Shown: in pieces, positions 1 through 42,515 of the stretch
Layout of the letters: every line of letters starts with the position of its first letter
How positions within the stretch are numbered: the first letter of the stretch is position 1
From: Candidatus Peribacterales bacterium
Lineage (GTDB): Bacteria; Patescibacteriota; Gracilibacteria; Peribacterales; Peribacteraceae
Direction of reading: 5' to 3'
DNA: 42,515 nucleotides
Assembly (NCBI GenBank): GCA_020058765.1
Contig: JAGVDM010000009.1
Span: forward strand, 1 to 42,515
Program-made: the position numbers and the translations under genes
The notes under the pieces: generated by a model
What the model saw: the letters and a program-made list of their open reading frames with translations, nothing else
Told to the model about the DNA's origin: nothing
The model's database searches: none

Positions 1-504
1 GAGCGCGCCGAGTGTTGTGTGGGAAAGTGTGTGTGGTACGAGTGCCACCGTACACTGCCCCGGGCTGCAATCGGCAACCGTGAGGGACACCCCATCTATG
101 GCTATGGAGCCTTTTGGGATCACAAATGCACTCAGTGCATCGGGTACAGCCACAGTAAGGCGTACATCTTCCCCGGATCGTGTGTACGGAAGAACATTGC
201 CCGTTGCCTCAATGTGCCCCTGTACAATGTGACCATCGAACCGTCCGTCCGCGCGCAGTGCACGCTCCAAATTCACCACATCACCAGCTGCCTTGTTGCC
301 GAGCGTAGTCTTCGCAAGAGTCTCGGGCACCACTGCAAATTTCATAATTGCTTCATCGAACGCAGTCGCGGTCAAACATACACCAGCAACGCTGATACTG
401 GCGCCGAGAGCGAGATCCGTAAACGAGGGCGGCCGGGATACAACAAGCTCTCCCTTCCCTGAGCGCTCAATACGGCCGATTGCCTCAACAATTCCCGTAA
501 ACAT
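1..504 (-). CDS. ribE: Riboflavin synthase alpha chain, 3'-truncated by window edge
   Basis: Reading the minus strand from the ATG at 504 gives 168 uninterrupted codons running off position 1. The protein opens MFTGIVEAIGRI, the hallmark start of riboflavin synthase. It then shows the lumazine-binding repeat signatures VNLERAL, DGHIVQGHIEATG, SIAIDGVSLTV and HTLSHTTLG. Riboflavin synthase is a trimer that dismutates two 6,7-dimethyl-8-ribityllumazine molecules to riboflavin plus the pyrimidine by-product, the last step of the pathway. The family is about 200 aa with two tandem barrels, so roughly 30-40 C-terminal residues are missing. The gene is divergent from uvrA, with about 150 bp between their starts. 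I saw no FMN riboswitch-like structure in that gap. Other rib genes, if present, would lie to the left. Confidence 0.95.
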   Translation of the reverse strand, partial: MFTGIVEAIGRIERSGKGELVVSRPPSFTDLALGASISVAGVCLTATAFDEAIMKFAVVPETLAKTTLGNKAAGDVVNLERALRADGRFDGHIVQGHIEATGNVLPYTRSGEDVRLTVAVPDALSAFVIPKGSIAIDGVSLTVADCSPGQCTVALVPHTLSHTTLGAL

Positions 505-653
505 GGCTCTATTCTAGGCGCAGCACCCTTCGGACTACAGAAAAATAGGACAAGATGTCTATGAGTCTGGACTTTTTGCCTCCCGGCTGGTACGCTCAAG
601 CGTCGCACGCGTCGATACGCGCTGGCGCGTTTTGTCGTTTTACGTTTTTTTCT

Positions 654-3578
654 ATGTCTGCTGATTTCATCGTCGTTCGTGGAGCCAAGGCTCACAACTT
701 AAAGGGTATTGATGTGCGGATTCCGCGCAATAAACTCACGGTTGTTACCGGGCTTTCGGGATCGGGGAAGTCTTCACTCGCATTCGATACCATCTTTGCA
801 GAGGGTCAGCGCCGTTATGTGGAGAGCTTGAGCGCCTATGCGCGCCAGTTTATCGCGCAGATGGAAAAGCCTGATGTGGATAGCATCGAAGGCTTAAGTC
901 CGGCTATCAGCATCGACCAGAAAACCGCTCCACGAAACCCTCGCTCCACGGTGGGTACCGTTACCGAAATTTATGACTACATGCGTCTTCTGTGGGCAAA
1001 GGTGGGCAAGGTGCACTGCACCGTATGCGGTCGCCGACTGGAAAAACAGTCCCCAAGCCGCATTGTCGATACCATCGCCTCAATGCCCGAAGGAACGAAA
1101 GCATTCCTCCTCGCACCGATTGTGGTGGATCGCAAAGGTGAACATATCAAAGTGATCGATGCAGTGAAGCGAGAGGGATTCGTACGTATGCGTATTGACG
1201 GGCAAATCGTGACTGTTGATGAAGACCTCGCTCTGGACCCGAAGAAGAAGCACACGATTGAGATCGTCGTTGACCGTATGGCCGTGCGGGATCTGGAAGT
1301 GAAAGATGGCGAAGCGAACCCGAACCGTTCACGCTTGGCCGACTCTGTTGAATTGAGCCTCAAAAAAGGTGAAGGCTCCATGATTGTGCTCAATGCCGAT
1401 ACCAACGAAGAAACCCGCTTCTCGGAAGCGTTCGCTTGCCCAGAGCACCCCACCGAACACATGGTAGACGTGGAGCCACGCAGCTTCTCGTTCAACTCGC
1501 CGCATGGTGCGTGTGGCACCTGTCATGGATTGGGATCAATTCTCCGGATTGATGAAGACGGTATTATCCCCAATCCTCGCCTGTCGCTTTCTGAAGGGGC
1601 AATCCACCCGTGGGCAACGAGCGCCAGCCGCATGAACTTCATGATGCGCATGCTGGAAGCACTGGCAGAGGAAGTCGGATTCAGCATGGATACACCGTGG
1701 AACGAGCTCCCAGATGCGATACGAGAGATCGTGCTCCGCGGCTACCCTGAACCGTTGCATATTTCCTGGGATACCAACGCATTCGAAGGACAATACCAAA
1801 CCACCTACGAAGGCGTGATCCCCAATTTGGAACGCCGCCACCGGGAAACCGATTCCAGTTACGTTCGTTCGCAGATCGAAGAGTACATGCTCGAACTCCC
1901 CTGCCCCGAGTGCGACGGTCGACGATTGAAGAAGGAGATCCTCGGTATTACCGTTGGCGACAAGAATATCGTCGATGCGACCGAGATGAGCATCGATGAA
2001 GCGCGGCAGTTCTTTACCGCTCTCGTTCCTGCGGAAGACCGAGGTGCTGCTGGCCAAGATCTGGTGGCCGCAGCAGGCATTGCTGCACTCAGCGCATATG
2101 ACTACTTGATTGTAAAAAAAGTACTGCGCGAGATTATCGCTCGTCTTACATTCCTGATGAACGTTGGCCTGAAGTACCTCACACTTTCGCGCTCAGCGGC
2201 AACACTCTCGGGTGGTGAAGCACAGCGCATCCGCCTCGCCACACAAATCGGCTCCGCACTCCAGGGCGTGCTCTACGTGCTCGACGAACCCAGCATTGGT
2301 CTCCACCAGCGAGACAACGCACGTCTCATCTCCACGCTCACGCACCTGCGTGATCTTGGGAATACGGTGATCGTGGTAGAGCACGACGAAGAGACAATGC
2401 ACGTTGCCGACTACCTACTGGAAATTGGCCCGGGTGCCGGCAAGTACGGCGGACAGATTGTGGCACAGGGAACAGCGGACGAGCTCATGAAGAATGCTGA
2501 TTCGGTCACTGGGCAATACCTAAGCGGCAAGAAGTTCATTTCGGTGCCCAAGAAGCGCAGGCAGGGTAACGGGCAATCTGTAACCGTGCGCGATGCACAC
2601 CTGCACAACCTGCAGCATGTGGATATCGATTTCCCCCTTGGAACATTTATTGGCGTCACGGGCGTATCTGGATCAGGAAAGTCGAGCTTGATCCATGGCA
2701 TCTTGGCACCGGCACTCCTGAGCACGCTCAACAATGTGCACACCAAGCCGCAGGATGTGGGCAGCGTGAATGGCCTGCAGCATTTGGACAAAGCGATCGT
2801 GATCGACCAATCCCCCATCGGGCGTACCCCGCGCAGCAACCCTGCGACGTATACCACAGTCTTTACGGATATTCGTGACCTCTTTACTGCAACGCCAGAA
2901 GCAAAACTTCGCGGCTACAAGCCGGGTCGTTTTAGCTTCAACGTGAAAGGCGGCCGATGCGAAGAATGTGAAGGTGACGGGCTCAAGCGCATCGAAATGC
3001 ACTTCCTCCCCGATGTCTTCGTTACATGCGAAAACTGCAAAGGCGATCGCTACAACCGCGAAACACTCGAAGTAACCTACAAAGGAAAGAATATTGCGGA
3101 AGTGCTCAATATGACCGTGAAGGAATCGTTGGATTTCTTCGATGCAATTCCGACGATCAAAAAGAAACTGAAGACTCTTGAGGACGTGGGCTTGAGCTAC
3201 CTACACCTCGGGCAGAGCGCGACCACACTCTCCGGCGGAGAGGCACAACGTGTAAAACTCGCAACAGAGCTCATGCGCCGTGCAACGGGACAAACGTTCT
3301 ACATCCTCGATGAACCAACAACCGGCCTGCATTTCGATGACATCCAGAAGCTCCTCACGGTGCTGCAGCGACTCGTGGACAAGGGCAACACCGTCCTCGT
3401 GATCGAGCACAACCTCGATGTTGTGAAGTCTGTGGATCATGTGATTGATCTGGGCCCAGACGGAGGCAGTGGAGGAGGACGCATCATTGCAACTGGCACC
3501 CCTGAGCAGGTGGCACAGTCCACCGAGAGCTACACAGGTGAGTACCTCAAGAAGATGCTCGAGAAAACGGGCAAGTGA
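654..3578 (+). CDS. uvrA: Excinuclease ABC subunit A
   Basis: UvrA is the damage-sensing ATPase of nucleotide excision repair, loading UvrB onto distorted DNA. The 974-aa product has the normal length and order: a first Walker [11 protein letters not shown] near residues 33-42, Cys-pair zinc-binding segments ([15 protein letters not shown]), an ABC signature [11 protein letters not shown] followed by [10 protein letters not shown], a second Walker [10 protein letters not shown], the second zinc module CEECEGDG / CENCKGDR, and a second signature [11 protein letters not shown] with [10 protein letters not shown]. The start at 654 ([16 protein letters not shown]) matches the family. The frame is open upstream to 555, but that extension has no family resemblance. 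There is no obvious Shine-Dalgarno before it. The gene stands alone, divergent from ribE. No degraded motif is visible. Confidence 0.97.
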
Positions 3579-3626
3579 GAACTTCGTCTGGCTCACTGTA
3601 TGCAAGATCCGTAGAATGCGCCGGAC

Positions 3627-4595
3627 ATGCTGCTGCTTGATCCGGAAACCTTCGGATGGGATCTCACCATCATCGTACTGCTGTGCCTGTCGCTCGCTAG
3701 TGCCTTGTGTGCCTTATGCTGGTACCAACGCAAACGCGGTAGACGCTCAGTACGGATCGTAGCGATAGTATGGATTCTTGTGTCACTTACGGCATTTGGC
3801 ACATTGATATACGGCTCATTCATAGAGCCACGCCTATTGATCACACGAACCTACGGAGTGCCCTTTGCAGTGAGTGAACAGTTGCGCATCGTTGTGATGA
3901 GCGACATGCATATTGGCCCATACAAAGGCAAAAGTTGGCTACAGAAAGCGGTGACCGAAGCAAACAATCTTCTACCTGACTTGGTGCTGCTCCCCGGAGA
4001 TTTCATTCTTGGTGACGCCAGTGACGCCACAGCACTGTTGGAGCTACAAAAACTGCGCACAACCATGGGAGTGTTTGCCGTACTGGGCAACCACGATGTT
4101 GGTCGCATTGGTTGGACCTCGGAAGGGCGCGTCCAAAAACGTGATCGTGGTGATGAAATCGAAAACATACTCACGCAGGCAGGTGTGCAAGTGCTTCGCA
4201 ATACACATGCGCAAGTGGAATGGGGCGATGATGAAGTAGTCATTGCAGGAATCGATGACCTCTGGAGCGATACGAGTGACTTGTCATCGACACTCGACGC
4301 GATCAGCGGCAATGCGCCAGTCATTCTCCTTTCCCACAATCCAAGTATTGTGGAGAACTCGGCACTGCGTGAACGTGTAGAGCTTGTGGTGAGCGGCCAC
4401 ACGCACGCCGGCCAGCTGCGCTTGCCGGGGATTGGCCCCATTTTGGGCGTACCAACATCCATTGGCGACACGTACGATGAAGGCTACTTCCTCTACAAGA
4501 ACATTCCCCTATTCATCACGCGGGGCATTGGTGAATCCGGTCCGCGCGCACGACTGTTCGCGCCGCCGGAGGTATCGCTCCTACTCACGCAGTAA
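3627..4595 (+). CDS. Membrane-anchored calcineurin-like metallophosphoesterase
   Basis: This 322-aa protein begins with two hydrophobic segments (about residues 5-25 and 42-65). A calcineurin-like phosphoesterase domain follows, with the dimetal motifs in order: SDMHIG (D-x-H), PGDFI (GD), GNHD, a downstream His in SHNPSI, and SGHTHAGQ (GHxH). The architecture resembles YkuE/YaeI-type phosphodiesterases, which cleave phosphodiester or pyrophosphate bonds of envelope lipids; the substrate here is unknown. The catalytic domain follows the second hydrophobic segment and probably faces outside the membrane. The gene lies 48 bp after uvrA on the same strand and converges on the redoxin gene, the two stops being adjacent. 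Confidence 0.88.
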   Translation: MLLLDPETFGWDLTIIVLLCLSLASALCALCWYQRKRGRRSVRIVAIVWILVSLTAFGTLIYGSFIEPRLLITRTYGVPFAVSEQLRIVVMSDMHIGPYKGKSWLQKAVTEANNLLPDLVLLPGDFILGDASDATALLELQKLRTTMGVFAVLGNHDVGRIGWTSEGRVQKRDRGDEIENILTQAGVQVLRNTHAQVEWGDDEVVIAGIDDLWSDTSDLSSTLDAISGNAPVILLSHNPSIVENSALRERVELVVSGHTHAGQLRLPGIGPILGVPTSIGDTYDEGYFLYKNIPLFITRGIGESGPRARLFAPPEVSLLLTQ

Positions 4596-5150
4596 TTACT
4601 GCTTCCACTTTATGGAGCAGCCAATCGCATTGGCTTCGTGGCTTGGAGGCTCATCGCCACGCACCAGTGCTGCGAGCGCATCGCGCAAATTGTGCTCGGT
4701 AACGGCTGCCGGATCTTCCCAATTGTCATCAATGCGACCTTTGTACTTGAGTACGCGCGCACGATCGAACACGAAGCAGTGCGGTGTACAAAGAGCGCCG
4801 AACGATTTGGCAACATCCTGTGATGCATCGTGACAGTACGGGAATGGGTAGCCTTTTTCATCGTGCTTTACCTTCATCTGCTCAAAGGAATCCTCAGGGT
4901 AGCCCGTAGCATCATTGCTATTCACGAGTACAAACTGCACTCCTTCCTCATCAAAATGCTCTGCAAGTTCAATAAGCCGATCCTCGTAGGCTTGTGCGTA
5001 CGGGCAATGATTGCATGTGAACACCACTGCCAGCACGGGGTCTTTAATAAGCCGTGTACTCACCGTCATTCCATCTGTCGCTGGGAGCGAAAAGTGCGGG
5101 AGATCGTCATTGATCTGCAGTACAGTTGAATTGTCATTTATGAGCACCAT
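4596..5150 (-). CDS. Thioredoxin-fold redoxin (AhpC/TSA-like)
   Basis: The 184-aa product is a single thioredoxin-fold domain. An N-terminal PHFSLPATDG segment, typical of peroxiredoxin/TlpA-like proteins, precedes the redox motif CNHCPYA (Cys46-x-x-Cys49). Later LCTPHCFVFD supplies the cis-Pro-type region. Proteins with the CNHCPYAQAYEDRL signature form a widespread redoxin family usually annotated as thioredoxin family protein; the physiological partner is unknown. The ATG at 5150 gives the family N-terminus; the frame stays open to 5264 but the extra residues look like leader. No signal peptide is convincing with the chosen start, so it is probably cytoplasmic. It is divergent from the NUDIX gene, starts 45 bp apart. 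Confidence 0.88.
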   Translation of the reverse strand: MVLINDNSTVLQINDDLPHFSLPATDGMTVSTRLIKDPVLAVVFTCNHCPYAQAYEDRLIELAEHFDEEGVQFVLVNSNDATGYPEDSFEQMKVKHDEKGYPFPYCHDASQDVAKSFGALCTPHCFVFDRARVLKYKGRIDDNWEDPAAVTEHNLRDALAALVRGDEPPSHEANAIGCSIKWKQ

Positions 5151-5195
5151 AGTGAGAAGCGAAGAAAGGAGTGGGTAGTGTAGCATACCTAGCAT

Positions 5196-5687
5196 ATGCA
5201 GCGTCAGTTCACCGCAACGGCATTTGTGATCGACTCCCAGAGCCGTGTGTTGCTGCTGTGGCACAAGAAATTACAACGATGGATGCCACCTGGCGGCCAC
5301 ATAGATCCCAATGAACTACCAGAGGAAACTGCACGCCGTGAGTGCAAAGAGGAAACTGGCCTCGATGTAGAAATCATTGGAGATGCACAGCCAGAACTGT
5401 TCGAAGATGCATCTGCAGAGGGGCGCATGCTCAAGAAGCCCATTGCCTTCATGCTGGAAGAAATCCCTGCATTGGAGGATCGAGGGCAACCGGCACATCA
5501 GCATATGGACTTTCTGTACCTTGCTCGCCCGTTAGATGAGGCACAGGCATTCGATCTGGACCGAAAAGAAGCCGACGATATGCGCTGGTTTACCGCAGAG
5601 GAAGTCGCGGCACTCAGCCCGAAAACGGAGATCTTTAAGAATGTACAGTCCTACATTCTGGACGTACTGGCAAGTGATGTAGGATAG
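5196..5687 (+). CDS. NUDIX hydrolase
   Basis: This 163-aa protein carries a complete Nudix box at about residues 34-56, G-x5-E-x7-RECKEETGL, including the REx2EE metal-binding core. NUDIX enzymes hydrolyse nucleoside diphosphates linked to another moiety (damaged nucleotides, ADP-sugars, dinucleotides); substrate cannot be read from sequence. The N-terminus (QFTATAFVID) and the GGH in PPGGHID fit the MutT-like subgroup. The ATG at 5196 lies right after the divergent redoxin start region, so the two genes share a short promoter interval. The next gene downstream (Rel-EamA fusion) starts 42 bp later on the same strand, so co-transcription is possible. Nothing is truncated. Confidence 0.92.
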   Translation: MQRQFTATAFVIDSQSRVLLLWHKKLQRWMPPGGHIDPNELPEETARRECKEETGLDVEIIGDAQPELFEDASAEGRMLKKPIAFMLEEIPALEDRGQPAHQHMDFLYLARPLDEAQAFDLDRKEADDMRWFTAEEVAALSPKTEIFKNVQSYILDVLASDVG

Positions 5688-5729
5688 GCTATTCACAGCC
5701 AAAAAAGAGGAGTACACTTCACTTTACCT

Positions 5730-8700
5730 ATGCGCTGGACGGATCTGAAGTCCCACCTTCGGCACCTCAAAGAAGTCGATCTGAAACGCATTGAAGAAGC
5801 GTTTGAGCTAGGCAAAACCGTGCACGAAGGACAAATGCGTAAATCCGGTGAACCGTACTTCTCTCATCCTGTCGCTGTTGCGGAGATGCTCGCGGAGATG
5901 GATGCAGATGCGGATACCATTATCGCAGCGCTCCTCCACGATTCCATTGAAGATACAAACCTGACACTTCAGAAGATTGAGGCGCAGTTTGGCGAGAGTG
6001 CAGCCGCACTCATCGATGGTCTCACGAAGCTAGAAATGAAGGACTTGCACCAAACTATTACGCTCGACCAGCAGATCGAATCTCTGCGCAAAATTTTCAC
6101 GCTCATGCAGCAGGACGTGCGCATTATGGTGATCAAGCTGGTAGATCGCCTGCACAACATGCAAACGGTGGAGTTCCTTTCGCCAGAGAGACAGAAGGCA
6201 ATGGCAAAGGAAACCATGGAAGTCTACGTGAAGATCGCAGATCGACTATGCATGCAGGAAATCGGCGGACAACTTGAAGCACTTTGCCTTGCTGTACAGG
6301 ATCCAGATCTTCTGAAAAAATTGCTCGCTCGGCGCGAGCGCAACCTGCCACTCGGCAAGAAAATTTCGCATGCGATGGAGAAGAAGATGTCGGAAGATGC
6401 GGGTGCGAAAGTACCGCTGGACGTGCAGTTTGAACCCTCTTCGTGGGAGCGACTGCAAACCCAGATCCGTTCCGGGGAGGGTGCCATTACAGGCGCACCA
6501 CCGTTTAGCGTTGCAGTTGTCACCGATTCCATAGAAAACTGCTACAAAATTATGGGCGTGCTCCACCAATTGTGGCAGCGCGAGATTCTCTCGTTCCAAG
6601 ACTTCATCAACAGCCCTGCAATCAACGGATATCGTGGTCTGCACACGACAGTGATCATGGAAGATGGCACTCGTGTACGCTGCAAGATCCGCACGGAAGA
6701 AATGCATTTCTACGCGAGGAAGGGCATTGTTGCACACTGCTTCGATGGAAAAGCCACAGGGCTGATGGAATACCTCCCTTGGCTCCAGCGCATCAGCCCA
6801 CTCTCTGCAGACACACGGGATCGCAGCGAGAACTTCTGGCAGAGCCTGCAGAGCGACGTACTTGGTGAATCGATCGTGGTGCACGGCCCAGGCGACGAAA
6901 CCGTCATGCTCCCCAACGGGGCTACCGCGCTCGATGCCGCGTTCTATCTGTTTTCAGAAACAGCACTCCGCACCAAGACCATTGTCCTGAACGGTAAAAC
7001 CGTTCCATTTCACACGCCTTTGGAATACGCAGATTCCTTGGAGGCGCACTTCTCTACCAAGCACACCGTAAACCACGAGTGGTTTAGTTGGGTGTCGACC
7101 GGCATGGCAAGAGCCAACATACGACGTGCGCTCGTGGCGCAGCCGATTGCACAGAAAATTGAACAAGGGAAACGGCTGCTGCAGGAAGAGTTCGATCGAT
7201 ACGGCGCCGGCAGCGTAGATAAATACCTCCCACAAGCAGCACGGCTCCTCACTGAACTGAATATTGCAACGGTGAATGACCTACTCGCACGTGTGGCAGA
7301 AGGCGTTGTGAACCCTTCGGACATCTTGGAACGTATCAAAAGTAAGCGAAAGAAAACCAATCGAAGGGTCTTTCCCTTCCTTCCCACGCGCACGCGCACC
7401 AAAAAATACTCGTGCCTGCGTATCCGCATTCAGGGCGATCACAAGGAAGGGCCGAATATCCAAGATACTATTGAACGTCTGAGTAAAAAGAGTGGCGTCA
7501 CTCCAAATTCTCTCGCCATCCGGCAACACAATGACCGCTATACCGCCGCGGTGCAGGTGTGTTCTGACGAAAAAAACAACATAGACCGATTCTTTGCTCA
7601 AATGGAGGCGCAACCAGGCGTGCTACGGATTTCTGCCATGCCATCGGCTCTACTCATTATGCAAATCGGCCTCATACTGCTCTTTATGGTCGCTACATGG
7701 CTGCTGTCCTACTTCTCCATCCAGAGCATTGTCGCACAGAATATCCACACACTGCTGACATACTCGATTGCGTTCCCCATTGTGCTCTGCAACATCATTG
7801 CCTATCGATATATTTCCGATTACGTGGCCATTGCGCGGCGCAGCCGGGTGTTCATTGGCACGGTGCTTTTCGTGAACGCAGTCACCATTGCACTGTTTAC
7901 GGTCAACATGCTGCGCGGAGGTTTGGATATTCTGCATTTGTCACTCTTCTTTCCGCTTACGGTGCTCGTGCTCTCGGGCGTTGCGATCGTATGGATGTCC
8001 GCCAAACGCAATACATTCCTCCCCCTACAAGGCAGCAGCCAACAGGTGCCCAAGATCACCAACTGGAAAAAGCACCAGCAAGAGAAGCGACTCGGGTATC
8101 TCATACGCCTTGGTGCGGTCATCATCTGGGGAATAGAGCCACTCTATATCCGCTATACCATCGTAAACGACATCGCGCCGTCGCTCCGCGTGTTCCTCAA
8201 GGCGGGGGGTGGGCTGCTGCCATCTGTGCTGCTTGGCGTACTGTTTGCATGGGGAATCCAACGCAAACCGCTCTCGTTCAAGCTCCCGTACACAAGCCTG
8301 TTCTTCGTGATCGTGCTTGGTGAGATGGTATTCACCTACCTCATGAATTCGAGCCTCATTTACACGTCGAGCACGAACGTCATTCTGTTGAACAATTTCG
8401 CTCCGGTGATTGCACTCATCATCGCAGCGCTCTTTTGGCGCGAACAAATCCCGTACCTACGGCAGACACGCAACCTTGTCGCCATTTTCCTTCTCTTCAT
8501 TGTAGGAAGCCTTGGGAGCACGCTGCTCTTCTACAACGATATCCGTTTTGCAACGGCCGAGCATATTTGGGGCGACACTCTCGGCATGTTTATGATGATT
8601 ACCGACGTATGTCTGGTGATCGCGATGATTCGATACGTGCAAAAATTGCCCGTAGGGAAAAGTATTGAATTGAACTTCAACATCTTCCTGTTCTCACTCA

Positions 8701-9017
8701 TGATCAGCGCGCCGATTGCGCTGCTTGGAGCGACGAATATATGGCAACTCTCCGGAGCGCAAATACTGTTTGGTATAGGCGCTGGCGTACTAAGCGGATT
8801 CGGCAGAATTATGAACTTCGCCGCATTCCGACGCATCGACGGCTTCCTCGCTTTCTTAATGTTCAACATCTCCATCCTCATCACCTTTACGCTGGAAGTC
8901 TTCTATATTCAGGGTGCATCTTCCACTCCCCTGCTCATGACAGGCGGACTGATGATTATTGCCGCCTCTTGCCTTGCGGAATACATCAATTCGAAATCTG
9001 AACGCGAGAAGATTTGA
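5730..9017 (+). CDS. Rel/SpoT-like (p)ppGpp hydrolase fused to EamA-like membrane transporter
   Basis: This 1095-aa protein has two halves. Residues about 1-640 follow Rel/SpoT order: an HD hydrolase domain with all metal/catalytic residues visible (H46 in SHPV, H70-D71, E74, D139-R-L-H-N143), a synthetase-like domain (about 230-345), a TGS domain (about 380-450) and an ACT-like segment (about 558-638). The synthetase keeps INGYRGLHTTV but lacks the catalytic Asp (Pro or Ala at the aligned position near 257) and the catalytic Glu (R317 in VRCKIRTEEM instead of E in EIQIRT). Residues 640-760 hold several membrane segments, and 788-1085 a roughly ten-helix EamA/DMT-like permease. The likely outcome is a membrane-tethered alarmone hydrolase with no synthesis activity. 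Reading is continuous with no frameshift at the joint. A GAGGAG lies about 15 bp before the ATG, farther than usual. Confidence 0.9.
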   Translation: MRWTDLKSHLRHLKEVDLKRIEEAFELGKTVHEGQMRKSGEPYFSHPVAVAEMLAEMDADADTIIAALLHDSIEDTNLTLQKIEAQFGESAAALIDGLTKLEMKDLHQTITLDQQIESLRKIFTLMQQDVRIMVIKLVDRLHNMQTVEFLSPERQKAMAKETMEVYVKIADRLCMQEIGGQLEALCLAVQDPDLLKKLLARRERNLPLGKKISHAMEKKMSEDAGAKVPLDVQFEPSSWERLQTQIRSGEGAITGAPPFSVAVVTDSIENCYKIMGVLHQLWQREILSFQDFINSPAINGYRGLHTTVIMEDGTRVRCKIRTEEMHFYARKGIVAHCFDGKATGLMEYLPWLQRISPLSADTRDRSENFWQSLQSDVLGESIVVHGPGDETVMLPNGATALDAAFYLFSETALRTKTIVLNGKTVPFHTPLEYADSLEAHFSTKHTVNHEWFSWVSTGMARANIRRALVAQPIAQKIEQGKRLLQEEFDRYGAGSVDKYLPQAARLLTELNIATVNDLLARVAEGVVNPSDILERIKSKRKKTNRRVFPFLPTRTRTKKYSCLRIRIQGDHKEGPNIQDTIERLSKKSGVTPNSLAIRQHNDRYTAAVQVCSDEKNNIDRFFAQMEAQPGVLRISAMPSALLIMQIGLILLFMVATWLLSYFSIQSIVAQNIHTLLTYSIAFPIVLCNIIAYRYISDYVAIARRSRVFIGTVLFVNAVTIALFTVNMLRGGLDILHLSLFFPLTVLVLSGVAIVWMSAKRNTFLPLQGSSQQVPKITNWKKHQQEKRLGYLIRLGAVIIWGIEPLYIRYTIVNDIAPSLRVFLKAGGGLLPSVLLGVLFAWGIQRKPLSFKLPYTSLFFVIVLGEMVFTYLMNSSLIYTSSTNVILLNNFAPVIALIIAALFWREQIPYLRQTRNLVAIFLLFIVGSLGSTLLFYNDIRFATAEHIWGDTLGMFMMITDVCLVIAMIRYVQKLPVGKSIELNFNIFLFSLMISAPIALLGATNIWQLSGAQILFGIGAGVLSGFGRIMNFAAFRRIDGFLAFLMFNISILITFTLEVFYIQGASSTPLLMTGGLMIIAASCLAEYINSKSEREKI

Positions 9018-9063
9018 GGCTGCAATACCCCACGAGAAGGGTGAGAGAAAGTGCGCTTCCTCG

Positions 9064-9092
9064 TTGACATGACAGTGCCTCCTGAGGAGAAT
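9064..9092 (+). promoter_or_regulatory. Candidate promoter of the orphan gene at 9121
   Basis: TTGACA at 9064-9069 and GAGAAT at 9087-9092 are 17 bp apart. The spacer contains TGCCTC and a small inverted repeat CTCCT-G-AGGAG. The same -10 hexamer, spacing and TGCCTC occur before the next gene. This was picked by eye. Confidence 0.45.
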
Positions 9093-9120
9093 TACACTGA
9101 CTCTTTTTCTTTGTATCTCC

Positions 9121-9714
9121 GTGGTTTCTCAGCCTCTCATTCCCGGCCAAAACCCGCAGGAAACGCCGCTGGTAAATATGTTTACCAGCAGGAGTGGTGC
9201 AGACACCAGCGGGGAGAACCTCTCGGGGCCAACTCCTGGTGACGGTCGACGTCTGTACGCCCTTGTGCAGGATATTTTGAATCAGGAGTTTCAGATGAAC
9301 CGCGCCGAGTTTGCAGCGGCTCTAGAGGATCTGGGATTCAATCCGGAAGACGAAATGCGAAACCTTGGAGGGCTGATTTCGATGTATATCGTAGAAAGTG
9401 AAGACCCGAATTTCGTGAACAAAGCGGATCTGTTCATTCGTGTTCGCGCGAAGATCCGCGGAGTACTCACGCAAATGAGTGCCATTCGCAGGCAAGTTGC
9501 CGCACTGATCGCAGCAAGAGAAACTGGCTCTGATTCCACAGAAAGCCAAGAACCTTCTCCACTGGAGAGCGCGGAATCTGCGCCAGATCGACTCACGATC
9601 AACAACTATATGAAAACTATCCGAAGCCATGTGTTTGATGGACCGCTTTCTCAAGGAAAGCTTGCTATGGATCAGGTGATGCTGGCAGCAGGAATCTTGA
9701 GGAAAACTGCGTGA
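9121..9714 (+). CDS. Orphan 197-aa protein, family not recognised
   Basis: I do not recognise this protein. It has a polar, Pro/Gly/Ser-rich N-terminal tail (about 1-40), a predicted helical middle (about 42-130, with RRLYALVQDILNQEF and later RVRAKIRGVLTQMSAIRRQVAALIAA), a Ser/Glu/Pro-rich linker (about 133-155) and a short helical C-terminus. There is no signal peptide or membrane segment. It is read from a GTG at 9121; an internal ATG at 9178 is the alternative start. It precedes the PdxT-like fusion gene in the same direction by 68 bp, with a matching promoter pattern, so the two may be co-regulated. Coding potential is supported by its length and plausible amino-acid composition. Confidence 0.65.
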   Translation: MVSQPLIPGQNPQETPLVNMFTSRSGADTSGENLSGPTPGDGRRLYALVQDILNQEFQMNRAEFAAALEDLGFNPEDEMRNLGGLISMYIVESEDPNFVNKADLFIRVRAKIRGVLTQMSAIRRQVAALIAARETGSDSTESQEPSPLESAESAPDRLTINNYMKTIRSHVFDGPLSQGKLAMDQVMLAAGILRKTA

Positions 9715-9732
9715 GGAAATCGCTGAAATCTC

Positions 9733-9761
9733 TTGTGTAAAATGCCTCAAAATGAGAGAAT
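9733..9761 (+). promoter_or_regulatory. Candidate promoter of the PdxT-like fusion gene
   Basis: TTGTGT at 9733-9738 and GAGAAT at 9756-9761 are separated by 17 bp. TGCCTC lies in the spacer, as in the promoter 670 bp upstream. The -10 is overlapped by a short palindrome AGAGA-A-TCTCT. The ATG follows at 9783. Confidence 0.4.
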
Positions 9762-9782
9762 CTCTGCCTTTTTCGTCATTTC

Positions 9783-11570
9783 ATGACTCAACCGAACGAA
9801 GACGGCACAGAATCCACCGGCGAGGAGGAGGTGGTCACAGATGGAAAGGAATTGCTCCGTCGAGAAATCGAGGATGCAATGCTGGCTGATCGCCTGAATG
9901 CCCAGCAGCTCAAAGAGCTGCAGAGGCGTGCTGCTGCAGGGCCGTTACGGCATGCACCCGATTTGACCGCATCTACGCACGTACTGGATGAACCTACGGT
10001 GCAAACCGTTCGCGGCCTGGAACATGCCGTTCGGTGCGCGTGTGTGCATTTGAGCAACGTATGCCAGGTATCCGACCATGCGGAAATGGCGCAGAAAGTC
10101 CAAGGAACAGATACGACCGTGACATACATCCACCGCGGAATGGCGACGGAAAAGTCTCAAGAGCTCATGGAGAATCCTGGGTACGCCACGCTGCTTTCGT
10201 ACCATCCGGATTCGTCGGAGGGATACTTCCGTTCTGTTGATCAGTACTCCCGCGCTCATGCATCTCCTACGGAAGGAGGGTCTGTAGCAATGGGAGGCCC
10301 TGGCATCATCACTATGTGCCCAGTGAAGCACCTTGAAGGGTACTATGCAGATCGGGCGAAGTGGCTCGCAGCAAACACGAAGCAGGGCAGCGACCGCGAA
10401 ACACGCCAGCGAAACAACGCAATTGAACAAACCTCAGATACGCCTGTATTCCTCAAAGTGAATGCGAATCAAATGGGGAACACGTGCTCCGACGAAACCA
10501 TGCATAACATTCAGGGGGGCAGAGTGCACGGCGTAATTTTTCACGATATCAGGGATCTGCAGACGTTCGCTGATTGGTATCAGGCACAGCTCGCCGGGCA
10601 ATCAGGCAAAACACGGCAGGAAGGTCACATGAACTTCCGTGAGCCCACACTCATCCTTCGTGGAGAACCCGGCAAAGTTCGCGACACTATCGTAAGTGGC
10701 GATGCTGCAAAGGCGCATGCATTTATGTTCAATAAGCCTCTGTCTGCGCAACAGACTCGCGAGCTGCGCGATGCGCGCGCTGCAATGATGGCACGATCCG
10801 CAGAAGCGGAAAGCGTTCCGAATCCGTTTGCGCCAAATTCCGAATCGCACGCTGGAGGAGATCTGCCCCACCAGCTGAAGGTGGGTGTGGTGCACGTACA
10901 GGGAGCCGCCCGATTGGAAGCAGCAATGATTGCACAGGCATCTAGAAACGTACCGGGTATGTCGGTACAACTTGCCCTGATCCAAACCCGGCAACAGCTG
11001 GAACACTGGAACCCCGATGCATTGGTACTTCCTGGCGGCTGGCACTTCTTGCAGCACAATATGCAGGAGCACCCAGAAATCGATATCAACGGCGTTTTGG
11101 GTGAAATTGTGCAAGCGCAACGAATGCACATCTTGGGCTCCTGCGCGGGTGCAATCTTGATGCGGCAGCCAGATACTGTCGCCAAGAAGAGTGAAGGATG
11201 CGTACCAGGAACAGCACTTGGCATTCTGCCCTACCGCGTACGAAACAATGCCCGGTCAGGCATGCACCCCACACAATTCTTGATCCATGGCGCGCAGGGG
11301 GAACAGTGGACCAACCTGCCGAGTGCGCTCTACGTATCAGCTCCGCAGCTGCTCCCGGAGGAACAGGCGGACCTGAAAATCATCGCACAGACCAATGAGG
11401 AAATTTACGGCGTAATACAACGTTCAGGTCACAATGCGCCCGTGTATGCCGCAACCGCGCTGCATAACCTCCTACCGTACGTCTACTGGTTGCATGAAAT
11501 TCACGAAAACCTGGCAGTGCAGCGACTACGCGGTAAGCACGGGGGCGTGGAGGGGAACATCCAAAGTTAA
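9783..11570 (+). CDS. Unknown N-terminal domain fused to PdxT-like glutaminase-fold domain
   Basis: This 595-aa protein has an acidic N-terminal tail, an unknown domain (about 70-280) and a C-terminal class I glutamine-amidotransferase fold (about 365-575) closest in pattern to PdxT/SNO: KVGVVHVQGA, ALVLPGG, then the nucleophile elbow GSCAGAILM with Cys454. The His561 in ATALHN aligns with the catalytic His of PdxT. The following Glu of the usual HPE motif is not conserved, and the LPGGEST motif has become LPGGWHF. The N-terminal domain contains YIHRGM and a later GYFRSVDQYSRAHA, faintly reminiscent of ADP-ribosyltransferase-like folds, but I cannot establish that. No pdxS is nearby, so a normal pyridoxal-phosphate synthase role is unlikely to be directly supported here. 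Confidence 0.72.
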   Translation: MTQPNEDGTESTGEEEVVTDGKELLRREIEDAMLADRLNAQQLKELQRRAAAGPLRHAPDLTASTHVLDEPTVQTVRGLEHAVRCACVHLSNVCQVSDHAEMAQKVQGTDTTVTYIHRGMATEKSQELMENPGYATLLSYHPDSSEGYFRSVDQYSRAHASPTEGGSVAMGGPGIITMCPVKHLEGYYADRAKWLAANTKQGSDRETRQRNNAIEQTSDTPVFLKVNANQMGNTCSDETMHNIQGGRVHGVIFHDIRDLQTFADWYQAQLAGQSGKTRQEGHMNFREPTLILRGEPGKVRDTIVSGDAAKAHAFMFNKPLSAQQTRELRDARAAMMARSAEAESVPNPFAPNSESHAGGDLPHQLKVGVVHVQGAARLEAAMIAQASRNVPGMSVQLALIQTRQQLEHWNPDALVLPGGWHFLQHNMQEHPEIDINGVLGEIVQAQRMHILGSCAGAILMRQPDTVAKKSEGCVPGTALGILPYRVRNNARSGMHPTQFLIHGAQGEQWTNLPSALYVSAPQLLPEEQADLKIIAQTNEEIYGVIQRSGHNAPVYAATALHNLLPYVYWLHEIHENLAVQRLRGKHGGVEGNIQS

Positions 11571-11603
11571 TAACAACCTTCTTTGACTGAGGGCGAGACG
11601 AAA

Positions 11604-12068
11604 TTACTTCGTGAGCTCCTGCAACATGGCATGTACTTCTTCCATGATGCGCAGACGATCAGGGGCAGCCCCGGCAACCGCACCTTCTGTTTCTGAGCAG
11701 AGCCTGAGGATTCGCACTGAACACTCCACGAGCATGCCGTTGAAATCAGTAACTGGCACTTCTGGATATTTCTTGTTCCAAAGACGCAACAATTCTGTGA
11801 GTTCTATGCCAGATTGATCATAGAAATCCATGATGGCAGTACTCACCCATCGAAGCGTACTGCGATTGTTCACGAGTTCCCGCTGCTCAGGAGTCATTGC
11901 TTTGTGTTGAGCGGGTGCAGATTCGACTGTTGCGCGTAGCTGCGCCTGCACACCCTCGGTATCGATCCCTACAGATGGCGCCTCCGCTCCTGGCTGAAGC
12001 TCCTCTTTGGCAGCGGCACGAGGAACAGAACGCTCCGGGAAACGACCATCGTATGCACCAAGCTTCAT
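11604..12068 (-). CDS. Orphan 154-aa protein, family not recognised
   Basis: I do not recognise this protein. From the ATG at 12068 it is soluble, with a low-complexity Ala/Glu/Pro-rich N-terminal third and a mostly helical C-terminal domain (from about residue 65: ELVNNRSTLRWVSTAIMDFY, a Trp-containing LRLWNKKYPEVPV, then CSVRILRLC and a final helix ending QELTK). The frame stays open upstream to 12095 from a GTG, but the ATG is preferred. It lies downstream of another small minus-strand orphan gene (12111-12341) and converges on the PdxT-like fusion gene, with stops 34 bp apart. The two small genes probably form one transcript. Confidence 0.6.
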   Translation of the reverse strand: MKLGAYDGRFPERSVPRAAAKEELQPGAEAPSVGIDTEGVQAQLRATVESAPAQHKAMTPEQRELVNNRSTLRWVSTAIMDFYDQSGIELTELLRLWNKKYPEVPVTDFNGMLVECSVRILRLCSETEGAVAGAAPDRLRIMEEVHAMLQELTK

Positions 12069-12110
12069 TGGAAAATCAGGAAACGGTAAAAACACGATTG
12101 GAACGAACCA

Positions 12111-12341
12111 TTAATTCATTCCGTTCGCATCGATCGCGCTGCGCATTGGGTTCTTCGTATTTGTTGTATCGAGCAAACGCTCGCGTGTGCCGTTTGCGAG
12201 CTCTCTCGTCATACGAATAGCACCACCATCCAAGCGGATCTCCAATACCTCGCCGCGTGGGCCGTCTTTAATTTCCAAAGGCTTCGGTGCATCCTGAGGA
12301 CCGAATTCGTCGGCGCCGTAATTGGTGAAGCGTGAATCCAT
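12111..12341 (-). CDS. Orphan 76-aa protein
   Basis: A small soluble protein of no recognised family. The middle (GEVLEIRLDGGAIRMTRELANGTRERLLD) reads like two beta-strand pairs, suggesting a compact beta domain. The ATG lies 9 bp after a good -10 element, so the mRNA is probably leaderless or nearly so. It is divergent from ileS and is followed 42 bp later by the 154-aa orphan gene on the same strand. The intact frame and promoter context support a real gene. Confidence 0.6.
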   Translation of the reverse strand: MDSRFTNYGADEFGPQDAPKPLEIKDGPRGEVLEIRLDGGAIRMTRELANGTRERLLDTTNTKNPMRSAIDANGMN

Positions 12342-12350
12342 GACAAGGCT

Positions 12351-12399
12351 AGTCTACGTATAGAAAACTACTTGTCAACCATACTGCACACTGTACAAA
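12351..12399. promoter_or_regulatory. Divergent promoters with overlapping -35 boxes (ileS / orphan gene)
   Basis: Minus strand: TTGACA (12378-12373) and TAGACT (12356-12351), 16 bp apart, 9 bp before the orphan ATG at 12341. Plus strand: TTGTCA (12372-12377) and TACAAA (12394-12399), also 16 bp apart, driving ileS. The two -35 boxes occupy the same near-palindromic TTGTCAA, so the promoters should compete for polymerase. This is inferred from consensus matching only. Confidence 0.5.
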
Positions 12400-12442
12400 G
12401 CAACATTCCACTCGCAGCGCAGCGCAGAGCCGACTACACTGC

Positions 12443-15400
12443 ATGCACATGTTCGATCCGGTCGACCCCAAACAGGCCCTGCCCGACGTGGAGAATGGCA
12501 TTCTCCAGTATTGGAAGGAAGAAGACACCTTCAAGCGCAGCATCAAGCAGCGCTGGAAGGGCTCCGGCGACCTGCTCGATGGCAAACCTGGCACAGGCGA
12601 CGATTTCTCGTTTTACGATGGACCGCCCTTTGCCACCGGCCTGCCCCACTACGGCCACCTGCTCGCTGGCACTATTAAAGACGTCATCCCGCGCTACCAA
12701 ACCATGCGCGGCAAGTGCGTACAGCGCCGATTTGGTTGGGACTGCCACGGCCTGCCAGTGGAAAACCTCGTAGAGAAGGAGCACGGAATCAAAGATAAGG
12801 CGCAGATCGAAGCGATGGGTGTTGCTGCGTTCAATACGCTCTGTCGTAATTCCGTCCAGCGGTATACAAATGAATGGAAGCAAGTGGTGGAACGCATGGG
12901 TCGCTGGGTAGACATGGACTGGGACTACCGCACCATGGATCCGGAGTATATGGAGAGTATTTGGTGGGTGGTGGGCGAGCTCCACAAGAAGCAGCTGCTC
13001 TACCGCGGCCATCGACCAATGCACGTCTGCCCACGGTGTGTTACCCCACTCAGCAACTTCGAAGTCACACAGGGGTACAAAGATGTCACCGACCAGTCTG
13101 TGATCGCAAAATTTAAACTACTTGATGAATTGCCTTTGATTAAACCAAAAAAAAGTGGGCTTTCGAAGTATCCAGTTTTCATTTTGGCATGGACTACGAC
13201 ACCGTGGACGCTGCCAGGCAATTTAATGCTCGCAGTCGGACAAAGCATTCGCTATGCAGTAGTCCTTCATGAAGAAGCTTTATACGTTGTAGCAAAAAAC
13301 AAATTAGCAGAAGTATTCAAAGATAAAGAGCACGAAGTAGTCATGGAATACAGAGGTGGCACTGAAGGACTTGTTGGTCTCAAATACGAACCGCTCTTCC
13401 CGTACTTTGCCGAGAAGTACAAAGACGCCTTCCGCATTGTTGCGGGAGATTTCGTATCTACGGAAGACGGAACGGGCATTGTGCACATTGCTCCGGGTTT
13501 CGGTGAGGACGACTTCCAAATAGGCAAACAAGAAGAGCTAGAACTACTGCAACACGTCACCATGGACGGCAAGTTCGTGGATACCGTGACGGACTTTGCC
13601 GGGCAAGATGTAAAGCCGATCGATGACCCACGCAAGACCGATCAAAAGATAATCGCATGGCTGGAAGAACGCGGACTCGTATTCAGCAAAGAAACCTACA
13701 AGCACAGCTATCCGCATTGCTGGCGATGCGACTCCCCTCTGCTTAATTACGCCACAAGCTCGTGGTTCGTGAGCGTGGAAAAACTCAAAGAGAACCTCCT
13801 CAAGAATAATGCGAAAACGGAGTGGGTGCCGGGTCACATTCGTGATGGTCGCTTTGGAAAGTGGCTGGAGAACGCTCGCGACTGGGCAATCAGCCGCAAT
13901 CGCTACTGGGGCACTCCCCTCCCTGTGTGGATCAACGAGAAGACGGGAGATATGGAGGTGGTTGAGAGTCGCGATGAACTGCTGCGCAGAGCTCCGCAGC
14001 GCTTCACAAAAGTCACATTTGTGCGCCACGGTGAGAGCGAAGGGAACTTGATCCCTATCTACCAAGGCAATGCACCCGGTACCGACCTTACGAAAACAGG
14101 AAAAGCCCAAGCAGCAGCCACAGGTGAACTTCTCTCTACACAAGAAGTACGCGCAGTTTACGCATCACCGCTTGCAAGAGCGCATCAGACGGCGCTTGCG
14201 ATTGCCGAGCATTCTGGTGGCAATGTGGTGACGGACGAACGCCTGCGCGAAGTGCAATTTGGCGAATACGAAGGCAAGACAGTGGATTTTGATGACCTCG
14301 CGTTTGTGAAAGCCCGACGCGCCCACAAGTTGAAGGAAAACAGCCCCGAGAGCATCTATCACTTTCCGGGTATGGAAACGTGGGACGAAGTGCAGGATCG
14401 GCTGTCTACCTTCCTGCAGGAGGTGCTCCCCAAACATCGCGGCGAGCATATTGTAGTGGTAACACATGCAGACGTTTTGCAGAACGCGAAGCACTTCTTT
14501 AGTAAGGAGAATCCGGGCAAGATTTCTCATCAGCCCTACCCGCGCTACGCCGAGCCGCACGTGTTCTACTGGGATCATGAGCGAGGAGCACAGATGGATT
14601 TGCACAAGGACACGGTGGATGACATTACATGGAAAGATGCCGAGGGCTCCGTGTACCGCCGCATTCCCGAAGTGCTCGATTGCTGGTTCGAAAGCGGCTC
14701 CATGCCCTATGCACAATCGCATTATCCCTTCAGCCACGCAGCCCAAGAGTTGCCGCCTGGCTTCCCTGCGGACTTCATTGCAGAAGGCGTGGATCAAACA
14801 CGCGGCTGGTTTTACACACTCGCCGTGCTCGCAACCGCACTGTTCGATAAGCCAGCATTTAGGCACTGCGTGGTGAACGGCATCGTGCTCGCCGAGGACG
14901 GTAAGAAGATGAGCAAGCGCCTCAAGAACTACCCCGAACCAACGGAGATCGTAGAGAAGTACGGTGCGGATGCCATTCGCTTTACATTGATGCGCTCGCC
15001 TGCCGTTCGCGGTGAGGATCTGCGTATGAGTGAGAAACTGGTGGAAGAAAGCCTGCGGCAAGTGCTGCTCCCCCTCTGGAATACCTACAGTTTCTTTGTG
15101 ACCTACGCGAACGCAGCGCAATTCGAAGCGATAGAAAATCGTCGTCACTCCGTACATCCACTGGATCAGTGGATCCGGACTGAAGTGCAAGATTTGGTAA
15201 ACCGCATGACAGAGCAACTCGATCGCTACGACCTCTCTGCCACGTGTGCCGAGTTGGGCGATACGATCGATGCGCTCACTAACTGGTACATTCGCCTCTC
15301 GCGACGCCGCTTTGCGGGTAAGGCCGAACGCGGTAGTGCGAGCGAAGTGACCCGAATCGACACGAAAGATGATGACCAGCTCGATGCGCTCCACACACTG

Positions 15401-16252
15401 CATGATGTGCTCCTGACGATTTCGCAGGTGCTCGCACCCTTCTGCCCATTCATTACCGAGGCGATCTACCTCAACCTCGTTTCCGAAGAGCATGGATCGA
15501 TCCACCTTACCGATTGGCCGCAAACGCAGCCCCTCACCAAAGAGCAGCAAACGATGCTGCAGAAGACGACAATGCTCCGCACGATCGTGTCGCTCGGCCT
15601 GTCTGTCCGCAGTGACCAGAAAATCAAAGTGCGCCAGCCGCTGGCTTCGGCCACTATTGCCGTTCCACCGGCTTTTGTGAATATTACACTTGGCGAAGAG
15701 GATAAAAAACTCCTTACAGAAGAGCTAAACGTGAAAGAACTTGTATTCGTAGATGATCCCGGTGCGCTGGCCACAGCAGTCGCTTTGGTAGATGCGCGCA
15801 AAGTTGGCCCACGCCTTGGAGGACGCGTGCAGGAAATCATCCGTGCCGGCAAAGAAGGGAACTTCACGGTGAAGGAAAACGGCATGATCCTGATCCTGGA
15901 CGAAGAGTTGAGTGCAGAAGAAGCACAAATCGTCTATCGCGGTGCGGAAGGCCAGAACGTTGCAGCGGATAAGGGCATTGTTGTGAGCATGGATACCACG
16001 GTGAGCCCAGCACTCGAACAAGAAGGCCTCGCGCGCGATGTTATCCGCGCTGTGCAGCGTCTGCGTAAAGATGCGGGGCTCTCATTCACAGATGAAATTT
16101 CTCTCGTGGTTATGGGTGCAGATGAAATGATGCAGCAACATGGAACAATGATCGCGCGCGAAACACGATCCGTACTGCAGCCAAACGACGGAGAAGAGCA
16201 CACCATCGATGTGGAAGGGCACAAGATGTCCATTCGCTTCATGAAGCGCTAA
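12443..16252 (+). CDS. ileS: Isoleucyl-tRNA synthetase with inserted histidine-phosphatase domain
   Basis: IleRS charges tRNA-Ile with isoleucine and edits misactivated valine. The 1269-aa product has the class I signature PHYGH (His69-Tyr-Gly-His72), the WDCHGLP segment, a CP1 editing region, the late KKMSKR motif (K821-R826) and the anticodon-binding C-terminus. Between NRYWGTPLPVW and the RIPEVLDCWFESGSMPYAQ segment, where IleRS normally has only a short loop, about 195 residues (roughly 520-715) form a complete histidine-phosphatase/phosphoglycerate-mutase-like domain: FVRHGESEGN with His529, the SPLARAHQTA segment, and VVTHADV with His675. Both catalytic His are present, so activity is plausible; its substrate is unknown. 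The reading frame is unbroken through both joints. The alternative ATG at 12449 would change only two residues. Confidence 0.95.
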   Translation: MHMFDPVDPKQALPDVENGILQYWKEEDTFKRSIKQRWKGSGDLLDGKPGTGDDFSFYDGPPFATGLPHYGHLLAGTIKDVIPRYQTMRGKCVQRRFGWDCHGLPVENLVEKEHGIKDKAQIEAMGVAAFNTLCRNSVQRYTNEWKQVVERMGRWVDMDWDYRTMDPEYMESIWWVVGELHKKQLLYRGHRPMHVCPRCVTPLSNFEVTQGYKDVTDQSVIAKFKLLDELPLIKPKKSGLSKYPVFILAWTTTPWTLPGNLMLAVGQSIRYAVVLHEEALYVVAKNKLAEVFKDKEHEVVMEYRGGTEGLVGLKYEPLFPYFAEKYKDAFRIVAGDFVSTEDGTGIVHIAPGFGEDDFQIGKQEELELLQHVTMDGKFVDTVTDFAGQDVKPIDDPRKTDQKIIAWLEERGLVFSKETYKHSYPHCWRCDSPLLNYATSSWFVSVEKLKENLLKNNAKTEWVPGHIRDGRFGKWLENARDWAISRNRYWGTPLPVWINEKTGDMEVVESRDELLRRAPQRFTKVTFVRHGESEGNLIPIYQGNAPGTDLTKTGKAQAAATGELLSTQEVRAVYASPLARAHQTALAIAEHSGGNVVTDERLREVQFGEYEGKTVDFDDLAFVKARRAHKLKENSPESIYHFPGMETWDEVQDRLSTFLQEVLPKHRGEHIVVVTHADVLQNAKHFFSKENPGKISHQPYPRYAEPHVFYWDHERGAQMDLHKDTVDDITWKDAEGSVYRRIPEVLDCWFESGSMPYAQSHYPFSHAAQELPPGFPADFIAEGVDQTRGWFYTLAVLATALFDKPAFRHCVVNGIVLAEDGKKMSKRLKNYPEPTEIVEKYGADAIRFTLMRSPAVRGEDLRMSEKLVEESLRQVLLPLWNTYSFFVTYANAAQFEAIENRRHSVHPLDQWIRTEVQDLVNRMTEQLDRYDLSATCAELGDTIDALTNWYIRLSRRRFAGKAERGSASEVTRIDTKDDDQLDALHTLHDVLLTISQVLAPFCPFITEAIYLNLVSEEHGSIHLTDWPQTQPLTKEQQTMLQKTTMLRTIVSLGLSVRSDQKIKVRQPLASATIAVPPAFVNITLGEEDKKLLTEELNVKELVFVDDPGALATAVALVDARKVGPRLGGRVQEIIRAGKEGNFTVKENGMILILDEELSAEEAQIVYRGAEGQNVAADKGIVVSMDTTVSPALEQEGLARDVIRAVQRLRKDAGLSFTDEISLVVMGADEMMQQHGTMIARETRSVLQPNDGEEHTIDVEGHKMSIRFMKR

Positions 16253-16261
16253 TATTCTTCT

Positions 16262-16663
16262 ATGTCGGAAACATCTACAGGACGGGCGCCACTTCCGCTC
16301 ATTTTGATTATCAAGTTTGTACTGAACGTCGCGATGGCGTGGTTTTTGGCGACCCAGCTCGATCAATACTTTCAGCTCACGGGAGGGCTTGGTGCGTACG
16401 TTGTGGTGGGTGCATTGCTCACACTCATGAACATGATTGTGCGGCCGCTCCTACATATCATTACATTACCGCTCAAGCTCTTCGCCACGCTTGCCGCTGT
16501 CATTATTGTACAAGCGGGCTTTGTACAACTCACAGTCATGATTGTGCGCAAAATGGATCCAGCCGTGCTCACACTCGAGATTTTCGGCGGCCTGTGGGGC
16601 TGGATCGTGGTTGCCGTCATCCTCGGCTTCGGCAACTGGCTCATCAAAGTCGCTCTCAAATAA
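16262..16663 (+). CDS. Small four-helix membrane protein, phage-holin superfamily IV-like
   Basis: This 133-aa protein is almost entirely hydrophobic, with four predicted membrane helices (about 12-30, 38-60, 65-90, 108-130). LTLMNMIVRPLLHIITLPL and the GLWGWIVVAVILGFGNWLIK end fit the pattern of the phage_holin_4_2 / membrane protein of unknown function family found on many bacterial chromosomes. Despite the family name there is no phage context here. It starts 9 bp after the ileS stop on the same strand and probably shares its transcript. Its function is not known. Confidence 0.8.
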   Translation: MSETSTGRAPLPLILIIKFVLNVAMAWFLATQLDQYFQLTGGLGAYVVVGALLTLMNMIVRPLLHIITLPLKLFATLAAVIIVQAGFVQLTVMIVRKMDPAVLTLEIFGGLWGWIVVAVILGFGNWLIKVALK

Positions 16664-16666
16664 GAC

Positions 16667-16948
16667 TCAGTCGTTGTACACCAGCTGCACGGTATGACCG
16701 TCGATACCGATGTGGCCGCGCATGCCAAGGCGCATTGCAGCAGTGATGGCTTCTAGATTCTCCGCTTTTTTGCGCTCAATGATACTTGGGGGATAATTCA
16801 GACTGACCGGAGTCGAAACGTGCGAAATAGCAGCATCAATCGTCATTGGCTTGCCGTTCACAAGTACAAACTTCATGTCGGGGCTTGGAGCTGGTTTGTT
16901 CGTAGTATCGACTACTGATTCTTGTTCGAATGAAGGTGCGAGTGTCAT
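16667..16948 (-). CDS. Orphan 93-aa protein
   Basis: No family recognised. The protein is soluble, with a polar N-terminus, a central KFVLVNGKPMTIDAAI that looks like beta strands followed by a helix, and a helical IIERKKAENLEAITAAMRLGM segment. It ends HTVQLVYND. Its stop lies 3 bp from the converging holin-like gene. It is the last of three minus-strand orphan genes (17807 to 16667) and is separated from the middle one by a palindromic hairpin, so it may be transcribed separately. Confidence 0.6.
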   Translation of the reverse strand: MTLAPSFEQESVVDTTNKPAPSPDMKFVLVNGKPMTIDAAISHVSTPVSLNYPPSIIERKKAENLEAITAAMRLGMRGHIGIDGHTVQLVYND

Positions 16949-17008
16949 AGAGTAGTTATAAAAGAAATAGTGGGGGCGGAACGCTAAGCAGATTATTGAA
17001 AAATTTCA

Positions 17009-17022
17009 AGGCTCTAGAGCCT
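17009..17022 (-). terminator. Candidate terminator after the orphan gene at 17036
   Basis: A perfect 14-bp palindrome AGGCTCTAGAGCCT lies 14 bp past the minus-strand stop. On the minus strand it is followed by TGAAATTTTT, giving a short hairpin with a T-rich tail. A modest terminator; the stem is short once a loop is allowed. Confidence 0.45.
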
Positions 17023-17035
17023 GGATTGCCAGGAT

Positions 17036-17422
17036 TTAGACCAATGCAGCCTCGTTTTCGGGGATTTCTGTTTCATGCTCCATAGAGAGTGAGACATCTG
17101 GCACGTGCGCTGGCGCTTGCTGCTGCACTGGTATTGGCGAGGAGGAACCGATGCGCTTGAACATGAGCGCTCCACACATCGCATTGCCGTTCGATCCAGG
17201 CTCTGCGGTTCGCAGTACATCCTCGATCTGCGCTGTGGTCATACTCGCAAATTTCTTCAATACGTCGGTGCTGCAGCACGAAGCTTTCCACTGTTCTTGC
17301 CGCACGAATTCAACAGCCTGCCGCAAATTCCCGTGAATACTGTCTACCAATGGGATCAGACCATAAACTGAAAATTTCTGTTCACACATGTCTGGTACTG
17401 AAGATGTTTCAAGAGTGCGCAT
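17036..17422 (-). CDS. Orphan 128-aa protein
   Basis: The minus-strand frame is open back to 17722, but only the part from the ATG at 17422 (MRTLETSSVPDMCEQK) reads like a protein; upstream it is antisense to, or out of phase with, the neighbouring gene. The product has a helical core (VDSIHGNLRQAVEFVRQEQW, then TDVLKKFASMTTAQIEDVLRTAEPG), a Cys/Met-containing turn and a Pro/Gln-rich acidic tail. There is no signal peptide or membrane segment. It lies 22 bp after the 120-aa orphan gene on the same strand. No family recognised. Confidence 0.55.
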   Translation of the reverse strand: MRTLETSSVPDMCEQKFSVYGLIPLVDSIHGNLRQAVEFVRQEQWKASCCSTDVLKKFASMTTAQIEDVLRTAEPGSNGNAMCGALMFKRIGSSSPIPVQQQAPAHVPDVSLSMEHETEIPENEAALV

Positions 17423-17444
17423 ACGAAAAGAGGGAAGGAAAGAA

Positions 17445-17807
17445 TTACGCGACGGCAGAAGCGGCATCGACGTGTTCGGCTGGAGTGGCTTGTGCTTGCT
17501 GGAGCAGCTTTCGGTACTTCGCCCTCCCCTCCTCGGTCTGCATGTTGAGTATATAGAGACCGTCGGGGTTACCCGTAGTGCGCAGCATGCCCTCTGGGCG
17601 TGCCAATGCTGCACCAAGGCATGTGCGCAAATACCGAGAATTCGGATCAATAAAGTTGAGCTTCTGTGCACAGAGCTCCAACGCCTGCTCTTGCGTAAGC
17701 GGTGCAGCAGAAGGAATGGCATCGGGCGTGTCGGCGATATACCACGTTTCTGTAGGTTCTACTGTTTCCGTATCGCCGTGGAGGCGCAATCCATGTGCTG
17801 CTGTCAT
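17445..17807 (-). CDS. Orphan 120-aa protein
   Basis: No family recognised. The protein begins with a polar strand-like region (GLRLHGDTETVEPTETWYIA). A helical segment follows (LTQEQALELCAQKLNFID), then NSRYLRTCLGAALARPEGMLR and a DGLYILNMQTEEGRAKYRKL motif, ending in an Ala-rich tail. Soluble. It is the first gene of a minus-strand group of three orphans and is divergent from the TrmB-type regulator, with 214 bp between starts. That interval is AT-rich and holds several short inverted repeats but no clear promoter for this gene. Confidence 0.6.
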   Translation of the reverse strand: MTAAHGLRLHGDTETVEPTETWYIADTPDAIPSAAPLTQEQALELCAQKLNFIDPNSRYLRTCLGAALARPEGMLRTTGNPDGLYILNMQTEEGRAKYRKLLQQAQATPAEHVDAASAVA

Positions 17808-17984
17808 AACAAGTAGCGGGAAGGAATGGCTGCATTCAACGGCCGCCGAACCACTTGGTCAACGACGTACTCTGTTGGGGAAATACTCTTGTTCAAATTA
17901 TTTACTACAGGCTATATGCCTATATATTGGCTGTATTTAGCCGAATTCATTGTTATAGATATTGTCGTTCATCATTATTACAAC

Positions 17985-18024
17985 TTGCCACACGCTTGGT
18001 TTTGCATACAGTAGGTACTGTATG
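17985..18024 (+). promoter_or_regulatory. trmB-like promoter with palindromic operator over the start codon
   Basis: TTGCCA (17985-17990) and TACAGT (18007-18012) are 16 bp apart, and the ATG follows at 18022. A perfect 9-2-9 palindrome, left arm CATACAGTA, centre GG, right arm TACTGTATG, spans 18005-18024. It covers the -10, the expected start site and the start codon itself. A dimeric regulator bound here would block initiation; the encoded TrmB-type protein is the obvious candidate. Confidence 0.65.
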
Positions 18025-18783
18025 AGCAAGACGGACATCATCCACATTGTGCAGTCGCTGGGCTACGACAAAGAGGACGTGCAGCTGTACCTTGCAGGGC
18101 TGGAGCTGGGCAGCGCGCCAGCATCGGACTATGCACAGAAAACCGGCTTCAATCGAGTAACAACGTACAACTATCTTGAGCGTCTGCTCAAACGCGGGCT
18201 CTTTACTGGCATGCAGCGCAGCCGTGGGAAGTGGTATGCACCGGTAGCCCCAGAATCGCTCGCAGTGGAGGCGCGCAAGAATGTGGAAGCACTGGAGCGC
18301 GTGCTCCCTGAATTGCGCTCCTTCCAAGGGGCGGCGCACCGCAAGCCCGAGGTGCGGTTCTACTCGGGTTGGGAGGGCGTGTTGCGTGTGTATCAGGACA
18401 CACTCACCGCAGGCGAGGAGATCCTCAACTTTGCGAACTCTGCAATCGTGCGCCGTCATTGGGAACACTACGATGAAGAGTACGTTGCCGAACGCGTACG
18501 CCGTGGCATCCACCTGCGCGGCATCGCGCCCGATGACGCAGCAGGCAAGCGCGTGCACGTAGATGATCGTGCCGCGCTGCGCGAAATCCGCTTGGTTCCT
18601 GCACGTGACTTCAATTTCAATAACGAGATCAACATCTACGGCAGCAAGGTGGCAATCACCTCTTTTGGCGAAGACCCCGAGCAACTCTTCGGCGTGATCA
18701 TCGAAAGCAAAGAAGTCGCCGATACGCAGAAGCAAATCTTCGAGATGGCTTGGCGCTATGCAGGACTCCTGCAAAAAAAGTAG
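18022..18783 (+). CDS. TrmB-family transcriptional regulator
   Basis: The 253-aa protein starts with a winged-helix domain (about 1-75: LGYDKEDVQLYLAGLELGSAPASDYAQ, then TGFNRVTTYNYLERLLKRGL) typical of the TrmB/sugar-specific regulator family. This family is common in archaea and also in CPR bacteria. The C-terminal part has a conserved effector/dimerisation-like region (VRFYSGWEGVLRVYQDTL, then EEILNFANSAIV and a terminal FGVIIESKEVADTQKQIFEMAW). This resembles the phospholipase-D-like helper domain of short TrmB proteins. The start is taken at 18022 because promoter and operator end there; the frame is open to 17962. It is convergent with a small gene across a strong hairpin. Autoregulation is likely from the operator; other targets and the ligand are unknown. 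Confidence 0.85.
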   Translation: MSKTDIIHIVQSLGYDKEDVQLYLAGLELGSAPASDYAQKTGFNRVTTYNYLERLLKRGLFTGMQRSRGKWYAPVAPESLAVEARKNVEALERVLPELRSFQGAAHRKPEVRFYSGWEGVLRVYQDTLTAGEEILNFANSAIVRRHWEHYDEEYVAERVRRGIHLRGIAPDDAAGKRVHVDDRAALREIRLVPARDFNFNNEINIYGSKVAITSFGEDPEQLFGVIIESKEVADTQKQIFEMAWRYAGLLQKK

Positions 18784-18790
18784 ACTGGGA

Positions 18791-18890
18791 GATCCGCGCG
18801 CCACGGGGGGTGAAGGGGCAAGCGGAGGAGCTTTGGCGCGCGGTGGCTTTTCTTTGCCTCTTTCTTTGTGCGGCAGACAAAGAAAGAGGC
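18791..18890. repeat. Dispersed GGCGCGCC-type repeat with long stem-loop (copy A)
   Basis: A GCGCGCCACGGGGGGTG block (from about 18795), then GGAGGAGCTTTGGCGCGC, then a perfect 13-bp stem: GCCTCTTTCTTTG (18856-18868) and its complement (18878-18890) around a 9-nt loop. Inverted, it matches the block at 23741-23788 (GGCGCGCCAAAGC, CCCCCCGTGGCGCGC), which also carries a stem-loop of different sequence at the same place. It sits between two convergent genes and may also act as a terminator. Confidence 0.7.
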
Positions 18891-18901
18891 AGATGGACTT
18901 T

Positions 18902-19105
18902 CTACAGCTCCCGATCCACAAATTCGTAGAGCACTTTGGAGAGGCCTTTCACTGCAGCAACTTTCGGCATCTTGTTGTACGAGGATACGATCTGAAAGTT
19001 CTTCTCGTCCTTCTTGTAGGCGAAGACAATGAACCCGGGAATACCGAGTGTTTTGAGGAACTCTTCTACTTTTTGCTGAATGACGTCATCATTGGAATCG
19101 GACAT
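18902..19105 (-). CDS. Small orphan 67-aa protein
   Basis: The protein begins MSDSNDDVIQQKVEEFLKTL, a helix, followed by a strand pair GFIVFAYKKDEKNFQIVSS and a final helix VAAVKGLSKVLYEFVDREL. This alpha-beta-beta-alpha layout is compact and plausible, but I do not recognise the family. There is no membrane segment. It converges on the TrmB gene across the stem-loop repeat and is divergent from the small gene at 19238, with an AT-rich region between them. Confidence 0.62.
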   Translation of the reverse strand: MSDSNDDVIQQKVEEFLKTLGIPGFIVFAYKKDEKNFQIVSSYNKMPKVAAVKGLSKVLYEFVDREL

Positions 19106-19143
19106 ACGAATGGGGGTAAGACAAACCGCATCATAACACGCTT

Positions 19144-19171
19144 TTGCGCATCAATTTATACTTGATAATAT
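19144..19171 (+). promoter_or_regulatory. Candidate promoter for the small gene at 19238
   Basis: TTGCGC (19144-19149) and TAATAT (19166-19171) are 16 bp apart within a markedly AT-rich stretch that also separates the divergent 67-aa gene. The resulting leader would be about 60 nt. Confidence 0.4.
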
Positions 19172-19237
19172 TTTCGATATTTGTCAAAATATAGAGAGTT
19201 CGTTTCCAATTCGTTTCTCTCTTTAGGAGGCATTGAG

Positions 19238-19414
19238 ATGCGATCGCTTCTCATTGCGTACGCTAGTTGCTGTTTCGCCCACGTCGTGTGTCGCATTGTC
19301 GATACCAGCCTGAGCGCGCAGCAATTCTCGATGAGCGTGGAAGAAGCCCTCACGGGCTGGTGGCCGACGCTCGGTCACATGGTCAACGATCTGTTGACCA
19401 TCATTACGCTCTAG
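19238..19414 (+). CDS. Small 58-aa protein with hydrophobic N-terminus
   Basis: A good Shine-Dalgarno (AGGAGG, 7 bp before the ATG at 19238) picks this start; the frame also opens earlier at 19181. The product starts MRSLLIAYASCCFAHVVCRIV, a hydrophobic, Cys-containing segment that could be a signal or a single membrane helix, and ends in another apolar stretch (LGHMVNDLLTIITL). No family recognised. It converges on the copper permease gene across a long imperfect hairpin. A strong ribosome site in a genome where such sites are scarce supports that it is translated. Confidence 0.5.
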   Translation: MRSLLIAYASCCFAHVVCRIVDTSLSAQQFSMSVEEALTGWWPTLGHMVNDLLTIITL

Positions 19415-19452
19415 CTCCCACGGATGGGACTACGCCAAAGAACGGACACACC

Positions 19453-19485
19453 GGCGTTGCAGGGGATGACCCCCTCTGCAGCGCC
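19453..19485. terminator. Hairpin between convergent genes
   Basis: An imperfect hairpin (GGCG, TGCA and GGGG on the left arm; CCCC, TGCA and CGCC on the right) lies between the small gene ending at 19414 and the permease ending at 19490. It has no long T-run on either strand, so termination is only probable. Confidence 0.45.
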
Positions 19486-19489
19486 AATT

Positions 19490-20578
19490 TTATGAAACGC
19501 TATTGAGTAACAGTGCCACGAGAATGACCTGCGGCAGCGTAACAAGCGGGAGGAAGAATGCGATCTTCCAACTCTTCGTGGTTTCCTTGAGTGAAAGAAT
19601 TTCGGTGTAGTCCGTGGATACACCACCCATCAGGAATGCGAACATGTTACCGGGAGCCCTCGCTCTCAGCAGGAAGTCGGCCGCGACTGGTGTAGATCCT
19701 TCCGAACAGACTTCAAGAATAGTGGCAAAGACGAGCGTTGCAGCGAGACCTGTAACAGTAGGTGCAAAGAGCATGGCAAAGAAGTCCTCTGGTACGAACG
19801 CGCGAATACCCGACGCGAGCACGAGCCCAAAGAAGATCCATCGCAGAATCATGCCAGAGTCGGCAAGCCCAGCACGAACGATTCCGACAGCGCCAGCAAC
19901 AGAGAACTTCAAGCTACGTACATATACTGAAAGCCCAGAACGAAAGGTGTACGCATCTGGGAGTGTGACAGTGTTGGGATTAGCAGGCAGCACGCCACGC
20001 TTCTCCAAACGATCAAATACGAGGCCGCTTATAATCGCGATTACGAGGGATCCAAAGAGCACAACGAGCGTCCACTGCAGTCCAACAAGGGACCAGAGCA
20101 CAAGCGTGAGTGAGAGCGAATTCCACGGGCTCGCGATCAGGAACGCCATCAGCTGCCCCAGGCTCACTCCCCTCTTATAGAGCTGCATACCAACGAGCAG
20201 AATGCCGTGGGAACACAGATCAAGGAACATACCGCCGAGTGTTGCGCGCAAAATACCCGAGAACGTACCGGGTTTGCCGAAGAGCGAAATTACCAGTTCA
20301 CGCGGTATGCCGCTCAATACCCCAACTGCCAAAATACCAAGAGCAATACCCCACCAGATTTTTTGTAGCAACTCGGCGATGCTCATACTGAACACACTAA
20401 TTGGATCTGTACCGTGTGCAGCCATGGGCACGAATACGTAATAGACGTACGCAACGACGATAATGCTCAAGCTTCCCCACAGGAGCCAATCGAAGCGCTT
20501 GCGTTTGGTGCTGCAGCACGATGCCCCTGCCGCTGCAGGTTCTGTTGATGCCGGTGGGTGGTGATGCGTGTGATCCAT
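19490..20578 (-). CDS. DUF318/ArsP-type heavy-metal permease
   Basis: This 362-aa polytopic membrane protein has about ten helices. It contains the family's paired features: GGMFLDLCSHGILLVGMQLYKRG with AFLIASPWNS in the first half, and a repeat-like LEVCSEGSTPVAADFLLRARAPGN with FLMGGVSTDYTEI in the second. Proteins of this type are predicted permeases exporting arsenic species or heavy metals (the SO_0444 subgroup is linked to Cu/Zn). The cytoplasmic N-terminus is rich in His (MDHTHHH) and carries C21-C22, a plausible metal-capturing tail. It is the last gene of the csoR operon, 4 bp after the multicopper oxidase, which points to copper as substrate; this is inference from context. Confidence 0.85.
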   Translation of the reverse strand: MDHTHHHPPASTEPAAAGASCCSTKRKRFDWLLWGSLSIIVVAYVYYVFVPMAAHGTDPISVFSMSIAELLQKIWWGIALGILAVGVLSGIPRELVISLFGKPGTFSGILRATLGGMFLDLCSHGILLVGMQLYKRGVSLGQLMAFLIASPWNSLSLTLVLWSLVGLQWTLVVLFGSLVIAIISGLVFDRLEKRGVLPANPNTVTLPDAYTFRSGLSVYVRSLKFSVAGAVGIVRAGLADSGMILRWIFFGLVLASGIRAFVPEDFFAMLFAPTVTGLAATLVFATILEVCSEGSTPVAADFLLRARAPGNMFAFLMGGVSTDYTEILSLKETTKSWKIAFFLPLVTLPQVILVALLLNSVS

Positions 20579-20582
20579 AGAA

Positions 20583-22235
20583 TTAGCGAACGCGGAACAT
20601 GCCCATCATGCCGTTGGTAAGGTGTTCAGCAATGTGGCAATGGATCATCCAGTCTCCGGGATTGCTCATATCAAAGAGCAGATCCGCAGTGGAACCGGCA
20701 GGGATGAGCACGGTGTCTTTCCACACAAGATTCTCGACCGGCTTGCCATCCTGCCGGATCACAAGGAAGCGTTGCCCATGGAAGTGAATTGGATGCTGCA
20801 TAGGATGCGCAGACGTATCGTCGTTCACAATGCGAATCACTGGCGTGTCGCCTTTCTGGAAGTCCCATTGGATGTTCATATTCACATTTCCCTCTTCATC
20901 CACGAGTTTCCACTGCACATCATCGCCGGTCATCATACGATTCATTCCCGGCATCGTATCCTCCCATTCAATGCCATCGGTTCCATGCTGCATCATGCCG
21001 TGGTTCATAGCACCCATATCGATATCTAGGGTGAGAGTGTGTTCCGGCTCTTGTGCAAAGGCTGCGCGGAAATCGTCAATGTCAGCAATCACATCTGCAT
21101 TCGTGCGCAGCAGACTGAACGCTGCAGACAGATCAGGTACTGCACGGGTAGAATTCACTTGCACGGTACCCAGTGAATACGACGCATCTGGTGACTCGTG
21201 CTTGATGGAATACGTACCTGGAGCATCGAAGTACACATCCACAATCGCCCGCTCCGCTGGAGCGAGTACGACTGCATCAACGAGTGTTTCTCGCTCATAG
21301 CGGCCAACATCGGCGCCCACGAGCTTCATCATCATTGCATCACCGAAGGTGACGCGGAAGGTGCGTGTACTGGCCGTATTCGCAAGGAAGAATCGCACAA
21401 CGGAACCAGCATCTACAGAGATGCCATACGTATCTGCATCGCTGCCGTTCACCAACATCACATTGCCGAAGCGCCCCATAAGCGGAAAGTTTGCAGTGTC
21501 TTTCCCATAGGGTTCCGCTTTGCCGTTGGTGAGGAGTAGATCATCGAGCACCACAATCTCTTCACGGTGCACGGGTGCATATGCGTCATCCGCTTTCGGC
21601 AACACGCGGATCATGCCGTAGAGGCCAGAATCCTGCTGCACATCTTCACGAACATGCGGGTGATACCAGTAGATACCTTCATCGGGGAACGTGAGCGTGT
21701 ATACGAACGAATCTCCTTTCTGTACCGCGTCCTGGGTCACACCAGGAACACCGTCGTTGGCGTTCTCCAAACGTAGGCCATGCCAGTGCACGGTTGTTTC
21801 GTACGGAATCTCATTCTGGAATTCCAACGTGATTGTTGCTCCTTGTTCTACCGTAAGAACAGGCCCCGGAATCTGTCCGTTGTACGCGAACATCGAGATA
21901 GTGTTTCCATCAATGGTTGCACGAACCGGTGCGGCAGTGAGGGAAAACTGCTCGCCGTCCTGCAGCTGCACCATTTCCATTGGTTTGGCTTGGGGCAAAT
22001 CGGCCACATTCACCTCTGTTTCCGATTCGGGCAGCGATGCTTGACCATGACCGCCACGCTGCATTGATCGCATCATCGCCATGTGCTCCTCTGGAGTTTG
22101 ATTGCGGAGTTCCTCAACCGTAATACCCATCATTTCCGCCATGCGCACTTCGGACTGCGTAGCATCGGGTGGATAGCCCGAAGAACAGGCTACCAGTGTG
22201 CAACACGCCAGAGTGATGAGAGAAAATTGCTTCAT
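20583..22235 (-). CDS. Multicopper oxidase lipoprotein
   Basis: The 550-aa protein has a lipoprotein signal ending LVAC, with Cys17 as the lipid anchor, so it acts at the outer face of the membrane. It then has a Met-rich linker and three cupredoxin domains. All four copper-ligand motifs are present: HWHGLR (H150, H152), YHPHV (H192, H194), HPMQHPIHFHG, and HCHIAEHLTNGM near the C-terminus (H532, C533, H534, H538, axial M543). This is a CueO/CopA-type oxidase, expected to oxidise Cu(I) to less toxic Cu(II) using oxygen. A Met/His-rich segment MNHGMMQHGTDGIEWEDTMPG (about 420-440) resembles CopA copper-binding tracts. Its ATG overlaps the stop of the preceding lipoprotein gene (ATGA), giving translational coupling. 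Confidence 0.93.
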   Translation of the reverse strand: MKQFSLITLACCTLVACSSGYPPDATQSEVRMAEMMGITVEELRNQTPEEHMAMMRSMQRGGHGQASLPESETEVNVADLPQAKPMEMVQLQDGEQFSLTAAPVRATIDGNTISMFAYNGQIPGPVLTVEQGATITLEFQNEIPYETTVHWHGLRLENANDGVPGVTQDAVQKGDSFVYTLTFPDEGIYWYHPHVREDVQQDSGLYGMIRVLPKADDAYAPVHREEIVVLDDLLLTNGKAEPYGKDTANFPLMGRFGNVMLVNGSDADTYGISVDAGSVVRFFLANTASTRTFRVTFGDAMMMKLVGADVGRYERETLVDAVVLAPAERAIVDVYFDAPGTYSIKHESPDASYSLGTVQVNSTRAVPDLSAAFSLLRTNADVIADIDDFRAAFAQEPEHTLTLDIDMGAMNHGMMQHGTDGIEWEDTMPGMNRMMTGDDVQWKLVDEEGNVNMNIQWDFQKGDTPVIRIVNDDTSAHPMQHPIHFHGQRFLVIRQDGKPVENLVWKDTVLIPAGSTADLLFDMSNPGDWMIHCHIAEHLTNGMMGMFRVR

Positions 22236-22843
22236 GCTTCAGGAGGAAGAACACAGGGGATATTCGGATCGGCAATGCAGTTCTCTGCAGGAGGATCACC
22301 ACGCTGCGGGCAGGTGCGGGAGTACAGACAAGAATCATCTGTCATCTCTTTCAGCTGTGCTGCGATTTCCTCATCAGTAGACGCAGTAGTAAGCAAAATC
22401 TGATCAAGATCATTAAATGGGTACTCCATCGTAAACACCTGCTCTTCACCATTCACAAATAAGCGGAACGGCGTTTCATCGCAGATCTGGCCATCGGCCA
22501 TTGGCTCGAAGGACGTGTAACAATTGCCTTCAATGCCGATCTGGATGCTCGTGAAAAATTCTTCGAGCGTGAGCCCGGGTTTATGGCGATGAATAACATG
22601 ACCGACACCATCGTGCAGGTGCAGGTATTCATGATGCGCATCGTGGTGCTCTGTTTCGGTGGACACACCAGACATGAGATGTTCATCAGAGAAGTCCATT
22701 CGTTCGCCGTCCACATACACAGCAAAGTCTGCGTGGGTGTGGTTGGGATCAGGGTTCTGCTCTGCGCGCAGAGGATCATCGTACATCCAATCGCAGGATG
22801 CGAAGAGCATGACCGCCGGCAGGAGGAGAAGAAATCGTTTCAT
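22232..22843 (-). CDS. His-rich lipoprotein of the copper operon
   Basis: The 203-aa product has a lipoprotein signal (FASC, Cys17) and then a mature domain rich in His: PNHTHADFAVYVDG, HHDAHHEYLHLHDG and HVIHRHKPG. This clustering (about 13 His within residues 35-95) is a likely metal-binding surface. The N-terminal domain has the pattern HTHADFAVYVDGERMDF plus HLHDGVGHVIHRH seen in conserved bacterial proteins of unknown function. The second half (FRLFVNGEEQV) is beta-rich. Its stop overlaps the multicopper-oxidase start by 4 bp. In context it is a periplasmic or surface copper-binding protein feeding the oxidase; that role is inferred. Confidence 0.78.
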   Translation of the reverse strand: MKRFLLLLPAVMLFASCDWMYDDPLRAEQNPDPNHTHADFAVYVDGERMDFSDEHLMSGVSTETEHHDAHHEYLHLHDGVGHVIHRHKPGLTLEEFFTSIQIGIEGNCYTSFEPMADGQICDETPFRLFVNGEEQVFTMEYPFNDLDQILLTTASTDEEIAAQLKEMTDDSCLYSRTCPQRGDPPAENCIADPNIPCVLPPEA

Positions 22844-22858
22844 GAAAAAAAGAAGAAA

Positions 22859-23263
22859 TTACATCTGCATCATACCCGGCATCGCATCTTCATCGGTATC
22901 AATCACCGCATCGTCGGCTTCCATCATCATGGAGCCCATACCCTCCATACCGCCCATCTCTTTCATCATTTTCATCATCGGACATTCACCGCCGTTCATG
23001 CCGCCGCACATGCCTCCAGATTTTGCGGCCATGCGTCCGCCAATTGGCGAGAACGACGCGGAGAGCAACGTGCCGGCAATTCCAACGATGAGCAGCCAAA
23101 CTGCCATCGTCTTCAGTTTGTCAGCGGCCAAATTCCGCATTGCCCATGCAGCAAACAACACGAAACCAACTGCAGTTGCTGCCACAAACAACAGATGAAG
23201 GTGGAAGAATACGGGGAGGAAAGACAATCCCATGGAGCCGGTGTTTACCATTGTGTTCATCAT
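22859..23263 (-). CDS. Met-rich membrane protein of the copper operon
   Basis: The 134-aa protein has two membrane helices (about 17-42 and 52-70). A Met/Gly-rich tail follows, with about 18 Met in the last 55 residues (MCGGMNGGECPMMKMMKEMGG and MEGMGSMMMEADD) plus two Cys and an acidic end. Methionine clusters of this type bind Cu(I) on the oxidising side of membranes. No named family is recognised; the layout resembles small copper-resistance membrane proteins. It lies between csoR (21 bp upstream) and the His-rich lipoprotein (15 bp downstream) on the same strand and is surely co-transcribed. Likely role: capture of Cu(I) at the membrane for oxidation or export. Confidence 0.75.
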   Translation of the reverse strand: MMNTMVNTGSMGLSFLPVFFHLHLLFVAATAVGFVLFAAWAMRNLAADKLKTMAVWLLIVGIAGTLLSASFSPIGGRMAAKSGGMCGGMNGGECPMMKMMKEMGGMEGMGSMMMEADDAVIDTDEDAMPGMMQM

Positions 23264-23284
23264 ACAAAGAAGGGGGAAAGAAGA

Positions 23285-23557
23285 TTAACGGCGAGAGAGA
23301 CCGATCACCTTGGCGAGTTCGTGAACAAACGATTCACGATCGCTCGGGGAACCGGAGAGTTTTTGTACTGCGCATGTTTGCAAGTGGCTTTCGAGCACTT
23401 GCGCCTGTACGTGTTCAATATGACCTTTCATGGCGAGAGCTATTTCTAGAATCTTTGGGCAATATGCGTCCTCTTCAATCATCTTCTCCAGTTTCTTACT
23501 CAATCCATTGAATCGTTTGATCGCTGCCAGTGCCTTCGTCTTTTTCTCGGGGATCAT
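23285..23557 (-). CDS. csoR: CsoR-family copper-sensing repressor
   Basis: The 90-aa all-helical protein has the DUF156/CsoR signature with the Cu(I) triad Cys33, His58 and Cys62 (YCPKILEIA and ESHLQTC), at the same spacing as in characterised CsoR proteins. Apo-CsoR binds operator DNA as a tetramer, and Cu(I) releases it. The ATG at 23557 (MIPEKKTKALAAIKR) gives the typical N-terminus; the frame is open to a GTG at 23644 but the extra 29 residues do not fit the family. It is the first gene of the five-gene copper operon and has no Shine-Dalgarno of its own. Its start overlaps the stop of an eight-codon leader ORF, and the operator lies 6 bp upstream. Confidence 0.9.
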   Translation of the reverse strand: MIPEKKTKALAAIKRFNGLSKKLEKMIEEDAYCPKILEIALAMKGHIEHVQAQVLESHLQTCAVQKLSGSPSDRESFVHELAKVIGLSRR

Positions 23558-23580
23558 AGGTACAGGTAGGGGGTACCCAT
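23554..23580 (-). CDS. Eight-codon leader ORF overlapping csoR start
   Basis: The frame reads MGTPYLYL then TGA. It has a good ribosome site (AAGGAG at 23592-23587, 6 bp before the ATG), which csoR itself lacks. Its TGA overlaps the csoR ATG as ATGA, a standard coupling arrangement. Chance occurrence is possible because the ORF is only 27 bp. Confidence 0.45.
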   Translation of the reverse strand: MGTPYLYL

Positions 23581-23584
23581 ACCT
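23564..23584. promoter_or_regulatory. Probable CsoR operator
   Basis: AGGTA, then GG, a perfect GGGTACCC core, AT and ACCT form a pseudo-palindrome of the TACC-G/C-tract-GGTA type used by CsoR proteins. It lies 6 bp upstream of csoR, downstream of a possible -35 TTGACG and across the probable -10 region. Binding by CsoR is inferred from family knowledge and position. Confidence 0.65.
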
Positions 23585-23702
23585 TACTCCTTCCCGTACT
23601 GACGTCAAGACTGAAAAACTGCGGAAAGGCTCGGCCACAGGCACTTCATATGAGAAGTAAAACAGGGTACCAATAAGCGTTCACAATGCTTTGTGTAGTC
23701 AT

Positions 23703-23788
23703 GTTACTTTTGCCTGGCAACAAAAGTAACCAAAAATGCAGGCGCGCCAAAGCCCCTCCACCTGCCGCAACACCCCCCGTGGCGCGCC
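23703..23788. repeat. GGCGCGCC-type repeat with stem-loop (copy B)
   Basis: A perfect 10-bp stem GTTACTTTTG (23703-23712) and its complement (23721-23730) around an 8-nt loop is followed by GGCGCGCCAAAGCCCCTCC and CACCCCCCGTGGCGCGCC. The right part matches copy A at 18.8 kb in inverted orientation, while the stem sequence differs. It belongs to a 536-bp stretch without genes (23558-24093). Confidence 0.72.
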
Positions 23789-23820
23789 TCCTCGCCGTAC
23801 AATCTCGCTCATGGAGGGGT

Positions 23821-23979
23821 GTCGCGCCACGGAGGGGGTGGAGAATGGGTGGGTTTGGCGCAACGGCGTTTTGCTCCCAGCGCAAAGCCCTTGAGCTCAA
23901 GCTGAAGGCGAGAAGCGAAAGGCTTTGTGCGCAGTGCCCTGGCAGCGCCACCTTTGTCGCCGGACAAAGGTGGCAAAGA
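23821..23979. repeat. Related repeat block with third stem-loop (copy C)
   Basis: It begins with TCGCGCCACGG-AGGGGGTGG, an inverted version of the end of copy B 33 bp away. It continues through a TTTGGCGC segment and a weaker inverted repeat AAAGCCC...GGCTTT (about 23903-23933). It ends in a perfect 12-bp stem GCCACCTTTGTC (23947-23958) and its complement (23963-23974) with loop GCCG, followed by AAAGAA. No coding potential is convincing in it. The rest of the gene-free stretch up to 24093 holds nothing I can name beyond the leader of the sigma-factor gene. Confidence 0.65.
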
Positions 23980-24093
23980 ATCCGTAAGCAGTACAATACG
24001 GTAGTGTAACCTTTCCATCGACGGGTCGTAGTAGACCGTGCAAGCACACATCTGTGTGCGGCATGCCACCCGATCTTTCCGCACCTTCTCCCC

Positions 24094-24663
24094 ATGACTC
24101 TCGACGAACCGAGCGCGATCACCCGATGCCAGGCTGGAGACCTCACCGCATTCGATGAGCTCTACCAGACCTACTTGGAACCGATCTACGCGTACATCCA
24201 TCGACGGATTTCTCACCGCGAAACGGCCGAAGACCTCACGAGCACGACCTTCCTCAAGGCGCTCGAGCGCATTCGCACCTACAACCCCGATCGCGGGAAC
24301 TTCTCGGCGTGGATCTACTCTATCGCTCGCAATACGCTCACAGATCACTACCGTACCAAGCGTGAATCCACAGATATCGACGCGATTCTGGATCTCGCAT
24401 CCGAAGATGACACCACGGCAGGAGTTCGACACTTCGTGGAACGCGACAAACTCCGCGCAGCGCTCGAGTCACTCGATCCGGTGAAGCGTGAAATCGTATT
24501 ACTGCGCGTGTGGGAAGGCCTCGCCTACAAAGACATTGCCGATATTGTCGGCAAGTCCGAAGGCAACTGCAAAGTCCTCTTCTCGCGAGCGGTGGACGCT
24601 CTGCGCAAAGAGATCGGCCCACTCGCTCTCGCAATTCTCCTCCTCTCCCCCACTCTCCGATGA
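24094..24663 (+). CDS. ECF-type RNA polymerase sigma factor
   Basis: This 189-aa protein has sigma region 2 (about 18-90: FDELYQTYLEPIYAYIHRRI, then ETAEDLTSTTFLKALERI and FSAWIYSIARNTLTDHYR) and region 4 (about 128-180: LDPVKREIVLLRVWEGLAYKDIADIVG, then EGNCKVLFSRAVDALRKE). The long linker and absence of regions 1 and 3 make it an extracytoplasmic-function sigma factor. Its stop overlaps the start of the next gene (ATGA), which encodes a membrane protein in the position of an anti-sigma factor. The start follows CCCCATG with no clear Shine-Dalgarno. Upstream is the repeat block; I could not assign an autoregulated promoter. Confidence 0.9.
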   Translation: MTLDEPSAITRCQAGDLTAFDELYQTYLEPIYAYIHRRISHRETAEDLTSTTFLKALERIRTYNPDRGNFSAWIYSIARNTLTDHYRTKRESTDIDAILDLASEDDTTAGVRHFVERDKLRAALESLDPVKREIVLLRVWEGLAYKDIADIVGKSEGNCKVLFSRAVDALRKEIGPLALAILLLSPTLR

Positions 24664-26159
24664 CCAACCCACAACTTCAGCAGATCCTTGAAGATCTCTA
24701 CGCCATCGATCCGGAGCTGCGCTCATACGAAGCGGAACTTCTTCCGCTCGTACAGACGTTGCTCGCCGGCAAGCGCAACCCCAAGCCAACCAAAGAATTT
24801 GCAGCACAGCTGCGGCGCATCTTGCAGGAGCGCGCAGCCACGCTCTCGGCAAAGACAAGTATGGCAGACACCATAGCATCGTTCTTCCAGAGCAAAACAT
24901 CGTTTGCAGTGCTCGGCGCTTTCCTCGCCGTCGCTATTGGCGCACCAACTATGTACGTAGCCTTGAAAGGCGCAGACCCAATGGCTCTGCCTCCTATGAG
25001 CGACACCGATATGGAAGAGAGCGCCATGCGCGCGTATGACGTTGCCCCCACAGCACCAGAAGCATTCGGCAAACTCGGGGTGAGCGCCACTGCACCGCAA
25101 GCCAATCCCCGGCCACAGAGCGGTGGCGGTGGCGGTGATGCAGCAATGTCCTCGCTCATTTTTCCACCAGGCCCCATGTATTCGTATACCTACGAGTACG
25201 CCGGTGAGGAAATCGCTTTACCAGAATCCGACACAGTGAACGTTCTGCGCCGTAAGCAGGTGCAACTCCCTGCGTCATCTGTATCGCTGCCACCATTGGA
25301 TATTATCGATATGGGTACGTTCCGCGACAGCCGGGTAACGAATGTGAGCCTGAGCCAAGATTCCAAGAATGGGTACATGGTAACGCTCGATTTGCAGGAA
25401 GGCAGCGTGTCGATCTACCAGAACTACGAACGTTGGGATGATCCGTTCCGTAACTGCAACGGTGACCAGTCATGCTATGACCGTTTGCAGCTTTCTTTGA
25501 GCGATGTTCCGTCGGATGACACGATCATCACCATTGCCGATCGATTCCTGCAGGAGCATGGCATCGATACGAGCCGCTACGGCGCCGGAGCAGTGGATCA
25601 TCAATGGAAAGTGAATTACGAGAACACGCCAGAAGCCGATCGGCGCGGTATGGTGCCCGATACGCTCGCCGTGATCTACCCGTTCACGATCAATGGCACA
25701 ACGGTCTACGAGCAGTACGGCTCACCTATGGGCATTTCTGTAAACGTGAATCTGCGCAACAAAGCAGTGACCGGCGCGTGGAACATCATGGTGCACCAGT
25801 ACGATGAGTCCGCGTACCCAGCAGTGAAGAGCGCGCAGCAAATCACTGACTTCATTGAGCGCATGAATAACGCCGCAGGCGACATGCGCATCATGATGGC
25901 CGAGCAGGAAGGTGCCGGTGAAACCGAAGAGACTGTGGTAAAACTCGGTACCCCAACACAGGGCTTCGCCCGCTACTACCGCTCCAAAGATAACGGCAGC
26001 ATGGAGCAGCTCCTCGTGCCTGCACTCATCTTCCCGGTTGCAGAAACGGTGAACCCGCCGAGCTACTACTCCCCCACCCCAGTGGTAGTACCGCTCGCTT
26101 CCGAATTGCTTGAGGAAGCAGAAGGCCAAGGGCAGCCGATGCCACTGATGATGCAGTAA
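24660..26159 (+). CDS. Single-pass membrane partner of the ECF factor (probable anti-sigma)
   Basis: The 499-aa product starts at an ATG overlapping the sigma-factor stop; the frame is open further upstream, but this start is favoured by coupling. It has a helical cytoplasmic N-terminus (about 1-78), one membrane helix (about 80-103), a Met/Pro/Gly-rich linker with a GGGGG run (about 135-160), and a large extracytoplasmic domain (about 165-480). That domain is rich in Tyr, Asp and beta-strand-like segments and contains one Cys pair (NCNGDQSCYD). I do not recognise the outer domain. The layout, inner helical arm, one helix and outer sensor, fits an anti-sigma factor holding the sigma at the membrane; no zinc anti-sigma HxxxCxxC motif is present. 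A strong terminator follows. Confidence 0.7.
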   Translation: MTNPQLQQILEDLYAIDPELRSYEAELLPLVQTLLAGKRNPKPTKEFAAQLRRILQERAATLSAKTSMADTIASFFQSKTSFAVLGAFLAVAIGAPTMYVALKGADPMALPPMSDTDMEESAMRAYDVAPTAPEAFGKLGVSATAPQANPRPQSGGGGGDAAMSSLIFPPGPMYSYTYEYAGEEIALPESDTVNVLRRKQVQLPASSVSLPPLDIIDMGTFRDSRVTNVSLSQDSKNGYMVTLDLQEGSVSIYQNYERWDDPFRNCNGDQSCYDRLQLSLSDVPSDDTIITIADRFLQEHGIDTSRYGAGAVDHQWKVNYENTPEADRRGMVPDTLAVIYPFTINGTTVYEQYGSPMGISVNVNLRNKAVTGAWNIMVHQYDESAYPAVKSAQQITDFIERMNNAAGDMRIMMAEQEGAGETEETVVKLGTPTQGFARYYRSKDNGSMEQLLVPALIFPVAETVNPPSYYSPTPVVVPLASELLEEAEGQGQPMPLMMQ

Positions 26160-26175
26160 ACATTGATATAGAGTG

Positions 26176-26201
26176 AAAACGCCCCCAAAAGGGGCGTTTT
26201 T
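26176..26201 (+). terminator. Rho-independent terminator of the ECF operon
   Basis: AAAACGCCCC and GGGGCGTTTT form a perfect 10-bp stem around a 5-nt loop, followed by a further T. It lies 16 bp after the stop of the anti-sigma-like gene and cuts that operon off from the two-component system. Confidence 0.9.
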
Positions 26202-26224
26202 GCTATCGAAGAATTCGGCAGAAC

Positions 26225-26241
26225 CTTAATGCCTTCTTAAG
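26225..26241 (+). promoter_or_regulatory. PmrA-like box upstream of the two-component system
   Basis: CTTAAT-N5-CTTAAG is a direct repeat with 11-bp phase, the site type bound by PmrA/OmpR-class regulators. It takes the place of a -35 box, about 10 bp before a possible -10 (TAGGCT, 26252-26257). The response regulator starts at 26271, so positive autoregulation is the natural reading. Confidence 0.55.
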
Positions 26242-26270
26242 GCCACAGGTCTAGGCTATGGGCAAACGAA

Positions 26271-26933
26271 ATGCACATACTCGTTGTTGAAGATCAGGCG
26301 AAAATCGCGAGCAACATCCGGGAATTCCTGGAGCTGCAGCACTATGTGGTGACCGTGTGCCACAATGGCACGGAAGGCTACGAAGTCGCCATAACCCAAG
26401 GGATCGATCTGATTGTATTGGATATCAACCTGCCGGGAATGGATGGCATGGAGGTATGCAGGATGCTGCGTGAGAATAAAAAAAACATGCCGATTCTCAT
26501 GCTTACGGCACGTGCAAAGCAGCAGGAAATCGTACATGGGCTGAACATTGGTGCGGACGATTACCTCACCAAGCCCTTTGATTTACAAGAACTACTCGCC
26601 CGCGTGCGCGCATTGCTGCGCCGGCACGCGGAAGAACGCTCGCCTGTGCTGTCGGCAGGCGGCGTGACACTGGACAGCGAAAAGCGCGAAGTGCGCAAAG
26701 GGAAGAAGACTATCGATCTGTCTCCGAAGGAATTCGGTTTGCTGGAATTCCTCCTACAACACAAAGGCAGAGTACAAGAGCGCCCACGCATCATTGAGCA
26801 TGTATGGGGCGGGCGCGATGACCTGCTCTTCTCGCAGACTGTAGACGTGCACATTGCGTACCTCCGGCGAAAGCTCGGCAAAGACATCATCGAAACCGTA
26901 CCAGGAAAGGGGTACGTTATCCCCGACGCGTAA
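26271..26933 (+). CDS. OmpR/PhoB-family response regulator
   Basis: The 220-aa protein has a receiver domain with the acidic pair E7-D8, phospho-acceptor D51 (VLDINLPGMDG), the conserved Thr in MLTAR and Lys in LTKPF. A winged-helix effector domain follows (LSPKEFGLLEFLLQHKGRVQ, then VDVHIAYLRRKLG and VPGKGYVI). It binds direct-repeat DNA when phosphorylated. The cognate kinase gene begins 3 bp downstream. The box CTTAAT-N5-CTTAAG 30 bp upstream of the start suggests it regulates its own operon. The stimulus is unknown; neighbours (copper operon, ECF module, MsrB) hint at envelope or metal stress but do not prove it. Confidence 0.95.
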   Translation: MHILVVEDQAKIASNIREFLELQHYVVTVCHNGTEGYEVAITQGIDLIVLDINLPGMDGMEVCRMLRENKKNMPILMLTARAKQQEIVHGLNIGADDYLTKPFDLQELLARVRALLRRHAEERSPVLSAGGVTLDSEKREVRKGKKTIDLSPKEFGLLEFLLQHKGRVQERPRIIEHVWGGRDDLLFSQTVDVHIAYLRRKLGKDIIETVPGKGYVIPDA

Positions 26934-26936
26934 CCT

Positions 26937-28115
26937 ATGTTCAAACGCATCAGCTACAACATCGCGCTGCGCTTTACGGCATTCGTGTGCCTATTGATGC
27001 TCGTAAACGGATCGCTCTTTTTGCTCGCGGACTACAGCAATAGTCGCCGCATGGGCAAAGAGCGCCTCATCCGTTCGCTCAACCCTATCATTCATAATGC
27101 AGAGGGTGTGTTCTCTGGGCAGCCAGTAGTACTGCCGCTACAGATGCGCGAGCGCATTCGCATTCTGCAACCCGACGGTCATGCACTGTTCAGCGGCAAC
27201 CTGTTTAGCGATCTGCCTGCCATGATCGAGGGAGAAGTGGTGCCTGTACGCATACAGGATGAGGAATACATGATTGTGAGTCGCCCGGTGATCCGCGATG
27301 GCAAAACCATCGGCTACGTGCAGGTGGCCGGAATGGAACCACTGCGCAGGAGTGACCTGCCGTTGCGCGCGCTCATTTTTCTGATCGTAACGTTAGCGAT
27401 TTCTGCACTCACGTTCGCCGTGGGTTTGCTGTTTGCGCGCAGCAGCCTAAAACCCGCGGAGCGCATGATGGAGCGGCTGGAGCGGTTTACACAGGATGCG
27501 AGCCACGAGATCCGCACGCCGCTTGCGGCAGTGCGATCATCACTCGACCTTGCCCTCCAAACCGGCAAGTTTGAAGAAGGCATTCGATCCGCCAAGCAGG
27601 ACATCGATGGCATTGCGTCACTCACTGAACGGTTGCTGGAACTCACTCGTTTGGATGCGCTCGGCTTACGCTTGGAACACGTAGATCTGAGCGCACTCCT
27701 CCACACGACCGTAGAGAAGTATCGCCCCATGGCGAAGGAGAAGAACATTACGCTCAACGCATCTATTGCAGACGATATACGAGTACAAGCCGATGCAATG
27801 CTGCTGCAGCAAGTAGTAGGGAACCTGATCGCCAACGCACTCAAGTTCAGCAAACCTGAAGGTGGAACTATCTCCATCACTCTCAAGAAAGGTTCGCTCT
27901 CTATTGCAGATACAGGCATTGGGATTGCCAAGGAGCAGCTTGATCGCGTGTTCGACCGTTTCTACCAGGCCGACCCCTGCCGATCGCAAGGCGGGTTTGG
28001 GTTGGGTCTTTCGCTGGTGAAACGGATTGTGGAGCTCCACGGCTGGTCTATCGCCGCGCAGAGTACGCAGGGCAAAGGAGCAACATTCACGGTGCTGTTC
28101 AGCGCAGCAAAGTAG
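26937..28115 (+). CDS. Sensor histidine kinase
   Basis: This 392-aa kinase has an N-terminal membrane helix (about 10-31), an extracytoplasmic sensor of about 110 residues, a second helix (about 143-168), and the kinase core. In the core are the H-box DASHEIRTPLA with His190, N-box NLIANALKF, G1 IADTGIGIA, F-box FDRFYQAD and G2 GFGLGLSLV. It autophosphorylates on His190 and passes phosphate to the response regulator just upstream. The HAMP-like linker is very short (SSLKPAERMMERLERF). The sensor has IRILQPDGHALFSGN and IGYVQVAG, PAS/PDC-like in feel, with no Cys or His cluster that would name a metal ligand. Confidence 0.94.
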   Translation: MFKRISYNIALRFTAFVCLLMLVNGSLFLLADYSNSRRMGKERLIRSLNPIIHNAEGVFSGQPVVLPLQMRERIRILQPDGHALFSGNLFSDLPAMIEGEVVPVRIQDEEYMIVSRPVIRDGKTIGYVQVAGMEPLRRSDLPLRALIFLIVTLAISALTFAVGLLFARSSLKPAERMMERLERFTQDASHEIRTPLAAVRSSLDLALQTGKFEEGIRSAKQDIDGIASLTERLLELTRLDALGLRLEHVDLSALLHTTVEKYRPMAKEKNITLNASIADDIRVQADAMLLQQVVGNLIANALKFSKPEGGTISITLKKGSLSIADTGIGIAKEQLDRVFDRFYQADPCRSQGGFGLGLSLVKRIVELHGWSIAAQSTQGKGATFTVLFSAAK

Positions 28116-28130
28116 CGAAGAGGTACTTCC

Positions 28131-30089
28131 TTATTTGCCCTGTAGGAAGCCCTTTACCTCGTTTTTAAAGTGCTGGTACAGGAAGGATGCCGCAACGAGC
28201 AGAATGCCGAGCACGGTAAACCCAATCACTCGTGCCCCCGTGCCAAGCGAGAAGAAATCCACGAGTGTCATTTTGGCAACTGCGAGCAGCAGTAGACCTA
28301 CACTGAAGGAGCGCAGCGCTCCAAGGCGAATGGCAAACCCCGCAATCAGGGTGAGCGCGCCGTACACTGCCCAGAGCATGGATACTCCAACCTGCTTGGC
28401 CTGATACTTGGAACCGATTCCCGAGAGCAGGTAGCCGTCATCTACACCGCGGAGATACTCCGCCGTAAGGTAACTTACCGTGACAATCTGCACGCCAATG
28501 CCAAGGGCAACCATGCCGTGCCTTTCGTCTGCCGAGAGCTTCTGCCATTTACGCTTAGCTTGCGCGAGCACCAGATACCCGCCACCAATGAGCGCGCCTG
28601 CTTCGATCAAGCGTTGCGTAAATGAGAGCGTTGAGCGAGCGGGCAAGGCAACATGCGCAAACAGCAGCACAGTAAGGAACACCGCACCGGCAAAAGCAAA
28701 GGCGAGCACAGGCGCAGAGAGCGTTCCCGCGCGTTCCATAGCCATGAACGCGAATGCAATGAACATTGCTGCCCACAAGAGCCCAAGCCAAAAACCCGCA
28801 GGGGAAAAGAGCAATGTTTCTCTGCCATCGGGAACAAAGAAGAACCAGAAGTACGCAACGCCCATGACCGGCCATGCAAACCGTTGCAGTGTGTGCCCTT
28901 GCAACTCCATGGAAGCAATGAGCAAGAGCGCCGCTTCTATGCTCCAAATGAGCGGAATCCATATGCCCGTAAACTGCATAGGTACTGCAATGCTCACAAA
29001 GAGCACTGCGAGCGAAAGGCTCGTAACGAGCAGGCGAGCATCGCGCGGATTGCGCATGTACACGCCTACACTGTATGCGCCGAAAGCCAGACCAAAGATG
29101 ACTGCGCAGAACGCATCAACACTTTCGAAAATGGTCGAATGCTCGCTCAGCCAGAACATGAGAACCGCGAAATGGAAGAGACCGTTCGCAATGAGAATAC
29201 TAATGTCGGCATCCTGCGATGGAAGCTTGCGCACCAAGGTATATGCGGCCGGAATCGCAAGGTAGAGCGACGCAAAGAGCGCGATGAATACGATGCCCAT
29301 TTGGAGCGACGCATCTGCTTCGAACACAAATGCATATGTTTCCCAGAATGCCGTACCAATGAATGCGGCAAAATTGAGCGCGTGCCAACGACGCATATGC
29401 GCCAGAACGAGCACGCCAAGATCAAGCAGAAGCACGTACGAGAGCAACATGAATACAGATCCTTCACTGCCTGTGAGTATTGGGGTAAAGAAACCGCCAA
29501 TGATGCCGCAGAGTGCGAGACCAAGTGCGTTGTAGCGACCGGCGAGCACACAGGTGGCAACGGTTGTAAGTATGTTGAGTAGCATGGCTACCGATTCGTC
29601 CATGAGCCCGTAGCGATGCAATGCGGTCCACGTAACGATGTACGACGCGAGTGCACCGCCACCAGTGAACGTGAGCGCCCAACTACCGTATCGTTTGCGT
29701 AATACATGGCCCGCCCCCATAGCACCGATCGCCAGTATGTACCCAATCATGGTGCGACCTGAGGGCCCAATGATCCCGTTATCGAACGCCCACTTGAGGA
29801 AGAACACGAGGGCGATGATCAGTGCGCCAATACCCAGCCACTGGAACCAATGTGCACCAACTGTTTCCTCGAATGATGCACTCGGCGCTGTGGAGCGCAC
29901 TTGCGGCGGCGCTGTGCGCAGAGTTGCCTGCGGCGCAGGAGATATTTTGGCTGCGCTTTGGGCCGCAAGCTTCGGTGTTGGAGCCGGACGTACGGCAGGC
30001 TTCCCTCTTTCGATGCGTTCAATGCGCCCGGAGAGTTGCGCGATCCAAATCGTGAGCACTACCGCGTATACAAAGAGGATGAACTGCAT
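28131..30089 (-). CDS. DUF2339 polytopic membrane protein
   Basis: The 652-aa protein has an N-terminal helix followed by a basic, Pro/Ala-rich cytoplasmic linker (about 25-72). About eighteen or more closely spaced membrane helices fill the rest. The opening ETVGAHWFQWLGIGALIIALVFFLKWAFDNGIIGPSGR is the characteristic start of the DUF2339 membrane family, whose function is unknown. The C-terminal AVAKMTLVDFFSLGTGARVIGFTVLGILLV is also typical. The family is usually 600-900 aa, so this one is full length. The gene is convergent with the histidine kinase (16 bp between stops) and probably downstream of msrB on the same strand (51 bp from its stop). Confidence 0.88.
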   Translation of the reverse strand: MQFILFVYAVVLTIWIAQLSGRIERIERGKPAVRPAPTPKLAAQSAAKISPAPQATLRTAPPQVRSTAPSASFEETVGAHWFQWLGIGALIIALVFFLKWAFDNGIIGPSGRTMIGYILAIGAMGAGHVLRKRYGSWALTFTGGGALASYIVTWTALHRYGLMDESVAMLLNILTTVATCVLAGRYNALGLALCGIIGGFFTPILTGSEGSVFMLLSYVLLLDLGVLVLAHMRRWHALNFAAFIGTAFWETYAFVFEADASLQMGIVFIALFASLYLAIPAAYTLVRKLPSQDADISILIANGLFHFAVLMFWLSEHSTIFESVDAFCAVIFGLAFGAYSVGVYMRNPRDARLLVTSLSLAVLFVSIAVPMQFTGIWIPLIWSIEAALLLIASMELQGHTLQRFAWPVMGVAYFWFFFVPDGRETLLFSPAGFWLGLLWAAMFIAFAFMAMERAGTLSAPVLAFAFAGAVFLTVLLFAHVALPARSTLSFTQRLIEAGALIGGGYLVLAQAKRKWQKLSADERHGMVALGIGVQIVTVSYLTAEYLRGVDDGYLLSGIGSKYQAKQVGVSMLWAVYGALTLIAGFAIRLGALRSFSVGLLLLAVAKMTLVDFFSLGTGARVIGFTVLGILLVAASFLYQHFKNEVKGFLQGK

Positions 30090-30139
30090 AAGATGAGGGA
30101 GGAATGTAATGGATCATACCAAACTTCCTGCAAACACCA

Positions 30140-30682
30140 TCATTCGAAGAGCGGCGCGAATTCGCTGTAGCCCTGCTCCTCAAGCTCCGCAGCAGGGACA
30201 AAACGCAGTGATGCAGAGTTCATGCAGTAGCGTAGCCCTGTGGGCTCCGGCCCATCCTCGAACACATGCCCCAAGTGGGAATCACCATACTTGCTGCGCA
30301 CTTCGGTACGCGGGAGCACAAGCTTGAAATCTGTGTCGGTCACAATGTTCTCTGGCACGAGCGGCCTAGTGAAACTCGGCCAACCCGTACCAGAATCGTA
30401 TTTGTCGGTGGAGCTAAAAAGTGGCTCACCTGAAACAACATCAACGTAAATTCCTTCATCATGATGATCCCAATAGTCATTGCTGAATGCAGGCTCCGTG
30501 CCTTCGTGCTGGGTCACGTCGTACTGGATATCGGTGAGCATCTCCTGCAGCTCGTCTTCCTCTGGCTTCTCGAAGGTACGCCAATCACCTGCTCCTGGTA
30601 CAGGTTGGGGATCGGATGGAGCGGGTGCAGGAACAGCAGACATACAAGCGCTGAGAAGAAGGAAAAGAGGGAGAAAACGCAC
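30140..30682 (-). CDS. msrB: Peptide-methionine (R)-S-oxide reductase lipoprotein
   Basis: MsrB reduces the R-epimer of methionine sulfoxide in oxidised proteins. The 180-aa product has the SelR-domain motifs [31 protein letters not shown] and [11 protein letters not shown], with catalytic Cys153. The usual zinc-binding CxxC pairs are absent, so it is the zinc-free form. The N-terminus is a short lipoprotein signal ending LSAC (Cys13), so the enzyme is anchored outside the cytoplasm and guards envelope proteins. The start is a GTG at 30682, with AAGGAG about 11 bp upstream. Reducing partner is unknown. It is followed by the DUF2339 gene. Confidence 0.92.
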
Positions 30683-30727
30683 ACAGAAACCTTACTCCTT
30701 TGGTGGCATGGTTGAATGATCCAAATA

Positions 30728-30754
30728 TTGACAAAATGCTATATTTGTTATACT
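30728..30754 (+). promoter_or_regulatory. Candidate promoter of the RTX-repeat gene
   Basis: TTGACA (30728-30733) and TATACT (30749-30754) match consensus well but are only 15 bp apart. The region is AT-rich against its surroundings, and the leader to the ATG at 30848 would be about 85 nt. Confidence 0.55.
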
Positions 30755-30847
30755 TTACGCGAGCATATTCGGCTTTTCGAATGTGCCCAGATCTTTTGCA
30801 TCAACGGCGAAAGGTTTGTGTAGTGTCTTTTTGTGAGGAGTTGTCCT

Positions 30848-31750
30848 ATGACAACGCAATTTGGAAAGTCCACGCAACGGCGTGGCAACGGTCGTTCCTT
30901 GTCTTTCGAGGCGATGGAGGATCGTCGTATGACGGCAGTTGGCCTTGTGAATGGCGTGCTGAAAATTACCGGAACCGAGCAATCGGATACGGTACTCGTC
31001 TCCTTCGGGAACGGGAAAATTCACACGAATTTCAACGGGCAGTCTCGCTCATTCACTGCTGCAAACGTGCAGCACATGGTGGCCTACCTTAAAGGTGGCA
31101 ACGATGTGCTCACTGCAACCGGTGTTCCGCGAGCACTCGTAGCCCACGGTGGCGACGGAGCCGACCGTATTACCAGTGGCACGCGCCCGAGCAGCCTGTA
31201 TGGCGGCAACGGCAACGACGTGCTCCAGGCAGGTCCGATTACGGGTGAACGCCCCAATCGCCTGTTTGGCAGCAACGGCAACGACGTGCTGCGTGGCAGT
31301 AGCGGAAAAGATGTGCTCAATGGCCACACTGGCGCCGACCGCCTCATTGGAGGCAAGGGAACCGATTGGTTCGATCCAGGCGTGGATAACGCCGTAGATC
31401 GCATCTTTGCTCAGGATGGTGAAAAGCTGGATCGCATCCTCAATATGCGTCCGCAAGACATCATTGAGAGCCGCGATGTTCCCAGCTACCCCGGTGGTGT
31501 TCGCGACAGCGATTTTTCCGGTCAAACCGTGATCAACGGCAGAACCGTGGAGATGCGTCGCATTACCTACCCAGGTATCGACGGCATCTTCTACCGTGTT
31601 CGCACGGTGTCCGACAATGGAACGGTCTTCACCCAAGATCGCCGTGCCAACAACGTGATCAACGTGTTCACACCCTCACTGCAAATCGATGCAGGTTTGA
31701 GAGCGGAACTCGTAGCCAATGGTTGGCTCCGGATCGGTGTGTTTGGTTAG
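30848..31750 (+). CDS. RTX/hemolysin-repeat protein with LEPR-XLL-like N-terminal motif
   Basis: The 300-aa protein starts at an ATG preceded by GAGGAG (7 bp). Residues 18-30 read LSFEAMEDRRMTA, which matches the LEPR-XLL-type N-terminal tag seen on many surface proteins of Planctomycetes and some others, in a basic context (RRGNGRS). Residues about 83-178 carry glycine/aspartate nonapeptide-like repeats (GGNGNDVLQAG, GSNGNDVLRGS, SGKDVLNGHTGADRLIGGKGTDWF) that bind Ca2+ as a beta-roll. The last 100 residues are not recognised. There is no typical Sec signal. It is probably exported or surface-attached and possibly acquired from another phylum; both are inferences. A TTCG-capped terminator follows. 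Confidence 0.78.
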   Translation: MTTQFGKSTQRRGNGRSLSFEAMEDRRMTAVGLVNGVLKITGTEQSDTVLVSFGNGKIHTNFNGQSRSFTAANVQHMVAYLKGGNDVLTATGVPRALVAHGGDGADRITSGTRPSSLYGGNGNDVLQAGPITGERPNRLFGSNGNDVLRGSSGKDVLNGHTGADRLIGGKGTDWFDPGVDNAVDRIFAQDGEKLDRILNMRPQDIIESRDVPSYPGGVRDSDFSGQTVINGRTVEMRRITYPGIDGIFYRVRTVSDNGTVFTQDRRANNVINVFTPSLQIDAGLRAELVANGWLRIGVFG

Positions 31751-31827
31751 TCACAGTCTCTTTTCAAAAACCCCCTACCCATAGGTAGTCCTATGCGTAC
31801 GCAAACTATTCGCCACGATGCGATACG

Positions 31828-31855
31828 AGTGCCTGACTCTTCGGAGACAGGCACT
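31828..31855 (+). terminator. Terminator after the RTX-repeat gene
   Basis: AGTGCCTG, A, CTC, a TTCG tetraloop, GAG, A, CAGGCACT: an 11-bp stem with one A-A mismatch and an extra-stable loop, followed by TT. The T tail is short, but the hairpin is very stable. Confidence 0.75.
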
Positions 31856-31867
31856 TTAGTGTGCATG

Positions 31868-31896
31868 AAAAAGCCCGATCCTTTGCGTGATCGGGC
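31868..31896 (-). terminator. Rho-independent terminator of the two small membrane genes
   Basis: On the minus strand GCCCGATC and GATCGGGC (31889-31896 and 31873-31880) form a perfect 8-bp stem with an 8-nt loop, followed by TTTTT. It lies 7 bp after the minus-strand gene ending at 31903. Confidence 0.85.
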
Positions 31897-31902
31897 GGTG
31901 CG

Positions 31903-32199
31903 TTACGACAGTGCTACAAGCAATGCTTGCAGCGCGAACGGGCTCAGCACTCCGCCAGTAAAGGCAGCCGTGTCGCAAAGGAGCGTAGAGCGACGGAAGG
32001 GTGGATCTGCAACAAAGCGGATCGCGCCCCATTCGAAGAAGTAGTACAACCCAAGCACCGCGGCACCAATTCCGCCGCAGAGCGACAGTTGTGGTTGCCA
32101 GGTGCAGGTGAAGACTACGTATCCCTTTTCCAACGCAACGAGCGCGTAGATCAGGGCACCGAAGTACACTCCGGCGAGAAACAGAATCATTCGATACAT
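31903..32199 (-). CDS. Small three-helix membrane protein
   Basis: The 98-aa protein is hydrophobic with three probable membrane helices (about 3-22, 38-56, 75-97) and three Cys. The tract PPFRRSTLLCDTAAFTGG may be a cytoplasmic or outer loop. No family recognised. It has a strong Shine-Dalgarno (AGGAGG, spaced 5 bp) and begins 8 bp after the stop of the 99-aa membrane gene. The two share a promoter at 32587-32615 and a terminator at 31868-31896. Confidence 0.68.
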   Translation of the reverse strand: MYRMILFLAGVYFGALIYALVALEKGYVVFTCTWQPQLSLCGGIGAAVLGLYYFFEWGAIRFVADPPFRRSTLLCDTAAFTGGVLSPFALQALLVALS

Positions 32200-32207
32200 T
32201 CATCCTC

Positions 32208-32507
32208 CTAACCGCACATGCAGCACAGTTGCCAGATACCAAACGGTACACACGCCGCGAGGCCGAACGCCAGACTCTTGCCCAACATGGGGAAGAACGG
32301 TTCGGGGTGATTTGTCTCTTTGTCTGGGTCGTGCTCGGTGGCGGCGCACAGGCAGATCATCCCAAGAATGAGCGACCAGACCAGCCCCTTCATCAGGGGG
32401 CAAAGCGGATCGATTTCGCCGTCATCACCATAGCACCAGGTGCCAAGAGCAATGACGAGACCTGTGATCAACCCGCACACAACGCACACCTTCAGATTCA
32501 GTTTCAT
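32208..32507 (-). CDS. Small Cys-containing membrane protein
   Basis: The frame is open to 32642, but the ATG at 32507 has a good ribosome site (GGAG, 6 bp) and starts a sensible protein. The 99-aa product has three predicted membrane helices (about 3-24, 37-55, 78-97) and nine Cys, including KVCVVCG at the start and LCCMCG at the very end. The loop ATEHDPDKETNHPEP is polar. The Cys pairs could bind metal or form disulfides. No family recognised. First gene of a two-gene operon. Confidence 0.7.
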   Translation of the reverse strand: MKLNLKVCVVCGLITGLVIALGTWCYGDDGEIDPLCPLMKGLVWSLILGMICLCAATEHDPDKETNHPEPFFPMLGKSLAFGLAACVPFGIWQLCCMCG

Positions 32508-32586
32508 CGCATTCTCCAATGCAAAAAAGCCGTCGATATGACAGAACAGCGGCCCTGCTTTCGCTGGGGGGCCGTAACGTGCCGGA

Positions 32587-32615
32587 CGTATAGCAGATGG
32601 AAAAATGCAAAACAA
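32587..32615 (-). promoter_or_regulatory. Promoter of the two-gene small membrane operon
   Basis: Minus strand: TTGTTT (32615-32610) and TATACG (32592-32587), 17 bp apart. The leader of about 75 nt contains a CGGCCC...GGGCCG hairpin around 32550-32574 with no T-run after it. Confidence 0.5.
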
Positions 32616-32651
32616 GGCTCTAAGAGCGGGTTTTGCCGGCATCCCATCCGC

Positions 32652-33527
32652 CTAACAAACGGCGATTCTCTTTGGCAAAAGCTTGTTTTTGCACTCTTTG
32701 GAGCACGTGCGACACGCGTCGTGCTGCTGGCACCGGGCGCAGATGACACACTCGGTGGCACAACGAACACAGGCGACATGCACGTCCCCCGGATCGCCGC
32801 AGTGCGGGCAGAGACTATACCGAGCGGAAGGCTTGAGTTCTTGGTTTACAGCAACACGGTGATCAAAGACGAAGCACTCTCCTTGGAACTTCCCGTGCGG
32901 GAATTTTTCGAGATATGCAAGAATGCCGCCCTGCAGTTGATAGACATGTTCATAGCCCTGCTTCTCCATTTCGAGGAGCGCCTTTTCGCAGCGAATGCCA
33001 CCCGTACAGTACATGAGGATCTTCTTCTCCTTGGGGAGGTTGGCTTTTTTTACGTATTCGGGGAATTCCTGGAAGTTCTTGATGCGCGGATCCATCGCCT
33101 TCTCGAACACACCAATATCTGTTTCGTACGTATTGCGAGTATCGAGAACGATGACATCTTCTTTCTCCAATGTGGCGTGCCACTCTTCGGGAGTGAGATG
33201 CTTGTGTACGCCGCGGGGCTGCACATCGGGTTGTTTGATCGCCACAATCTCGTCGCGGATCTGCACAGACCATCGCTTGAATACAAGGCGATCGGCTGTG
33301 CTGTCTTTGCATTCGATTGCACCGAAGAGCTCGTGGAGAAGCGCTTTCCACTCCGTAATCACCTCAGGCGTACCGCACACCGTGCCGTTCACGCCCTCCT
33401 CTGCAAGCAGCACTAGACCACGCATGCCGTGCTCTGTGCCGAAGTCTTGCAGCTTGGCATGTAACTCCTCCACCGCAGCGAGCGGCAGAAATTTGTAGAA
33501 CGCGGTAATGAGGATAGGAGCTTCCAC
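32652..33527 (-). CDS. trhO: tRNA uridine(34) hydroxylase (rhodanese family)
   Basis: TrhO (YceA family) hydroxylates uridine 34 of certain tRNAs using oxygen, an early step toward modified wobble bases. The product (291 aa from the GTG at 33527) has the acylphosphatase-like N-terminal domain (ITAFYKFLPL, GLVLLAEEGVNGTVCG). A rhodanese domain follows, with VIVLDTRNTYETDIG and the active loop YCTGGIRCEKA, and then a Cys-rich zinc-binding tail (CPHCGD, CVRCATECVICARC, CRTCSKEC). The frame also allows a TTG start at 33545 six codons earlier. The longer Cys-rich tail is normal for this subgroup. Monocistronic, convergent with none. Confidence 0.93.
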   Translation of the reverse strand: MEAPILITAFYKFLPLAAVEELHAKLQDFGTEHGMRGLVLLAEEGVNGTVCGTPEVITEWKALLHELFGAIECKDSTADRLVFKRWSVQIRDEIVAIKQPDVQPRGVHKHLTPEEWHATLEKEDVIVLDTRNTYETDIGVFEKAMDPRIKNFQEFPEYVKKANLPKEKKILMYCTGGIRCEKALLEMEKQGYEHVYQLQGGILAYLEKFPHGKFQGECFVFDHRVAVNQELKPSARYSLCPHCGDPGDVHVACVRCATECVICARCQQHDACRTCSKECKNKLLPKRIAVC

Positions 33528-33599
33528 GGCGCCATAGTACCGCAAAAAAACCTGGAAAGCAGGATTGTGAGAGAGATTTCCTTCCCGTAGGCTCTGCCA

Positions 33600-34031
33600 A
33601 TGCGCACCCCTCTCCTCCTTATTACATTGCTCCTGCCTACAGCAGGTTTTGCACAGAGTATTTGCTATTCGCCGAGCGACTGCGTGGCACCACAGCGGTG
33701 CTCATCGCTCCTCGATGGAATTGTGCCTGGTACCTGCGGAACCGATGCTCCACCGCCTGCACCAACGCTCGAAGCGAAAAAGGAGGTGGCGCCTGTGATC
33801 ACACAACCTAAAAAGGTAGAAGAAGTTCCGGCTGTGCCATCGTCTTCGTCGTCTTCGTCATCGAGTACATCGTCCACGGAAAGTTCTGCTGCTTCCTCCC
33901 AGGTTCCAGCCCTCGACACAGGAATGCTCAGCTCTATGCTCAGCTCGCTTACGAGCATGATGAACTCCCTCATGAATAGCATGACGTCCATGCTCAATAG
34001 CATGAAATGCATGTTCGGCGGCTGTAAGTAA
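33600..34031 (+). CDS. Secreted Ser-rich protein of unknown function
   Basis: The 143-aa product has a signal peptide (RTPLLLITLLLPTAGFA-QS). A short Cys-rich module follows (CYSPSDCVAPQRCSS...GTC, four Cys), reminiscent of small extracellular Cys knots. A Pro/Lys/Val linker comes next, then a long Ser tract (about residues 80-100) and a Met/Ser-rich amphipathic C-terminus with repeated MLSSMLSSLTSMMNSLMNS periodicity ending CMFGGCK. The two terminal Cys may form a disulfide. No family recognised. It is divergent from trhO. Confidence 0.68.
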   Translation: MRTPLLLITLLLPTAGFAQSICYSPSDCVAPQRCSSLLDGIVPGTCGTDAPPPAPTLEAKKEVAPVITQPKKVEEVPAVPSSSSSSSSSTSSTESSAASSQVPALDTGMLSSMLSSLTSMMNSLMNSMTSMLNSMKCMFGGCK

Positions 34032-34043
34032 AGCACCGACCTC

Positions 34044-34361
34044 TTACGCCGCACGCGCAACACGCTGCACAAGGTTTCCGCAGTCGAGCACTGCATCAAT
34101 GTTGTCGCGGATGATCCCCTGTGCCTCGAACGTTCTCTGTTCCTTGGTGTAGCTACTCACGGGGAGTCGCTCGCGAAACAATGCGAATCGATCATGGAAA
34201 TCGATCGTGCGACGGATGGCCGCGAGTGCTTCGGTACTGACCCTGAGCCGCTCACGCTCCTCTGGAGAGAGGTTTGAAAGTAAATCTTCGAGGGCAGTAA
34301 AGCTCTCTATGTAGAGCTTCGCCTCTTCAATGGGCAATGGGGCATCTGCACGATCGACCAT
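34044..34361 (-). CDS. Orphan 105-aa helical protein
   Basis: The protein is highly charged and helical throughout (PIEEAKLYIESFTALEDLLSNLSPEERERLRVSTEALAAI, then FALFRERLPV and a final helix ending VQRVARAA). There is no membrane segment or signal. No family recognised. Its upstream neighbour on the same strand is another helical orphan (34392-34775), 30 bp away, so they probably share a transcript. Confidence 0.62.
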   Translation of the reverse strand: MVDRADAPLPIEEAKLYIESFTALEDLLSNLSPEERERLRVSTEALAAIRRTIDFHDRFALFRERLPVSSYTKEQRTFEAQGIIRDNIDAVLDCGNLVQRVARAA

Positions 34362-34391
34362 GGAGTGAGTATACCAAACTGCACACGACCG

Positions 34392-34775
34392 CTACTCACC
34401 GTGGTACTCGATGTCCGAGGTAAGCGGATTACGGTTTCTACGACGGGCACTCTTGCCTGTTGGGATCTTGAGTTTCTGTATACGCGCTGCGTTCTCACGA
34501 CGGAGTTGTGTCACCCGTTCCTGCGCCTGTTGCATTGCCTCGATTGCGCGCTCGGTAATGGTTGCCTCATCTGCATGCTCCGTGCGTGCCTGCGCCACAG
34601 CAGTACGTACGTCTTCAATGATTGCCACACGTTCGGCATCATCACGTACCGCCTTACGCATCTGGATCAGTGCGCGCTTCACCTCTTCAGGCAAAGCCGT
34701 ATCGCTGCGAATTGCATCGATATTCGCGAGCCGAAACAGCCGCATAGCTTCCTGTTGTTTGCTGTTGAGTGACAT
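34392..34775 (-). CDS. Orphan 127-aa helical protein with basic tail
   Basis: It is read from the ATG at 34775 (MSLNSKQQEAMRLF); the frame is open to 34949, but that extension lies over the transglutaminase-like gene. The product is almost all helix, with long charged stretches (VKRALIQMRKAVRDDAERVA, TERAIEAMQQAQERVTQLRR) that could form a coiled coil. A basic C-terminus KSARRRNRN could bind nucleic acid. No family recognised. Confidence 0.62.
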   Translation of the reverse strand: MSLNSKQQEAMRLFRLANIDAIRSDTALPEEVKRALIQMRKAVRDDAERVAIIEDVRTAVAQARTEHADEATITERAIEAMQQAQERVTQLRRENAARIQKLKIPTGKSARRRNRNPLTSDIEYHGE

Positions 34776-34806
34776 CCAGACAGTGTACCACAAACAGGCG
34801 CATTGA

Positions 34807-35427
34807 TCACTGCTGTTGCTTCCACTCCACAATGGCTCCCACAGCTCGCTCCATGCTATCGGCAGGGCGCAACTTGGCGATCTGACCACGCGTGAGTATG
34901 GGATAGTGGCGAGCAGTATCCACCGCATTGGCGATGTACCACACGTCATCTTCTGCAGTCATCCAGCCCTGTGCATCGAACCGCGAGAGATTAACCGGTA
35001 CCGAGAACGACCGAAGGGTTTTGGAACCGTCGTCATTGGTGTATTCGTGGAAGTACGACATAGCAAGCTCGCGCACCGAGCGGTAGACCGGTTCGCGATA
35101 CCGCAATACGCCGTGATTGGTTTTGCTGATTGCGCCCCAGCACCCCTGCAACTGGAACAGCGCAACAACGTGATCCATATCTTTGGCATTCGCCTTCAGA
35201 TCGAGCAGAAGCGGTTTTGCTCCGTTCATACGCAATGCAACTGCTGCAAGCATGGCACCCTCTATGCAATGTGCTCGTCGCTCGCGAAGCACGCGCCGGG
35301 GAGAGATGCATGTGTCCCCTTCTGGCTCGAAGTTCATGGGAATGCTATCGAGGAAATCCTGAATCTTGCGCGGTGTATTGAGTGCGCGAAGAGCGGCAAA
35401 TTCTTCAAACGCTACCTTGTAAGCCAT
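34807..35427 (-). CDS. Transglutaminase-like cysteine-protease-fold protein
   Basis: The 206-aa protein shows the papain/transglutaminase-like pattern: RERRAHCIEGAMLAA with Cys54 at a helix start, KDMDHVVALF with His86, and SKTNHGVLRYREPVY, which could supply the third residue. The surrounding sequence (LRERRAHCIEGA, PVYRSVRELAMSYFHEY) belongs to a conserved bacterial family of unannotated transglutaminase-like proteins. The substrate is unknown. There is no signal peptide, so it is cytoplasmic. The ATG at 35427 is chosen because the N-terminus then matches that family; the frame extends to 35511. It is divergent from the oxidoreductase gene. Confidence 0.75.
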   Translation of the reverse strand: MAYKVAFEEFAALRALNTPRKIQDFLDSIPMNFEPEGDTCISPRRVLRERRAHCIEGAMLAAVALRMNGAKPLLLDLKANAKDMDHVVALFQLQGCWGAISKTNHGVLRYREPVYRSVRELAMSYFHEYTNDDGSKTLRSFSVPVNLSRFDAQGWMTAEDDVWYIANAVDTARHYPILTRGQIAKLRPADSMERAVGAIVEWKQQQ

Positions 35428-35555
35428 GAACGGAGTGTAACCCACGCAGAATACGCCGGGCACGATTTCCGTACTTCTCGCAGCACATATTCCGCCTCCC
35501 TGCCCCTGCAATGAAGGACGCGTAATACCGTAAGCATTGATCTTCGCGGCGTGAC

Positions 35556-35588
35556 TGTTATTGACAAAATAACAATATAATTTATAGT
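35556..35588 (+). promoter_or_regulatory. Promoter and inverted repeat before the oxidoreductase gene
   Basis: TTGACA (35561-35566) and TATAGT (35583-35588) are 16 bp apart. A perfect 7-5-7 inverted repeat, TGTTATT-GACAA-AATAACA (35556-35574), covers the -35 box and looks like a repressor operator. Confidence 0.6.
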
Positions 35589-35606
35589 AACATTATTCGT
35601 TTTATC

Positions 35607-35650
35607 GGTCCTTAAAACCATCGGAATACGGATTCCTTTGTGTTTGGACC
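35607..35650 (+). promoter_or_regulatory. Nested hairpin in the leader of the oxidoreductase gene
   Basis: GGTCC (35607-35611) pairs with GGACC (35646-35650), and inside it GGAAT-ACGG-ATTCC (35623-35636) forms a second stem. It ends 20 bp before the ATG. It matches no riboswitch I know and may be chance. Confidence 0.35.
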
Positions 35651-35670
35651 TACTCGAAGAGGGAAGATCG

Positions 35671-36738
35671 ATGAACTTTGAGTCTGTGCTGCCGGTATTG
35701 ATCGTGGGCTATGGAACGATGGGCCGCCTCTACGTTCGGGATTTGGCCAACTTGGGCCTGCCTCCCGAACAGATGACCGTGGTGGACCTCTCGGAAGAGG
35801 CACTGGCGGCATGCAAACATGCGTACCCGGCAATCCAAGTGACGCGCGACATCAACATTGCGCTCCGGCGCAAGCCGGGCATGTGCCTCAATCTGGTGAA
35901 CAGCCCTGCTCACTACAGCGTGTTTCACGCTGCGATTGCGGGAGGCGTGCGCCATCTGTTCGCGGAGAAACCGATTGTGGACGTGCAACACCTGAGTGAT
36001 GCGGAACGCTTGCTCAACCAGGCGCACACATGCACCACCGGGTACCTCATCAACTTCTCCCAAGCTGTGGAGAAGCTGGTGAGCCTCATGCAAAAGCATG
36101 ACCTCCGCATTACCCAAGGCCGCTCCATTTGGGGCAAAGATCGTACCAAGGATACGCGTCCCACCGCAGGCAGCGTCGAAGACGAAATGACGCACCCGAT
36201 CCAACTCCTGCTGACCCTGGTTCGCTTGAACCAGAAGATCGAGAGCATGTCGGTACGATCGATGCTCGACTACGTCACCTTCGTGAATGCGGAGCGCCAG
36301 CGCGAGGCGCACCTGCAGGATACCTCGTTCCCCCTGGAACCGGTTTCGACTGCGAGTGCGAGCATGAACCTGCGCACCAACACCGGCAACACTCGGTTGT
36401 TCCTGCAAAGCTCCTTTGTGAGCTTCGAGCAGGAACGCCGGGTGGAACTGCTCCTCTCGCACCGCTTGGGTGCGCCCGCCTACAAGGCCAAACTCGTGTT
36501 CGATGTGGACGGTGAAGACCGCCTGTACTACGCCCAGATGGGCGAAAAGCAGTGCGAAACCTTCTCCTACCCCTCCAACCACAAGCTTATCGACCAGCTC
36601 CAGGCCGTGGGATTGTACGTATCGGGCAACAAGCCCGACCCGCGGCTCGTCCACTTGCCCCACGCACTGGAAGCAGTGCGCGTGAGCAGCGCAGTCCTCG
36701 AAGCCAACCAGCTCGAAGGCATCACGATCAATCCGTAA
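35671..36738 (+). CDS. Gfo/Idh/MocA-family oxidoreductase
   Basis: The 355-aa protein has an N-terminal Rossmann fold with VLIVGYGTMGR (GxGxxG-type, about 10-19) and VVDLSEEAL, and the diagnostic FAEKP at about 97-101, whose Lys is catalytic in this family. It is followed by the all-beta substrate domain. A conserved His in EMTHPIQLLL is also visible. The enzyme uses NAD(P) to oxidise or reduce a sugar or sugar-derived alcohol; the substrate is unknown. The ATG at 35671 has GAGGG 7 bp upstream; the frame extends to 35638. It has its own strong promoter with an operator-like repeat and its own terminator, so it is a monocistronic, probably regulated gene. Confidence 0.88.
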   Translation: MNFESVLPVLIVGYGTMGRLYVRDLANLGLPPEQMTVVDLSEEALAACKHAYPAIQVTRDINIALRRKPGMCLNLVNSPAHYSVFHAAIAGGVRHLFAEKPIVDVQHLSDAERLLNQAHTCTTGYLINFSQAVEKLVSLMQKHDLRITQGRSIWGKDRTKDTRPTAGSVEDEMTHPIQLLLTLVRLNQKIESMSVRSMLDYVTFVNAERQREAHLQDTSFPLEPVSTASASMNLRTNTGNTRLFLQSSFVSFEQERRVELLLSHRLGAPAYKAKLVFDVDGEDRLYYAQMGEKQCETFSYPSNHKLIDQLQAVGLYVSGNKPDPRLVHLPHALEAVRVSSAVLEANQLEGITINP

Positions 36739-36764
36739 TTCCGATGAAAAGGATCTAAAACGAA

Positions 36765-36799
36765 GAAGCCTCGAACCCCGCGTTCGAGGCTTTCTTTTT
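36765..36799 (+). terminator. Terminator of the oxidoreductase gene
   Basis: AAGCCTCGAAC and GTTCGAGGCTT form an 11-bp perfect stem with a 5-nt loop, followed by TCTTTTTC. It lies 27 bp after the stop. Confidence 0.9.
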
Positions 36800-36846
36800 C
36801 TCATTGAAAACAATGTATACTGCACCGTAATCATTCCCCCACCTGT

Positions 36847-37233
36847 ATGAAGATCCTCACACTTGTCCTGCGCATCCTCCTGATCCTGCTCCTCGTTATG
36901 CCAGTACTTGGCGGGCTTGGTGTGTTCCCACCACCAACCGCAGACATGTACCCCACGCCAGAAGGCTGGGCATATATGAGCGCCATGATGGAAACCGGAT
37001 TCATGATGCCAGTACTCGCCACACTCTGCGGCGTATGCGCACTGCTCATGATCATGAACAAGACCGCTCTCGCGGCCGCATTGCTCGCACCATTCACAGT
37101 GAACGTGATGCTCTTCCACTGGTTCTTGGATCCCACGCCCATCGGTCCATCATCGGTGATGGCGTACATCCTGCTCGTGCTCAACGCGTACTTCCTGTGG
37201 ATCAACCGCGAGAAGTTCAGGCCGCTGTGGTAA
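36847..37233 (+). CDS. Four-helix membrane protein, DoxX-like
   Basis: The 128-aa protein has four hydrophobic helices (about 4-28, 48-69, 73-94, 103-121) with polar loops, the general layout of DoxX/SURF4-type proteins. GFMMPVLATLCGVCALL and MAYILLVLNAYFLW fit. The match is by pattern only; no residue motif proves the family. It begins after the oxidoreductase terminator. The next gene starts 7 bp downstream on the same strand, so the two are probably co-transcribed. Confidence 0.6.
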   Translation: MKILTLVLRILLILLLVMPVLGGLGVFPPPTADMYPTPEGWAYMSAMMETGFMMPVLATLCGVCALLMIMNKTALAAALLAPFTVNVMLFHWFLDPTPIGPSSVMAYILLVLNAYFLWINREKFRPLW

Positions 37234-37240
37234 GCGTGGC

Positions 37241-37768
37241 ATGAACACGTTCCCTGCAAAGCGACCGCACACGATCCGGGTGCATGACACCATGCAGACT
37301 GCTTCCTATGTGCTCACCGAGCCAATGGGCAAGCACTTTGACCCGCGGTTCAAGCCCGATCTCACGCCGAAAGAAATGCTCGCACTCGGCGTGTTTGGCG
37401 GTACGTACCTTGCCGACTGCGAAGACGAGTTCCCGCCGGATTGGTTTACGCACGCAAAGACATCACCGAATGGAAAGAAGCATGCCAACCTCAACTGCTT
37501 CGGCATCAACGCGAGCCAACCGCTCGCCGTGTGGCAGAAGCGCGGCTGGATCCATCCGGCTGATCCTCGCGGGTGGTTCCAGTGGTACTGCCGTTACTAC
37601 ATGGGCCGCCGCATGCCAGAGGAAGACGAACGACAGATCAAGCGCTGGCTCGCGATCAAGCGCCACATTGTGCAGATCATGCGCAACTGCGACCGCGGTG
37701 ACGTGCACTGCAGGCGCCGACAACGGCAAGCCGTGCTGCACTGGGCATACGACAGCAGGAAGATGTAA
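37241..37768 (+). CDS. Conserved-looking 175-aa protein, function unknown
   Basis: The protein is soluble, basic and rich in Trp, Cys and His: PPDWFTHAKTSP, LAVWQKRGWIHPADPRGWFQWYCRYYMGRR, then DERQIKRWLAIKRHIVQIMRNC and CRRRQRQAVLHWAYDSRKM. The segment WIHPADPRGWFQWYCRYYMGRR looks strongly constrained, as if a catalytic or binding core, but I cannot name the family. The ATG at 37241 is 7 bp after the previous gene. Its stop abuts the stop of the converging minus-strand gene. Confidence 0.68.
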   Translation: MNTFPAKRPHTIRVHDTMQTASYVLTEPMGKHFDPRFKPDLTPKEMLALGVFGGTYLADCEDEFPPDWFTHAKTSPNGKKHANLNCFGINASQPLAVWQKRGWIHPADPRGWFQWYCRYYMGRRMPEEDERQIKRWLAIKRHIVQIMRNCDRGDVHCRRRQRQAVLHWAYDSRKM

Positions 37769-38287
37769 CTACTCCGCTGCGGCTTGCGGATACGTGAGCG
37801 TCATTGCGCCACTGTGATTGAACCCGCCGCCGCTCCCATTGAAACCGTACTGCACTGTGCGGCTGCTCTTGTTCACCGAACCGCTAAAGTTGGCGCCCGC
37901 GGGAATGTTCACAAAGAACGGGCTACACGCACCACTCATGGAACCGCTAATGCTGCCTGTTGCACCGCCATCGAACGTGCCGGTGATCCGACCATCGCAC
38001 GTACCCGACACCGTTCCGGTGACTGCACCACCCGTGAGTGGAATGTGCATGGTGACATCTACCGTATTGCCTTTGAGTTCATAGGTGCCCGTTGCAGTGA
38101 CTGACCCTTCCTCGGGTTCATCCTCTTCGAGGCCACCCATGAGGCAGTCAAAGATGTCCATATCACCGCAATGGCTGAAGTAGTACCCCAGCGCTTCGTT
38201 GGAACCGACTATGAACAGAATCAGCACAATGATGATGAATGCCGCCATGGGTCCACAACCGATACCTTTCTTGTTGTTGTTCTTCAT
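37769..38287 (-). CDS. Membrane-anchored Gly/Ser/Thr-rich surface protein
   Basis: The 172-aa product has a basic N-terminus and one membrane helix (about 13-34) and then an extracytoplasmic part. There is a Cys pair (HCGDMDIFDC), an acidic linker (EEDEPEEGS) and a beta-rich repetitive domain (GTYELKGNTVDVTMHIPL, AVTGTVSGTCDGRITGTFDGGATGSISGSMSGAC). The Gly-Thr/Ser-Gly strand repeats suggest a small beta-structure like those of adhesins or bacterial surface proteins. No family recognised. Single gene with no clear operon partner. Confidence 0.65.
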   Translation of the reverse strand: MKNNNKKGIGCGPMAAFIIIVLILFIVGSNEALGYYFSHCGDMDIFDCLMGGLEEDEPEEGSVTATGTYELKGNTVDVTMHIPLTGGAVTGTVSGTCDGRITGTFDGGATGSISGSMSGACSPFFVNIPAGANFSGSVNKSSRTVQYGFNGSGGGFNHSGAMTLTYPQAAAE

Positions 38288-38350
38288 AAGGCATATTCAA
38301 TGTACTGCCGATCACAAAGTCAATTTCCCAAGTACCACAAAGGCATTGCT

Positions 38351-39103
38351 CTACTGATTGGGCACGAATGACGCAAAGTGCAGCCCGCGCTCTGTACTCT
38401 GACCCACGCCACCAAGCGCCGCCTCAAGCTCTTCTCTCGTTGCAGTGTTGCTATCGACGTTCAGCAAACTGCGCGCATGCCCAGTATTGGCACCGATCAC
38501 CAGTGCATCCAGACCCTCTGCATCCCACTGGATACTGGATCGAGATTGCGGAGGAATTTCGTGATGGCCGCAGACGAGCGTCTTATACAGCTCATGCTTC
38601 ACCTCTCCACTGATCACCTTGGCAGCGTGAGGAAGGGATCTGCGCAAACACTCCTGCCCATTGCGCAGGAGCACCGGAACATTGTTCTGGATCGCCGCGG
38701 CAATCAGGCTGAAGCCGTTGGCGAGTTCATCCAGAATATCCGCCGTGTCTGGATTATCGATCGGGAGCTGCTGCTGAATCTTGCGGACAATATCTGTGTG
38801 TATGCCAGCGCGCGCGAGTGCACGCGCACCAACGTTGTAATCGCAAATCAACGTGTCATCTGGCACGTGATCTCCGCTGCGCATAAGGAGCACATGGCGA
38901 CCATGATCGTGCACGAGCGTATCTTCTGGATCGCGGGTAACAGCAAGATAATCGGGGTGCCGCACAAAGGACGGCGACCGTAGATTCTTTGCGGCAATGT
39001 ACTCCGCCTTCGTTCCCTCCAGCGCAGGAATCATCATGTGCAAACCGTAGTGTGCGATCTGCTCACTATTCTCCATATCGCCATTCCCAACCATGGTGAT
39101 CAT
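38351..39103 (-). CDS. Orphan 250-aa protein, function unknown
   Basis: I do not recognise this soluble protein. It has plausible conserved-looking stretches: EQIAHYGLHMMIPALEGTKAEYIA, LVHDHGRHVLLMRSGD, DDTLICDYNVGARALARAG, ANGFSLIAAAIQNN and GLDALVIGANTGHARSLLNVD. The Asp/His-containing HDHGRH could bind metal. The ATG at 39103 is chosen; the frame extends to a TTG at 39112. A TATACA (39118-39113) lies about 9 bp upstream, so the mRNA may be leaderless. It is divergent from the metzincin-like gene. Confidence 0.6.
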   Translation of the reverse strand: MITMVGNGDMENSEQIAHYGLHMMIPALEGTKAEYIAAKNLRSPSFVRHPDYLAVTRDPEDTLVHDHGRHVLLMRSGDHVPDDTLICDYNVGARALARAGIHTDIVRKIQQQLPIDNPDTADILDELANGFSLIAAAIQNNVPVLLRNGQECLRRSLPHAAKVISGEVKHELYKTLVCGHHEIPPQSRSSIQWDAEGLDALVIGANTGHARSLLNVDSNTATREELEAALGGVGQSTERGLHFASFVPNQ

Positions 39104-39223
39104 GGAATGCAATGTATACTATTTGTTACATTTGTCAATTACTCACAACATCCGGAATACGCGCTCCCATTGTGAATTTGGTGCAGCTAAGCCTATGATG
39201 ACGCACACTTTCCCCCAAAAAAC

Positions 39224-40012
39224 ATGCAAGAGAGAATGTTATTGCTAGCAGGCATTGCACTGCCAAGCCTCCTTATGAGTAGCGCAGCATTGGCGAACCA
39301 TACGTGGGGGAACTATCACTGGGGTCGCTCCGCGAATCCACTCGTGCTCCAACTGGGGGATAACGTCACGAGCAAATGGGACACACATCTCCTGCAGGCA
39401 CGTGATGACTGGAATGTTTCCGACGTGCTGAATACAACAGTCGTTGCCGGTAAAACGAATCCGAAGAACTGCAAGCCTGTAACCGGCCGCGCAGAGGTAT
39501 GTAATTCCAAATACGGCAAGAATGGTTGGCTAGGAATTGCGCAAATTTGGATAAATGGCGACCACATTACCCAAGGCGTCGTAAAGCTCAACGATACGTA
39601 CTTCAATACCAACAAGTACAACACCGCCGCGTGGCGTGATTTGGTGACATGCCAAGAGGTTGGCCACATCTTCGGCATGGGGCACCAGGACGAAAACTTC
39701 TCCAACCCCAACCTGAATACATGCATGGACTACACCAACCTGCCCGAGAGCAATCGTCACCCAAACCAGCACGACTACGATTTGCTCGCCACCATCTACA
39801 GCCACCTCGATAGCATCAATACGTCTCTGCAGAGTGTTGTGAATGGTGCAGGAGTTACTCGCCCAGTCGACGTGGATTGGAACAATCCTTCTGAATGGGG
39901 TCAGAATGTGGAAGGCCACGTGTTCGAGCGCAATCTGGGCCAGGGTCGTAAAGTGATTACCGACGTGTTCTGGATAGAGGGTCACAAGGGCGGCCTAGCG
40001 CACACGCACTAA
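39224..40012 (+). CDS. Secreted metzincin-like protein with Gln in the first zinc position
   Basis: The 262-aa product has a signal peptide (LLLAGIALPSLLMSSAALA). Its catalytic-type segment VTCQEVGHIFGMGHQDE has the metzincin outline xExxHxxGxxH, but residue 144 is Gln instead of His, with E145, H148 and H154 kept. A downstream CMDY (M168) fits the Met-turn. The sequence between (NPNLNTCMDYTNLPESNRHPNQHDYDLLATIYSHLD) is regular and looks conserved. It may be an unusual protease of the matrixin group or a binding protein that lost activity. Cys pairs suggest disulfides. The start is 39224 or the Met four codons later. A perfect terminator follows. Confidence 0.72.
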   Translation: MQERMLLLAGIALPSLLMSSAALANHTWGNYHWGRSANPLVLQLGDNVTSKWDTHLLQARDDWNVSDVLNTTVVAGKTNPKNCKPVTGRAEVCNSKYGKNGWLGIAQIWINGDHITQGVVKLNDTYFNTNKYNTAAWRDLVTCQEVGHIFGMGHQDENFSNPNLNTCMDYTNLPESNRHPNQHDYDLLATIYSHLDSINTSLQSVVNGAGVTRPVDVDWNNPSEWGQNVEGHVFERNLGQGRKVITDVFWIEGHKGGLAHTH

Positions 40013-40028
40013 TTTGTACGTCTTCCAA

Positions 40029-40056
40029 AAAAGGCGCCGCAGTTGCGGCGCCTTTT
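40029..40056. terminator. Bidirectional terminator
   Basis: AAAAGGCGCCGCA and TGCGGCGCCTTTT form a 13-bp perfect stem around GT. With A-rich and T-rich ends it can work in both directions, ending the metzincin-like gene (+) and the YdeI-like gene (-). Confidence 0.92.
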
Positions 40057-40075
40057 AAAAAGTATCTGCAACAGG

Positions 40076-40360
40076 CTACATGCCCTTAAACCACTTCTTC
40101 GCGTTCTTATTGCGGTGCGGGCAGCCTGGCCAACAACAGGGTTGGCGCTTTCCTTCTAGGAGTTCCTCGCGCATCCGTTTGATGTGGTCCTTCCGCGTTT
40201 CTTCCTTCTTCACAATCGTCGTCCAGCAAATCCACTCGTTGCGCATGATTGGCGTGAGGCTATTCCACTTCTCCAAGATCTCCGCATTGCTCACTAAAGC
40301 CTCCTGCATATCCGCGGGGACTTTGTGCAGAATGCCAGTGGAGACTTTGGTAGTTGCCAT
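40076..40360 (-). CDS. YdeI/OmpD-associated-family protein
   Basis: The 94-aa protein matches the bacteriocin-protection YdeI/OmpD-associated family in its core: LTPIMRNEWICWTTIVKKEETRKDHIKRMREELLEGK, the helical repeat seen at the end of these proteins. The C-terminus adds a Cys/His group (CCWPGCPHRNKN) that could bind metal. Family members protect against certain peptides in enterobacteria, but the mechanism is unknown and this role cannot be transferred with confidence. The ATG at 40360 is used; a TTG two codons earlier is possible. Short relative to the full-length family (about 190 aa). Confidence 0.75.
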   Translation of the reverse strand: MATTKVSTGILHKVPADMQEALVSNAEILEKWNSLTPIMRNEWICWTTIVKKEETRKDHIKRMREELLEGKRQPCCWPGCPHRNKNAKKWFKGM

Positions 40361-40535
40361 GTTCAAACAATCTTAGCACGAAAGAGGGATATGGTGGAGA
40401 TACCATGGATTGTATCAAACCATTCTCGAACTACACGCTTGCACTCGCATATCCGTTATCGTACAAATCGTCAGCATACGGCCACTAGCGTACAGGCAAG
40501 GTATGGTGAGCCTGATCGTAGGTAAGCGTCGGTCC

Positions 40536-42029
40536 TTAGAACATCAGCCATTCACCGAGTTCAGCGTGAGGAGCGAGTACGTACTGCGTACCATTATGAC
40601 CGGCTTCTACATATGTAAGATACCCCGTGACCACTTCTGAAGTATTCGCGGGATCGTTTGGCAATTTCTCAATGCCGATCGATAAGAGTGCGGTCGTTAC
40701 AATCCCCCCTGCTTCGCGACAGGCAGTTTCTGCTGCATTTGGCTGGCAAATGGGTTTTGCGTCATGCCATGTACCCTCCGGGACCCCTTCCAACACTTGT
40801 CCGCTGAGCGCCAAAGCGTACAGTGCATCTTTGAACACCTTCATGTCGTTTAAACGCTGAATATTGCGAGAAATGCTCCCTGCATCCCCCTGCGTTGCTG
40901 CTGGCCTGCTTGGTGGGTTTGTGAATCGCAACTGTCGGAGAATATCTAAACCATATCCTCCATCCTTCTGGAATTGATTCCCTAGGTGCCCAAAGAGACC
41001 AACATGACCATGAATGATTGCCATGTACTTCGTGGTGCCATCGGTGAATAGGGAAATCGAAGCCATGCCTGGCTCGAAGGATACTGAGCCAATTTCTGTA
41101 GTGAGAGATGTAAGATGGAAGAGATATGAGTCGTGACCAGCGATTGTTACGCCTGAGTCTTCCCAAGCGATCGTTGGGTTCTTTTCACGAAGATACTCCA
41201 TATACTCATTAAGCGACATTTTGAGCACCCTTTGACCGTCTGCACTATTACCCACAGATGCTTTGTCGATAGCTCGAATCGATACGTTATCAATGATCAC
41301 GCGATCAGCTGTTTGTGGATCGATGCCCCCGAAATCGTCCCCGGTCACAGTGACATCGTGTGGTAACACAATGGTGTAATTGTGCTTCTTGTTGTAGTAC
41401 AGCTTCTGTACTACACGAGCGTTCGCTGGATCCAATTTCAAAAAATGCACAAACCTCTTGCCCATGGTCCATCCCAACTCCAAACGGTAGATCATTTCCG
41501 CCATTTCGCCGCGGTTGAGTGGCTGATCCAACGTAGAAATGGTCGCAGGGATAATACGCTTTCGCTCCATGGCCTCAAGATAGGGCCGATACCAAACGTG
41601 CGCGTCTGTGAGATCCGTTAGATCATATGCTTTTGCAAATATCTTTGCTGCCTCTGCGAGGATGACCGGATTGCCCGGTCGGAGTGTTTGGTCTGCATAC
41701 CCCTCCACAATTCCTTCTCGCAAAGCAATGCAGAAATACGGGCTATACCACGCTTGCTTGTCGATATCGGTAAATGGCAGCGCTGATGTTTGGCAGGCAT
41801 CAATATCCTCGGATGAGAAGGTAGCAGCAATGACGATTTTGGTGAATTCTGCGCGGGAAATTTGTTGCAGGGGACGAAAAGATCCATCGGGAAAACCCTG
41901 CAGAATCTTCATGAACTGCAGCGATTCAATTGCACTCTTGTACTCATAATCTGCTTGTACGTCTGGGAATGCAGCAGATGCCGCAATCGGAACAAGCGTG
42001 AGCATCGCGATCAGGATTTTTTTGAGCAT
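40536..42029 (-). CDS. S-layer homology (SLH) domain surface protein
   Basis: The 497-aa protein has a signal peptide (LKKILIAMLTLVPIAASA-A) followed by three SLH repeats (about 20-65 FPDVQADYEYKSAIESLQFM, 85-130 PFTDIDKQAWYSPYFCIAL, 135-185 YDLTDLTDAHVWYRPYLEAM). SLH repeats attach proteins to cell-wall polymers. The remaining 300 residues are a beta-rich domain with no family I recognise (NYTIVLPHDVTVTGDDF, GSVSFEPGMASISLFTDGTTKYMAIIHGHVG). Cys residues in the last 90 aa may form disulfides. The ATG lies 6 bp after a possible -10 (TACACT), so the mRNA may be leaderless. Cell-surface location is firm; the function is not known. Confidence 0.85.
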   Translation of the reverse strand: MLKKILIAMLTLVPIAASAAFPDVQADYEYKSAIESLQFMKILQGFPDGSFRPLQQISRAEFTKIVIAATFSSEDIDACQTSALPFTDIDKQAWYSPYFCIALREGIVEGYADQTLRPGNPVILAEAAKIFAKAYDLTDLTDAHVWYRPYLEAMERKRIIPATISTLDQPLNRGEMAEMIYRLELGWTMGKRFVHFLKLDPANARVVQKLYYNKKHNYTIVLPHDVTVTGDDFGGIDPQTADRVIIDNVSIRAIDKASVGNSADGQRVLKMSLNEYMEYLREKNPTIAWEDSGVTIAGHDSYLFHLTSLTTEIGSVSFEPGMASISLFTDGTTKYMAIIHGHVGLFGHLGNQFQKDGGYGLDILRQLRFTNPPSRPAATQGDAGSISRNIQRLNDMKVFKDALYALALSGQVLEGVPEGTWHDAKPICQPNAAETACREAGGIVTTALLSIGIEKLPNDPANTSEVVTGYLTYVEAGHNGTQYVLAPHAELGEWLMF

Positions 42030-42035
42030 GGCGTG

Positions 42036-42065
42036 AGTGTAGGTGCGACCTCACAACACTGACAA
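42036..42065 (-). promoter_or_regulatory. Candidate promoter of the SLH gene
   Basis: Minus strand: TTGTCA (42065-42060) and TACACT (42041-42036), 18 bp apart. The ATG at 42029 comes only 6 bp after the -10. Confidence 0.4.
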
Positions 42066-42090
42066 GAGAATGACGGGTAGCGGTCACTGA

Positions 42091-42506
42091 TTACGACGCC
42101 TGACTCGGGCTCATCCACGTCAGCCCCCAACCATGACCGTCGAGGTCATAAAAGCCCGATTGATGCATAAAGCCGTAGTCCTCAGGCTCATGTGCTATTG
42201 ATCCTCCGGCGGCGACTGCCTTCGACACCAATGCATCTACCTCTTCGCGGCTATCGCAGGTAAGACTGAGCAATACTTGGCAAAATTTTGTGGCATCGGA
42301 GAGTGGCTTGGGCGAAATATCCTTGAATCTTTCTTGTGAAGCAAGCATCACTGAAATGGTGTCACTGGTAATAATGCCCCCTGCACTCTCATCAGAAAAC
42401 TCAGGGTTGCTCCTGTAACCGAGAGCTTCGAAAACGCGATCGACTTCTTTGGATCTTTTACGGGCAGTGAAACGAAAATTTGGGGGGCATTAGTCGAATG
42501 TATCAC
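42091..42506 (-). pseudogene. VOC/glyoxalase-family gene with frameshift, at window edge
   Basis: The 3' part (42091 to about 42435) encodes FEALGYRSNPEFSDESAGG, MLASQERFKDISPKP, and MHQSGFYDLDGHGWGLTWM, the standard VOC (glyoxalase/bleomycin-resistance) pattern. The N-terminal APQIFVSLPVKDPKKSIAF lies in a different frame and stops aligning at AAAA on the plus strand (42431-42434). One extra T in the minus-strand TTTT would restore SIAFFEALGY. The start is a GTG at 42506; an ATG at 42489 would need a second single-base change. Either a real pseudogene or homopolymer errors near a contig end; the latter is quite possible. Confidence 0.72.
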
Positions 42507-42515
42507 AATGGTGGA

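Follow-up and report, generated by a model that had tools for sequence, protein, structure and literature searches.

A predicted (p)ppGpp hydrolase joined to an EamA/DMT membrane half, with recurrent exchange of the transporter tail, in Candidatus Peribacteria

How nutrient supply reaches the hydrolase side of the stringent control is a long-standing question, since the known RSH enzymes sense starvation mostly via the ribosome or with the help of soluble partners. The locus described here raises this question in a particular form: does one polypeptide connect a solute at the membrane to the turnover of (p)ppGpp? The gene lies within the window, i.e., the whole 42,515-nt stretch of Candidatus Peribacterales DNA that was analysed. 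It encodes a hydrolase-only long RSH followed by a four-helix membrane block and an EamA/DMT domain, and occupies a single open reading frame (5730..9017, +; ATG start, 1095 aa) with no internal stop or frameshift. A first-pass annotation had read it as one ORF joining Rel/SpoT domains to an EamA-like region, and the uninterrupted frame, Pfam matches and structure models bear this out.

The domain order of the protein is that of long RSHs (HD, SYNTH-fold, TGS, helical, ACT), as judged from Pfam, the TIGR00691 alignment and, for ACT, structure. The HD hydrolase domain (aa 24-173; 5799..6248, +) matched PF13328 (HD_4) with 134.8 bits. It is followed by a pseudo-synthetase domain (aa 195-343; 6312..6758, +), where the RelA_SpoT match scored 56.9 bits over aa 261-337, and by a divergent TGS domain (aa 375-445; 6852..7064, +), which gave 13.7 bits with PF02824, below cut-off, and is covered by the RSH alignments. 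The helical AH/RIS region (aa 455-575; 7092..7454, +) matched PF19296 (RelA_AH_RIS) with 42.4 bits and has no zinc-finger cysteines; the ribosome-binding zinc finger is absent, as aa 500-640 hold only C562 and C611 and no Cys cluster. In the structure model an ACT-like domain of beta-alpha-beta-beta-alpha-beta topology (aa 556-637; 7395..7640, +; 3ibw, Z 11.6) precedes a four-helix membrane block (aa 638-761; 7641..8012, +; helices 640-661, 670-697, 706-729, and 737-761). The chain ends in a ten-helix EamA/DMT domain (aa 785-1094; 8082..9011, +) that matched PF00892 with 39.8 bits over aa 788-908 (cut-off 28.2). The HD_4, RelA_SpoT, RelA_AH_RIS, and EamA scores all exceed the Pfam gathering cut-offs. 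The EamA-like nature of the membrane region had been recognised at first pass, while the ACT domain and the separate 4-TM block had been missed.

The best solved relative of the first 543 residues is Bacillus subtilis Rel (E 4e-75), followed by other long RSHs. The TIGR00691 (spoT_relA) profile matched aa 24-546 with 394.7 bits (E 7.5e-118); by this match the homology is clear, although the curated cut-off of 499 bits is not reached. Bifunctional Rel, represented by 6yxa of B. subtilis and 1vj7 of S. equisimilis, has the same order HD, SYNTH, TGS, helical, ACT and is 30% identical over the catalytic half. It differs in its active synthetase, its ribosome-binding zinc finger and its lack of a transmembrane part.

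We then compared the catalytic residues with those of active Rel enzymes. H46, H70-D71, E74-D75, D139, and N143 of the HD domain align to catalytic positions of the active enzymes, as had been proposed for all of them but D75, and are invariant both in nine aligned fusions and in a larger set of fused relatives. The HD domain is thus predicted to be a (p)ppGpp hydrolase with an intact catalytic site. For the synthetase domain, phmmer aligned the protein without gaps to Rel of B. subtilis (6yxa) and of Mycobacterium tuberculosis (5xnx). P257 (codon 6498-6500) falls at the catalytic Asp and R317 (codon 6678-6680) at the Glu of E-V/I-Q-I-R-T, in agreement with the losses first reported. A gap in the larger alignment, made with MAFFT, moves the Asp column by one residue, to P258; as P257 and P258 are both non-acidic, the loss of the Asp stands. 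Each of the nine fusions aligned first carries R-C-K-I-R-T where active enzymes have E-V/I-Q-I-R-T, and the synthetase Asp and Glu are lost in every type-1 member (see below). The extent of the loss had been understated at first pass: the stretch RxKHxYSIYRKM of active enzymes reads EPSSWERLQTQI in the window protein, with EPSSWE at the RxKxxYS nucleotide-binding motif. With Asp, Glu, and RxKxxYS all missing, the synthetase domain is predicted to be dead.

A separate synthetase was also sought in the genome. The window is one entire contig of the assembly (1.17 Mb, 99.3% complete, 0.11% contamination). Its eight closest named relatives stem from MAGs, of which seven bear Candidatus Peribacteria/Peregrinibacteria labels and one is labelled just 'bacterium'; by this similarity the organism probably belongs to that group. 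The assembly holds exactly three RSH loci, and a profile search of the whole genome found no HD_4 domain outside them. The two other proteins are P0001, RelA-like with TGS and, by sequence, a zinc-finger Cys pattern, and P0002, an RSH of about 500 aa. In both, the Asp, Glu, and RxK motifs of the synthetase are intact and the HD site is broken, and the same holds for 17 relatives of these two types elsewhere in the family. This opposite pattern, together with the lack of any further HD_4 domain, makes the window protein the only predicted alarmone hydrolase of the genome, and synthesis and hydrolysis of (p)ppGpp are predicted to be divided among its different proteins.

A regulatory pseudo-synthetase has a precedent. 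SpoT of Acinetobacter baumannii is a hydrolase-only long RSH with a regulatory pseudo-synthetase, in which Asp is replaced by Ser and Gln by Thr, and its pseudo-synthetase and Core were measured as conformational relays (PMC9974481). The synthetase state of the window protein is that described for this SpoT, and the likeness to SpoT[Hs] of Moraxellaceae (PMC9974481, 7qpr) extends to the long RSH architecture, a retained HD domain (working in SpoT[Hs]), the pseudo-synthetase and a synthetase-only RSH partner (RelA in Moraxellaceae); the full-length model aligned to 7qpr with Z 28.2. SpoT[Hs] is, however, soluble, retains ZFD and ACT/RRM, has no membrane part and belongs to a separate lineage in which synthesis was lost independently. 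The window protein is of SpoT[Hs] type, a long RSH that keeps HD and lacks SYNTH beside separately encoded synthetases, by convergence outside the Moraxellaceae clade.

To characterise the membrane half, AlphaFold models were compared with solved structures. The AlphaFold2 model of aa 545-1095 (pLDDT 76, pTM 0.73) contains the ACT-like domain, four transmembrane helices and ten more helices, and this ten-helix part matches DMT transporters from end to end (5i20 Z 25.8, LicB 24.8, nucleotide-sugar and triose-phosphate translocators 22). The full-length model (pLDDT 81, pTM 0.49), whose low pTM leaves the placement of the head relative to the membrane half unfixed, matched Rel catalytic domains with Z 33.5, MESH1 with Z 18, 5i20 with Z 25.9 over 278 residues, and LicB with Z 24.9. 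The protein thus combines an EamA profile match with a complete 10-TM DMT fold, and may act as a transporter. Like EamA/DMT transporters such as 5i20, the choline importer LicB (7b0k) and nucleotide-sugar transporters, it has the whole fold (Z 22-26), yet its domain is just 11-14% identical to theirs and sits behind an RSH and a 4-TM block. As to the substrate, the membrane half of the window protein had no match in a profile search of PDB sequences and none in NCBIfam, and no substrate is assigned. Lysine and arginine residues in the loops number 21 on the predicted cytosolic side and 2 outside, which puts both the RSH head and the C-terminal end on the cytosolic side. The membrane tethering and transporter fold put forward in the first-pass annotation are in line with these data.

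Relatives of the window protein fall into three architectures. Type 1 (RSH + EamA) is about 920 aa long, type 3 (RSH + 4TM + EamA) 1091-1164 aa, and type 2 (RSH + 4TM), with synthetase motifs mostly intact, occurs in other families of the class. The 4-TM blocks of types 3 and 2 are homologous (hhalign E 2.5e-8 over 198 columns, ACT domain included). Between types 1 and 3, the EamA halves show remote homology (E 7e-9). A chance transmembrane region or a false EamA call is ruled out by the structure matches and by this profile homology. The type-2 proteins (L070, L071, L082, L083) share the ACT domain and 4-TM block with the window protein and differ in their mostly intact synthetase motifs and in having no EamA domain; no description of them was found in the literature searched.

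The family (Candidatus Peribacteria) is represented by 74 genomes, and at least 46 of them carry the fusion architecture, a figure that combines listed head matches with membrane-half matches. Among the matches listed, a type-1 head occurs in 39 of the 74 (window included) and a type-3 head in 15. Outside the family, f5, f6, and f15 of the class gave distant matches of fusion length, with 941-956 aa in open frame; beyond the class there was no close A1 match. The type-3 membrane half had no match outside the family among 380 genomes of the phylum, nor did these genomes hold standalone relatives of it at E 1e-8; all full-length type-3 membrane halves found are fused. About 19 family genomes, nearly all of them fusion-free, encode an RSH of ~630-750 aa, and the four that were read have no transmembrane helix, an intact HD and a lost synthetase. 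The fusion therefore seems to have been built upon an RSH that was hydrolase-only beforehand, and a membrane tail is not essential to the clade. The soluble proteins terminate at the ACT domain, and the fusion tail always comes after it.

Conservation was examined along the fusions. In 13 type-3 sequences many polar and charged positions (N, T, D, R, E) of the DMT fold are invariant, and their EamA domain is conserved at 48% vs. 55% for HD, a level equal to that of the synthetase and TGS domains. In close pairs, which are still alike along the whole gene, dN/dS was 0.04-0.27 wherever it could be estimated, EamA and pseudo-SYNTH included. This indicates purifying selection, with neither half decaying.

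The two halves of the window gene have different closest relatives. Over HD+SYNTH it is 49-59% identical to type 1 and 32-37% to type 3 and G222, while over EamA the values are 66% to G222, 36-46% to type 3, and 13-17% to type 1. The head groups with type 1 (support 100/100), and grouping of the RSH half with G222 was rejected (AU p 0.0004). The EamA domain falls inside type 3 (100/100); this placement rests on branch support and identity (40-46% vs. 11-16%), as the grouping with type 1 gave AU p 0.09 on the EamA alignment. A single-lineage history is ruled out by the RSH-half test together with the EamA placement. Judged by these comparisons, the window gene is a natural mosaic, with a hydrolase head from one lineage and a membrane half from another, a history that the first-pass annotation had missed along with the tail exchange described below. 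The change-over lies near aa 460-520 (7107..7289, +), where an identity scan and the trees separate a type-1-like 5′ side from a G222/type-3-like 3′ side. The flanks differ likewise. Upstream, the genes run uvrA - phosphoesterase - AhpC/TSA - NUDIX, as they do at type-1 loci, and the adjacent NUDIX hydrolase gene (5196..5687, +; PF00293, 72.7 bits) adjoins the fusion in 8/8 type-1 loci read. Downstream lies a gene with a weakly glutaminase-like C terminus (9783..11570, +; SNO 17.4 bits, below cut-off), whose relatives adjoin type-3 genes in L073, L078, and L105. The last of these loci belongs to G222, which has both a type-1 gene and a type-3-like gene, so both parental types can coexist within one genome.

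A gene whose halves have different closest relatives might also arise from an assembly or binning artefact fusing two genes, and a join or frameshift at 7600-7640 had been named as a risk. GC3 and codon use are, however, unbroken across the gene, the junction and the flanks, and the type-3-like protein of G222 has the same ACT+4TM+EamA layout at 57% identity, an architecture repeated in many other genomes. Comparable mosaics occur in independent assemblies, no orphan counterparts of either half remain in the genome, ileS is single, and the completeness and contamination values given above point the same way. We regard an artefact as next to negligible.

Mosaicism is not confined to the window gene. 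The heads of L004, L008, and L010 are 84% identical, whereas the L010 tail is only 20-21% identical to the other two, and the L004 and L008 tails share 36%. Similarly, L009 and L047 have 78% identical heads and 22% identical tails, and L074 and L111 have heads at 82% and tails at 35%. Identity along the exchanged pairs drops from about aa 450 on. The head tree unites L004, L008, and L010 (100/98.5) and rejects L009+L010 (AU p 1.7e-4), while the tail tree unites L009 and L010 (98/96) and rejects L004+L008+L010 (AU p 3e-64). The convergent gene downstream, compared across the eight loci read, follows the type of tail, not of head. Exchange of the transporter tail on a conserved hydrolase head thus recurs among relatives, with strongly incongruent head and tail trees.

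The window protein holds a transporter fold and a signalling enzyme within one chain, as transceptors do. In Ks-Amt5 a transporter joined to an enzyme senses without transporting (PMC5764959), and CbrA transports histidine, with its SLC5 domain modulating the kinase (PMC7096432). These share with the window protein an entire transporter fold and a cytosolic signalling enzyme; they are histidine kinases with Amt or SLC5 domains, whereas the window protein is a predicted second-messenger hydrolase with a DMT domain. We consider it about an even chance (roughly 0.5) that the protein works like a transceptor, as an alarmone hydrolase gated at the membrane whose sensor/transporter tails can be exchanged; the coupling is conjectural. 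Behind this reading stand the invariant HD, the lost synthetase, the complete DMT fold, purifying selection and tails that change on kept heads. We infer hydrolysis, transport, the identity of the ligand, the coupling and its direction as follows. The cytosolic head would bind (p)ppGpp and remove its 3′-pyrophosphate. The pseudo-synthetase, TGS, helical, and ACT domains would not synthesise (p)ppGpp and may instead transmit changes of conformation to HD, in the manner of Acinetobacter SpoT. At the C terminus, the DMT domain, attached via the 4-TM block, would bind or transport a small solute; its engagement would reach the HD domain through the 4-TM/ACT region, the end at which RSHs are usually regulated, so that the conformational cycle of the DMT domain sets the rate of hydrolysis. 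The alarm raised by the other two RSHs, both synthetase-only, would then be erased in a supplied cell and left standing in a starved one, and exchange of tails on a conserved head would let one output answer to different solutes. The fusion and the exchange of its transporter part on a kept enzyme suggest that the stress alarm may be under the direct control of a solute at the membrane.

Three other readings of the fusion were weighed against the transceptor-like one. The membrane half could be an anchor only, holding the hydrolase near ribosomes that make membrane proteins, or away from the synthetases, with a DMT domain that neither senses nor gates. Type-1 EamA tails go down to about 25% identity while their HD heads are still at 62%, which would also suit a loosely constrained anchor, and the 4-TM-only bifunctional RSHs of other families indicate that membrane attachment arose there without a transporter. 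Yet one transmembrane helix is enough for anchoring, and a ten-helix fold with invariant buried polar residues under purifying selection exceeds that need, as does a type-3 tail conserved like the synthetase and TGS domains. We find anchoring alone rather unlikely. The flow of the signal could also be reversed, with the RSH head sensing the alarmone to open or close the transporter and hydrolysis ending the signal. The head retains what is predicted to be an intact (p)ppGpp-binding HD domain, and a constant head with exchanged tails suits a common alarmone switch on different transporters. A sensor does not, however, need a fully conserved catalytic site, and in the sole predicted hydrolase of the genome catalysis itself should matter; reversed flow is accordingly held unlikely.

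Small genomes commonly fuse enzymes that are functionally linked yet independent, and transporter and hydrolase could likewise be joined for co-expression only and act independently, with which an exchangeable tail would agree. The constancy of order and junction over deep divergence speaks against this, as does the position of the tail, always after ACT, where soluble relatives end and which is the usual site of regulatory input in RSHs. We judge mere co-expression highly improbable.

Hydrolase-only long RSHs, DMT transporters and transporter-kinase fusions are each already known separately. The first-pass annotation had called the arrangement one not known to it from described systems; this stands for the fusion, as no report of an RSH-transporter fusion or of tail exchange on a constant hydrolase head was found in the literature searched (open-licence papers mainly), and does not extend to the hydrolase-only long RSH (PMC9974481). 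The same search gave nothing relevant on RSHs in Peribacteria and almost nothing on (p)ppGpp in such bacteria with 1.2 Mb genomes. If the transceptor-like reading is true, a transporter with a hydrolase built in would wire a solute directly to the (p)ppGpp level, and the transceptor idea would be widened from kinases to alarmone turnover. The near-identical heads with unrelated tails in L004, L008, and L010 are natural tools that make the coupling directly testable. Tentatively, one alarmone-hydrolase head may have been refitted by recurrent recombination with DMT tails, each with its neighbour gene, resetting which external solute silences the stringent response. This would, with the same reserve, represent a new class of transporter-gated second-messenger enzyme, in very small bacteria that are probably host- or community-dependent.

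The gene directly preceding the fusion encodes a NUDIX hydrolase (window positions 5196–5687) and lies 42 bases upstream of it. Synteny comparison placed a NUDIX gene at the equivalent position in all eight type-1 (RSH + EamA) loci that were read, at 62–68% identity. Some Nudix enzymes degrade alarmones, and therefore this neighbor may act in the same pathway as the fusion.

Further downstream in the window, positions 9783–11570 encode a 595-aa protein with a class-I glutaminase-like region at its C-terminus (weak SNO match, GSCAGA motif). Its relatives, at 24–26% identity, adjoin type-3 (RSH + 4TM + EamA) genes in three other genomes. The isoleucyl-tRNA synthetase encoded at 12443–16252 carries an entire histidine-phosphatase domain as an internal insertion at aa 525–682 (PF00300, 128.6 bits).

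Other arrangements of RSH and HD proteins were observed in relatives. At locus L080 (2794–6114), a bifunctional RSH carries a 4-TM block followed by about 350 more residues, which are not transmembrane and gave no Pfam match; this extension is another C-terminal RSH attachment within the same class. Stand-alone small HD proteins occur in family members G054 (C4:171605–172078), G184 (C11:139137–139592), and G161 (C10:14091–14534), in open frames of 205–261 aa. G054 has such a protein but lacks a fusion, and no soluble hydrolase-only RSH of G054 is among the matches listed.

A phage-type integrase gene (L105:8656–9579) is located directly upstream of the type-3-like fusion of G222 and is a possible agent of cassette movement. 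Just 3′ of the type-1 fusions, convergent minus-strand genes form at least two fast-evolving families, for which no Pfam match was obtained. The family present tracks the type of transporter tail (L004:5379–6989, L005:8757–10265, and L008:8753–10276 vs. L009:8748–9794, L010:8776–9843, and L011:8731–9825), as if convergent gene and tail had been exchanged together.

Follow-up and report, generated by a model that had tools for sequence, protein, structure and literature searches.

A histidine phosphatase domain nested in the isoleucyl-tRNA synthetase of Candidatus Peribacteria and recurring in other synthetases of Patescibacteria

Why should an isoleucyl-tRNA synthetase (IleRS) carry a complete histidine phosphatase (HP) domain in the middle of its chain, and does the phosphatase have anything to do with the synthetase that houses it? 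The question is raised by the ileS gene in a stretch of 42,515 nucleotides (henceforth the window) from a Ca. Peribacteria genome of 1.17 Mb that is 99.3% complete. The features on which the analysis rests are the following, with residue numbers referring to the IleRS chain.

12443..16252, + strand: ileS, type-2-like isoleucyl-tRNA synthetase, 1269 aa (open reading frame, Pfam, ileS profile, nearest structures)
12647..12658, + strand: HYGH, the HIGH signature of the synthetase, aa 69-72, intact (translation; conserved columns H69, G71 and H72)
14000..14587, + strand: inserted HP domain (branch 1), aa 520-715, in connective peptide 2 (CP2), site A (Pfam PF00300, AF2 model)
14024..14029, + strand: R528-H529 of the RHG motif, H529 being the expected phospho-histidine nucleophile (H invariant, R in 99% of inserted copies, filled columns)
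14177..14179, + strand: R579, phosphate-binding Arg of SPLAR (100% conserved)
14249..14251, + strand: E603, expected proton donor (95% of inserted copies, 65/65 at site A)
14465..14467, + strand: H675, second catalytic His, in VVTHAD (98% of inserted copies, 65/65 at site A)
14906..14917, + strand: KMSK signature, aa 822-825, intact (translation, conserved columns)
15164..15643, + strand: anticodon-binding domain, aa 908-1067 (Pfam PF08264)
15710..16237, + strand: C-terminal DUF5915 domain, aa 1090-1265 (Pfam PF19302)

The preliminary description of this DNA had proposed an unbroken ileS of 1269 aa that keeps its class I synthetase motifs, and this is what we found: a single open reading frame with both the HYGH and the KMSK signatures intact. 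The protein scored about 876 bits (875.8–877) against the NCBIfam ileS equivalog, well above the cut-off of 621.4, and a profile search found no other IleRS gene above cut-off in the genome. The CP1 editing domain, with the motifs WTTTPWTLP and GTGIVHIAP, and the anticodon domain were recovered in sequence and structure along with the HIGH and KMSKS signatures. With its synthetic and editing parts complete and no second copy in the genome, the protein is predicted to be a working IleRS; as the sole IleRS gene in a 99.3% complete genome, charging of tRNA-Ile by it is implied.

The Pfam domains follow one another in one chain as tRNA-synt_1, His_Phos_1, tRNA-synt_1, anticodon-binding domain and DUF5915. 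The His_Phos_1 match (PF00300, aa 525-682) had an E-value of 2.9e-37 and 128.6 bits against a gathering threshold of 21.7. It breaks the ileS profile in two, with profile positions 5–498 before the insert and 505–849 after it, so that at most some 7 residues of CP2 have been replaced; the insertion point corresponds to residues 495/496 of an insert-free reference IleRS. A complete HP within an otherwise intact IleRS, placed where IleRS normally has a short loop, was the central claim of the preliminary description and is borne out, the CP2 spacer being 52–62 aa long in the insert-free IleRS measured versus 250 in the window. The full catalytic set of branch 1 (H529, H675, R528, R579 and E603) is present, including the two histidines named beforehand, which are kept in all 65 site A homologues analysed. 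On this sequence evidence the insert is predicted to be an autonomous, catalytically competent phosphatase looped out of CP2. It is the only PF00300 domain in the window's genome.

Modelling, which had been suggested at the outset, indicated that the two folds are compatible. The AF2 model of aa 1–1075, built from an alignment of the window and related-locus sequences only, had a mean pLDDT of 88.7 and a pTM of 0.86; most of the HP core exceeded pLDDT 90, the cap (aa 610–640) being weaker, and the HP domain folded alone reached 84.6. The HP model matched the phosphoserine phosphatase PspA (4ij6; VIA-align Z 22.8, rmsd 2.4, 190 residues) and PhoE (Z 22.1), confirming the phosphatase fold, while the IleRS model aligned end-to-end with yeast IleRS (9wqs; Z 41.5, rmsd 2.6 over 813 residues) and with that of T. 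thermophilus (1ile; Z 37.4). Coexistence of both folds in one chain, each confidently predicted, is thus plausible.

Neither domain is new in itself. The host fold, with its HIGH/KMSKS signatures, CP1 and anticodon domain, is that of the type-2 (eukaryote-like) IleRS of yeast (9wqs/7d5c), P. megaterium (IleRS2, 8c8v) and T. thermophilus (1ile), which align with the window model at Z 37–42 and 42% identity over ~815 residues but have a short CP2, and no phosphatase has been described in the solved IleRS compared. The nearest solved HPs, PspA (4ij5/4ij6) and the broad-specificity phosphatase PhoE (1h2e/1ebb), share the fold (Z 22–23) and the catalytic residues, but are standalone enzymes only 27–28% identical to the IleRS domain. 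The insert also fell far below the cut-offs of the HP equivalogs dPGM_arch (NF038349, 99.9 bits, cut-off 225), PspA (NF045917, 91.7, cut-off 350) and CobC, alpha-ribazole phosphatase (TIGR03162, 91.2, cut-off 162.9). It is textbook knowledge that synthetases can contain editing domains, and NCBIfam NF040702 (ileS_w_GNAT) shows that IleRS can carry an additional enzyme, there an acetyltransferase instead of an HP; the window protein has no GNAT match and scored 281 bits against its cut-off of 1999. Mycobacterial MutT1 joins a NUDIX to an RHG phosphatase, whose His is dispensable for the activity tested (PMC11784022); there too an HP accompanies another nucleotide-handling domain, but the two are fused end to end and no synthetase hosts them. 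Our search of 5.4 million openly available papers returned nothing on aminoacyl-tRNA synthetases that contain a phosphatase. What appears to be new, then, is the embedded HP and the unexpected convergent pattern in which it occurs.

That pattern became apparent when IleRS proteins were searched for the insertion, a survey proposed at the outset. The insertion is real, as had been claimed, but it is not peculiar to one gene. All family IleRS readable through the CP2 region have an HP at site A, and the named relatives are Ca. Peribacteria or Peribacteraceae. Site B holds an additional HP in some 26 family members, whose open reading frames reach ~1440–1530 aa. Mapping the cuts onto an insert-free reference IleRS defined four sites, namely A (487–503) and B (~511) in CP2, C (541–544) after WFESG and D (666–695) after KMSKS; one protein (L049) has HPs at B, C and D together. 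In a phylum sample of 145 genomes, hosts being scored as open reading frames >900 aa with an HP, those outside the class showed it inside IleRS in 15 genomes and ValRS in 2, and in no other host of this size. Within the class sample the other >900-aa hosts were ValRS (4, with up to three copies), AlaRS (1) and UvrB (1). Site A is missing from many Patescibacteria. Beyond Patescibacteria, absence is judged from the insert-free IleRS in the genome scan, where 67 of 80 open reading frames were without an HP, many of them from Spirochaetota, Pseudomonadota, Verrucomicrobia and similar groups.

The same survey turned up a number of unusual architectures. A ValRS with three HPs (L187:1000-5298) and an AlaRS with one (L188:1797-4982) come from the same genome, whose IleRS has a GNAT domain and no HP. 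GNAT acetyltransferases are nested between WFESG and KMSKS in the IleRS L053 and L056, and the CP1 editing region of another (L052:523-4455) contains an IS200-type Y1 transposase domain in frame. Two IleRS using code 25 (L057, L058) combine a NUDIX domain in the CP1 region with the site A HP and a second, degenerate HP match. In the UvrB (L184:1561-4935) an HP and, after it, a serine hydrolase domain are both nested, and a 665-aa protein (L181:1153-3147) joins a nucleotidyltransferase (NTP_transf_2) to a C-terminal HP.

In a tree of the HP domains, made by a quick method and with many weak deep branches, the copies cluster by insertion site: those at C form one clade, those at D fall into more than one group, and those at B, along with the majority of those in ValRS, join standalone HPs apart from site A. 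Because of this clustering and the separation of the B and ValRS copies from A, the HPs at different sites are more likely to differ in ancestry and to descend from several recruitments than to have arisen by internal duplication; an origin of site B as a tandem duplicate of site A is unsupported. The HP of UvrB has as its sister the one in the IleRS from its own genome (support 97), and the AlaRS copy is sister to one from ValRS (support 95); the domain therefore passes between hosts as well. The tree of the IleRS body requires at least 9 changes of state at site A, gain and loss being indistinguishable.

Among 120 inserted copies with a mean pairwise identity of only ~30%, the filled columns of H529 and R579 never vary, and R528, H675 and E603 occur in 99, 98 and 95% of the copies that fill theirs. 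The catalytic set is complete in 65/65 copies at site A, 33/35 at site B and 5/9 in ValRS, and the single AlaRS copy is without the catalytic Glu. Within the family, identities of the HP (0.46–0.68) and of the IleRS body (0.59–0.69) indicate similar constraint. Since the residues are intact in every site A copy at such low overall identity, selection acts on catalysis, and the pattern fits a working enzyme. The cap segment, on which the specificity of HPs depends, is shared by only some of the Peribacteria and varies in other lineages; a single common substrate is therefore not implied. The substrates suggested at the outset (a mononucleotide, an alarmone or a tRNA-linked compound) drew no support from the analysis.

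As best explanation we tentatively propose, while holding it at somewhat below an even chance, that the HP is a clean-up phosphatase tethered to the synthetase, whose substrate would be a small phosphorylated inhibitor or by-product. By analogy with the chemistry of the HP family, H529 would accept the phosphoryl group, held by R528 and R579, with proton transfer by E603 and H675 and subsequent hydrolysis of phospho-H529. The weakest step is the next one, that the HP would serve the synthetase by dephosphorylating a nucleotide- or amino-acid-like small compound that might arise at, or be aimed at, these enzymes. We favour this role because the hosts are nearly all IleRS, ValRS or AlaRS and because relatives carry GNAT and NUDIX domains inside IleRS, which would suit the same purpose; aminoacyl-tRNA synthetases produce dinucleotide by-products, and these are hydrolysed by NUDIX enzymes (PMC7705103). 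HPs are not known to cleave internal phosphoanhydrides (e.g. in Ap4A) by their usual chemistry, which counts against clean-up, as do the variation of the cap, the absence of site A from many Patescibacteria and its repeated changes on the IleRS tree.

A bolder and somewhat unlikely version holds that aminoacyl-tRNA synthetases of Patescibacteria (IleRS at four sites, ValRS and AlaRS) have repeatedly, and each time independently, taken up an active HP for a hitherto undescribed phosphoester-removal step in aminoacylation or editing, which might for example destroy a phosphorylated mimic or inhibitor of the aminoacyl-adenylate, or repair a 3'-phosphorylated tRNA end. The repeated entry of HPs into IleRS and ValRS, and once into the structurally unrelated AlaRS, with up to three copies per protein, hints at such a phosphate-removing step tied to protein synthesis. 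If true, a quality-control or detoxification step in translation has been missing from the picture; otherwise the pattern would point to an unusual evolutionary process that nests small enzymes in essential ones in candidate-phyla bacteria.

This latter possibility is the most serious rival. The HP might be an independent metabolic phosphatase housed as cargo in a surface loop that tolerates it, within the product of an essential gene whose expression is constant; it would work on a substrate of its own, unconnected with aminoacylation. Unrelated domains do enter essential proteins, as the transposase, GNAT and NUDIX domains in IleRS and the HP and serine hydrolase in UvrB illustrate; the transposase and the UvrB pair speak directly against clean-up, and therefore keep neutral nesting in contention. 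The sister relationship of the UvrB and IleRS HPs indicates a domain able to change hosts, and the window's genome has no PF00300 domain besides the IleRS copy. Against mere cargo stand the strong skew of hosts towards IleRS, ValRS and AlaRS (the last a class II enzyme of unrelated fold), the several separate entries into IleRS, and the retention of the IleRS HP by members that also have standalone HPs. On balance we regard it as rather unlikely.

A distinctly less probable alternative is that the HP acts near the tRNA-binding surface on tRNA or alarmones, removing a 3'-phosphate or 3'-pyrophosphate from tRNA ends that have been damaged or modified by toxins, or trimming (p)ppGpp. Its hosts are mainly tRNA-binding synthetases, and part of Peribacteria share a conserved basic cap, KARRAHK; this cap is absent from other lineages, however, and a UvrB is also among the hosts. 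The window encodes upstream of ileS (5730-9017, + strand) a RelA/SpoT homologue, with HD hydrolase, partial synthetase region and AH/RIS, fused to an EamA-type transporter, and in 12 of the 18 family members examined ileS has a RelA_SpoT match of this partial type no more than 10 kb away, but outside the family such a neighbour is not linked to the insertion. We know of no HP with activity on tRNA ends or (p)ppGpp, which weighs further against this reading.

It is more doubtful still that the domain is structural or regulatory, i.e. a dimerisation or scaffold module, or a phosphatase of the synthetase itself. Some HP enzymes do dimerise and some act on proteins; SixA, for instance, acts on Ndk (PMC12934123). 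The near-perfect conservation of the catalytic residues argues against a scaffold, and no HipA_C match reached the cut-off in 40 relatives, which leaves them without a HipA-type kinase above that threshold and makes an anti-HipA role unlikely.

Very improbable is a substitution for a missing enzyme of central metabolism, either phosphoglycerate mutase (PGM) or pyrophosphatase. The best NCBIfam HP model for the insert is the archaeal dPGM and there is no second HP in the genome, but that match lies far under its cut-off, and both iPGM and an inorganic pyrophosphatase are encoded. The latter (PF00719) removes the need for a pyrophosphatase role in the window's genome, though it was not found in many relatives. 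Across 24 family genomes iPGM tends to occur where a standalone HP is missing (6/7 vs 1/17; Fisher p 0.0003), so it is probably the standalone HP, and not the one in IleRS, that fills the PGM slot in Peribacteria. There iPGM and the standalone HP are nearly mutually exclusive, as if swapped. Lastly, a misassembled, chance or decaying insertion has a negligible probability, given that independent family genomes share the insert with frames and catalytic residues intact.

As for the surroundings of the gene, no structured RNA was found near ileS. The open reading frame at 9783-11570 (+ strand) encodes a protein of 595 aa without a confident Pfam match, the C-terminal half of which weakly resembles the SNO/PdxT glutamine amidotransferase.
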